Assembly: GCA_916048095.2 (NCBI GenBank)
Contig: OU696576.1
Span: forward strand, 10,659,058-10,723,057
Source of the DNA: Sacculina carcini
Taxonomy: Eukaryota; Arthropoda; Thecostraca; Sacculinidae
Reading direction: 5' to 3'
DNA length: 64,000 bases
A program made the translations under genes and the position numbers. Shown here one piece after another: positions 1 through 64,000 of this stretch. How positions within the stretch are numbered: position 1 is the stretch's first letter; each line of letters opens with the position of its first letter. The notes below the pieces were generated by a model. It worked only from the letters and a program-made list of their open reading frames with translations. It did no database searches and was not told the DNA's origin.

Positions 1-3000
1 GGGCACACTTAGATAACACTTAGGGCACACTTAGGTAACACTTAGGTAACACTTAGGGCACACTTAGGTAACACTTAGGTAACACTTAGGTAACACTTAG
101 GGCACACTTAGGTAACACTTAGGGCACACTTAGGTTACACTTAGGGCACACTTAGGGCACACTTAGATAACACTTAGGGCACACTTAGGTAACACTTAGG
201 TAACACTTAGGTAACACTTAGGTAACACTTAGGTAACACTTAGGTAACACTTAGGTAACACTTAGGTAACACTTAGGTAACACTTAGATAACACTTAGGT
301 AACACTTAGGTAACACTTAGGGCACACTTAGGTAACACTTAGGTAACACTTAGGGCACACTTAGGTAACACTTAGGGCACACTTAGGGCACACTTAGGAC
401 ACACTTAGGTAACACTTGGGTAACACTTAGGTAACACTTAGGTAACACTTAGGTAACACTTAGGTAACACTTAGGTAACACTTAGGGCACACTTAGGGCA
501 CACTTAGGGCACACTTAGGGCACACTTAGGGCACACTTAGGGCACACTTAGGTAACACTTAGGGCACACTTAGGTAACACGTAGGTAACACTTAGGTAAC
601 ACTTAGGGTACACTTAGGTAACACTTAGGGCACACTTAGGTAACACTTAGGTAACACTTAGGTAACACTTAGGGCACACTTAGGGCACACTTAGGGCACA
701 CTTAGGTAACACTTAGGGCACACTTAGGTAACACTTAGGTAACACTTAGGGCACACTTAGGTAACACTTAGGTAACACTTAGGTAACACTTAGGGCACAC
801 TTAGGTAACACTTAGGGCACACTTAGGTTACACTTAGGGCACACTTAGGGCACACTTAGATAACACTTAGGGCACACTTAGGTAACACTTAGGTAACACT
901 TAGGTAACACTTAGGTAACACTTAGGTAACACTTAGGTAACACTTAGGGCACACTTAGGTTACACTTAGGGCACACTTAGGGCACACTTAGATAACACTT
1001 AGGGCACACTTAGGTAACACTTAGGTAACACTTAGGTAACACTTAGGTAACACTTAGGTAACACTTAGGTAACACTTAGGGCACACTTAGGTAACACTTA
1101 TGGCACACTTAGGTAACACTTAGGTAACACTTAGGTAACACTTGGGTAACACTTAGGTAACACTTAGGGCACACTTAGGTAACACTTAGGTAACACTTAG
1201 GGCACACTTAGGTAACACTTAGGGCACACTTAGGTAACACTTAGGGCACACTTAGGTAACACTTAGGGCACACTTAGGTAACACTTAGGGCACACTTAGG
1301 TAACACTTAGGGCACACTTAGGTAACACTTAGGGCACACTTAGGGCACACTTAGGGCACACTTAGGTAACACTTAGGGCACACTTAGGTAACACTTAGGT
1401 AACACTTAGGTAACACTTAGGTAACACTTAGGTAACACTTAGGTAACACTTAGGTAACACTTAGGTAACACTTAGGTAACACTTAGGTAACACTTAGGTA
1501 ACACTTAGGTAACACTTATGTAACACTTAGGTAACACTTGGGTAACACTTAGGGCACACTTAGGTAACACTTAGGTAACACTTGGGTAACACTTAGGTAA
1601 CACTTAGGTAACACTTAGGTAACACTTAGGTAACACTTAGGGCACACTTAGGTAACACTTAGGGCACACTTAGGTAACACTTAGGGCACACTTAGGGCAC
1701 ACTTAGGGCAAACTTGGGTAACACTTAGGTAACACTTAGGTAACACTTAGGTAACACTTAGGCTACACTTAGGTAACACTTAGGGCACACTTAGGTAACA
1801 CTTAGGTAACACTTAGGTAACACTTAGGTAACACTTAGGTAACACTTAGGTAACACTTAGGTAACACTTAGATAACACTTAGGTAACACTTAGGTAACAC
1901 TTAGGGCACACTTAGGTAACACTTAGGTAACACTTAGGGCACACTTAGGTAACACTTAGGGCACACTTAGGGCACACTTAGGACACACTTAGGTAACACT
2001 TGGGTAACACTTAGGTAACACTTGGGTAACACTTAGGGCACACTTAGGTAACAGTTAGGGTACACTTAGGGCACACTTAGGGCACACTTAGGTAACACTT
2101 AGGTAACACTTAGGTAACACTTATGTAACACTTAGGTAACACTTAGGTAACACTTAGGTAACACTTATGTAACACTTAGGTAACACTTAGGTAACACTTA
2201 GGTAACACTTAGGGCACACTTAGGGCACACTTAGGTTACACTTAGGGCACACTTAGGGCACACTTAGATAACACTTAGGGCACACTTAGGTAACACTTAG
2301 GTAACACTTAGGTAACACTTAGGTAACACTTAGGTAACACTTAGGGCACACTTAGGTAACACTTAGGGCACACGTAGGTAACACTTAGGGCACACTTAGG
2401 TAACACTTAGGGCACACTTAGGTAACACTTAGGGCACACTTAGGTTACACTTAGGGCACACTTAGGGCACACTTAGATAACACTTAGGGCATACTTAGGT
2501 AACACTTAGGTAACACTTAGGTAACACTTAGGTAACACTTAGGTAACACTTAGGTAACACTTAGGGCACACTTAGGTTACACTTAGGGCACACTTAGGGC
2601 ACACTTAGATAACACTTAGGGCACACTTAGGTAACACTTAGGTTACACTTAGGGCACACTTAGGGCACACTTAGATAACACTTAGGGCACACTTAGGTAA
2701 CACTTAGGTAACACTTAGGTAACACTTAGGTAACACTTAGGTAACACTTAGGTAACACTTAGGGCACACTTAGGTAACACTTATGGCACACTTAGGTAAC
2801 ACTTAGGTAACACTTAGGTAACACTTGGGTAACACTTAGGTAACACTTAGGGCACACTTAGGTAACACTTAGGTAACACTTAGGGCACACTTAGGTAACA
2901 CTTAGGGCACACTTAGGTAACACTTAGGGCACACTTAGGTAACACTTAGGGCACACTTAGGTAACACTTAGGGCACACTTAGGTAACACTTAGGGCACAC

Positions 3001-6000
3001 TTAGGTAACACTTAGGGCACACTTAGGGCACACTTAGGGCACACTTAGGTAACACTTAGGGCACACTTAGGTAACACTTAGGTAACACTTAGGTAACACT
3101 TAGGGCACACTTAGGTAACACTTAGGTAACACTTAGGTAACACTTAGGTAACACTTAGGTAACACTTAGGTAACACTTAGGTAACACTTAGGTAACACTT
3201 AGGTAACACTTAGGTAACACTTAGGTAACACTTATGTAACACTTAGGTAACACTTGGGTAACACTTAGGGCACACTTAGGTAACACTTAGGTAACACTTG
3301 GGTAACACTTAGGTAACACTTAGGTAACACTTAGGTAACACTTAGGTAACACTTAGGTAACACTTATGTAACACTTAGGTAACACTTGGGTAACACTTAG
3401 GGCACACTTAGGTAACACTTAGGTAACACTTGGGTAACACTTAGGTAACACTTAGGTAACACTTAGGTAACACTTAGGTAACACTTAGATAACACTTAGG
3501 TAACACTTAGGTAACACTTAGGGCACACTTAGGTAACACTTAGGTAACACTTAGGGCACACTTAGGTAACACTTAGGGCACACTTAGGGCACACTTAGGA
3601 CACACTTAGGTAACACTTGGGTAACACTTAGGTAACACTTGGGTAACACTTAGGGCACACTTAGGTAACAGTTAGGGTACACTTAGGGCACACTTAGGGC
3701 ACACTTAGGGCACACTTAGGTAACACTTAGGTAACACTTAGGTAACACTTATGTAACACTTAGGTAACACTTAGGTAACACTTAGGTAACACTTAGGGCA
3801 CACTTAGGGCACACTTAGGTTACACTTAGGGCACACTTAGGGCACACTTAGATAACACTTAGGGCACACTTAGGTAACACTTAGGTAACACTTAGGTAAC
3901 ACTTAGGTAACACTTAGGTAACACTTAGGGCACACTTAGGTAACACTTATGGCACACTTAGGTAACACTTGGGTAACACTTAGGTAACACTTAGGTAACA
4001 CTTAGGGCACACTTAGGTAACACTTAGGGCACACTTAGGTTACACTTAGGGCACACTTAGGGCACACTTAGGGCACACTTAGGGCACACTTAGGTAACAC
4101 TTAGGGCACACTTAGGTAACACTTAGGTAACACTTAGGGCACACTTAGGTAACACTTAGGTAACACTTAGGTAACACTTAGGGCACACTTAGGTAACACT
4201 TAGGGCACACTTAGGTAACACTTATGGCACACTTAGGTAACACTTAGGTAACACTTAGGTAACACTTGGGTAACACTTAGGTAACACTTAGGTAACACTT
4301 AGGTAACACTTAGGGTACACTTAGGCTACACTTAGGTAACACTTAGGGCACACTTAGGTAACACTTAGGTAACACTTAGGGCACACTTAGGTAACACTTA
4401 GGGCACACTTAGGTAACACTTAGGGCACACTTAGGTAACACTTAGGGCACACTTAGGTAACACTTAGGGCACACTTAGGTAACACTTAGGGCACACTTAG
4501 GTTACACTTAGGGCACACTTAGGGCACACTTAGATAACACTTAGGGCACACTTAGGTAACACTTAGGTAACACTTAGGGCACACTTAGGTAACACTTAGG
4601 TAACACTTAGGTAACACTTAGGGCACACTTAGGTAACACTTAGGGCACACTTAGGTTACACTTAGGGCACACTTAGGGCACACTTAGATAACACTTAGGG
4701 CACACTTAGGTAACACTTAGGTAACACTTAGGTAACACTTAGGTAACACTTAGGTAACACTTAGGTAACACTTAGGTAACACTTAGGTAACACTTAGGTA
4801 ACACTTAGGTAACACTTAGGTAACACTTAGGTAACACTTGGGTAACACTTAGGGCACACTTAGGTAACACTTAGGTAACACTTGGGTAACACTTAGGTAA
4901 CACTTAGGTAACACTTAGGTAACACTTAGGTAACACTTAGGGCACACTTAGGTAACACTTAGGGCACACTTAGGTAACACTTAGGGCACACTTAGGGCAC
5001 ACTTAGGGCAAACTTGGGTAACACTTAGGTAACACTTAGGTAACACTTAGGTAACACTTAGGCTACACTTAGGTAACACTTAGGGCACACTTAGGTAACA
5101 CTTAGGTAACACTTAGGTAACACTTAGGTAACACTTAGGTAACACTTAGGTAACACTTAGATAACACTTAGGTAACACTTAGGTAACACTTAGGGCACAC
5201 TTAGGTAACACTTAGGTAACACTTAGGGCACACTTAGGTAACACTTAGGGCACACTTAGGGCACACTTAGGACACACTTAGGTAACACTTGGGTAACACT
5301 TAGGTAACACTTAGGTAACACTTAGGTAACACTTAGGTAACACTTAGGTAACACTTAGGGCACACTTAGGGCACACTTAGGGCACACTTAGGGCACACTT
5401 AGGGCACACTTAGGGCACACTTAGGTAACACTTAGGGCACACTTAGGTAACACTTAGGTAACACTTAGGTAACACTTAGGGTACACTTAGGTAACACTTA
5501 GGGCACACTTAGGTAACACTTAGGTAACACTTAGGTAACACTTAGGGCACACTTAGGGCACACTTAGGGCACACTTAGGTAACACTTAGGGCACACTTAG
5601 GTAACACTTAGGTAACACTTAGGGCACACTTAGGTAACACTTAGGTAACACTTAGGTAACACTTAGGGCACACTTAGGTAACACTTAGGGCACACTTAGG
5701 TTACACTTAGGGCACACTTAGGGCACACTTAGATAACACTTAGGGCACACTTAGGTAACACTTAGGTAACACTTAGGTAACACTTAGGTAACACTTAGGT
5801 AACACTTAGGTAACACTTAGGGCACACTTAGGTTACACTTAGGGCACACTTAGGGCACACTTAGATAACACTTAGGGCACACTTAGGTAACACTTAGGTA
5901 ACACTTAGGTAACACTTAGGTAACACTTAGGTAACACTTAGGTAACACTTAGGGCACACTTAGGTAACACTTATGGCACACTTAGGTAACACTTAGGTAA

Positions 6001-8646
6001 CACTTAGGTAACACTTGGGTAACACTTAGGTAACACTTAGGGCACACTTAGGTAACACTTAGGTAACACTTAGGGCACACTTAGGTAACACTTAGGGCAC
6101 ACTTAGGTAACACTTAGGGCACACTTAGGTAACACTTAGGGCACACTTAGGTAACACTTAGGGCACACTTAGGTAACACTTAGGGCACACTTAGGTAACA
6201 CTTAGGGCACACTTAGGGCACACTTAGGGCACACTTAGGTAACACTTAGGGCACACTTAGGTAACACTTAGGTAACACTTAGGTAACACTTAGGGCACAC
6301 TTAGGTAACACTTAGGTAACACTTAGGTAACACTTAGGTAACACTTAGGTAACACTTAGGTAACACTTAGGTAACACTTAGGTAACACTTAGGTAACACT
6401 TAGGTAACACTTAGGTAACACTTATGTAACACTTAGGTAACACTTGGGTAACACTTAGGGCACACTTAGGTAACACTTAGGTAACACTTGGGTAACACTT
6501 AGGTAACACTTAGGTAACACTTAGGTAACACTTAGGTAACACTTAGGGCACACTTAGGTAACACTTAGGGCACACTTAGGTAACACTTAGGGCACACTTA
6601 GGGCACACTTAGGGCAAACTTGGGTAACACTTAGGTAACACTTAGGTAACACTTAGGTAACACTTAGGCTACACTTAGGTAACACTTAGGGCACACTTAG
6701 GTAACACTTAGGTAACACTTAGGTAACACTTAGGTAACACTTAGGTAACACTTAGGTAACACTTAGGTAACACTTAGATAACACTTAGGTAACACTTAGG
6801 TAACACTTAGGGCACACTTAGGTAACACTTAGGTAACACTTAGGGCACACTTAGGTAACACTTAGGGCACACTTAGGGCACACTTAGGACACACTTAGGT
6901 AACACTTGGGTAACACTTAGGTAACACTTGGGTAACACTTAGGGCACACTTAGGTAACAGTTAGGGTACACTTAGGGCACACTTAGGGCACACTTAGGTA
7001 ACACTTAGGTAACACTTAGGTAACACTTATGTAACACTTAGGTAACACTTAGGTAACACTTAGGTAACACTTAGGGCACACTTAGGGCACACTTAGGTTA
7101 CACTTAGGGCACACTTAGGGCACACTTAGATAACACTTAGGGCACACTTAGGTAACACTTAGGTAACACTTAGATAACACTTAGGTAACACTTAGGTAAC
7201 ACTTAGGGCACACTTAGGTAACACTTAGGTAACACTTAGGGCACACTTAGGTAACACTTAGGGCACACTTAGGGCACACTTAGGACACACTTAGGTAACA
7301 CTTGGGTAACACTTAGGTAACACTTAGGTAACACTTAGGTAACACTTAGGTAACACTTAGGTAACACTTAGGGCACACTTAGGGCACACTTAGGGCACAC
7401 TTAGGGCACACTTAGGGCACACTTAGGTAACACTTAGGGCACACTTAGGTAACACTTAGGTAACACTTAGGTAACACTTAGGGTACACTTAGGTAACACT
7501 TAGGGCACACTTAGGTAACACTTAGGTAACACTTAGGTAACACTTAGGGCACACTTAGGGCACACTTAGGGCACACTTAGGTAACACTTAGGGCACACTT
7601 AGGTAACACTTAGGTAACACTTAGGGCACACTTAGGTAACACTTAGGTAACACTTAGGTAACACTTAGGGCACACTTAGGTAACACTTAGGGCACACTTA
7701 GGTTACACTTAGGGCACACTTAGGGCACACTTAGGTAACACTTATGGCACACTTAGGTAACACTTAGGTAACACTTAGGTAACACTTGGGTAACACTTAG
7801 GTAACACTTAGGGCACACTTAGGTAACACTTAGGTAACACTTAGGGCACACTTAGGTAACACTTAGGGCACACTTAGGTAACACTTAGGGCACACTTAGG
7901 TAACACTTAGGGCACACTTAGGTAACACTTAGGGCACACTTAGGTAACACTTAGGGCACACTTAGGGCACACTTAGGGCACACTTAGGTAACACTTAGGG
8001 CACACTTAGGTAACACTTAGGTAACACTTAGGTAACACTTAGGGCACACTTAGGTAACACTTAGGTAACACTTAGGTAACACTTAGGTAACACTTAGGTA
8101 ACACTTAGGTAACACTTAGGTAACACTTAGGTAACACTTAGGTAACACTTAGGTAACACTTAGGTAACACTTATGTAACACTTAGGTAACACTTGGGTAA
8201 CACTTAGGGCACACTTAGGTAACACTTAGGTAACACTTGGGTAACACTTAGGTAACACTTAGGTAACACTTAGGTAACACTTAGGTAACACTTAGGGCAC
8301 ACTTAGGTAACACTTAGGGCACACTTAGGTAACACTTAGGGCACACTTAGGGCACACTTAGGGCAAACTTGGGTAACACTTAGGTAACACTTAGGTAACA
8401 CTTAGGTAACACTTAGGCTACACTTAGGTAACACTTAGGGCACACTTAGGTAACACTTAGGTAACACTTAGGTAACACTTAGGTAACACTTAGGTAACAC
8501 TTAGGTAACACTTAGGTAACACTTAGATAACACTTAGGTAACACTTAGGTAACACTTAGGGCACACTTAGGTAACACTTAGGTAACACTTAGGGCACACT
8601 TAGGTAACACTTAGGGCACACTTAGGGCACACTTAGGACACACTTA
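1..8646. repeat. 11-bp TTAGG-containing satellite array, left arm
   Basis: The whole stretch is head-to-tail 11-bp monomers, and 8646 is exactly 786 x 11, so there is no net length slippage. Two monomers dominate, GGTAACACTTA and GGGCACACTTA. Recurrent minor variants include GATAACACTTA, GGTTACACTTA, GGGTACACTTA, GGCTACACTTA, GGACACACTTA, GGTAACACTTG, TGTAACACTTA, TGGCACACTTA, GGTAACAGTTA and GGGCAAACTTG. Variation falls mostly in positions 1-5, while the CACTTA core is nearly invariant. Across each junction the sequence reads TTAGG, the arthropod telomere pentamer. Because 11 is not a multiple of 3 and each monomer carries TAA or TAG on one strand or the other, all frames are stopped frequently, so the array cannot encode protein. 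No gene or RNA is visible inside it. A telomere-derived or subtelomeric origin is inference. Confidence 0.98.
3301..7424. repeat. 4.1-kb satellite block duplicated at ~41.58-45.69 kb
   Basis: From about 3690 to 7424 every landmark I checked recurs at an offset of 38,270 bp (for example 3961/42231, 5281/43551, 6601/44871 and 7141/45411). Upstream to about 3301 the match continues after a single-monomer shift. The offset is 1 modulo 11, as expected because the 4,137-bp LINE (1 mod 11) lies between the copies. Matching breaks at about 7424/45694, where the distal copy has two extra B monomers. Confidence 0.85.
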
Positions 8647-8666
8647 ACAACAACAACAACAACAAC
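8646..8666 (-). repeat. (TTG)n microsatellite tail of the LINE
   Basis: Seven AAC units on the plus strand, reading GTT x7 on the element strand, form the 3' terminus and abut the satellite. The A at 8646 can be assigned either to the tail or to the final A of the satellite monomer GGACACACTTA. A short microsatellite tail instead of poly(A) is typical of CR1/L2-type elements. Confidence 0.9.
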
Positions 8667-8866
8667 AGTGTGTATTTGGTATAGCGCCCATCATCATAGG
8701 CGCGCAGACGAGTACATATACAGATAAACATGAAATATAAACTGGCAATGCGAGCATGGGATCATACGATAATAATATAGAGCTCGATCACAAAACAACA
8801 AAATAAAACGCGGATTAAATCAAGGAGAAAACGCAGAATCAAACAAACAACTATATAAAAGAGAGA
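8667..8866 (-). other. LINE 3' UTR
   Basis: About 200 nt lie between the ORF2 stop and the simple-repeat tail. No ORF is visible, and I see no AATAAA on the minus strand. The distal end contains the hairpin listed separately. In L2-type elements the RT recognises the RNA through this region, so it is probably the part needed for mobilisation (established for related elements, inferred here). Confidence 0.8.
8684..8703 (-). promoter_or_regulatory. 3'-terminal stem-loop of the LINE RNA
   Basis: On the minus strand GCGCC (8703-8699) can pair with GGCGC (8688-8684) around the 10-nt loop TATGATGATG. The hairpin ends 17 nt before the (TTG)n tail. A short 3' hairpin just before a microsatellite tail is the recognition signal for RT in L2-clade elements such as eel UnaL2. 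Function here is by analogy. Confidence 0.6.
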
Positions 8867-11809
8867 TCAGAGGGAGGCGAAAGGAGTCAAGGCGTGCGTG
8901 GTGGGATCAAAGGATAGATCAAAAAGATATTTACGAAGAGAAGCAGCAAATGAGCGATATGAAAACGATGAGGTGATGTGAGAGGGGAGAGAGTTGTAAA
9001 GACGCGGACCGAAAAAGGAGAAAGATTTGGAAGACCACGCGGACTCATTTAAAGCGCGAGGGCAGGCTAAAGGGACAGGATGTCGAGAAGAGGGAGTTTC
9101 AGAGAGAGAAAGTAAGGCATAGAGATACGTAGGTTTAGTGGGACAGTGCAACAGTTTGAAGATTATGGAGCAAATTTTGAAGTGAATTCTAGATTTGATG
9201 GGAAGCCAGCGGAACTTGAAGAGATAAGGAGAAGTATGGCGGCAGAAGGCAGGATATAAAACAAAACGGCAGGATTGGTTCATCACACGCTGGAGAATTT
9301 TCAAAGAAGATTTAGGACACTTGAAGTGGAGCGAGCTGCAGTAATCCAGTCTAGAAAAGATGAGTGATTGAACAAGCTTGATAGAAGAGGGCTGGTCGAG
9401 GCATGAACGGATAGGATAGAGAGAGCGGAGTATAAGGCGACAGATGCGAGCAGTAGCAAGAATATTGGCAGAGAAGGAAAGTGAGGAATCAAAGATAATG
9501 CCAAGGTTTCTAACAGACGAAGAGAGAGATATAGGCAATAGAGGAGGAGACAAACGAGGAGGGTGAAGAGCAAGAAATTCTGATTTATCAGTATTCAGAA
9601 GAAGTCGACGGGAGGAGGTCCAAGAAGATATATCAGAAAGTATACCAGACAGAAGAGCAGGGTCAGAAAAGGGACAAGGTATATAGAATTGGATGTCATC
9701 AGCATATATGTGAAAAGGGATAGACCAGCGTCGAAGGATAGGGCAGAGAGAGGACATATAAAGATTGAAAAGAAGAGGACCAAGGATAGACCCTTGAGGT
9801 ACACCAGAGGTAAGAGGGATCGAATTAGAGACGGAAGAGTTGAACTGGACAGAGTAAGATCGATTATGCAAATAGGAGCGAAGCAAGGAGAGCGCGGAAT
9901 CAGAAACACCAATGTGAGAAAGGTCTTTAATGAGAATTTCATGATCTACAAGGTCAAATGCTGAGCTTAAGTCAAGAAGGACAAGGAGAATGGATTTTCG
10001 AAAGGAGAATGACGACAAAATACCTTCAGTGACCGAGATGAGGACAGATTCAGTACTATGAGAAGGACGAAATCCGGATTGGTGAATGTCAAGGACGTTA
10101 CAAATGAAAGGAGATAACTGAGAAAAGATGGCAGATTCCAGGAGTTTGGAGGAAAAACTAAGGAGGGATATAGGACGGTAGTTACAGCATAAGGAAGGTT
10201 CAAGCGAGGGCTTCTTGAGGATAGGGCGAACATAGGCGTGCTTATCAGCAAGAAAATTTCCATGTAAGAAGGAGGAGTTAATAAGATGGAGTAAATAAGG
10301 AGTCAGGGTGTCGATAGCAGGAGCAATTATACTGAAGTTAATCGGATCAGGAGGAGACGAGATAAATTTACGGGAGAAGAGAAGAGATAAGAAGTCAGAA
10401 ATTTCAAGATGAGAAAAGGATGAGAATTTGCATAGGGAGGTGGTATGTGTGACGAGGAAAGCAGAAGAAGGAATTCTAGATTGGGCGGAAATGATTTTGC
10501 TTGTGAAATAGGAGGAAAGCTCGTTGGCGGTTAGAGAGGAAACAGCTGAGGGCGAACGAAGGCCAGAGAGGGAGTTGAGTGTGTTCCAGAGAGCTTTAGG
10601 AGATCGAGAAAGAGAAGAAAGTCGAGACAAGTAATAAGCTTGCTTGGAGGATGCTAGAGAAGAAATATATAATGAGCGAGCAGAGCAAAAAGTAGACCAG
10701 TCACAAGAGAGGCGAGTGCGTCGCCAGGTACGCTCCAACGCCCTAGAACGACGTTTCAGACGATCAAGGTTAGGATTATTCCAAGGAGACGAACGAGGAC
10801 GAGAAGAACGGAGAGTCAGAGGGAACAAATGGTTGTTAATGAGGGATAGAGTAGAAAAGAGGAGAGGATAAATATCGGAGGGAGGAAGAGAGTAAAGAAT
10901 ATGTAGAGGAAAGGAATTTGCAAGAAGGGTCTGAAAGAGAGAAGGGTAAAAAAAATTGTAGTTGCGAGAAAAGGTAGGGGAAGGCATTGAATTAGGAGGT
11001 CCGGAGGCAGGAAGTGATGTAAGAATGAGACTATGGTCAGAGAAGGAAGAGTCGGGGGGAAGAACAAAAACTTCGGAAGGAGGAGAATCAGTAGAGAGAA
11101 CAGGAGAAGGGAAAAGAACTAAATCAAGAGTGTGGCCCGAAATGTGTGTGGGAGAAGAAACAGGAGATACAAGACCATGAGAATCAAGGAGAGAGATAAA
11201 ATTCGAGGAATATGAGGAAATAGCAGGACATTCGACCCAGAAATTAAAATCGCCGAGGACAAGATAACAACTAGAAAAGGAAGATTCAATAGCTTCAATA
11301 AGAGAGGAGAATTCAGAGAAAAAAGATGAAGTAGTGCAAGGATGATTATGTCGATAAACAATAAGAATACAAAATTTAGGATAGGATAGGTACGACGAAA
11401 GGCAAAGAGAAATGAACTCAAAGGAAGAAGGGGGAGGAATAGGATCAGGTAGAAGAGAAATAGGAAGAGACTTAGAAAACATACAGCCCACTCCACCTCC
11501 AGGGGATTTAGGATCAGTTCTGGCCTTATGGATGAAGGAAAAATCGGAGGGCATGTTAGATAGAAAGGATGGAAGATCGGTGTCCAGCAACCAAGTTTCG
11601 ACAAGGCATAGAATGGATAAGAGATGAAAGGAGACCAGATGGGACAGATAAGTTGTTTTGTGGCGGCAGGATCGAATATTGAGGAGTCCGACAGAGAGAG
11701 ATGCTGGAGAGTGTTGAGTGGATTGTACTAGAACTGAGGGCGGAGGGAGAGCTGAGGAAGAGTTATCACAGGGGAGAGAATAAGAGAAGGATGATGTTGG
11801 AGGAAGTAG
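8867..11809 (-). CDS. LINE ORF2: AP endonuclease + reverse transcriptase, no own AUG
   Basis: This is the pol protein that nicks target DNA and reverse-transcribes the element RNA at the nick. The open frame is 980 codons counted from the one after the ORF1 UGA, and it ends at TGA 8869-8867. The endonuclease includes GLLNIRS (41-47), LVETWL (69-74, catalytic Glu 71), GDFN (186-189), HTLDLV (226-231) and SDH (257-259). The RT includes NYRPISLL (from 543), QSGFRPSHSTE (from 577), LLDLSSAFD (first catalytic Asp 613), GVPQGSILGPLLF (from 669), YADD (702-705) and LGIIFDSSLSF (from 769). GPRLYNSLP near 934 is the usual CR1/L2 C-terminus. The first in-frame ATG (11554-11552, residue 86) lies after the Asn and Glu active-site motifs, so initiation there would give a dead endonuclease. 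Readthrough from ORF1 is therefore the likely route. One oddity is that the usual His two residues after GDFN is Trp (GDFNFW). No RNase H domain is seen. All RT catalytic aspartates are present. Confidence 0.93.
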   Translation of the reverse strand, partial: LLPPTSSFSYSLPCDNSSSALPPPSVLVQSTQHSPASLSVGLLNIRSCRHKTTYLSHLVSFHLLSILCLVETWLLDTDLPSFLSNMPSDFSFIHKARTDPKSPGGGVGCMFSKSLPISLLPDPIPPPSSFEFISLCLSSYLSYPKFCILIVYRHNHPCTTSSFFSEFSSLIEAIESSFSSCYLVLGDFNFWVECPAISSYSSNFISLLDSHGLVSPVSSPTHISGHTLDLVLFPSPVLSTDSPPSEVFVLPPDSSFSDHSLILTSLPASGPPNSMPSPTFSRNYNFFYPSLFQTLLANSFPLHILYSLPPSDIYPLLFSTLSLINNHLFPLTLRSSRPRSSPWNNPNLDRLKRRSRALERTWRRTRLSCDWSTFCSARSLYISSLASSKQAYYLSRLSSLSRSPKALWNTLNSLSGLRSPSAVSSLTANELSSYFTSKIISAQSRIPSSAFLVTHTTSLCKFSSFSHLEISDFLSLLFSRKFISSPPDPINFSIIAPAIDTLTPYLLHLINSSFLHGNFLADKHAYVRPILKKPSLEPSLCCNYRPISLLSFSSKLLESAIFSQLSPFICNVLDIHQSGFRPSHSTESVLISVTEGILSSFSFRKSILLVLLDLSSAFDLVDHEILIKDLSHIGVSDSALSLLRSYLHNRSYSVQFNSSVSNSIPLTSGVPQGSILGPLLFNLYMSSLCPILRRWSIPFHIYADDIQFYIPCPFSDPALLSGILSDISSWTSSRRLLLNTDKSEFLALHPPRLSPPLLPISLSSSVRNLGIIFDSSLSFSANILATARICRLILRSLYPIRSCLDQPSSIKLVQSLIFSRLDYCSSLHFKCPKSSLKILQRVMNQSCRFVLYPAFCRHTSPYLFKFRWLPIKSRIHFKICSIIFKLLHCPTKPTYLYALLSLSETPSSRHPVPLACPRALNESAWSSKSFSFFGPRLYNSLPSHITSSFSYRSFAASLRKYLFDLSFDPTTHALTPFASL

Positions 11810-11812
11810 TCA
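11804..11812 (-). promoter_or_regulatory. Candidate stop-codon readthrough site, UGA CUA
   Basis: The ORF1 stop (TGA, 11812-11810) is followed directly by CTA CTT in the same frame, and that frame stays open for 980 codons. UGA CUA is an established leaky-stop context in some viral and animal mRNAs. No ATG occurs in frame between this stop and the endonuclease motifs NIRS and VETW. The next 60 or so nt are pyrimidine-rich with no obvious stable hairpin, so the hexamer itself would be the main signal. The alternative is a chance nonsense mutation, for example CGA to TGA at a CpG, in a once-fused ORF. Confidence 0.7.
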
Positions 11813-12781
11813 GGCCCGAGAAGAGAGATGTTGAGAGGAAGACGGAAGAGACGATGAGGCTGGAGCGGCAGGAGAGGAGAGGGAGGAAGGTTGAGGCAAA
11901 GGATCATCAGATATAGCAGTGCGATGACGAATGGAGTTGCGAACTGAGATGAACGAAGGACATGAAGATAGGAAAGCAGAATGAGCGTGAGGGCGAGAGG
12001 AGGAAGCACAGTTGTTGCACTTATCCGGGAGTGAACGGTCACATTGAGAGGAACGATGGGGTCCTGCACAGTTGCCACACGTTTCGGCCCGCAAGCACCT
12101 CGCTTCACTGTGGCCAAGCCCCGCACAACGAGCGCAGCGGGAGACCCAGTAGCGGTCGTAAACTGGGCAAGTACGCAGTTCCACGAAAAGCCGGTCACCC
12201 ACAGACCGGATGGCCGCTCTGGCGGAGGGTGTTATCGAAAGGACAGCATGGCGAGTGTCGTTCCGAATTCGGGTGAAAAAGAGCAGTTTCACAGCGCTAT
12301 CATGTAGAGCGCCCAGAACAGGGTTTTTTCGGCGAATAAGCTCAATGAACGAGTCCGGCTCGAGATCCAGTGGCACGTTGGCGAGTGTGACCTTAGGTCT
12401 GAGAGATGCCGCTTTGGTACAGTGAGCATCAATCTGGGGATCAGCTGACCGCACACAGTTCAGCGCTCGCTCGGCATCGTGGGAAGAGGCGCATCTGATG
12501 ATTAGCCCACCCTTCGCAGATTGTCTGGACGACTCAACTGGGACATCGCGAAGCAACGGCGCGATCATCTTGGGACGCAGCGGTGATTTGCCTCGAGATT
12601 GTAGGAAGACAGCATTAGTGGGCCTCTTTGCCGGAGCAGCCACAACATCAGAAGTCAACTGCTGTTGCTTCCCACCAATCGAGCAGAGCGTCGACTCAAC
12701 GGCATCAAGCCGCTCCCGCATGCGAGACACATCCTCCTGGATCTGAAGCGCCAGCTTAGCCTTGGATAGGCACGGTGTGCA
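11810..12781 (-). CDS. LINE ORF1: Gag-like RNA-binding protein, 5'-truncated
   Basis: ORF1 proteins of LINEs bind the element RNA and form the ribonucleoprotein. Numbered from the in-frame GTG at 12802 in the flanking satellite, the frame is 330 residues. The first seven codons are satellite or junction, so the element itself begins at Cys8. Visible parts are a CTPC Cys pair (8-11), a probable coiled coil (about 18-48), an RRM-like region (about 95-212) and three zinc knuckles: C223/C226/H231/C236, C242/C245/H249/C254, and C262/C265 with H272 or H274 and C281. A Ser/Pro/Ala-rich tail (about 301-330) ends at TGA 11812-11810. The first ATG is Met28 (12721-12719). The missing start and the Cys pair at the break suggest 5' truncation within an N-terminal zinc finger (inference). 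RRM plus CCHC is the Gag type best known from jockey/R1/I-like LINEs. Confidence 0.88.
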   Translation of the reverse strand, partial: CTPCLSKAKLALQIQEDVSRMRERLDAVESTLCSIGGKQQQLTSDVVAAPAKRPTNAVFLQSRGKSPLRPKMIAPLLRDVPVESSRQSAKGGLIIRCASSHDAERALNCVRSADPQIDAHCTKAASLRPKVTLANVPLDLEPDSFIELIRRKNPVLGALHDSAVKLLFFTRIRNDTRHAVLSITPSARAAIRSVGDRLFVELRTCPVYDRYWVSRCARCAGLGHSEARCLRAETCGNCAGPHRSSQCDRSLPDKCNNCASSSRPHAHSAFLSSCPSFISVRNSIRHRTAISDDPLPQPSSLSSPAAPASSSLPSSSQHLSSRA

Positions 12782-12783
12782 CA
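12776..12783. other. 5' junction of the LINE with a TGTGCACA palindrome
   Basis: The last element bases form the 8-bp palindrome TGTGCACA, directly abutting satellite GGTAACACTTG. On the element strand GTGTGC also occurs in monomer B (GTGTGCCC), so microhomology may have helped complete the 5' junction. The element coding frame continues through this point into the satellite up to a GTG at 12802. That extension is junction-derived, not native protein. Confidence 0.5.
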
Positions 12784-15700
12784 GGTAACACTTGGGTAAC
12801 ACTTAGGTAACACTTGGGTAACACTTAGGGCACACTTAGGTAACAGTTAGGGTACACTTAGGGCACACTTAGGGCACACTTAGGTAACACTTAGGTAACA
12901 CTTAGGTAACACTTATGTAACACTTAGGTAACACTTAGGTAACACTTAGGTAACACTTAGGGCACACTTAGGGCACACTTAGGTTACACTTCGGGCACAC
13001 TTAGGGCACACTTAGATAACACTTAGGGCACACTTAGGTAACACTTAGGTAACACTTAGGTAACACTTAGGTAACACTTAGGTAACACTTAGGGCACACT
13101 TAGGTAACACTTAGGGCACACGTAGGTAACACTTAGGGCACACTTAGGTAACACTTAGGGCACACTTAGGTAACACTTAGGGCACACTTAGGTTACACTT
13201 AGGGCACACTTAGGGCACACTTAGATAACACTTAGGGCATACTTAGGTAACACTTAGGTAACACTTAGGTAACACTTAGGTAACACTTAGGTAACACTTA
13301 GGTAACACTTAGGGCACACTTAGGTTACACTTAGGGCACACTTAGGGCACACTTAGATAACACTTAGGGCACACTTAGGTAACACTTAGGTAACACTTAG
13401 GTAACACTTAGGTAACACTTAGGTAACACTTAGGGCACACTTAGGTAACACTTATGGCACACTTAGGTAACACTTAGGTAACACTTAGGTAACACTTGGG
13501 TAACACTTAGGTAACACTTAGGTAACACTTAGGTAACACTTAGGGTACACTTAGGCTACACTTAGGTAACACTTAGGGCACACTTAGGTAACACTTAGGT
13601 AACACTTAGGGCACACTTAGGTAACACTTAGGGCACACTTAGGTAACACTTAGGGCACACTTAGGTAACACTTAGGGCACACTTAGGTAACACTTAGGGC
13701 ACACTTAGGTAACACTTAGGGCACACTTAGGTAACACTTAGGGCACACTTAGGTAACACTTAGGGCACACTTAGGGCACACTTAGGGCACACTTAGGTAA
13801 CACTTAGGGCACACTTAGGTAACACTTAGGTAACACTTAGGTAACACTTAGGGCACACTTAGGTAACACTTAGGTAACACTTATGTAACACTTAGGTAAC
13901 ACTTAGGTAACACTTAGGTAACACTTAGGTAACACTTAGGTAACACTTAGGTAACACTTAGGTAACACTTAGGTAACACTTAGGTAACACTTAGGTAACA
14001 CTTAGGTAACACTTATGTAACACTTAGGTAACACTTGGGTAACACTTAGGGCACACTTAGGTAACACTTAGGTAACACTTGGGTAACACTTAGGTAACAC
14101 TTAGGTAACACTTAGGTAACACTTAGGTAACACTTAGATAACACTTAGGTAACACTTAGGTAACACTTAGGGCACACTTAGGTAACACTTAGGTAACACT
14201 TAGGGCACACTTAGGTAACACTTAGGGCACACTTAGGGCACACTTAGGACACACTTAGGTAACACTTGGGTAACACTTAGGTAACACTTGGGTAACACTT
14301 AGGGCACACTTAGGTAACAGTTAGGGTACACTTAGGGCACACTTAGGGCACACTTAGGTAACACTTAGGTAACACTTAGGTAACACTTATGTAACACTTA
14401 GGTAACACTTAGGTAACACTTAGGTAACACTTAGGGCACACTTAGGGCACACTTAGGTTACACTTAGGGCACACTTAGGGCACACTTAGATAACACTTAG
14501 GGCACACTTAGGTAACACTTAGGTAACACTTAGGTAACACTTAGGTAACACTTAGGTAACACTTAGGGCACACTTAGGTAACACTTATGGCACACTTAGG
14601 TAACACTTGGGTAACACTTAGGTAACACTTAGGTAACACTTAGGGCACACTTAGGTAACACTTAGGGCACACTTAGGTTACACTTAGGGCACACTTAGGG
14701 CACACTTAGGGCACACTTAGGGCACACTTAGGTAACACTTAGGGCACACTTAGGTAACACTTAGGTAACACTTAGGGCACACTTAGGTAACACTTAGGTA
14801 ACACTTAGGTAACACTTAGGGCACACTTAGGTAACACTTAGGGCACACTTAGGTAACACTTATGGCACACTTAGGTAACACTTAGGTAACACTTAGGTAA
14901 CACTTGGGTAACACTTAGGTAACACTTAGGTAACACTTAGGTAACACTTAGGGTACACTTAGGCTACACTTAGGTAACACTTAGGGCACACTTAGGTAAC
15001 ACTTAGGTAACACTTAGGGCACACTTAGGTAACACTTAGGGCACACTTAGGTAACACTTAGGGCACACTTAGGTAACACTTAGGGCACACTTAGGTAACA
15101 CTTAGGGCACACTTAGGTAACACTTAGGGCACACTTAGGTTACACTTAGGGCACACTTAGGGCACACTTAGATAACACTTAGGGCACACTTAGGTAACAC
15201 TTAGGTAACACTTAGGGCACACTTAGGTAACACTTAGGTAACACTTAGGTAACACTTAGGGCACACTTAGGTAACACTTAGGGCACACTTAGGTTACACT
15301 TAGGGCACACTTAGGGCACACTTAGATAACACTTAGGGCACACTTAGGTAACACTTAGGTAACACTTAGGTAACACTTAGGTAACACTTAGGTAACACTT
15401 AGGTAACACTTAGGTAACACTTAGGTAACACTTAGGTAACACTTAGATAACACTTAGGTAACACTTAGGTAACACTTAGGGCACACTTAGGTAACACTTA
15501 GGTAACACTTAGGGCACACTTAGGTAACACTTAGGGCACACTTAGGGCACACTTAGGACACACTTAGGTAACACTTGGGTAACACTTAGGTAACACTTAG
15601 GTAACACTTAGGTAACACTTAGGTAACACTTAGGTAACACTTAGGGCACACTTAGGGCACACTTAGGGCACACTTAGGGCACACTTAGGGCACACTTAGG

Positions 15701-18700
15701 GCACACTTAGGTAACACTTAGGGCACACTTAGGTAACACTTAGGTAACACTTAGGTAACACTTAGGGTACACTTAGGTAACACTTAGGGCACACTTAGGT
15801 AACACTTAGGTAACACTTTGGTAACACTTAGGGCACACTTAGGGCACACTTAGGGCACACTTAGGTAACACTTAGGGCACACTTAGGTAACACTTAGGTA
15901 ACACTTAGGGCACACTTAGGTAACACTTAGGTAACACTTAGGTAACACTTAGGGCACACTTAGGTAACACTTAGGGCACACTTAGGTTACACTTAGGGCA
16001 CACTTAGGGCACACTTAGATAACACTTAGGGCACACTTAGGTAACACTTAGGTAACACTTAGGTAACACTTAGGTAACACTTAGGTAACACTTAGGTAAC
16101 ACTTAGGGCACACTTAGGTTACACTTAGGGCACACTTAGGGCACACTTAGATAACACTTAGGGCACACTTAGGTAACACTTAGGTAACACTTAGGTAACA
16201 CTTAGGTAACACTTAGGTAACACTTAGGTAACACTTAGGGCACACTTAGGTAACACTTATGGCACACTTAGGTAACACTTAGGTAACACTTAGGTAACAC
16301 TTGGGTAACACTTAGGTAACACTTAGGGCACACTTAGGTAACACTTAGGTAACACTTAGGGCACACTTAGGTAACACTTAGGGCACACTTAGGTAACACT
16401 TAGGGCACACTTAGGTAACACTTAGGGCACACTTAGGTAACACTTAGGGCACACTTAGGTAACACTTAGGGCACACTTAGGTAACACTTAGGGCACACTT
16501 AGGGCACACTTAGGGCACACTTAGGTAACACTTAGGGCACACTTAGGTAACACTTAGGTAACACTTAGGTAACACTTAGGGCACACTTAGGTAACACTTA
16601 GGTAACATTTAGGTAACACTTAGGTAACACTTAGGTAACACTTAGGTAACACTTAGGTAACACTTAGGTAACACTTAGGTAACACTTAGGTAACACTTAG
16701 GTAACACTTATGTAACACTTAGGTAACACTTGGGTAACACTTAGGGCACACTTAGGTAACACTTAGGTAACACTTGGGTAACACTTAGGTAACACTTAGG
16801 TAACACTTAGGTAACACTTAGGTAACACTTAGGGCACACTTAGGTAACACTTAGGGCACACTTAGGTAACACTTAGGGCACACTTAGGGCACACTTAGGG
16901 CAAACTTGGGTAACACTTAGGTAACACTTAGGTAACACTTAGGTAACACTTAGGCTACACTTAGGTAACACTTAGGGCACACTTAGGTAACACTTAGGTA
17001 ACACTTAGGTAACACTTAGGTAACACTTAGGTAACACTTAGGTAACACTTAGGTAACACTTAGATAACACTTAGGTAACACTTAGGTAACACTTAGGTAA
17101 CACTTAGGGCACACTTAGGTAACACTTAGGTAACACTTAGGGCACACTTAGGTAACACTTAGGGCACACTTAGGGCACACTTAGGACACACTTAGGTAAC
17201 ACTTGGGTAACACTTAGGTAACACTTGGGTAACACTTAGGGCACACTTAGGTAACAGTTAGGGTACACTTAGGGCACACTTAGGGCACACTTAGGTAACA
17301 CTTAGGTAACACTTAGGTAACACTTATGTAACACTTAGGTAACACTTAGGTAACACTTAGGTAACACTTATGTAACACTTAGGTAACACTTAGGTAACAC
17401 TTAGGTAACACTTAGGGCACACTTAGGGCACACTTAGGTTACACTTAGGGCACACTTAGGGCACACTTAGATAACACTTAGGGCACACTTAGGTAACACT
17501 TAGGTAACACTTAGGTAACACTTAGGTAACACTTAGGTAACACTTAGGGCACACTTAGGTAACACTTAGGGCACACGTAGGTAACACTTAGGGCACACTT
17601 AGGTAACACTTAGGGCACACTTAGGTAACACTTAGGGCACACTTAGGTTACACTTAGGGCACACTTAGGGCACACTTAGATAACACTTAGGGCATACTTA
17701 GGTAACACTTAGGTAACACTTAGGTAACACTTAGGTAACACTTAGGTAACACTTAGGTAACACTTAGGGCACACTTAGGTTACACTTAGGGCACACTTAG
17801 GGCACACTTAGGTAACACTTAGGTAACACTTAGGGCACACTTAGGTAACACTTATGGCACACTTAGGTAACACTTAGGTAACACTTAGGTAACACTTGGG
17901 TAACACTTAGGTAACACTTAGGTAACACTTAGGTAACACTTAGGGTACACTTAGGCTACACTTAGGTAACACTTAGGGCACACTTAGGTAACACTTAGGT
18001 AACACTTAGGGCACACTTAGGTAACACTTAGGGCACACTTAGGTAACACTTAGGGCATACTTAGGTAACACTTAGGGCACACTTAGGTAACACTTAGGGC
18101 ACACTTAGGTAACACTTAGGGCACACTTAGGTAACACTTAGGGCACACTTAGGTAACACTTAGGGCACACTTAGGGCACACTTAGGGCACACTTAGGTAA
18201 CACTTAGGGCACACTTAGGTAACACTTAGGTAACACTTAGGTAACACTTAGGGCACACTTAGGTAACACTTAGGTAACACTTATGTAACACTTAGGTAAC
18301 ACTTAGGTTACACTTAGGGCACACTTAGGGCACACTTAGATAACACTTAGGGCACACTTAGGTAACACTTAGGTAACACTTAGGTAACACTTAGGTAACA
18401 CTTAGGTAACACTTAGGGCACACTTAGGTAACACTTATGGCACACTTAGGTAACACTTGGGTAACACTTAGGTAACACTTAGGTAACACTTAGGGCACAC
18501 TTAGGTAACACTTAGGGCACACTTAGGTTACACTTAGGGCACACTTAGGGCACACTTAGGGCACACTTAGGGCACACTTAGGTAACACTTAGGGCACACT
18601 TAGGTAACACTTAGGTAACACTTAGGGCACACTTAGGTAACACTTAGGTAACACTTAGGTAACACTTAGGGCACACTTAGGTAACACTTAGGGCACACTT

Positions 18701-19619
18701 AGGTAACACTTATGGCACACTTAGGTAACACTTAGGTAACACTTAGGTAACACTTGGGTAACACTTAGGTAACACTTAGGTAACACTTAGGTAACACTTA
18801 GGGTACACTTAGGCTACACTTAGGTAACACTTAGGGCACACTTAGGTAACACTTAGGTAACACTTAGGGCACACTTAGGTAACACTTAGGGCACACTTAG
18901 GTAACACTTAGGGCACACTTAGGTAACACTTAGGGCACACTTAGGTAACACTTAGGGCACACTTAGGTAACACTTAGGGCACACTTAGGTTACACTTAGG
19001 GCACACTTAGGGCACACTTAGATAACACTTAGGGCACACTTAGGTAACACTTAGGTAACACTTAGGGCACACTTAGGTAACACTTAGGTAACACTTAGGT
19101 AACACTTAGGGCACACTTAGGTAACACTTAGGGCACACTTAGGTTACACTTAGGGCACACTTAGGGCACACTTAGATAACACTTAGGGCACACTTAGGTA
19201 ACACTTAGGTAACACTTAGGTAACACTTAGGTAACACTTAGGTAACACTTAGGTAACACTTAGGTAACACTTAGGTAACACTTAGGTAACACTTAGATAA
19301 CACTTAGGTAACACTTAGGTAACACTTAGGGCACACTTAGGTAACACTTAGGTAACACTTAGGGCACACTTAGGTAACACTTAGGGCACACTTAGGGCAC
19401 ACTTAGGACACACTTAGGTAACACTTGGGTAACACTTAGGTAACACTTAGGTAACACTTAGGTAACACTTAGGTAACACTTAGGTAACACTTAGGGCACA
19501 CTTAGGGCACACTTAGGGCACACTTAGGGCACACTTAGGGCACACTTAGGGCACACTTAGGTAACACTTAGGGCACACTTAGGTAACACTTAGGTAACAC
19601 TTAGGTAACACTTAGGTAA

Positions 19620-22600
19620 CACTTAGGTAACACTTAGGGCACACTTAGGTAACACTTAGGGCACACTTAGGTTACACTTAGGGCACACTTAGGGCACACT
19701 TAGATAACACTTAGGGCACACTTAGGTAACACTTAGGTAACACTTAGGTAACACTTAGGTAACACTTAGGTAACACTTAGGTAACACTTAGGGCACACTT
19801 AGGTTACACTTAGGGCACACTTAGGGCACACTTAGATAACACTTAGGGCACACTTAGGTAACACTTAGGTAACACTTAGGTAACACTTAGGTAACACTTA
19901 GGTAACACTTAGGTAACACTTAGGGCACACTTAGGTAACACTTATGGCACACTTAGGTAACACTTAGGTAACACTTAGGTAACACTTGGGTAACACTTAG
20001 GTAACACTTAGGGCACACTTAGGTAACACTTAGGTAACACTTAGGGCACACTTAGGTAACACTTAGGGCACACTTAGGTAACACTTAGGGCACACTTAGG
20101 TAACACTTAGGGCACACTTAGGTAACACTTAGGGCACACTTAGGTAACACTTAGGGCACACTTAGGTAACACTTAGGGCACACTTAGGGCACACTTAGGG
20201 CACACTTAGGTAACACTTAGGGCACACTTAGGTAACACTTAGGTAACACTTAGGTAACACTTAGGGCACACTTAGGTAACACTTAGGTAACATTTAGGTA
20301 ACACTTAGGTAACACTTAGGTAACACTTAGGTAACACTTAGGTAACACTTAGGTAACACTTAGGTAACACTTAGGTAACACTTAGGTAACACTTATGTAA
20401 CACTTAGGTAACACTTGGGTAACACTTAGGGCACACTTAGGTAACACTTAGGTAACACTTGGGTAACACTTAGGTAACACTTAGGTAACACTTAGGTAAC
20501 ACTTAGGTAACACTTAGGGCACACTTAGGTAACACTTAGGGCACACTTAGGTAACACTTAGGGCACACTTAGGGCACACTTAGGGCAAACTTGGGTAACA
20601 CTTAGGTAACACTTAGGTAACACTTAGGTAACACTTAGGCTACACTTAGGTAACACTTAGGGCACACTTAGGTAACACTTAGGTAACACTTAGGTAACAC
20701 TTAGGTAACACTTAGGTAACACTTAGGTAACACTTAGGTAACACTTAGATAACACTTAGGTAACACTTAGGTAACACTTAGGGCACACTTAGGTAACACT
20801 TAGGTAACACTTAGGGCACACTTAGGTAACACTTAGGGCACACTTAGGGCACACTTAGGACACACTTAGGTAACACTTGGGTAACACTTAGGTAACACTT
20901 GGGTAACACTTAGGGCACACTTAGGTAACAGTTAGGGTACACTTAGGGCACACTTAGGGCACACTTAGGTAACACTTAGGTAACACTTAGGTAACACTTA
21001 TGTAACACTTAGGTAACACTTAGGTAACACTTAGGTAACACTTATGTAACACTTAGGTAACACTTAGGTAACACTTAGGTAACACTTAGGGCACACTTAG
21101 GGCACACTTAGGTTACACTTAGGGCACACTTAGGGCACACTTAGATAACACTTAGGGCACACTTAGGTAACACTTAGGTAACACTTAGGTAACACTTAGG
21201 TAACACTTAGGTAACACTTAGGGCACACTTAGGTAACACTTAGGGCACACGTAGGTAACACTTAGGGCACACTTAGGTAACACTTAGGGCACACTTAGGT
21301 AACACTTAGGGCACACTTAGGTTACACTTAGGGCACACTTAGGGCACACTTAGATAACACTTAGGGCATACTTAGGTAACACTTAGGTAACACTTAGGTA
21401 ACACTTAGGTAACACTTAGGTAACACTTAGGTAACACTTAGGGCACACTTAGGTTACACTTAGGGCACACTTAGGGCACACTTAGATAACACTTAGGGCA
21501 CACTTAGGTAACACTTAGGTAACACTTAGGTAACACTTAGGTAACACTTAGGTAACACTTAGGGCACACTTAGGTAACACTTATGGCACACTTAGGTAAC
21601 ACTTAGGTAACACTTAGGTAACACTTGGGTAACACTTAGGTAACACTTAGGTAACACTTAGGTAACACTTAGGGTACACTTAGGCTACACTTAGGTAACA
21701 CTTAGGGCACACTTAGGTAACACTTAGGTAACACTTAGGGCACACTTAGGTAACACTTAGGGCACACTTAGGTAACACTTAGGGCACACTTAGGTAACAC
21801 TTAGGGCACACTTAGGTAACACTTAGGGCACACTTAGGTAACACTTAGGGCACACTTAGGTAACACTTAGGGCACACTTAGGTAACACTTAGGGCACACT
21901 TAGGGCACACTTAGGGCACACTTAGGTAACACTTAGGGCACACTTAGGTAACACTTAGGTAACACTTAGGTAACACTTAGGGCACACTTAGGTAACACTT
22001 AGGTAACACTTATGTAACACTTAGGTAACACTTAGGTAACACTTAGGTAACACTTAGGTAACACTTAGGTAACACTTAGGTAACACTTAGGTAACACTTA
22101 GGTAACACTTAGGTAACACTTAGGTAACACTTAGGTAACACTTATGTAACACTTAGGTAACACTTGGGTAACACTTAGGGCACACTTAGGTAACACTTAG
22201 GTAACACTTGGGTAACACTTAGGTAACACTTAGGTAACACTTAGGTAACACTTAGGTAACACTTAGATAACACTTAGGTAACACTTAGGTAACACTTAGG
22301 GCACACTTAGGTAACACTTAGGTAACACTTAGGGCACACTTAGGTAACACTTAGGGCACACTTAGGGCACACTTAGGACACACTTAGGTAACACTTGGGT
22401 AACACTTAGGTAACACTTGGGTAACACTTAGGGCACACTTAGGTAACAGTTAGGGTACACTTAGGGCACACTTAGGGCACACTTAGGTAACACTTAGGTA
22501 ACACTTAGGTAACACTTATGTAACACTTAGGTAACACTTAGGTAACACTTAGGTAACACTTAGGGCACACTTAGGGCACACTTAGGTTACACTTAGGGCA

Positions 22601-23010
22601 CACTTAGGGCACACTTAGATAACACTTAGGGCACACTTAGGTAACACTTAGGTAACACTTAGGTAACACTTAGGTAACACTTAGGTAACACTTAGGGCAC
22701 ACTTAGGTAACACTTATGGCACACTTAGGTAACACTTGGGTAACACTTAGGTAACACTTAGGTAACACTTAGGGCACACTTAGGTAACACTTAGGGCACA
22801 CTTAGGTTACACTTAGGGCACACTTAGGGCACACTTAGGGCACACTTAGGGCACACTTAGGTAACACTTAGGGCACACTTAGGTAACACTTAGGTAACAC
22901 TTAGGGCACACTTAGGTAACACTTAGGTAACACTTAGGTAACACTTAGGGCACACTTAGGTAACACTTAGGGCACACTTAGGTAACACTTATGGCACACT
23001 TAGGTAACAC
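19620..23010. repeat. 3.4-kb satellite block duplicated at ~47.89-51.28 kb
   Basis: Landmarks recur at a constant offset of 28,270 bp (2,570 x 11) from about 19620 to 23010, including the CAGTT monomers at 20930/49200 and 22448/50718 and the GCATAC monomer near 21366/49636. Only scattered single-base differences were noticed, for example GATAAC versus GGTAAC near 19834/48104 and CATTT versus CACTT near 20291/48561. Matching ends at about 23010. Confidence 0.8.
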
Positions 23011-26000
23011 TTAGGTAACACTTGGGTAACACTTAGGTAACACTTGGGTAACACTTAGGGCACACTTAGGTAACAGTTAGGGTACACTTAGGGCACACTT
23101 AGGGCACACTTAGGTAACACTTAGGTAACACTTAGGTAACACTTATGTAACACTTAGGTAACACTTAGGTAACACTTAGGTAACACTTAGGGCACACTTA
23201 GGTAACACTTAGGGCACACTTAGGTAACACTTAGGGCACACTTAGGTAACACTTAGGGCACACTTAGGTAACACTTAGGGCACACTTAGGTAACACTTGG
23301 GTAACACTTAGGTAACACTTAGGTAACACTTAGGTAACACTTAGGGTACACTTAGGCTACACTTAGGTAACACTTAGGGCACACTTAGGTAACACTTAGG
23401 TAACACTTAGGGCACACTTAGGTAACACTTAGGGCACACTTAGGTAACACTTAGGGCACACTTAGGTAACACTTAGGGCACACTTAGGTAACACTTAGGG
23501 CACACTTAGGTAACACTTAGGGCACACTTAGGTTACACTTAGGGCACACTTAGGGCACACTTAGATAACACTTAGGGCACACTTAGGTAACACTTAGGTA
23601 ACACTTAGGGCACACTTAGGTAACACTTAGGTAACACTTAGGTAACACTTAGGGCACACTTAGGTAACACTTAGGGCACACTTAGGTTACACTTAGGGCA
23701 CACTTAGGGCACACTTAGATAACACTTAGGGCACACTTAGGTAACACTTAGGTAACACTTAGGTAACACTTAGGTAACACTTAGGTAACACTTAGGTAAC
23801 ACTTAGGTAACACTTAGGTAACACTTAGGTAACACTTAGATAACACTTAGGTAACACTTAGGTAACACTTAGGGCACACTTAGGTAACACTTAGGTAACA
23901 CTTAGGGCACACTTAGGTAACACTTAGGGCACACTTAGGGCACACTTAGGACACACTTAGGTAACACTTGGGTAACACTTAGGTAACACTTAGGTAACAC
24001 TTAGGTAACACTTAGGTAACACTTAGGTAACACTTAGGGCACACTTAGGGCACACTTAGGGCACACTTAGGGCACACTTAGGGCACACTTAGGGCACACT
24101 TAGGTAACACTTAGGGCACACTTAGGTAACACTTAGGTAACACTTAGGTAACACTTAGGGTACACTTAGGTAACACTTAGGGCACACTTAGGTAACACTT
24201 AGGTAACACTTAGGTAACACTTAGGGCACACTTAGGGCACACTTAGGGCACACTTAGGTAACACTTAGGGCACACTTAGGTAACACTTAGGTAACACTTA
24301 GGGCACACTTAGGTAACACTTAGGTAACACTTAGGTAACACTTAGGGCACACTTAGGTAACACTTAGGGCACACTTAGGTTACACTTAGGGCACACTTAG
24401 GGCACACTTAGATAACACTTAGGGCACACTTAGGTAACACTTAGGTAACACTTAGGTAACACTTAGGTAACACTTAGGTAACACTTAGGTAACACTTAGG
24501 GCACACTTAGGTTACACTTAGGGCACACTTAGGGCACACTTAGATAACACTTAGGGCACACTTAGGTAACACTTAGGTAACACTTAGGTAACACTTAGGT
24601 AACACTTAGGTAACACTTAGGTAACACTTAGGGCACACTTAGGTAACACTTATGGCACACTTAGGTAACACTTAGGTAACACTTAGGTAACACTTGGGTA
24701 ACACTTAGGTAACACTTAGGGCACACTTAGGTAACACTTAGGTAACACTTAGGTAACACTTAGGTAACACTTAGGTAACACTTAGGTAACACTTAGGGCA
24801 CACTTAGGGCACACTTAGGTTACACTTAGGGCACACTTAGGGCACACTTAGATAACACTTAGGGCACACTTAGGTAACACTTAGGTAACACTTAGGTAAC
24901 ACTTAGGTAACACTTAGGTAACACTTAGGTAACACTTAGGTAACACTTAGGGCACACTTAGGTAACACTTAGGTAACACTTAGGTAACACTTAGGGCACA
25001 CTTAGGTAACACTTAGGGCACACTTAGGTTACACTTAGGGCACACTTAGGGCACACTTAGGTAACACTTAGGTAACACTTAGGTAACACTTAGGTAACAC
25101 TTGGGTAACACTTAGGTAACACTTAGGTAACACTTAGGTAACACTTAGGTAACACTTAGGGCACACTTAGGTAACACTTAGGGCACACTTAGGTAACACT
25201 TAGGGCACACTTAGGGCACACTTAGGGCAAACTTGGGTAACACTTAGGTAACACTTGGGTAACACTTAGGGCACACTTAGGTAACACTTAGGTAACACTT
25301 GGGTAACACTTAGGTAACACTTAGGTAACACTTAGGTAACACTTAGGTAACACTTAGGGCACACTTAGGTAACACTTAGGGCACACTTAGGTAACACTTA
25401 GGGCACACTTAGGGCACACTTAGGGCAAACTTGGGTAACACTTAGGTAACACTTAGGTAACACTTAGGTAACACTTAGGCTACACTTAGGTAACACTTAG
25501 GGCACACTTAGGTAACACTTAGGGCACACTTAGGTAACACTTAGGTAACACTTATGTAACACTTAGGTAACACTTAGGTAACACTTAGGTAACACTTAGG
25601 TAACACTTAGGTAACACTTAGGTAACACTTAGGTAACACTTAGGTAACACTTAGGTAACACTTAGGTAACACTTAGGTAACACTTATGTAACACTTAGGT
25701 AACACTTGGGTAACACTTAGGGCACACTTAGGTAACACTTAGGTAACACTTGGGTAACACTTAGGTAACACTTAGGTAACACTTAGGTAACACTTAGGTA
25801 ACACTTAGATAACACTTAGGTAACACTTAGGTAACACTTAGGGCACACTTAGGTAACACTTAGGTAACACTTAGGGCACACTTAGGGCACACTTAGGGCA
25901 CACTTAGATAACACTTAGGGCACACTTAGGTAACACTTAGGTAACACTTAGGTAACACTTAGGTAACACTTAGGTAACACTTAGGTAACACTTAGGTAAC

Positions 26001-29000
26001 ACTTAGGTAACACTTAGGTAACACTTAGATAACACTTAGGTAACACTTAGGTAACACTTAGGGCACACTTAGGTAACACTTAGGTAACACTTAGGGTACA
26101 CTTAGGCTACACTTAGGTAACACTTAGGGCACACTTAGGTAACACTTAGGTAACACTTAGGTAACACTTAGGTAACACTTAGGGCACACTTAGGTAACAC
26201 TTAGGGCACACTTAGGTTACACTTAGGGCACACTTAGGGCACACTTAGATAACACTTAGGGCACACTTAGGTAACACTTAGGTAACACTTAGGTAACACT
26301 TAGGTAACACTTAGGTAACACTTAGGTAACACTTAGGGCACACTTAGGTTACACTTAGGGCACACTTAGGGCACACTTAGATAACACTTAGGGCACACTT
26401 AGGTAACACTTAGGTAACACTTAGGTAACACTTAGGTAACACTTAGGTAACACTTAGGTAACACTTAGGGCACACTTAGGTAACACTTATGGCACACTTA
26501 GGTAACACTTAGGTAACACTTAGGTAACACTTGGGTAACACTTAGGTAACACTTAGGGCACACTTAGGTAACACTTAGGTAACACTTAGGGCACACTTAG
26601 GTAACACTTAGGGCACACTTAGGTAACACTTAGGGCACACTTAGGGCACACTTAGGGCACACTTAGGTAACACTTAGGGCACACTTAGGTAACACTTAGG
26701 TAACACTTAGGTAACACTTAGGGCACACTTAGGTAACACTTAGGTAACATTTAGGTAACACTTAGGTAACACTTAGGTAACACTTAGGTAACACTTAGGT
26801 AACACTTAGGTAACACTTAGGTAACACTTAGGTAACACTTAGGTAACACTTAGGTAACACTTAGGTAACACTTAGGTAACACTTAGGTAACACTTATGTA
26901 ACACTTAGGTAACACTTGGGTAACACTTAGGGCACACTTAGGTAACACTTAGGTAACACTTGGGTAACACTTAGGTAACACTTAGGTAACACTTAGGTAA
27001 CACTTAGGTAACACTTAGATAACACTTAGGTAACACTTAGGTAACACTTAGGGCACACTTAGGTAACACTTAGGTAACACTTAGGGCACACTTAGGGCAC
27101 ACTTAGGGCACACTTAGATAACACTTAGGGCACACTTAGGTAACACTTAGGTAACACTTAGGTAACACTTAGGTAACACTTAGGTAACACTTAGGTAACA
27201 CTTAGGTAACACTTAGGTAACACTTAGGTAACACTTAGATAACACTTAGGTAACACTTAGGTAACACTTAGGGCACACTTAGGTAACACTTAGGTAACAC
27301 TTAGGGTACACTTAGGCTACACTTAGGTAACACTTAGGGCACACTTAGGTAACACTTAGGTAACACTTAGGTAACACTTAGGTAACACTTAGGGCACACT
27401 TAGGTAACACTTAGGGCACACTTAGGTTACACTTAGGGCACACTTAGGGCACACTTAGATAACACTTAGGGCACACTTAGGTAACACTTAGGTAACACTT
27501 AGGTAACACTTAGGTAACACTTAGGTAACACTTAGGTAACACTTAGGGCACACTTAGGTTACACTTAGGGCACACTTAGGGCACACTTAGATAACACTTA
27601 GGGCACACTTAGGTAACACTTAGGTAACACTTAGGTAACACTTAGGTAACACTTAGGTAACACTTAGGTAACACTTAGGGCACACTTAGGTAACACTTAT
27701 GGCACACTTAGGTAACACTTAGGTAACACTTAGGTAACACTTGGGTAACACTTAGGTAACACTTAGGGCACACTTAGGTAACACTTAGGTAACACTTAGG
27801 GCACACTTAGGTAACACTTAGGGCACACTTAGGTAACACTTAGGGCACACTTAGGGCACACTTAGGGCACACTTAGGTAACACTTAGGGCACACTTAGGT
27901 AACACTTAGGTAACACTTAGGTAACACTTAGGGCACACTTAGGTAACACTTAGGTAACATTTAGGTAACACTTAGGTAACACTTAGGTAACACTTAGGTA
28001 ACACTTAGGTAACACTTAGGTAACACTTAGGTAACACTTAGGTAACACTTAGGTAACACTTATGTAACACTTAGGTAACACTTGGGTAACACTTAGGGCA
28101 CACTTAGGTAACACTTAGGTAACACTTGGGTAACACTTAGGTAACACTTAGGTAACACTTAGGTAACACTTAGGTAACACTTAGGGCACACTTAGGTAAC
28201 ACTTAGGGCACACTTAGGTAACACTTAGGGCACACTTAGGGCACACTTAGGGCAAACTTGGGTAACACTTAGGTAACACTTAGGTAACACTTAGGTAACA
28301 CTTAGGCTACACTTAGGTAACACTTAGGGCACACTTAGGTAACACTTAGGTAACACTTAGGTAACACTTAGGTAACACTTAGGTAACACTTAGGTAACAC
28401 TTAGGTAACACTTAGATAACACTTAGGTAACACTTAGGTAACACTTAGGGCACACTTAGGTAACACTTAGGTAACACTTAGGGCACACTTAGGTAACACT
28501 TAGGGCACACTTAGGGCACACTTAGGACACACTTAGGTAACACTTGGGTAACACTTAGGTAACACTTGGGTAACACTTAGGGCACACTTAGGTAACAGTT
28601 AGGGTACACTTAGGGCACACTTAGGGCACACTTAGGTAACACTTAGGTAACACTTAGGTAACACTTATGTAACACTTAGGTAACACTTAGGTAACACTTA
28701 GGTAACACTTATGTAACACTTAGGTAACACTTAGGTAACACTTAGGTAACACTTAGGGCACACTTAGGGCACACTTAGGTTACACTTAGGGCACACTTAG
28801 GGCACACTTAGGTTACACTTAGGGCACACTTAGGGCACACTTAGATAACACTTAGGGCACACTTAGGTAACACTTAGGTAACACTTAGGTAACACTTAGG
28901 TAACACTTAGGTAACACTTAGGGCACACTTAGGTAACACTTAGGGCACACTTAGGTAACACTTATGGCACACTTAGGTAACACTTAGGTAACACTTGGGT

Positions 29001-32000
29001 AACACTTAGGTAACACTTGGGTAACACTTAGGGCACACTTAGGTAACAGTTAGGGTACACTTAGGGCACACTTAGGGCACACTTAGGTAACACTTAGGTA
29101 ACACTTAGGTAACACTTATGTAACACTTAGGTAACACTTAGGTAACACTTAGGTAACACTTAGGGCACACTTAGGTAACACTTAGGGCACACTTAGGTAA
29201 CACTTAGGGCACACTTAGGTAACACTTAGGGCACACTTAGGTAACACTTAGGGCACACTTAGGTAACACTTGGGTAACACTTAGGTAACACTTAGGTAAC
29301 ACTTAGGTAACACTTAGGGTACACTTAGGCTACACTTAGGTAACACTTAGGGCACACTTAGGTAACACTTAGGTAACACTTAGGGCACACTTAGGTAACA
29401 CTTAGGGCACACTTAGGTAACACTTAGGGCACACTTAGGTAACACTTAGGGCACACTTAGGTAACACTTAGGGCACACTTAGGTAACACTTAGGGCACAC
29501 TTAGGTTACACTTAGGGCACACTTAGGGCACACTTAGATAACACTTAGGGCACACTTAGGTAACACTTAGGTAACACTTAGGGCACACTTAGGTAACACT
29601 TAGGTAACACTTAGGTAACACTTAGGGCACACTTAGGTAACACTTAGGGCACACTTAGGTTACACTTAGGGCACACTTAGGGCACACTTAGATAACACTT
29701 AGGGCACACTTAGGTAACACTTAGGTAACACTTAGGTAACACTTAGGTAACACTTAGGTAACACTTAGGTAACACTTAGGTAACACTTAGGTAACACTTA
29801 GGTAACACTTAGATAACACTTAGGTAACACTTAGGTAACACTTAGGGCACACTTAGGTAACACTTAGGTAACACTTAGGGCACACTTAGGTAACACTTAG
29901 GGCACACTTAGGGCACACTTAGGACACACTTAGGTAACACTTGGGTAACACTTAGGTAACACTTAGGTAACACTTAGGTAACACTTAGGTAACACTTAGG
30001 TAACACTTAGGGCACACTTAGGGCACACTTAGGGCACACTTAGGGCACACTTAGGGCACACTTAGGGCACACTTAGGTAACACTTAGGGCACACTTAGGT
30101 AACACTTAGGTAACACTTAGGTAACACTTAGGGTACACTTAGGTAACACTTAGGGCACACTTAGGTAACACTTAGGTAACACTTAGGTAACACTTAGGGC
30201 ACACTTAGGGCACACTTAGGGCACACTTAGGTAACACTTAGGGCACACTTAGGTAACACTTAGGTAACACTTAGGGCACACTTAGGTAACACTTAGGTAA
30301 CACTTAGGTAACACTTAGGGCACACTTAGGTAACACTTAGGGCACACTTAGGTTACACTTAGGGCACACTTAGGGCACACTTAGATAACACTTAGGGCAC
30401 ACTTAGGTAACACTTAGGTAACACTTAGGTAACACTTAGGTAACACTTAGGTAACACTTAGGTAACACTTAGGGCACACTTAGGTTACACTTAGGGCACA
30501 CTTAGGGCACACTTAGATAACACTTAGGGCACACTTAGGTAACACTTAGGTAACACTTAGGTAACACTTAGGTAACACTTAGGTAACACTTAGGTAACAC
30601 TTAGGGCACACTTAGGTAACACTTATGGCACACTTAGGTAACACTTAGGTAACACTTAGGTAACACTTGGGTAACACTTAGGTAACACTTAGGGCACACT
30701 TAGGTAACACTTAGGTAACACTTAGGTAACACTTAGGTAACACTTAGGTAACACTTAGGTAACACTTAGGGCACACTTAGGGCACACTTAGGTTACACTT
30801 AGGGCACACTTAGGGCACACTTAGATAACACTTAGGGCACACTTAGGTAACACTTAGGTAACACTTAGGTAACACTTAGGTAACACTTAGGTAACACTTA
30901 GGTAACACTTAGGTAACACTTAGGGCACACTTAGGTAACACTTAGGTAACACTTAGGTAACACTTAGGGCACACTTAGGTAACACTTAGGGCACACTTAG
31001 GTTACACTTAGGGCACACTTAGGGCACACTTAGGTAACACTTAGGTAACACTTAGGTAACACTTAGGTAACACTTGGGTAACACTTAGGTAACACTTAGG
31101 TAACACTTAGGTAACACTTAGGTAACACTTAGGGCACACTTAGGTAACACTTAGGGCACACTTAGGTAACACTTAGGGCACACTTAGGGCACACTTAGGG
31201 CAAACTTGGGTAACACTTAGGTAACACTTGGGTAACACTTAGGGCACACTTAGGTAACACTTAGGTAACACTTGGGTAACACTTAGGTAACACTTAGGTA
31301 ACACTTAGGTAACACTTAGGTAACACTTAGGGCACACTTAGGTAACACTTAGGGCACACTTAGGTAACACTTAGGGCACACTTAGGGCACACTTAGGGCA
31401 AACTTGGGTAACACTTAGGTAACACTTAGGTAACACTTAGGTAACACTTAGGCTACACTTAGGTAACACTTAGGGCACACTTAGGTAACACTTAGGGCAC
31501 ACTTAGGTAACACTTAGGTAACACTTATGTAACACTTAGGTAACACTTAGGTAACACTTAGGTAACACTTAGGTAACACTTAGGTAACACTTAGGTAACA
31601 CTTAGGTAACACTTAGGTAACACTTAGGTAACACTTAGGTAACACTTAGGTAACACTTATGTAACACTTAGGTAACACTTGGGTAACACTTAGGGCACAC
31701 TTAGGTAACACTTAGGTAACACTTGGGTAACACTTAGGTAACACTTAGGTAACACTTAGGTAACACTTAGGTAACACTTAGATAACACTTAGGTAACACT
31801 TAGGTAACACTTAGGGCACACTTAGGTAACACTTAGGTAACACTTAGGGCACACTTAGGGCACACTTAGGGCACACTTAGATAACACTTAGGGCACACTT
31901 AGGTAACACTTAGGTAACACTTAGGTAACACTTAGGTAACACTTAGGTAACACTTAGGTAACACTTAGGTAACACTTAGGTAACACTTAGGTAACACTTA

Positions 32001-34920
32001 GATAACACTTAGGTAACACTTAGGTAACACTTAGGGCACACTTAGGTAACACTTAGGTAACACTTAGGGTACACTTAGGCTACACTTAGGTAACACTTAG
32101 GGCACACTTAGGTAACACTTAGGTAACACTTAGGTAACACTTAGGTAACACTTAGGGCACACTTAGGTAACACTTAGGGCACACTTAGGTTACACTTAGG
32201 GCACACTTAGGGCACACTTAGATAACACTTAGGGCACACTTAGGTAACACTTAGGTAACACTTAGGTAACACTTAGGTAACACTTAGGTAACACTTAGGT
32301 AACACTTAGGGCACACTTAGGTTACACTTAGGGCACACTTAGGGCACACTTAGATAACACTTAGGGCACACTTAGGTAACACTTAGGTAACACTTAGGTA
32401 ACACTTAGGTAACACTTAGGTAACACTTAGGTAACACTTAGGGCACACTTAGGTAACACTTATGGCACACTTAGGTAACACTTAGGTAACACTTAGGTAA
32501 CACTTGGGTAACACTTAGGTAACACTTAGGGCACACTTAGGTAACACTTAGGTAACACTTAGGGCACACTTAGGTAACACTTAGGGCACACTTAGGTAAC
32601 ACTTAGGGCACACTTAGGGCACACTTAGGGCACACTTAGGTAACACTTAGGGCACACTTAGGTAACACTTAGGTAACACTTAGGTAACACTTAGGGCACA
32701 CTTAGGTAACACTTAGGTAACATTTAGGTAACACTTAGGTAACACTTAGGTAACACTTAGGTAACACTTAGGTAACACTTAGGTAACACTTAGGTAACAC
32801 TTAGGTAACACTTAGGTAACACTTAGGTAACACTTAGGTAACACTTAGGTAACACTTAGGTAACACTTATGTAACACTTAGGTAACACTTGGGTAACACT
32901 TAGGGCACACTTAGGTAACACTTAGGTAACACTTGGGTAACACTTAGGTAACACTTAGGTAACACTTAGGTAACACTTAGGTAACACTTAGATAACACTT
33001 AGGTAACACTTAGGTAACACTTAGGGCACACTTAGGTAACACTTAGGTAACACTTAGGGCACACTTAGGGCACACTTAGGGCACACTTAGATAACACTTA
33101 GGGCACACTTAGGTAACACTTAGGTAACACTTAGGTAACACTTAGGTAACACTTAGGTAACACTTAGGTAACACTTAGGTAACACTTAGGTAACACTTAG
33201 GTAACACTTAGATAACACTTAGGTAACACTTAGGTAACACTTAGGGCACACTTAGGTAACACTTAGGTAACACTTAGGGTACACTTAGGCTACACTTAGG
33301 TAACACTTAGGGCACACTTAGGTAACACTTAGGTAACACTTAGGTAACACTTAGGTAACACTTAGGGCACACTTAGGTAACACTTAGGGCACACTTAGGT
33401 TACACTTAGGGCACACTTAGGGCACACTTAGATAACACTTAGGGCACACTTAGGTAACACTTAGGTAACACTTAGGTAACACTTAGGTAACACTTAGGTA
33501 ACACTTAGGTAACACTTAGGGCACACTTAGGTTACACTTAGGGCACACTTAGGGCACACTTAGATAACACTTAGGGCACACTTAGGTAACACTTAGGTAA
33601 CACTTAGGTAACACTTAGGTAACACTTAGGTAACACTTAGGTAACACTTAGGGCACACTTAGGTAACACTTATGGCACACTTAGGTAACACTTAGGTAAC
33701 ACTTAGGTAACACTTGGGTAACACTTAGGTAACACTTAGGGCACACTTAGGTAACACTTAGGTAACACTTAGGGCACACTTAGGTAACACTTAGGGCACA
33801 CTTAGGTAACACTTAGGGCACACTTAGGGCACACTTAGGGCACACTTAGGTAACACTTAGGGCACACTTAGGTAACACTTAGGTAACACTTAGGTAACAC
33901 TTAGGGCACACTTAGGTAACACTTAGGTAACATTTAGGTAACACTTAGGTAACACTTAGGTAACACTTAGGTAACACTTAGGTAACACTTAGGTAACACT
34001 TAGGTAACACTTAGGTAACACTTAGGTAACACTTATGTAACACTTAGGTAACACTTGGGTAACACTTAGGGCACACTTAGGTAACACTTAGGTAACACTT
34101 GGGTAACACTTAGGTAACACTTAGGTAACACTTAGGTAACACTTAGGTAACACTTAGGGCACACTTAGGTAACACTTAGGGCACACTTAGGTAACACTTA
34201 GGGCACACTTAGGGCACACTTAGGGCAAACTTGGGTAACACTTAGGTAACACTTAGGTAACACTTAGGTAACACTTAGGCTACACTTAGGTAACACTTAG
34301 GGCACACTTAGGTAACACTTAGGTAACACTTAGGTAACACTTAGGTAACACTTAGGTAACACTTAGGTAACACTTAGGTAACACTTAGATAACACTTAGG
34401 TAACACTTAGGTAACACTTAGGGCACACTTAGGTAACACTTAGGTAACACTTAGGGCACACTTAGGTAACACTTAGGGCACACTTAGGGCACACTTAGGA
34501 CACACTTAGGTAACACTTGGGTAACACTTAGGTAACACTTGGGTAACACTTAGGGCACACTTAGGTAACAGTTAGGGTACACTTAGGGCACACTTAGGGC
34601 ACACTTAGGTAACACTTAGGTAACACTTAGGTAACACTTATGTAACACTTAGGTAACACTTAGGTAACACTTAGGTAACACTTATGTAACACTTAGGTAA
34701 CACTTAGGTAACACTTAGGTAACACTTAGGGCACACTTAGGGCACACTTAGGTTACACTTAGGGCACACTTAGGGCACACTTAGGTTACACTTAGGGCAC
34801 ACTTAGGGCACACTTAGATAACACTTAGGGCACACTTAGGTAACACTTAGGTAACACTTAGGTAACACTTAGGTAACACTTAGGTAACACTTAGGGCACA
34901 CTTAGGTAACACTTAGGGCA
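22905..34920. repeat. Tandem duplication of a ~5.97-kb satellite block (543 monomers)
   Basis: Rare monomers recur at a constant offset of 5,973 bp (543 x 11). Examples are the TTATG step at 26894 and 32867 and at 28060 and 34033, the GGGTAC/GGCTAC pair at 26094 and 32067, the GGGCAAACTTG monomer at 28250 and 34223, and the CAGTT variant at 28596 and 34569. Matching fails to the left of about 22905/28880 and to the right of about 28950/34920, so the copies are directly adjacent. I compared checkpoints by eye, not every base. Confidence 0.85.
25801..28210. repeat. 1,210-bp (110-monomer) tandem doublet
   Basis: The text from 25801 repeats from 27011, and the GGGTAC/GGCTAC pair lies at 26094 and 27304. 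Towards the end the second copy is four A monomers shorter (TTATG offset 1,166 bp), so run length of A monomers is what varies. The same doublet appears about 5.97 kb later at roughly 31774-34180 (marker pair at 32067 and 33277). Confidence 0.85.
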
Positions 34921-37900
34921 CACGTAGGTAACACTTAGGGCACACTTAGGTAACACTTAGGGCACACTTAGGTAACACTTAGGGCACACTTAGGTTACAC
35001 TTAGGGCACACTTAGGGCACACTTAGATAACACTTAGGGCATACTTAGGTAACACTTAGGTAACACTTAGGTAACACTTAGGTAACACTTAGGTAACACT
35101 TAGGTAACACTTAGGGCACACTTAGGTTACACTTAGGGCACACTTAGGGCACACTTAGATAACACTTAGGGCACACTTAGGTAACACTTAGGTAACACTT
35201 AGGTAACACTTAGGTAACACTTAGGTAACACTTAGGGCACACTTAGGTAACACTTATGGCACACTTAGGTAACACTTAGGTAACACTTAGGTAACACTTG
35301 GGTAACACTTAGGTAACACTTAGGTAACACTTAGGTAACACTTAGGGTACACTTAGGCTACACTTAGGTAACACTTAGGGCACACTTAGGTAACACTTAG
35401 GTAACACTTAGGGCACACTTAGGTAACACTTAGGGCACACTTAGGTAACACTTAGGGCACACTTAGGTAACACTTAGGGCACACTTAGGTAACACTTAGG
35501 GCACACTTAGGTAACACTTAGGGCACACTTAGGTAACACTTAGGGCACACTTAGGTAACACTTAGGGCACACTTAGGGCACACTTAGGGCACACTTAGGT
35601 AACACTTAGGGCACACTTAGGTAACACTTAGGTAACACTTAGGTAACACTTAGGGCACACTTAGGTAACACTTAGGTAACACTTATGTAACACTTAGGTA
35701 ACACTTAGGTAACACTTAGGTAACACTTAGGTAACACTTAGGTAACACTTAGGTAACACTTAGGTAACACTTAGGTAACACTTAGGTAACACTTAGGTAA
35801 CACTTAGGTAACACTTAGGTAACACTTATGTAACACTTAGGTAACACTTGGGTAACACTTAGGGCACACTTAGGTAACACTTAGGTAACACTTGGGTAAC
35901 ACTTAGGTAACACTTAGGTAACACTTAGGTAACACTTAGGTAACACTTAGATAACACTTAGGTAACACTTAGGTAACACTTAGGGCACACTTAGGTAACA
36001 CTTAGGTAACACTTAGGGCACACTTAGGTAACACTTAGGGCACACTTAGGGCACACTTAGGACACACTTAGGTAACACTTGGGTAACACTTAGGTAACAC
36101 TTGGGTAACACTTAGGGCACACTTAGGTAACAGTTAGGGTACACTTAGGGCACACTTAGGGCACACTTAGGTAACACTTAGGTAACACTTAGGTAACACT
36201 TATGTAACACTTAGGTAACACTTAGGTAACACTTAGGTAACACTTAGGGCACACTTAGGGCACACTTAGGTTACACTTAGGGCACACTTAGGGCACACTT
36301 AGATAACACTTAGGGCACACTTAGGTAACACTTAGGTAACACTTAGGTAACACTTAGGTAACACTTAGGTAACACTTAGGGCACACTTAGGTAACACTTA
36401 TGGCACACTTAGGTAACACTTGGGTAACACTTAGGTAACACTTAGGTAACACTTAGGGCACACTTAGGTAACACTTAGGGCACACTTAGGTTACACTTAG
36501 GGCACACTTAGGGCACACTTAGGGCACACTTAGGGCACACTTAGGTAACACTTAGGGCACACTTAGGTAACACTTAGGTAACACTTAGGGCACACTTAGG
36601 TAACACTTAGGTAACACTTAGGTAACACTTAGGGCACACTTAGGTAACACTTAGGGCACACTTAGGTAACACTTATGGCACACTTAGGTAACACTTAGGT
36701 AACACTTAGGTAACACTTGGGTAACACTTAGGTAACACTTAGGTAACACTTAGGTAACACTTAGGGTACACTTAGGCTACACTTAGGTAACACTTAGGGC
36801 ACACTTAGGTAACACTTAGGTAACACTTAGGGCACACTTAGGTAACACTTAGGGCACACTTAGGTAACACTTAGGGCACACTTAGGTAACACTTAGGGCA
36901 CACTTAGGTAACACTTAGGGCACACTTAGGTAACACTTAGGGCACACTTAGGTTACACTTAGGGCACACTTAGGGCACACTTAGATAACACTTAGGGCAC
37001 ACTTAGGTAACACTTAGGTAACACTTAGGGCACACTTAGGTAACACTTAGGTAACACTTAGGTAACACTTAGGGCACACTTAGGTAACACTTAGGGCACA
37101 CTTAGGTTACACTTAGGGCACACTTAGGGCACACTTAGATAACACTTAGGGCACACTTAGGTAACACTTAGGTAACACTTAGGTAACACTTAGGTAACAC
37201 TTAGGTAACACTTAGGTAACACTTAGGTAACACTTAGGTAACACTTAGGTAACACTTAGGTAACACTTAGGTAACACTTAGGTAACACTTGGGTAACACT
37301 TAGGGCACACTTAGGTAACACTTAGGTAACACTTGGGTAACACTTAGGTAACACTTAGGTAACACTTAGGTAACACTTAGGTAACACTTAGGGCACACTT
37401 AGGTAACACTTAGGGCACACTTAGGTAACACTTAGGGCACACTTAGGGCACACTTAGGGCAAACTTGGGTAACACTTAGGTAACACTTAGGTAACACTTA
37501 GGTAACACTTAGGCTACACTTAGGTAACACTTAGGGCACACTTAGGTAACACTTAGGTAACACTTAGGTAACACTTAGGTAACACTTAGGTAACACTTAG
37601 GTAACACTTAGATAACACTTAGGTAACACTTAGGTAACACTTAGGGCACACTTAGGTAACACTTAGGTAACACTTAGGGCACACTTAGGTAACACTTAGG
37701 GCACACTTAGGGCACACTTAGGACACACTTAGGTAACACTTGGGTAACACTTAGGTAACACTTAGGTAACACTTAGGTAACACTTAGGTAACACTTAGGT
37801 AACACTTAGGGCACACTTAGGGCACACTTAGGGCACACTTAGGGCACACTTAGGGCACACTTAGGGCACACTTAGGTAACACTTAGGGCACACTTAGGTA

Positions 37901-40900
37901 ACACTTAGGTAACACTTAGGTAACACTTAGGGTACACTTAGGTAACACTTAGGGCACACTTAGGTAACACTTAGGTAACACTTAGGTAACACTTAGGGCA
38001 CACTTAGGGCACACTTAGGGCACACTTAGGTAACACTTAGGGCACACTTAGGTAACACTTAGGTAACACTTAGGGCACACTTAGGTAACACTTAGGTAAC
38101 ACTTAGGTAACACTTAGGGCACACTTAGGTAACACTTAGGGCACACTTAGGTTACACTTAGGGCACACTTAGGGCACACTTAGATAACACTTAGGGCACA
38201 CTTAGGTAACACTTAGGTAACACTTAGGTAACACTTAGGTAACACTTAGGTAACACTTAGGTAACACTTAGGGCACACTTAGGTTACACTTAGGGCACAC
38301 TTAGGGCACACTTAGATAACACTTAGGGCACACTTAGGTAACACTTAGGTAACACTTAGGTAACACTTAGGTAACACTTAGGTAACACTTAGGTAACACT
38401 TAGGGCACACTTAGGTAACACTTATGGCACACTTAGGTAACACTTAGGTAACACTTAGGTAACACTTGGGTAACACTTAGGTAACACTTAGGGCACACTT
38501 AGGTAACACTTAGGTAACACTTAGGGCACACTTAGGTAACACTTAGGTAACACTTATGTAACACTTAGGTAACACTTAGGTAACACTTAGGTAACACTTA
38601 GGTAACACTTAGGTAACACTTAGGTAACACTTAGGTAACACTTAGGTAACACTTAGGTAACACTTAGGTAACACTTAGGTAACACTTATGTAACACTTAG
38701 GTAACACTTGGGTAACACTTAGGGCACACTTAGGTAACACTTAGGTAACACTTGGGTAACACTTAGGTAACACTTAGGTAACACTTAGGTAACACTTAGG
38801 TAACACTTAGATAACACTTAGGTAACACTTAGGTAACACTTAGGGCACACTTAGGTAACACTTAGGTAACACTTAGGGCACACTTAGGGCACACTTAGGG
38901 CACACTTAGATAACACTTAGGGCACACTTAGGTAACACTTAGGTAACACTTAGGTAACACTTAGGTAACACTTAGGTAACACTTAGGTAACACTTAGGTA
39001 ACACTTAGGTAACACTTAGGTAACACTTAGATAACACTTAGGTAACACTTAGGTAACACTTAGGGCACACTTAGGTAACACTTAGGTAACACTTAGGGTA
39101 CACTTAGGCTACACTTAGGTAACACTTAGGGCACACTTAGGTAACACTTAGGTAACACTTAGGTAACACTTAGGTAACACTTAGGGCACACTTAGGTAAC
39201 ACTTAGGGCACACTTAGGTTACACTTAGGGCACACTTAGGGCACACTTAGATAACACTTAGGGCACACTTAGGTAACACTTAGGTAACACTTAGGTAACA
39301 CTTAGGTAACACTTAGGTAACACTTAGGTAACACTTAGGGCACACTTAGGTTACACTTAGGGCACACTTAGGGCACACTTAGATAACACTTAGGGCACAC
39401 TTAGGTAACACTTAGGTAACACTTAGGTAACACTTAGGTAACACTTAGGTAACACTTAGGTAACACTTAGGGCACACTTAGGTAACACTTATGGCACACT
39501 TAGGTAACACTTAGGTAACACTTAGGTAACACTTGGGTAACACTTAGGTAACACTTAGGGCACACTTAGGTAACACTTAGGTAACACTTAGGGCACACTT
39601 AGGTAACACTTAGGGCACACTTAGGTAACACTTAGGGCACACTTAGGGCACACTTAGGGCACACTTAGGTAACACTTAGGGCACACTTAGGTAACACTTA
39701 GGTAACACTTAGGTAACACTTAGGGCACACTTAGGTAACACTTAGGTAACATTTAGGTAACACTTAGGTAACACTTAGGTAACACTTAGGTAACACTTAG
39801 GTAACACTTAGGTAACACTTAGGTAACACTTAGGTAACACTTAGGTAACACTTATGTAACACTTAGGTAACACTTGGGTAACACTTAGGGCACACTTAGG
39901 TAACACTTAGGTAACACTTGGGTAACACTTAGGTAACACTTAGGTAACACTTAGGTAACACTTAGGTAACACTTAGGGCACACTTAGGTAACACTTAGGG
40001 CACACTTAGGTAACACTTAGGGCACACTTAGGGCACACTTAGGGCAAACTTGGGTAACACTTAGGTAACACTTAGGTAACACTTAGGTAACACTTAGGCT
40101 ACACTTAGGTAACACTTAGGGCACACTTAGGTAACACTTAGGTAACACTTAGGTAACACTTAGGTAACACTTAGGTAACACTTAGGTAACACTTAGGTAA
40201 CACTTAGGTAACACTTAGATAACACTTAGGTAACACTTAGGTAACACTTAGGGCACACTTAGGTAACACTTAGGTAACACTTAGGGCACACTTAGGTAAC
40301 ACTTAGGGCACACTTAGGGCACACTTAGGACACACTTAGGTAACACTTGGGTAACACTTAGGTAACACTTGGGTAACACTTAGGGCACACTTAGGTAACA
40401 GTTAGGGTACACTTAGGGCACACTTAGGGCACACTTAGGTAACACTTAGGTAACACTTAGGTAACACTTATGTAACACTTAGGTAACACTTAGGTAACAC
40501 TTAGGTAACACTTATGTAACACTTAGGTAACACTTAGGTAACACTTAGGTAACACTTAGGGCACACTTAGGGCACACTTAGGTTACACTTAGGGCACACT
40601 TAGGGCACACTTAGGTTACACTTAGGGCACACTTAGGGCACACTTAGATAACACTTAGGGCACACTTAGGTAACACTTAGGTAACACTTAGGTAACACTT
40701 AGGTAACACTTAGGTAACACTTAGGGCACACTTAGGTAACACTTAGGGCACACGTAGGTAACACTTAGGGCACACTTAGGTAACACTTAGGGCACACTTA
40801 GGTAACACTTAGGGCACACTTAGGTTACACTTAGGGCACACTTAGGGCACACTTAGATAACACTTAGGGCATACTTAGGTAACACTTAGGTAACACTTAG

Positions 40901-43900
40901 GTAACACTTAGGTAACACTTAGGTAACACTTAGGTAACACTTAGGGCACACTTAGGTTACACTTAGGGCACACTTAGGGCACACTTAGATAACACTTAGG
41001 GCACACTTAGGTAACACTTAGGTAACACTTAGGTAACACTTAGGTAACACTTAGGTAACACTTAGGGCACACTTAGGTAACACTTATGGCACACTTAGGT
41101 AACACTTAGGTAACACTTAGGTAACACTTGGGTAACACTTAGGTAACACTTAGGTAACACTTAGGTAACACTTAGGGTACACTTAGGCTACACTTAGGTA
41201 ACACTTAGGGCACACTTAGGTAACACTTAGGTAACACTTAGGGCACACTTAGGTAACACTTAGGGCACACTTAGGTAACACTTAGGGCACACTTAGGTAA
41301 CACTTAGGGCACACTTAGGTAACACTTAGGGCACACTTAGGTAACACTTAGGGCACACTTAGGTAACACTTAGGGCACACTTAGGTAACACTTAGGGCAC
41401 ACTTAGGGCACACTTAGGGCACACTTAGGTAACACTTAGGGCACACTTAGGTAACACTTAGGTAACACTTAGGTAACACTTAGGGCACACTTAGGTAACA
41501 CTTAGGTAACACTTATGTAACACTTAGGTAACACTTAGGTAACACTTAGGTAACACTTAGGTAACACTTAGGTAACACTTAGGTAACACTTAGGTAACAC
41601 TTAGGTAACACTTAGGTAACACTTAGGTAACACTTAGGTAACACTTATGTAACACTTAGGTAACACTTGGGTAACACTTAGGGCACACTTAGGTAACACT
41701 TAGGTAACACTTGGGTAACACTTAGGTAACACTTAGGTAACACTTAGGTAACACTTAGGTAACACTTAGATAACACTTAGGTAACACTTAGGTAACACTT
41801 AGGGCACACTTAGGTAACACTTAGGTAACACTTAGGGCACACTTAGGTAACACTTAGGGCACACTTAGGGCACACTTAGGACACACTTAGGTAACACTTG
41901 GGTAACACTTAGGTAACACTTGGGTAACACTTAGGGCACACTTAGGTAACAGTTAGGGTACACTTAGGGCACACTTAGGGCACACTTAGGTAACACTTAG
42001 GTAACACTTAGGTAACACTTATGTAACACTTAGGTAACACTTAGGTAACACTTAGGTAACACTTAGGGCACACTTAGGGCACACTTAGGTTACACTTAGG
42101 GCACACTTAGGGCACACTTAGATAACACTTAGGGCACACTTAGGTAACACTTAGGTAACACTTAGGTAACACTTAGGTAACACTTAGGTAACACTTAGGG
42201 CACACTTAGGTAACACTTATGGCACACTTAGGTAACACTTGGGTAACACTTAGGTAACACTTAGGTAACACTTAGGGCACACTTAGGTAACACTTAGGGC
42301 ACACTTAGGTTACACTTAGGGCACACTTAGGGCACACTTAGGGCACACTTAGGGCACACTTAGGTAACACTTAGGGCACACTTAGGTAACACTTAGGTAA
42401 CACTTAGGGCACACTTAGGTAACACTTAGGTAACACTTAGGTAACACTTAGGGCACACTTAGGTAACACTTAGGGCACACTTAGGTAACACTTATGGCAC
42501 ACTTAGGTAACACTTAGGTAACACTTAGGTAACACTTGGGTAACACTTAGGTAACACTTAGGTAACACTTAGGTAACACTTAGGGTACACTTAGGCTACA
42601 CTTAGGTAACACTTAGGGCACACTTAGGTAACACTTAGGTAACACTTAGGGCACACTTAGGTAACACTTAGGGCACACTTAGGTAACACTTAGGGCACAC
42701 TTAGGTAACACTTAGGGCACACTTAGGTAACACTTAGGGCACACTTAGGTAACACTTAGGGCACACTTAGGTTACACTTAGGGCACACTTAGGGCACACT
42801 TAGATAACACTTAGGGCACACTTAGGTAACACTTAGGTAACACTTAGGGCACACTTAGGTAACACTTAGGTAACACTTAGGTAACACTTAGGGCACACTT
42901 AGGTAACACTTAGGGCACACTTAGGTTACACTTAGGGCACACTTAGGGCACACTTAGATAACACTTAGGGCACACTTAGGTAACACTTAGGTAACACTTA
43001 GGTAACACTTAGGTAACACTTAGGTAACACTTAGGTAACACTTAGGTAACACTTAGGTAACACTTAGGTAACACTTAGGTAACACTTAGGTAACACTTAG
43101 GTAACACTTGGGTAACACTTAGGGCACACTTAGGTAACACTTAGGTAACACTTGGGTAACACTTAGGTAACACTTAGGTAACACTTAGGTAACACTTAGG
43201 TAACACTTAGGGCACACTTAGGTAACACTTAGGGCACACTTAGGTAACACTTAGGGCACACTTAGGGCACACTTAGGGCAAACTTGGGTAACACTTAGGT
43301 AACACTTAGGTAACACTTAGGTAACACTTAGGCTACACTTAGGTAACACTTAGGGCACACTTAGGTAACACTTAGGTAACACTTAGGTAACACTTAGGTA
43401 ACACTTAGGTAACACTTAGGTAACACTTAGATAACACTTAGGTAACACTTAGGTAACACTTAGGGCACACTTAGGTAACACTTAGGTAACACTTAGGGCA
43501 CACTTAGGTAACACTTAGGGCACACTTAGGGCACACTTAGGACACACTTAGGTAACACTTGGGTAACACTTAGGTAACACTTAGGTAACACTTAGGTAAC
43601 ACTTAGGTAACACTTAGGTAACACTTAGGGCACACTTAGGGCACACTTAGGGCACACTTAGGGCACACTTAGGGCACACTTAGGGCACACTTAGGTAACA
43701 CTTAGGGCACACTTAGGTAACACTTAGGTAACACTTAGGTAACACTTAGGGTACACTTAGGTAACACTTAGGGCACACTTAGGTAACACTTAGGTAACAC
43801 TTAGGTAACACTTAGGGCACACTTAGGGCACACTTAGGGCACACTTAGGTAACACTTAGGGCACACTTAGGTAACACTTAGGTAACACTTAGGGCACACT

Positions 43901-44360
43901 TAGGTAACACTTAGGTAACACTTAGGTAACACTTAGGGCACACTTAGGTAACACTTAGGGCACACTTAGGTTACACTTAGGGCACACTTAGGGCACACTT
44001 AGATAACACTTAGGGCACACTTAGGTAACACTTAGGTAACACTTAGGTAACACTTAGGTAACACTTAGGTAACACTTAGGTAACACTTAGGGCACACTTA
44101 GGTTACACTTAGGGCACACTTAGGGCACACTTAGATAACACTTAGGGCACACTTAGGTAACACTTAGGTAACACTTAGGTAACACTTAGGTAACACTTAG
44201 GTAACACTTAGGTAACACTTAGGGCACACTTAGGTAACACTTATGGCACACTTAGGTAACACTTAGGTAACACTTAGGTAACACTTGGGTAACACTTAGG
44301 TAACACTTAGGGCACACTTAGGTAACACTTAGGTAACACTTAGGGCACACTTAGGTAACA
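32990..44360. repeat. ~5.82-kb near-tandem duplicated satellite block
   Basis: Segment about 32990-38540 matches about 38810-44360 at an offset of 5,819 or 5,830 bp. The offset switches by exactly one monomer in places. Checkpoints include CATTT at 33931 and 39750, the GCATAC monomer near 35039 and 40869, GGACACACTTA at 37721 and 43540, and the CAGTT variant near 36131 and 41950. Matching stops near 38541/44360. The one-monomer offset switches show gain or loss of single A or B units after the block was copied. Confidence 0.8.
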
Positions 44361-47300
44361 CTTAGGGCACACTTAGGTAACACTTAGGGCACACTTAGGT
44401 AACACTTAGGGCACACTTAGGTAACACTTAGGGCACACTTAGGTAACACTTAGGGCACACTTAGGTAACACTTAGGGCACACTTAGGGCACACTTAGGGC
44501 ACACTTAGGTAACACTTAGGGCACACTTAGGTAACACTTAGGTAACACTTAGGTAACACTTAGGGCACACTTAGGTAACACTTAGGTAACACTTAGGTAA
44601 CACTTAGGTAACACTTAGGTAACACTTAGGTAACACTTAGGTAACACTTAGGTAACACTTAGGTAACACTTAGGTAACACTTAGGTAACACTTATGTAAC
44701 ACTTAGGTAACACTTGGGTAACACTTAGGGCACACTTAGGTAACACTTAGGTAACACTTGGGTAACACTTAGGTAACACTTAGGTAACACTTAGGTAACA
44801 CTTAGGTAACACTTAGGGCACACTTAGGTAACACTTAGGGCACACTTAGGTAACACTTAGGGCACACTTAGGGCACACTTAGGGCAAACTTGGGTAACAC
44901 TTAGGTAACACTTAGGTAACACTTAGGTAACACTTAGGCTACACTTAGGTAACACTTAGGGCACACTTAGGTAACACTTAGGTAACACTTAGGTAACACT
45001 TAGGTAACACTTAGGTAACACTTAGGTAACACTTAGGTAACACTTAGATAACACTTAGGTAACACTTAGGTAACACTTAGGGCACACTTAGGTAACACTT
45101 AGGTAACACTTAGGGCACACTTAGGTAACACTTAGGGCACACTTAGGGCACACTTAGGACACACTTAGGTAACACTTGGGTAACACTTAGGTAACACTTG
45201 GGTAACACTTAGGGCACACTTAGGTAACAGTTAGGGTACACTTAGGGCACACTTAGGGCACACTTAGGTAACACTTAGGTAACACTTAGGTAACACTTAT
45301 GTAACACTTAGGTAACACTTAGGTAACACTTAGGTAACACTTAGGGCACACTTAGGGCACACTTAGGTTACACTTAGGGCACACTTAGGGCACACTTAGA
45401 TAACACTTAGGGCACACTTAGGTAACACTTAGGTAACACTTAGATAACACTTAGGTAACACTTAGGTAACACTTAGGGCACACTTAGGTAACACTTAGGT
45501 AACACTTAGGGCACACTTAGGTAACACTTAGGGCACACTTAGGGCACACTTAGGACACACTTAGGTAACACTTGGGTAACACTTAGGTAACACTTAGGTA
45601 ACACTTAGGTAACACTTAGGTAACACTTAGGTAACACTTAGGGCACACTTAGGGCACACTTAGGGCACACTTAGGGCACACTTAGGGCACACTTAGGGCA
45701 CACTTAGGGCACACTTAGGTAACACTTAGGGCACACTTAGGTAACACTTAGGTAACACTTACGTAACACTTAGGGCACACTTAGGGCACACTTAGGGCAC
45801 ACTTAGGTAACACTTAGGGCACACTTAGGTAACACTTAGGTAACACTTAGGGCACACTTAGGTAACACTTAGGTAACACTTAGGTAACACTTAGGGCACA
45901 CTTAGGTAACACTTAGGGCACACTTAGGTTACACTTAGGGCACACTTAGGGCACACTTAGATAACACTTAGGGCACACTTAGGTAACACTTAGGTAACAC
46001 TTAGGTAACACTTAGGTAACACTTAGGTAACACTTAGGTAACACTTAGGGCACACTTAGGTTACACTTAGGGCACACTTAGGGCACACTTAGATAACACT
46101 TAGGGCACACTTAGGTAACACTTAGGTAACACTTAGGTAACACTTAGGTAACACTTAGGTAACACTTAGGTAACACTTAGGGCACACTTAGGTAACACTT
46201 ATGGCACACTTAGGTAACACTTAGGTAACACTTAGGTAACACTTGGGTAACACTTAGGTAACACTTAGGGCACACTTAGGTAACACTTAGGTAACACTTA
46301 GGGCACACTTAGGTAACACTTAGGGCACACTTAGGTAACACTTAGGGCACACTTAGGTAACACTTAGGGCACACTTAGGTAACACTTAGGGCACACTTAG
46401 GTAACACTTAGGGCACACTTAGGTAACACTTAGGGCACACTTAGGGCACACTTAGGGCACACTTAGGTAACACTTAGGGCACACTTAGGTAACACTTAGG
46501 TAACACTTAGGTAACACTTAGGGCACACTTAGGTAACACTTAGGTAACACTTAGGTAACACTTAGGTAACACTTAGGTAACACTTAGGTAACACTTAGGT
46601 AACACTTAGGTAACACTTAGGTAACACTTAGGTAACACTTAGGTAACACTTATGTAACACTTAGGTAACACTTGGGTAACACTTAGGGCACACTTAGGTA
46701 ACACTTAGGTAACACTTGGGTAACACTTAGGTAACACTTAGGTAACACTTAGGTAACACTTAGGTAACACTTAGGGCACACTTAGGTAACACTTAGGGCA
46801 CACTTAGGTAACACTTAGGGCACACTTAGGGCACACTTAGGGCAAACTTGGGTAACACTTAGGTAACACTTAGGTAACACTTAGGTAACACTTAGGCTAC
46901 ACTTAGGTAACACTTAGGGCACACTTAGGTAACACTTAGGTAACACTTAGGTAACACTTAGGTAACACTTAGGTAACACTTAGGTAACACTTAGGTAACA
47001 CTTAGATAACACTTAGGTAACACTTAGGTAACACTTAGGGCACACTTAGGTAACACTTAGGTAACACTTAGGGCACACTTAGGTAACACTTAGGGCACAC
47101 TTAGGGCACACTTAGGACACACTTAGGTAACACTTGGGTAACACTTAGGTAACACTTGGGTAACACTTAGGGCACACTTAGGTAACAGTTAGGGTACACT
47201 TAGGGCACACTTAGGGCACACTTAGGTAACACTTAGGTAACACTTAGGTAACACTTATGTAACACTTAGGTAACACTTAGGTAACACTTAGGTAACACTT

Positions 47301-50300
47301 AGGGCACACTTAGGGCACACTTAGGTTACACTTAGGGCACACTTAGGGCACACTTAGATAACACTTAGGGCACACTTAGGTAACACTTAGGTAACACTTA
47401 GATAACACTTAGGTAACACTTAGGTAACACTTAGGGCACACTTAGGTAACACTTAGGTAACACTTAGGGCACACTTAGGTAACACTTAGGGCACACTTAG
47501 GGCACACTTAGGACACACTTAGGTAACACTTGGGTAACACTTAGGTAACACTTAGGTAACACTTAGGTAACACTTAGGTAACACTTAGGTAACACTTAGG
47601 GCACACTTAGGGCACACTTAGGGCACACTTAGGGCACACTTAGGGCACACTTAGGGCACACTTAGGTAACACTTAGGGCACACTTAGGTAACACTTAGGT
47701 AACACTTAGGTAACACTTAGGGTACACTTAGGTAACACTTAGGGCACACTTAGGTAACACTTAGGTAACACTTAGGTAACACTTAGGGCACACTTAGGGC
47801 ACACTTAGGGCACACTTAGGTAACACTTAGGGCACACTTAGGTAACACTTAGGTAACACTTAGGGCACACTTAGGTAACACTTAGGTAACACTTAGGTAA
47901 CACTTAGGGCACACTTAGGTAACACTTAGGGCACACTTAGGTTACACTTAGGGCACACTTAGGGCACACTTAGATAACACTTAGGGCACACTTAGGTAAC
48001 ACTTAGGTAACACTTAGGTAACACTTAGGTAACACTTAGGTAACACTTAGGTAACACTTAGGGCACACTTAGGTTACACTTAGGGCACACTTAGGGCACA
48101 CTTAGGTAACACTTAGGGCACACTTAGGTAACACTTAGGTAACACTTAGGTAACACTTAGGTAACACTTAGGTAACACTTAGGTAACACTTAGGGCACAC
48201 TTAGGTAACACTTATGGCACACTTAGGTAACACTTAGGTAACACTTAGGTAACACTTGGGTAACACTTAGGTAACACTTAGGGCACACTTAGGTAACACT
48301 TAGGTAACACTTAGGGCACACTTAGGTAACACTTAGGGCACACTTAGGTAACACTTAGGGCACACTTAGGTAACACTTAGGGCACACTTAGGTAACACTT
48401 AGGGCACACTTAGGTAACACTTAGGGCACACTTAGGTAACACTTAGGGCACACTTAGGGCACACTTAGGGCACACTTAGGTAACACTTAGGGCACACTTA
48501 GGTAACACTTAGGTAACACTTAGGTAACACTTAGGGCACACTTAGGTAACACTTAGGTAACACTTAGGTAACACTTAGGTAACACTTAGGTAACACTTAG
48601 GTAACACTTAGGTAACACTTAGGTAACACTTAGGTAACACTTAGGTAACACTTAGGTAACACTTATGTAACACTTAGGTAACACTTGGGTAACACTTAGG
48701 GCACACTTAGGTAACACTTAGGTAACACTTGGGTAACACTTAGGTAACACTTAGGTAACACTTAGGTAACACTTAGGTAACACTTAGGGCACACTTAGGT
48801 AACACTTAGGGCACACTTAGGTAACACTTAGGGCACACTTAGGGCACACTTAGGGCAAACTTGGGTAACACTTAGGTAACACTTAGGTAACACTTAGGTA
48901 ACACTTAGGCTACACTTAGGTAACACTTAGGGCACACTTAGGTAACACTTAGGTAACACTTAGGTAACACTTAGGTAACACTTAGGTAACACTTAGGTAA
49001 CACTTAGGTAACACTTAGATAACACTTAGGTAACACTTAGGTAACACTTAGGGCACACTTAGGTAACACTTAGGTAACACTTAGGGCACACTTAGGTAAC
49101 ACTTAGGGCACACTTAGGGCACACTTAGGACACACTTAGGTAACACTTGGGTAACACTTAGGTAACACTTGGGTAACACTTAGGGCACACTTAGGTAACA
49201 GTTAGGGTACACTTAGGGCACACTTAGGGCACACTTAGGTAACACTTAGGTAACACTTAGGTAACACTTATGTAACACTTAGGTAACACTTAGGTAACAC
49301 TTAGGTAACACTTATGTAACACTTAGGTAACACTTAGGTAACACTTAGGTAACACTTAGGGCACACTTAGGGCACACTTAGGTTACACTTAGGGCACACT
49401 TAGGGCACACTTAGATAACACTTAGGGCACACTTAGGTAACACTTAGGTAACACTTAGGTAACACTTAGGTAACACTTAGGTAACACTTAGGGCACACTT
49501 AGGTAACACTTAGGGCACACGTAGGTAACACTTAGGGCACACTTAGGTAACACTTAGGGCACACTTAGGTAACACTTAGGGCACACTTAGGTTACACTTA
49601 GGGCACACTTAGGGCACACTTAGATAACACTTAGGGCATACTTAGGTAACACTTAGGTAACACTTAGGTAACACTTAGGTAACACTTAGGTAACACTTAG
49701 GTAACACTTAGGGCACACTTAGGTTACACTTAGGGCACACTTAGGGCACACTTAGATAACACTTAGGGCACACTTAGGTAACACTTAGGTAACACTTAGG
49801 TAACACTTAGGTAACACTTAGGTAACACTTAGGGCACACTTAGGTAACACTTATGGCACACTTAGGTAACACTTAGGTAACACTTAGGTAACACTTGGGT
49901 AACACTTAGGTAACACTTAGGTAACACTTAGGTAACACTTAGGGTACACTTAGGCTACACTTAGGTAACACTTAGGGCACACTTAGGTAACACTTAGGTA
50001 ACACTTAGGGCACACTTAGGTAACACTTAGGGCACACTTAGGTAACACTTAGGGCACACTTAGGTAACACTTAGGGCACACTTAGGTAACACTTAGGGCA
50101 CACTTAGGTAACACTTAGGGCACACTTAGGTAACACTTAGGGCACACTTAGGTAACACTTAGGGCACACTTAGGGCACACTTAGGGCACACTTAGGTAAC
50201 ACTTAGGGCACACTTAGGTAACACTTAGGTAACACTTAGGTAACACTTAGGGCACACTTAGGTAACACTTAGGTAACACTTATGTAACACTTAGGTAACA

Positions 50301-53300
50301 CTTAGGTAACACTTAGGTAACACTTAGGTAACACTTAGGTAACACTTAGGTAACACTTAGGTAACACTTAGGTAACACTTAGGTAACACTTAGGTAACAC
50401 TTAGGTAACACTTATGTAACACTTAGGTAACACTTGGGTAACACTTAGGGCACACTTAGGTAACACTTAGGTAACACTTGGGTAACACTTAGGTAACACT
50501 TAGGTAACACTTAGGTAACACTTAGGTAACACTTAGATAACACTTAGGTAACACTTAGGTAACACTTAGGGCACACTTAGGTAACACTTAGGTAACACTT
50601 AGGGCACACTTAGGTAACACTTAGGGCACACTTAGGGCACACTTAGGACACACTTAGGTAACACTTGGGTAACACTTAGGTAACACTTGGGTAACACTTA
50701 GGGCACACTTAGGTAACAGTTAGGGTACACTTAGGGCACACTTAGGGCACACTTAGGTAACACTTAGGTAACACTTAGGTAACACTTATGTAACACTTAG
50801 GTAACACTTAGGTAACACTTAGGTAACACTTAGGGCACACTTAGGGCACACTTAGGTTACACTTAGGGCACACTTAGGGCACACTTAGATAACACTTAGG
50901 GCACACTTAGGTAACACTTAGGTAACACTTAGGTAACACTTAGGTAACACTTAGGTAACACTTAGGGCACACTTAGGTAACACTTATGGCACACTTAGGT
51001 AACACTTGGGTAACACTTAGGTAACACTTAGGTAACACTTAGGGCACACTTAGGTAACACTTAGGGCACACTTAGGTTACACTTAGGGCACACTTAGGGC
51101 ACACTTAGGGCACACTTAGGGCACACTTAGGTAACACTTAGGGCACACTTAGGTAACACTTAGGTAACACTTAGGGCACACTTAGGTAACACTTAGGTAA
51201 CACTTAGGTAACACTTAGGGCACACTTAGGTAACACTTAGGGCACACTTAGGTAACACTTATGGCACACTTAGGTAACACTTAGGTAACACTTAGGTAAC
51301 ACTTGGGTAACACTTAGGTAACACTTAGGTAACACTTAGGTAACACTTAGGGTACACTTAGGCTACACTTAGGTAACACTTAGGGCACACTTAGGTAACA
51401 CTTAGGTAACACTTAGGGCACACTTAGGTAACACTTAGGGCACACTTAGGTAACACTTAGGGCACACTTAGGTAACACTTAGGGCACACTTAGGTAACAC
51501 TTAGGGCACACTTAGGTAACACTTAGGGCACACTTAGGTTACACTTAGGGCACACTTAGGGCACACTTAGATAACACTTAGGGCACACTTAGGTAACACT
51601 TAGGTAACACTTAGGGCACACTTAGGTAACACTTAGGTAACACTTAGGTAACACTTAGGGCACACTTAGGTAACACTTAGGGCACACTTAGGTTACACTT
51701 AGGGCACACTTAGGGCACACTTAGATAACACTTAGGGCACACTTAGGTAACACTTAGGTAACACTTAGGTAACACTTAGGTAACACTTAGGTAACACTTA
51801 GGTAACACTTAGGTAACACTTAGGTAACACTTAGGTAACACTTAGGTAACACTTAGGTAACACTTGGGTAACACTTAGGGCACACTTAGGTAACACTTAG
51901 GTAACACTTGGGTAACACTTAGGTAACACTTAGGTAACACTTAGGTAACACTTAGGTAACACTTAGGGCACACTTAGGTAACACTTAGGGCACACTTAGG
52001 TAACACTTAGGGCACACTTAGGGCACACTTAGGGCAAACTTGGGTAACACTTAGGTAACACTTAGGTAACACTTAGGTAACACTTAGGCTACACTTAGGT
52101 AACACTTAGGGCACACTTAGGTAACACTTAGGTAACACTTAGGTAACACTTAGGTAACACTTAGGTAACACTTAGGTAACACTTAGATAACACTTAGGTA
52201 ACACTTAGGTAACACTTAGGGCACACTTAGGTAACACTTAGGTAACACTTAGGGCACACTTAGGTAACACTTAGGGCACACTTAGGGCACACTTAGGACA
52301 CACTTAGGTAACACTTGGGTAACACTTAGGTAACACTTAGGTAACACTTAGGTAACACTTAGGTAACACTTAGGTAACACTTAGGGCACACTTAGGGCAC
52401 ACTTAGGGCACACTTAGGGCACACTTAGGGCACACTTAGGGCACACTTAGGTAACACTTAGGGCACACTTAGGTAACACTTAGGTAACACTTAGGTAACA
52501 CTTAGGGTACACTTAGGTAACACTTAGGGCACACTTAGGTAACACTTAGGTAACACTTAGGTAACACTTAGGGCACACTTAGGGCACACTTAGGGCACAC
52601 TTAGGTAACACTTAGGGCACACTTAGGTAACACTTAGGTAACACTTAGGGCACACTTAGGTAACACTTAGGTAACACTTAGGTAACACTTAGGGCACACT
52701 TAGGTAACACTTAGGGCACACTTAGGTTACACTTAGGGCACACTTAGGGCACACTTAGATAACACTTAGGGCACACTTAGGTAACACTTAGGTAACACTT
52801 AGGTAACACTTAGGTAACACTTAGGTAACACTTAGGTAACACTTAGGGCACACTTAGGTTACACTTAGGGCACACTTAGGGCACACTTAGATAACACTTA
52901 GGGCACACTTAGGTAACACTTAGGTAACACTTAGGTAACACTTAGGTAACACTTAGGTAACACTTAGGTAACACTTAGGGCACACTTAGGTAACACTTAT
53001 GGCACACTTAGGTAACACTTAGGTAACACTTAGGTAACACTTGGGTAACACTTAGGTAACACTTAGGGCACACTTAGGTAACACTTAGGTAACACTTAGG
53101 GCACACTTAGGTAACACTTAGGGCACACTTAGGTAACACTTAGGGCACACTTAGGTAACACTTAGGGCACACTTAGGTAACACTTAGGGCACACTTAGGT
53201 AACACTTAGGGCACACTTAGGTAACACTTAGGGCACACTTAGGGCACACTTAGGGCACACTTAGGTAACACTTAGGGCACACTTAGGTAACACTTAGGTA

Positions 53301-53769
53301 ACACTTAGGTAACACTTAGGGCACACTTAGGTAACACTTAGGTAACACTTAGGTAACACTTAGGTAACACTTAGGTAACACTTAGGTAACACTTAGGTAA
53401 CACTTAGGTAACACTTAGGTAACACTTAGGTAACACTTAGGTAACACTTATGTAACACTTAGGTAACACTTGGGTAACACTTAGGGCACACTTAGGTAAC
53501 ACTTAGGTAACACTTGGGTAACACTTAGGTAACACTTAGGTAACACTTAGGTAACACTTAGGTAACACTTAGGGCACACTTAGGTAACACTTAGGGCACA
53601 CTTAGGTAACACTTAGGGCACACTTAGGGCACACTTAGGGCAAACTTGGGTAACACTTAGGTAACACTTAGGTAACACTTAGGTAACACTTAGGCTACAC
53701 TTAGGTAACACTTAGGGCACACTTAGGTAACACTTAGGTAACACTTAGGTAACACTTAGGTAACACTTA

Positions 53770-53779
53770 GTAACACTTA
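53770..53779. repeat. 10-bp deletion monomer
   Basis: The monomer GTAACACTTA lacks one G, giving TTAGTAAC where TTAGGTAAC is expected. It is the only shortened monomer I found in the window. Confidence 0.9.
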
Positions 53780-54439
53780 GGTAACACTTAGGTAACACTT
53801 AGATAACACTTAGGTAACACTTAGGTAACACTTAGGGCACACTTAGGTAACACTTAGGTAACACTTAGGGCACACTTAGGTAACACTTAGGTAACACTTA
53901 GGTAACACTTAGGTAACACTTAGATAACACTTAGGTAACACTTAGGTAACACTTAGGGCACACTTAGGTAACACTTAGGTAACACTTAGGGCACACTTAG
54001 GTAACACTTAGGGCACACTTAGGGCACACTTAGGACACACTTAGGTAACACTTGGGTAACACTTAGGTAACACTTGGGTAACACTTAGGGCACACTTAGG
54101 TAACAGTTAGGGTACACTTAGGGCACACTTAGGGCACACTTAGGTAACACTTAGGTAACACTTAGGTAACACTTATGTAACACTTAGGTAACACTTAGGT
54201 AACACTTAGGTAACACTTAGGGCACACTTAGGGCACACTTAGGTTACACTTAGGGCACACTTAGGGCACACTTAGATAACACTTAGGGCACACTTAGGTA
54301 ACACTTAGGTAACACTTAGGTAACACTTAGGTAACACTTAGGTAACACTTAGGGCACACTTAGGTAACACTTATGGCACACTTAGGTAACACTTGGGTAA
54401 CACTTAGGTAACACTTAGGTAACACTTAGGGCACACTTA

Positions 54440-54451
54440 GGTAAACACTTA
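54440..54451. repeat. 12-bp insertion monomer
   Basis: The monomer GGTAAACACTTA carries one extra A. With the 10-mer at 53770 it restores the 11-bp register. Confidence 0.9.
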
Positions 54452-57400
54452 GGGCACACTTAGGTTACACTTAGGGCACACTTAGGGCACACTTAGGGCA
54501 CACTTAGGGCACACTTAGGTAACACTTAGGGCACACTTAGGTAACACTTAGGTAACACTTAGGGCACACTTAGGTAACACTTAGGTAACACTTAGGTAAC
54601 ACTTAGGGCACACTTAGGTAACACTTAGGGCACACTTAGGTAACACTTATGGCACACTTAGGTAACACTTAGGTAACACTTAGGTAACACTTGGGTAACA
54701 CTTAGGTAACACTTAGGTAACACTTAGGTAACACTTAGGGTACACTTAGGCTACACTTAGGTAACACTTAGGGCACACTTAGGTAACACTTAGGTAACAC
54801 TTAGGGCACACTTAGGTAACACTTAGGGCACACTTAGGTAACACTTAGGGCACACTTAGGTAACACTTAGGGCACACTTAGGTAACACTTAGGGCACACT
54901 TAGGTAACACTTAGGGCACACTTAGGTTACACTTAGGGCACACTTAGGGCACACTTAGATAACACTTAGGGCACACTTAGGTAACACTTAGGTAACACTT
55001 AGGGCACACTTAGGTAACACTTAGGTAACACTTAGGTAACACTTAGGGCACACTTAGGTAACACTTAGGGCACACTTAGGTTACACTTAGGGCACACTTA
55101 GGGCACACTTAGATAACACTTAGGGCACACTTAGGTAACACTTAGGTAACACTTAGGTAACACTTAGGTAACACTTAGGTAACACTTAGGTAACACTTAG
55201 GTAACACTTAGGTAACACTTAGGTAACACTTAGGTAACACTTAGGTAACACTTAGGGCACACTTAGGTAACACTTAGGGCACACTTAGGTAACACTTAGG
55301 GCACACTTAGGGCACACTTAGGGCAAACTTGGGTAACACTTAGGTAACACTTAGGTAACACTTAGGTAACACTTAGGCTACACTTAGGTAACACTTAGGG
55401 CACACTTAGGTAACACTTAGGTAACACTTAGGTAACACTTAGGTAACACTTAGGTAACACTTAGGTAACACTTAGATAACACTTAGGTAACACTTAGGTA
55501 ACACTTAGGGCACACTTAGGTAACACTTAGGTAACACTTAGGGCACACTTAGGTAACACTTAGGGCACACTTAGGGCACACTTAGGACACACTTAGGTAA
55601 CACTTGGGTAACACTTAGGTAACACTTAGGTAACACTTAGGTAACACTTAGGTAACACTTAGGTAACACTTAGGGCACACTTAGGGCACACTTAGGGCAC
55701 ACTTAGGGCACACTTAGGGCACACTTAGGGCACACTTAGGTAACACTTAGGGCACACTTAGGTAACACTTAGGTAACACTTAGGTAACACTTAGGGTACA
55801 CTTAGGTAACACTTAGGGCACACTTAGGTAACACTTAGGTAACACTTAGGTAACACTTAGGGCACACTTAGGGCACACTTAGGGCACACTTAGGTAACAC
55901 TTAGGGCACACTTAGGTAACACTTAGGTAACACTTAGGGCACACTTAGGTAACACTTAGGTAACACTTAGGTAACACTTAGGGCACACTTAGGTAACACT
56001 TAGGGCACACTTAGGTTACACTTAGGGCACACTTAGGGCACACTTAGATAACACTTAGGGCACACTTAGGTAACACTTAGGTAACACTTAGGTAACACTT
56101 AGGTAACACTTAGGTAACACTTAGGTAACACTTAGGGCACACTTAGGTTACACTTAGGGCACACTTAGGGCACACTTAGATAACACTTAGGGCACACTTA
56201 GGTAACACTTAGGTAACACTTAGGTAACACTTAGGTAACACTTAGGTAACACTTAGGTAACACTTAGGGCACACTTAGGTAACACTTATGGCACACTTAG
56301 GTAACACTTAGGTAACACTTAGGTAACACTTGGGTAACACTTAGGTAACACTTAGGGCACACTTAGGTAACACTTAGGTAACACTTAGGGCACACTTAGG
56401 TAACACTTAGGGCACACTTAGGTAACACTTAGGGCACACTTAGGTAACACTTAGGGCACACTTAGGTAACACTTAGGGCACACTTAGGTAACACTTAGGG
56501 CACACTTAGGTAACACTTAGGGCACACTTAGGGCACACTTAGGGCACACTTAGGTAACACTTAGGGCACACTTAGGTAACACTTAGGTAACACTTAGGTA
56601 ACACTTAGGGCACACTTAGGTAACACTTAGGTAACACTTAGGTAACACTTAGGTAACACTTAGGTAACACTTAGGTAACACTTAGGTAACACTTAGGTAA
56701 CACTTAGGTAACACTTAGGTAACACTTAGGTAACACTTATGTAACACTTAGGTAACACTTGGGTAACACTTAGGGCACACTTAGGTAACACTTAGGTAAC
56801 ACTTGGGTAACACTTAGGTAACACTTAGGTAACACTTAGGTAACACTTAGGTAACACTTAGGGCACACTTAGGTAACACTTAGGGCACACTTAGGTAACA
56901 CTTAGGGCACACTTAGGGCACACTTAGGGCAAACTTGGGTAACACTTAGGTAACACTTAGGTAACACTTAGGTAACACTTAGGCTACACTTAGGTAACAC
57001 TTAGGGCACACTTAGGTAACACTTAGGTAACACTTAGGTAACACTTAGGTAACACTTAGGTAACACTTAGGTAACACTTAGGTAACACTTAGGTAACACT
57101 TAGATAACACTTAGGTAACACTTAGGTAACACTTAGGGCACACTTAGGTAACACTTAGGTAACACTTAGGGCACACTTAGGTAACACTTAGGGCACACTT
57201 AGGGCACACTTAGGACACACTTAGGTAACACTTGGGTAACACTTAGGTAACACTTGGGTAACACTTAGGGCACACTTAGGTAACAGTTAGGGTACACTTA
57301 GGGCACACTTAGGGCACACTTAGGTAACACTTAGGTAACACTTAGGTAACACTTATGTAACACTTAGGTAACACTTAGGTAACACTTAGGTAACACTTAG

Positions 57401-57960
57401 GGCACACTTAGGGCACACTTAGGTTACACTTAGGGCACACTTAGGGCACACTTAGATAACACTTAGGGCACACTTAGGTAACACTTAGGTAACACTTAGA
57501 TAACACTTAGGTAACACTTAGGTAACACTTAGGGCACACTTAGGTAACACTTAGGTAACACTTAGGGCACACTTAGGTAACACTTAGGGCACACTTAGGG
57601 CACACTTAGGACACACTTAGGTAACACTTGGGTAACACTTAGGTAACACTTAGGTAACACTTAGGTAACACTTAGGTAACACTTAGGTAACACTTAGGGC
57701 ACACTTAGGGCACACTTAGGGCACACTTAGGGCACACTTAGGGCACACTTAGGGCACACTTAGGTAACACTTAGGGCACACTTAGGTAACACTTAGGTAA
57801 CACTTAGGTAACACTTAGGGTACACTTAGGTAACACTTAGGGCACACTTAGGTAACACTTAGGTAACACTTAGGTAACACTTAGGGCACACTTAGGGCAC
57901 ACTTAGGACACACTTAGGTAACACTTGGGTAACACTTAGGTAACACTTAGGTAACACTTA

Positions 57961-57972
57961 GGTAAACACTTA
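57961..57972. repeat. 12-bp insertion monomer, second copy
   Basis: This is GGTAAACACTTA again, the same extra A as at 54440. Its neighbours are not obviously the same block, so the change may be independent or carried by a small copied patch. It accounts for the single-base excess in the length of the right array. Confidence 0.9.
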
Positions 57973-60900
57973 GGTAACACTTAGGTAACACTTAGGGCAC
58001 ACTTAGGGCACACTTAGGGCACACTTAGGGCACACTTAGGGCACACTTAGGGCACACTTAGGTAACACTTAGGGCACACTTAGGTAACACTTAGGTAACA
58101 CTTAGGTAACACTTAGGGCACACTTAGGGCACACTTAGGGCACACTTAGGTAACACTTAGGGCACACTTAGGTAACACTTAGGTAACACTTAGGGCACAC
58201 TTAGGTAACACTTAGGTAACACTTAGGTAACACTTAGGGCACACTTAGGTAACACTTAGGGCACACTTAGGTTACACTTAGGGCACACTTAGGGCACACT
58301 TAGATAACACTTAGGGCACACTTAGGTAACACTTAGGTAACACTTAGGTAACACTTAGGTAACACTTAGGTAACACTTAGGTAACACTTAGGGCACACTT
58401 AGGTTACACTTAGGGCACACTTAGGGCACACTTAGATAACACTTAGGGCACACTTAGGTAACACTTAGGTAACACTTAGGTAACACTTAGGTAACACTTA
58501 GGTAACACTTAGGTAACACTTAGGGCACACTTAGGTAACACTTATGGCACACTTAGGTAACACTTAGGTAACACTTAGGGCACACTTAGGTAACACTTAG
58601 GGCACACTTAGGTAACACTTAGGGCACACTTAGGTAACACTTAGGGCACACTTAGGTAACACTTAGGGCACACTTAGGTAACACTTAGGGCACACTTAGG
58701 TAACACTTAGGGCACACTTAGGGCACACTTAGGGCACACTTAGGTAACACTTAGGGCACACTTAGGTAACACTTAGGTAACACTTAGGTAACACTTAGGG
58801 CACACTTAGGTAACACTTAGGTAACACTTAGGTAACACTTAGGTAACACTTAGGTAACACTTAGGTAACACTTAGGTAACACTTAGGTAACACTTAGGTA
58901 ACACTTAGGTAACACTTAGGTAACACTTATGTAACACTTAGGTAACACTTGGGTAACACTTAGGGCACACTTAGGTAACACTTAGGTAACACTTGGGTAA
59001 CACTTAGGTAACACTTAGGTAACACTTAGGTAACACTTAGGTAACACTTAGGGCACACTTAGGTAACACTTAGGGCACACTTAGGTAACACTTAGGGCAC
59101 ACTTAGGGCACACTTAGGGCAAACTTGGGTAACACTTAGGTAACACTTAGGTAACACTTAGGTAACACTTAGGCTACACTTAGGTAACACTTAGGGCACA
59201 CTTAGGTAACACTTAGGTAACACTTAGGTAACACTTAGGTAACACTTAGGTAACACTTAGGTAACACTTAGGTAACACTTAGATAACACTTAGGTAACAC
59301 TTAGGTAACACTTAGGGCACACTTAGGTAACACTTAGGTAACACTTAGGGCACACTTAGGTAACACTTAGGGCACACTTAGGGCACACTTAGGACACACT
59401 TAGGTAACACTTGGGTAACACTTAGGTAACACTTGGGTAACACTTAGGGCACACTTAGGTAACAGTTAGGGTACACTTAGGGCACACTTAGGGCACACTT
59501 AGGTAACACTTAGGTAACACTTAGGGCACACTTAGGTAACACTTAGGTAACACTTAGGTAACACTTAGGTAACACTTAGGTAACACTTAGGGTACACTTA
59601 GGCTACACTTAGGTAACACTTAGGGCACACTTAGGTAACACTTAGGTAACACTTAGGGCACACTTAGGTAACACTTAGGGCACACTTAGGTAACACTTAG
59701 GGCACACTTAGGTAACACTTAGGGCACACTTAGGTAACACTTAGGGCACACTTAGGTAACACTTAGGGCACACTTAGGTTACACTTAGGGCACACTTAGG
59801 GCACACTTAGATAACACTTAGGGCACACTTAGGTAACACTTAGGTAACACTTAGGGCACACTTAGGTAACACTTAGGTAACACTTAGGTAACACTTAGGG
59901 CACACTTAGGTAACACTTAGGGCACACTTAGGTTACACTTAGGGCACACTTAGGGCACACTTAGATAACACTTAGGGCACACTTAGGTAACACTTAGGTA
60001 ACACTTAGGTAACACTTAGGTAACACTTAGGTAACACTTAGGTAACACTTAGGTAACACTTAGGTAACACTTAGGTAACACTTAGGTAACACTTAGGTAA
60101 CACTTAGGTAACACTTAGGTAACACTTGGGTAACACTTAGGGCACACTTAGGTAACACTTAGGTAACACTTGGGTAACACTTAGGTAACACTTAGGTAAC
60201 ACTTAGGTAACACTTAGGTAACACTTAGGGCACACTTAGGTAACACTTAGGGCACACTTAGGTAACACTTAGGGCACACTTAGGGCACACTTAGGGCAAA
60301 CTTGGGTAACACTTAGGTAACACTTAGGTAACACTTAGGTAACACTTAGGCTACACTTAGGTAACACTTAGGGCACACTTAGGTAACACTTAGGTAACAC
60401 TTAGGTAACACTTAGGTAACACTTAGGTAACACTTAGGTAACACTTAGATAACACTTAGGTAACACTTAGGTAACACTTAGGGCACACTTAGGTAACACT
60501 TAGGTAACACTTAGGGCACACTTAGGTAACACTTAGGGCACACTTAGGGCACACTTAGGACACACTTAGGTAACACTTGGGTAACACTTAGGTAACACTT
60601 AGGTAACACTTAGGTAACACTTAGGTAACACTTAGGTAACACTTAGGGCACACTTAGGGCACACTTAGGGCACACTTAGGGCACACTTAGGGCACACTTA
60701 GGGCACACTTAGGTAACACTTAGGGCACACTTAGGTAACACTTAGGTAACACTTAGGTAACACTTAGGGTACACTTAGGTAACACTTAGGGCACACTTAG
60801 GTAACACTTAGGTAACACTTAGGTAACACTTAGGGCACACTTAGGGCACACTTAGGGCACACTTAGGTAACACTTAGGGCACACTTAGGTAACACTTAGG

Positions 60901-63900
60901 TAACACTTAGGGCACACTTAGGTAACACTTAGGTAACACTTAGGTAACACTTAGGGCACACTTAGGTAACACTTAGGGCACACTTAGGTTACACTTAGGG
61001 CACACTTAGGGCACACTTAGATAACACTTAGGGCACACTTAGGTAACACTTAGGTAACACTTAGGTAACACTTAGGTAACACTTAGGTAACACTTAGGTA
61101 ACACTTAGGGCACACTTAGGTTACACTTAGGGCACACTTAGGGCACACTTAGATAACACTTAGGGCACACTTAGGTAACACTTAGGTAACACTTAGGTAA
61201 CACTTAGGTAACACTTAGGTAACACTTAGGTAACACTTAGGGCACACTTAGGTAACACTTATGGCACACTTAGGTAACACTTAGGTAACACTTAGGTAAC
61301 ACTTGGGTAACACTTAGGTAACACTTAGGGCACACTTAGGTAACACTTAGGTAACACTTAGGGCACACTTAGGTAACACTTAGGGCACACTTAGGTAACA
61401 CTTAGGGCACACTTAGGTAACACTTAGGGCACACTTAGGTAACACTTAGGGCACACTTAGGTAACACTTAGGGCACACTTAGGTAACACTTAGGGCACAC
61501 TTAGGGCACACTTAGGGCACACTTAGGTAACACTTAGGGCACACTTAGGTAACACTTAGGTAACACTTAGGTAACACTTAGGGCACACTTAGGTAACACT
61601 TAGGTAACACTTAGGTAACACTTAGGTAACACTTAGGTAACACTTAGGTAACACTTAGGTAACACTTAGGTAACACTTAGGTAACACTTAGGTAACACTT
61701 AGGTAACACTTATGTAACACTTAGGTAACACTTGGGTAACACTTAGGGCACACTTAGGTAACACTTAGGTAACACTTGGGTAACACTTAGGTAACACTTA
61801 GGTAACACTTAGGTAACACTTAGGTAACACTTAGGGCACACTTAGGTAACACTTAGGGCACACTTAGGTAACACTTAGGGCACACTTAGGGCACACTTAG
61901 GGCAAACTTGGGTAACACTTAGGTAACACTTAGGTAACACTTAGGTAACACTTAGGCTACACTTAGGTAACACTTAGGGCACACTTAGGTAACACTTAGG
62001 TAACACTTAGGTAACACTTAGGTAACACTTAGGTAACACTTAGGTAACACTTAGGTAACACTTAGGTAACACTTAGATAACACTTAGGTAACACTTAGGT
62101 AACACTTAGGGCACACTTAGGTAACACTTAGGTAACACTTAGGGCACACTTAGGTAACACTTAGGGCACACTTAGGGCACACTTAGGACACACTTAGGTA
62201 ACACTTGGGTAACACTTAGGTAACACTTGGGTAACACTTAGGGCACACTTAGGTAACAGTTAGGGTACACTTAGGGCACACTTAGGGCACACTTAGGTAA
62301 CACTTAGGTAACACTTAGGTAACACTTATGTAACACTTAGGTAACACTTAGGTAACACTTAGGTAACACTTAGGGCACACTTAGGGCACACTTAGGTTAC
62401 ACTTAGGGCACACTTAGGGCACACTTAGATAACACTTAGGGCACACTTAGGTAACACTTAGGTAACACTTAGATAACACTTAGGTAACACTTAGGTAACA
62501 CTTAGGGCACACTTAGGTAACACTTAGGTAACACTTAGGGCACACTTAGGTAACACTTAGGGCACACTTAGGGCACACTTAGGACACACTTAGGTAACAC
62601 TTGGGTAACACTTAGGTAACACTTAGGTAACACTTAGGTAACACTTAGGTAACACTTAGGTAACACTTAGGGCACACTTAGGGCACACTTAGGGCACACT
62701 TAGGGCACACTTAGGGCACACTTAGGGCACACTTAGGTAACACTTAGGGCACACTTAGGTAACACTTAGGTAACACTTAGGTAACACTTAGGGTACACTT
62801 AGGTAACACTTAGGGCACACTTAGGTAACACTTAGGTAACACTTAGGTAACACTTAGGGCACACTTAGGGCACACTTAGGACACACTTAGGTAACACTTG
62901 GGTAACACTTAGGTAACACTTAGGTAACACTTAGGTAACACTTAGGTAACACTTAGGTAACACTTAGGGCACACTTAGGGCACACTTAGGGCACACTTAG
63001 GGCACACTTAGGGCACACTTAGGGCACACTTAGGTAACACTTAGGGCACACTTAGGTAACACTTAGGTAACACTTAGGTAACACTTAGGGCACACTTAGG
63101 GCACACTTAGGGCACACTTAGGTAACACTTAGGGCACACTTAGGTAACACTTAGGTAACACTTAGGGCACACTTAGGTAACACTTAGGTAACACTTAGGT
63201 AACACTTAGGGCACACTTAGGTAACACTTAGGGCACACTTAGGTTACACTTAGGGCACACTTAGGGCACACTTAGATAACACTTAGGGCACACTTAGGTA
63301 ACACTTAGGTAACACTTAGGTAACACTTAGGTAACACTTAGGTAACACTTAGGTAACACTTAGGGCACACTTAGGTTACACTTAGGGCACACTTAGGGCA
63401 CACTTAGATAACACTTAGGGCACACTTAGGTAACACTTAGGTAACACTTAGGTAACACTTAGGTAACACTTAGGTAACACTTAGGTAACACTTAGGGCAC
63501 ACTTAGGTAACACTTATGGCACACTTAGGTAACACTTAGGTAACACTTAGGGCACACTTAGGTAACACTTAGGGCACACTTAGGTAACACTTAGGGCACA
63601 CTTAGGTAACACTTAGGGCACACTTAGGTAACACTTAGGGCACACTTAGGTAACACTTAGGGCACACTTAGGTAACACTTAGGGCACACTTAGGGCACAC
63701 TTAGGGCACACTTAGGTAACACTTAGGGCACACTTAGGTAACACTTAGGTAACACTTAGGTAACACTTAGGGCACACTTAGGTAACACTTAGGTAACACT
63801 TAGGTAACACTTAGGTAACACTTAGGTAACACTTAGGTAACACTTAGGTAACACTTAGGTAACACTTAGGTAACACTTAGGTAACACTTAGGTAACACTT

Positions 63901-64000
63901 ATGTAACACTTAGGTAACACTTGGGTAACACTTAGGGCACACTTAGGTAACACTTAGGTAACACTTGGGTAACACTTAGGTAACACTTAGGTAACACTTA

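Follow-up and report, generated by a model that had tools for sequence, protein, structure and literature searches.

A candidate readthrough stop between the two open reading frames of a LINE in Sacculina carcini, and comparable junctions in distant LINEs

Outside a few models, there is no settled account of how LINEs translate their second open reading frame (ORF2), and a six-base leaky stop would be a simple answer for whole lineages. The question is raised by a LINE in the window, the 64-kb stretch of Sacculina carcini DNA analyzed here, in which a single TGA, followed directly by CTA, separates ORF1 from an ORF2 in the same frame. We consider it likely (probability of roughly 0.7) that this junction is a programmed leaky stop yielding a Gag-Pol-like fusion, a reading built at the sequence level on four features: the two ORFs lie in frame, the hexanucleotide between them is of a leaky type, ORF2 offers no usable AUG, and the arrangement recurs in distant LINEs.

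The window is a single tandem array of a 22-bp unit, itself two similar ACACTTAGGTA-like 11-mers, present in ~2,900 copies (TRF, whole window), and the array is broken by one minus-strand LINE, which we take to be L2/CR1-like (Jockey group). Outside positions 8646 to 12784, the sequence is near-pure 22-bp (2 x 11-bp) satellite and contains TTAGG. The LINE is placed in phase between satellite units, with no clear target-site duplication, and no Rfam family matched at gathering thresholds in the interval 8500 to 13000. On its 5' side, it begins abruptly inside ORF1 at about position 12784; the upstream frame is open for 330 codons, the first few of which are satellite.

A protein search with ORF1 found two relatives, P0121 and P0122. 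The former (386 aa; 63 to 65% identity to the window ORF1) has an N-terminal part that is absent from the window; in the alignment, a last CxxC is the sole remnant of the N-terminal Cys-rich finger, and the ORF1 of P0121 ends about 16 residues before that of the window. Because P0121 has the finger that the window copy lost, the window copy is 5'-truncated and therefore nonautonomous, and the family is represented here by this one truncated copy. The tentative PHD and CCHC assignments in the window ORF1 are based on the Cys/His pattern and on alignment of the finger remnant with P0121; Pfam matched neither in either protein.

Table 1. Features of the window LINE and ORF1/ORF2 junctions of LINEs on the surveyed contigs (labeled L).
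Element	Feature	Position	Strand	Basis or layout
Window	LINE insertion, ~4.1 kb, 5'-truncated	8646..12784	-	both satellite junctions, array, RT tree
Window	3' tail, (TGT)n repeats	8646..8667	-	sequence
Window	ORF1 (Gag-like), 5' end missing within PHD-like finger, 324 codons left	11813..12784	-	frame and alignment with P0121
Window	CCHC-type zinc knuckles of ORF1	11960..12136	-	by eye; invariant Cys/His columns; no Pfam match
Window	ORF1 stop and next codon, TGA CTA (type II readthrough context)	11807..11812	-	sequence
Window	Ser/Pro-rich linker, 41 codons, from stop to LLNIRS, without ATG	11687..11809	-	reading frame
Window	ORF2, 980 aa, in ORF1 frame, terminal stop TGA TCT	8867..11809	-	reading frame
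Window	APE-type endonuclease domain	11033..11683	-	Pfam PF03372 (Exo_endo_phos), residues 43-259
Window	First in-frame ATG of ORF2 (residue 86), within endonuclease	11552..11554	-	reading frame
Window	Reverse transcriptase (RT) domain	9494..10213	-	Pfam PF00078 (RVT_1), residues 533-772, E 5e-32
L009, L018, L021, L023	junction TGA CTA			one frame, no early ATG
L014	junction TGA CTC			one frame, no early ATG
L022 (soil TM6 bin)	junction TAG CAA CTA	1644-1652		one frame, no early ATG
L005	junction TAG GAT			one frame, no early ATG
L006	junction TAG GGG			one frame, no early ATG
L031	junction TAG GAA			one frame, no early ATG
L029 (near-duplicate L030)	junction TGA CAA ACC			one frame, but ATGs at endonuclease motif
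L004, L017	ORF1 ends TAA			ORF2 in other frame, upstream ATG

A preliminary description of the locus had ORF1 ending at the TGA at 11812-11810 and the same frame running on for 980 codons through endonuclease and RT, and both the frame reading and the Pfam matches to Exo_endo_phos and RVT_1 bear this out, as the minus strand does for the CTA (11809-11807) placed directly after the stop. Across the ~1,300 codons of ORF1 and ORF2, the junction TGA is the sole stop, and there is no frame break. It was also correct that no in-frame ATG precedes residue 86: the motif LLNIRS, which we assign to the first endonuclease strand, starts at residue 42 and VETWL at residue 70, both ahead of the first Met. 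An enzyme started at the first ATG, in the window element as well as in the five Poribacteria-bin elements described below, would lack part of its endonuclease.

The open linker alone carries little weight because the coding strand is rich in C+T (~73% around the junction); among simulated 41-codon linkers of local composition, 49% were free of stops and 37% were free of both stops and ATG. The informative part of the layout is the CTA after the TGA, for which local composition predicts a frequency of ~1.2%. A strong pyrimidine bias runs along the LINE coding strand (8867-12000, minus), the plus strand reaches a GC skew of 0.5 and an AT skew of 0.39 in 2-kb bins, and ORF2 is Ser/Leu/Pro rich in the window as well as in two of its relatives (P0001 and P0002).

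That UGA CUA is a leaky context, as the preliminary description had it, accords with the portions of the literature consulted, in which high readthrough in human cells has this hexanucleotide as its consensus (PMC4359377) and viral type II sites use it or UGA CGG (PMC3542737). A G at position +7 and more distant positions add to UGA CUA readthrough (PMC12233894); among human genes with UGA CUA G, for example, the value for LDHB is 1.6% and that for AQP4 is 3.9% (PMC4359377, PMC12233894). The window junction has C at position +7, where the strongest human motif has G. Viral type I sites read UAG CAR YYA, and in tobacco mosaic virus the short local context is enough (PMC3542737). The window junction thus combines a known leaky context with an in-frame extension that encodes functional domains and has no earlier AUG. 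A 3' stimulatory structure, which is a common but not universal companion of readthrough, was not found there at the level of secondary structure.

More broadly, the 150 nt past each of 11 junctions contained no clear 3' structure beyond that of shuffled sequences (secondary structure only; z of -0.31 to 1.72), and the six TGA junctions had no notable gain in folding over shuffles (secondary structure only; z of -0.21 to 1.36). If these sites are leaky, the primary context may have to suffice. A small, similar-looking hairpin lies close after the UAG-G of L005 (416-448) and L006 (292-324), where total folding does not exceed that of shuffles.

Under the proposed mechanism, most ribosomes would terminate at the UGA and release ORF1p, a Gag-like RNA-binding protein, and a small share would decode the UGA as sense and stay in frame to produce an ORF1p-endonuclease-RT fusion. 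ORF1p would then be made in excess over the enzyme with the two remaining coupled, as for retroviral Gag and Gag-Pol, and the truncated window copy would be the record of an active parent. Readthrough itself, its rate, and the fusion as a working enzyme are what we infer from these features.

The layout was sought in other LINEs by scanning contigs of prokaryote genomes with a profile, which gave 34 loci with relatives of the window LINE, taken as eukaryotic contamination of the assemblies; more loci were sought in the genomes behind 24 of these. Once loci sharing a 200-base middle were merged, the full set came to 34 distinct contigs, of which 29 had an endonuclease match; L069, one of the five that did not, was read on the longer contig L073. 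Thirteen contigs were judged, mostly by eye, to have ORF1 beside ORF2 (L073 and, apart from the near-duplicate L030, those in Table 1), with the ORF1s of L005, L006, and L029 cut by the contig start and the endonuclease starts of L022 and L031 re-placed, the automatic positions lying too far in. Left out were contigs on which no ORF of 90 codons lies upstream in the vicinity of the endonuclease, as well as L003, L027, L032, and L033, whose short upstream ORFs have no ORF1 features by eye. Of six ORF1s scanned (P0121, L009, L018, L021, L022, and L031), only those of L018 and L021 have a Pfam PHD finger.

Nine of the 13 contigs have the window-type layout, with ORF1 and ORF2 in one frame, a single stop separating them, and no ATG in ORF2 ahead of the endonuclease motif (Table 1). 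The TAG-G junctions of L005, L006, and L031 match no known leaky hexanucleotide. In L073 (1420-4158), an ORF2 without an early ATG overlaps the upstream ORF, which is in a different frame, by ~13 nt, an arrangement suggestive of frameshifting. We also found a 2A-like NPGP motif in the N-terminal part of ORF1 in L009 (2-1474) and L031 (373-1458), so that these elements, each with an in-frame stop before ORF2, possibly carry two recoding devices. By eye, NPGP 2A-like motifs lie upstream of the endonuclease in the ORF2 frame in all seven of L010 to L013, L019, L027, and L028, which come from Bathymodiolus-symbiont and Marinifilum bins.

Further searches, in sets of 84, 101, 136, and 3 assemblies from matching bacterial phyla, added no TGA-CTA element among the loci read (fragments L074, L075, and L077 excepted). 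A single-protein scan of genome contigs had no match, and viral contigs gave one short RT fragment in total with the window ORF2, three alignments of ORF2 relatives, and ORF1 as queries. Among the best 20 of 423 plasmid records from tblastn, 18 were annotated group II intron enzymes and 2 were unannotated, and none covered 80% of the query.

A junction like that of the window recurs in five families from Poribacteria bins (L009, L014, L018, L021, and L023), whose records name the bacterial bin only and whose host is presumed to be a sponge. Protein identity among them is 38 to 56%, and their silent sites are saturated, with the third base the same at 23 to 38% of conserved four-fold residues. 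All five junctions have TGA followed by a Leu codon, which is CTA in four families and CTC in the fifth, and so stop and context are kept in a clade separate from the window; by comparison, 1 of the 49 invariant Leu columns of their alignment has CTA in at least four rows. The first Met of these ORF2s lies at residue 67 to 341. Counting against the proposed reading, TGA CTA is also the terminal stop of the L023 ORF2, 1 of the 10 ORF2 ends that the examined contigs contain (L021 runs off its contig).

Recognized leaky contexts make up 1.08% of the stop triplets in the ten same-frame elements without an early ATG (window included), and a type I or type II context is found at 6 of the 10 junctions (P = 3e-10 per element, shared descent ignored). 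Counted over five lineages (the window, the Poribacteria-bin clade, L005 with L006, L022, and L031), such a context is present in three (P = 1.2e-5); with the window dropped as the discovery case, it is present in two of four (P = 6.9e-4). Junction sites are part of these background counts; without them, the P values are lower. None of the 10 junctions has TAA, which accounts for 42% of stop triplets; P for this is 0.004 per element and 0.06 per lineage.

The alternative that survives best, which we nevertheless regard as unlikely, is that the TGA is an ordinary terminator and that translation of ORF2 starts independently, through reinitiation or internal entry, at a non-AUG codon of the pyrimidine-rich linker, the shared frame being due to chance. 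Chance would supply a shared frame in 1 of 3 cases and, according to the simulations above, an open C+T-rich linker in about half, and in the parts of the literature covered, SART1 and L1 have been reported or proposed to use unconventional reinitiation (PMC5972666). However, ORF1 and ORF2 share a frame in 10 of the 13 contigs (P = 0.0016), and no common near-cognate start is seen by eye after the stops, whereas the CTA after the stop is shared. A frame difference together with an ORF2 ATG, named in the preliminary description as an observation that would speak against a leaky stop, does occur in L004 and L017; these are other LINEs, the survey lying outside the window's own family.

The protein relatives of ORF2 bear on the same issue. 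Among the best 120 of 265 matches, P0001, P0002, and P0003 have 63, 61, and 46% identity to the window ORF2 and P0012 has 42%. The predicted start is at or after NIRS in 8 of the 12 best relatives (P0001, P0002, P0004, and P0006 to P0010) and before it in four (P0003, P0005, P0011, and P0012), which indicates that some relatives may start ORF2 separately. These starts are only a hint, since they are gene-finder calls, with a first M that may represent GTG or TTG.

We consider it improbable that the master element had an ATG-started ORF2 or a single fused ORF and that the window copy is simply dead, through a chance nonsense mutation and/or loss of the ATG. The 5' truncation would fit such a history, as would the initial Met located 22 and 29 residues ahead of GLLNIRS in P0003 and P0012. 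Yet the closest relative, P0001, is predicted to start only past NIRS, and no fused ORF1-ORF2 was found among P0001 to P0003; a protein search for fusions likewise had no match, but it also missed the known relatives P0001 and P0003. Both ORFs are otherwise open and the stop stands in a leaky context, and with no other stop or frame break a random nonsense mutation would have had to strike the interdomain linker, just before CTA. That the host decodes UGA as an amino acid, as the one TGA in an otherwise continuous frame might suggest, was rejected as highly improbable, given that the junction is the sole in-frame TGA, that the 980-codon ORF2 itself ends at TGA, and that the Poribacteria-bin ORF2s have no internal TGA and, in the cases whose end the contig includes, terminate in TAG, TAA, or TGA.

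The proposal of a retrovirus-like programmed UGA made in the preliminary description therefore stands in part: the layout in 9 of 13 contigs, TGA CTA in four of five families, and TAG CAA CTA in another lineage favor it, and the predicted upstream starts in 4 of 12 relatives and the fact that folding revealed no 3' structure count against it.

Whether such junctions have one origin or several was approached with an RT tree of 47 rows, which places the window with P0001 to P0003 (100/100) inside a larger supported group of LINE proteins (100/99). The families from Poribacteria bins come together as a separate clade (99/97), adjoining L017 and L029, and L005 with L006, L022, and L031 are each placed elsewhere. 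Elements of different layout lie in between, which favors repeated origin or repeated loss, although the deep order is uncertain because L028, which pairs with L031, was flagged as a long branch, the rows of the window, L022, and L029 were flagged for unusual composition, and the tree has no named reference clades. We lean slightly toward the view that virus-type leaky stops (UGA CUA, UAG CAR YYA, and possibly UAG G) evolved repeatedly in LINEs and that readthrough may be a widespread Gag-Pol-like mode of expression.

If leaky stops are used in this way, LINEs would share the retroviral solution, in which Gag is made in excess of an enzyme that is covalently linked, and this would have consequences for how RNPs assemble. 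An ORF2 without an ATG is easily mistaken for a broken gene, and readthrough, if true, would bear on such annotation calls.

Paramecium, which has its own genetic code, provides the nearest precedent within the literature searched, in the form of a LINE group with suggested readthrough. In Group 3 of the Paramecium tetraurelia LINEs, ORF1 and ORF2 share one frame and readthrough of the ORF1 stop was suggested by the authors (PMC5405496). That group belongs to a ciliate clade, and the available portion of that paper describes neither a hexanucleotide motif nor an experiment. Other LINE RNAs also have ORF1 before ORF2, as in the window, but differ in how ORF2 is reached: for SART1 and L1 by the reported or proposed reinitiation noted above, and for Zorro3 through an ORF2 ATG that retrotransposition needs (PMC1965478). 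LINE reviews, as far as covered, likewise describe reinitiation or unconventional initiation of ORF2 (PMC5972666, PMC2881922).

Outside LINEs, retroviral and LTR gag-pol genes such as those of MuLV (UAG; PMC5009743) and Tca2 (UGA; PMC2194720) resemble the window in having one frame and one stop, although MuLV uses a pseudoknot (PMC5009743) and the Tca2 junction alone failed to direct readthrough in yeast (PMC2194720). Type II viral readthrough, in alphaviruses, coltiviruses, and others, uses the same stop and next triplet as the window and in several cases extends into the replicase, but mostly with a 3' RNA structure (PMC3542737) of the kind that was not found at the window junction. The TAG CAA CTA of L022 fits the type I motif of tobamoviruses (PMC3542737), a match of sequence alone and in a LINE. 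In the literature searched, which leaves out most subscription papers and Repbase notes, neither UGA CUA nor UAG CARYYA is described at the junction of a LINE. Overall, a single in-frame gag-pol stop is already known from retroviral and LTR elements, as is suggested readthrough from one Paramecium LINE group; what appears new here is the presence of virus-type leaky contexts, putative readthrough sites, at LINE ORF1/ORF2 junctions, together with a broad comparative signal.
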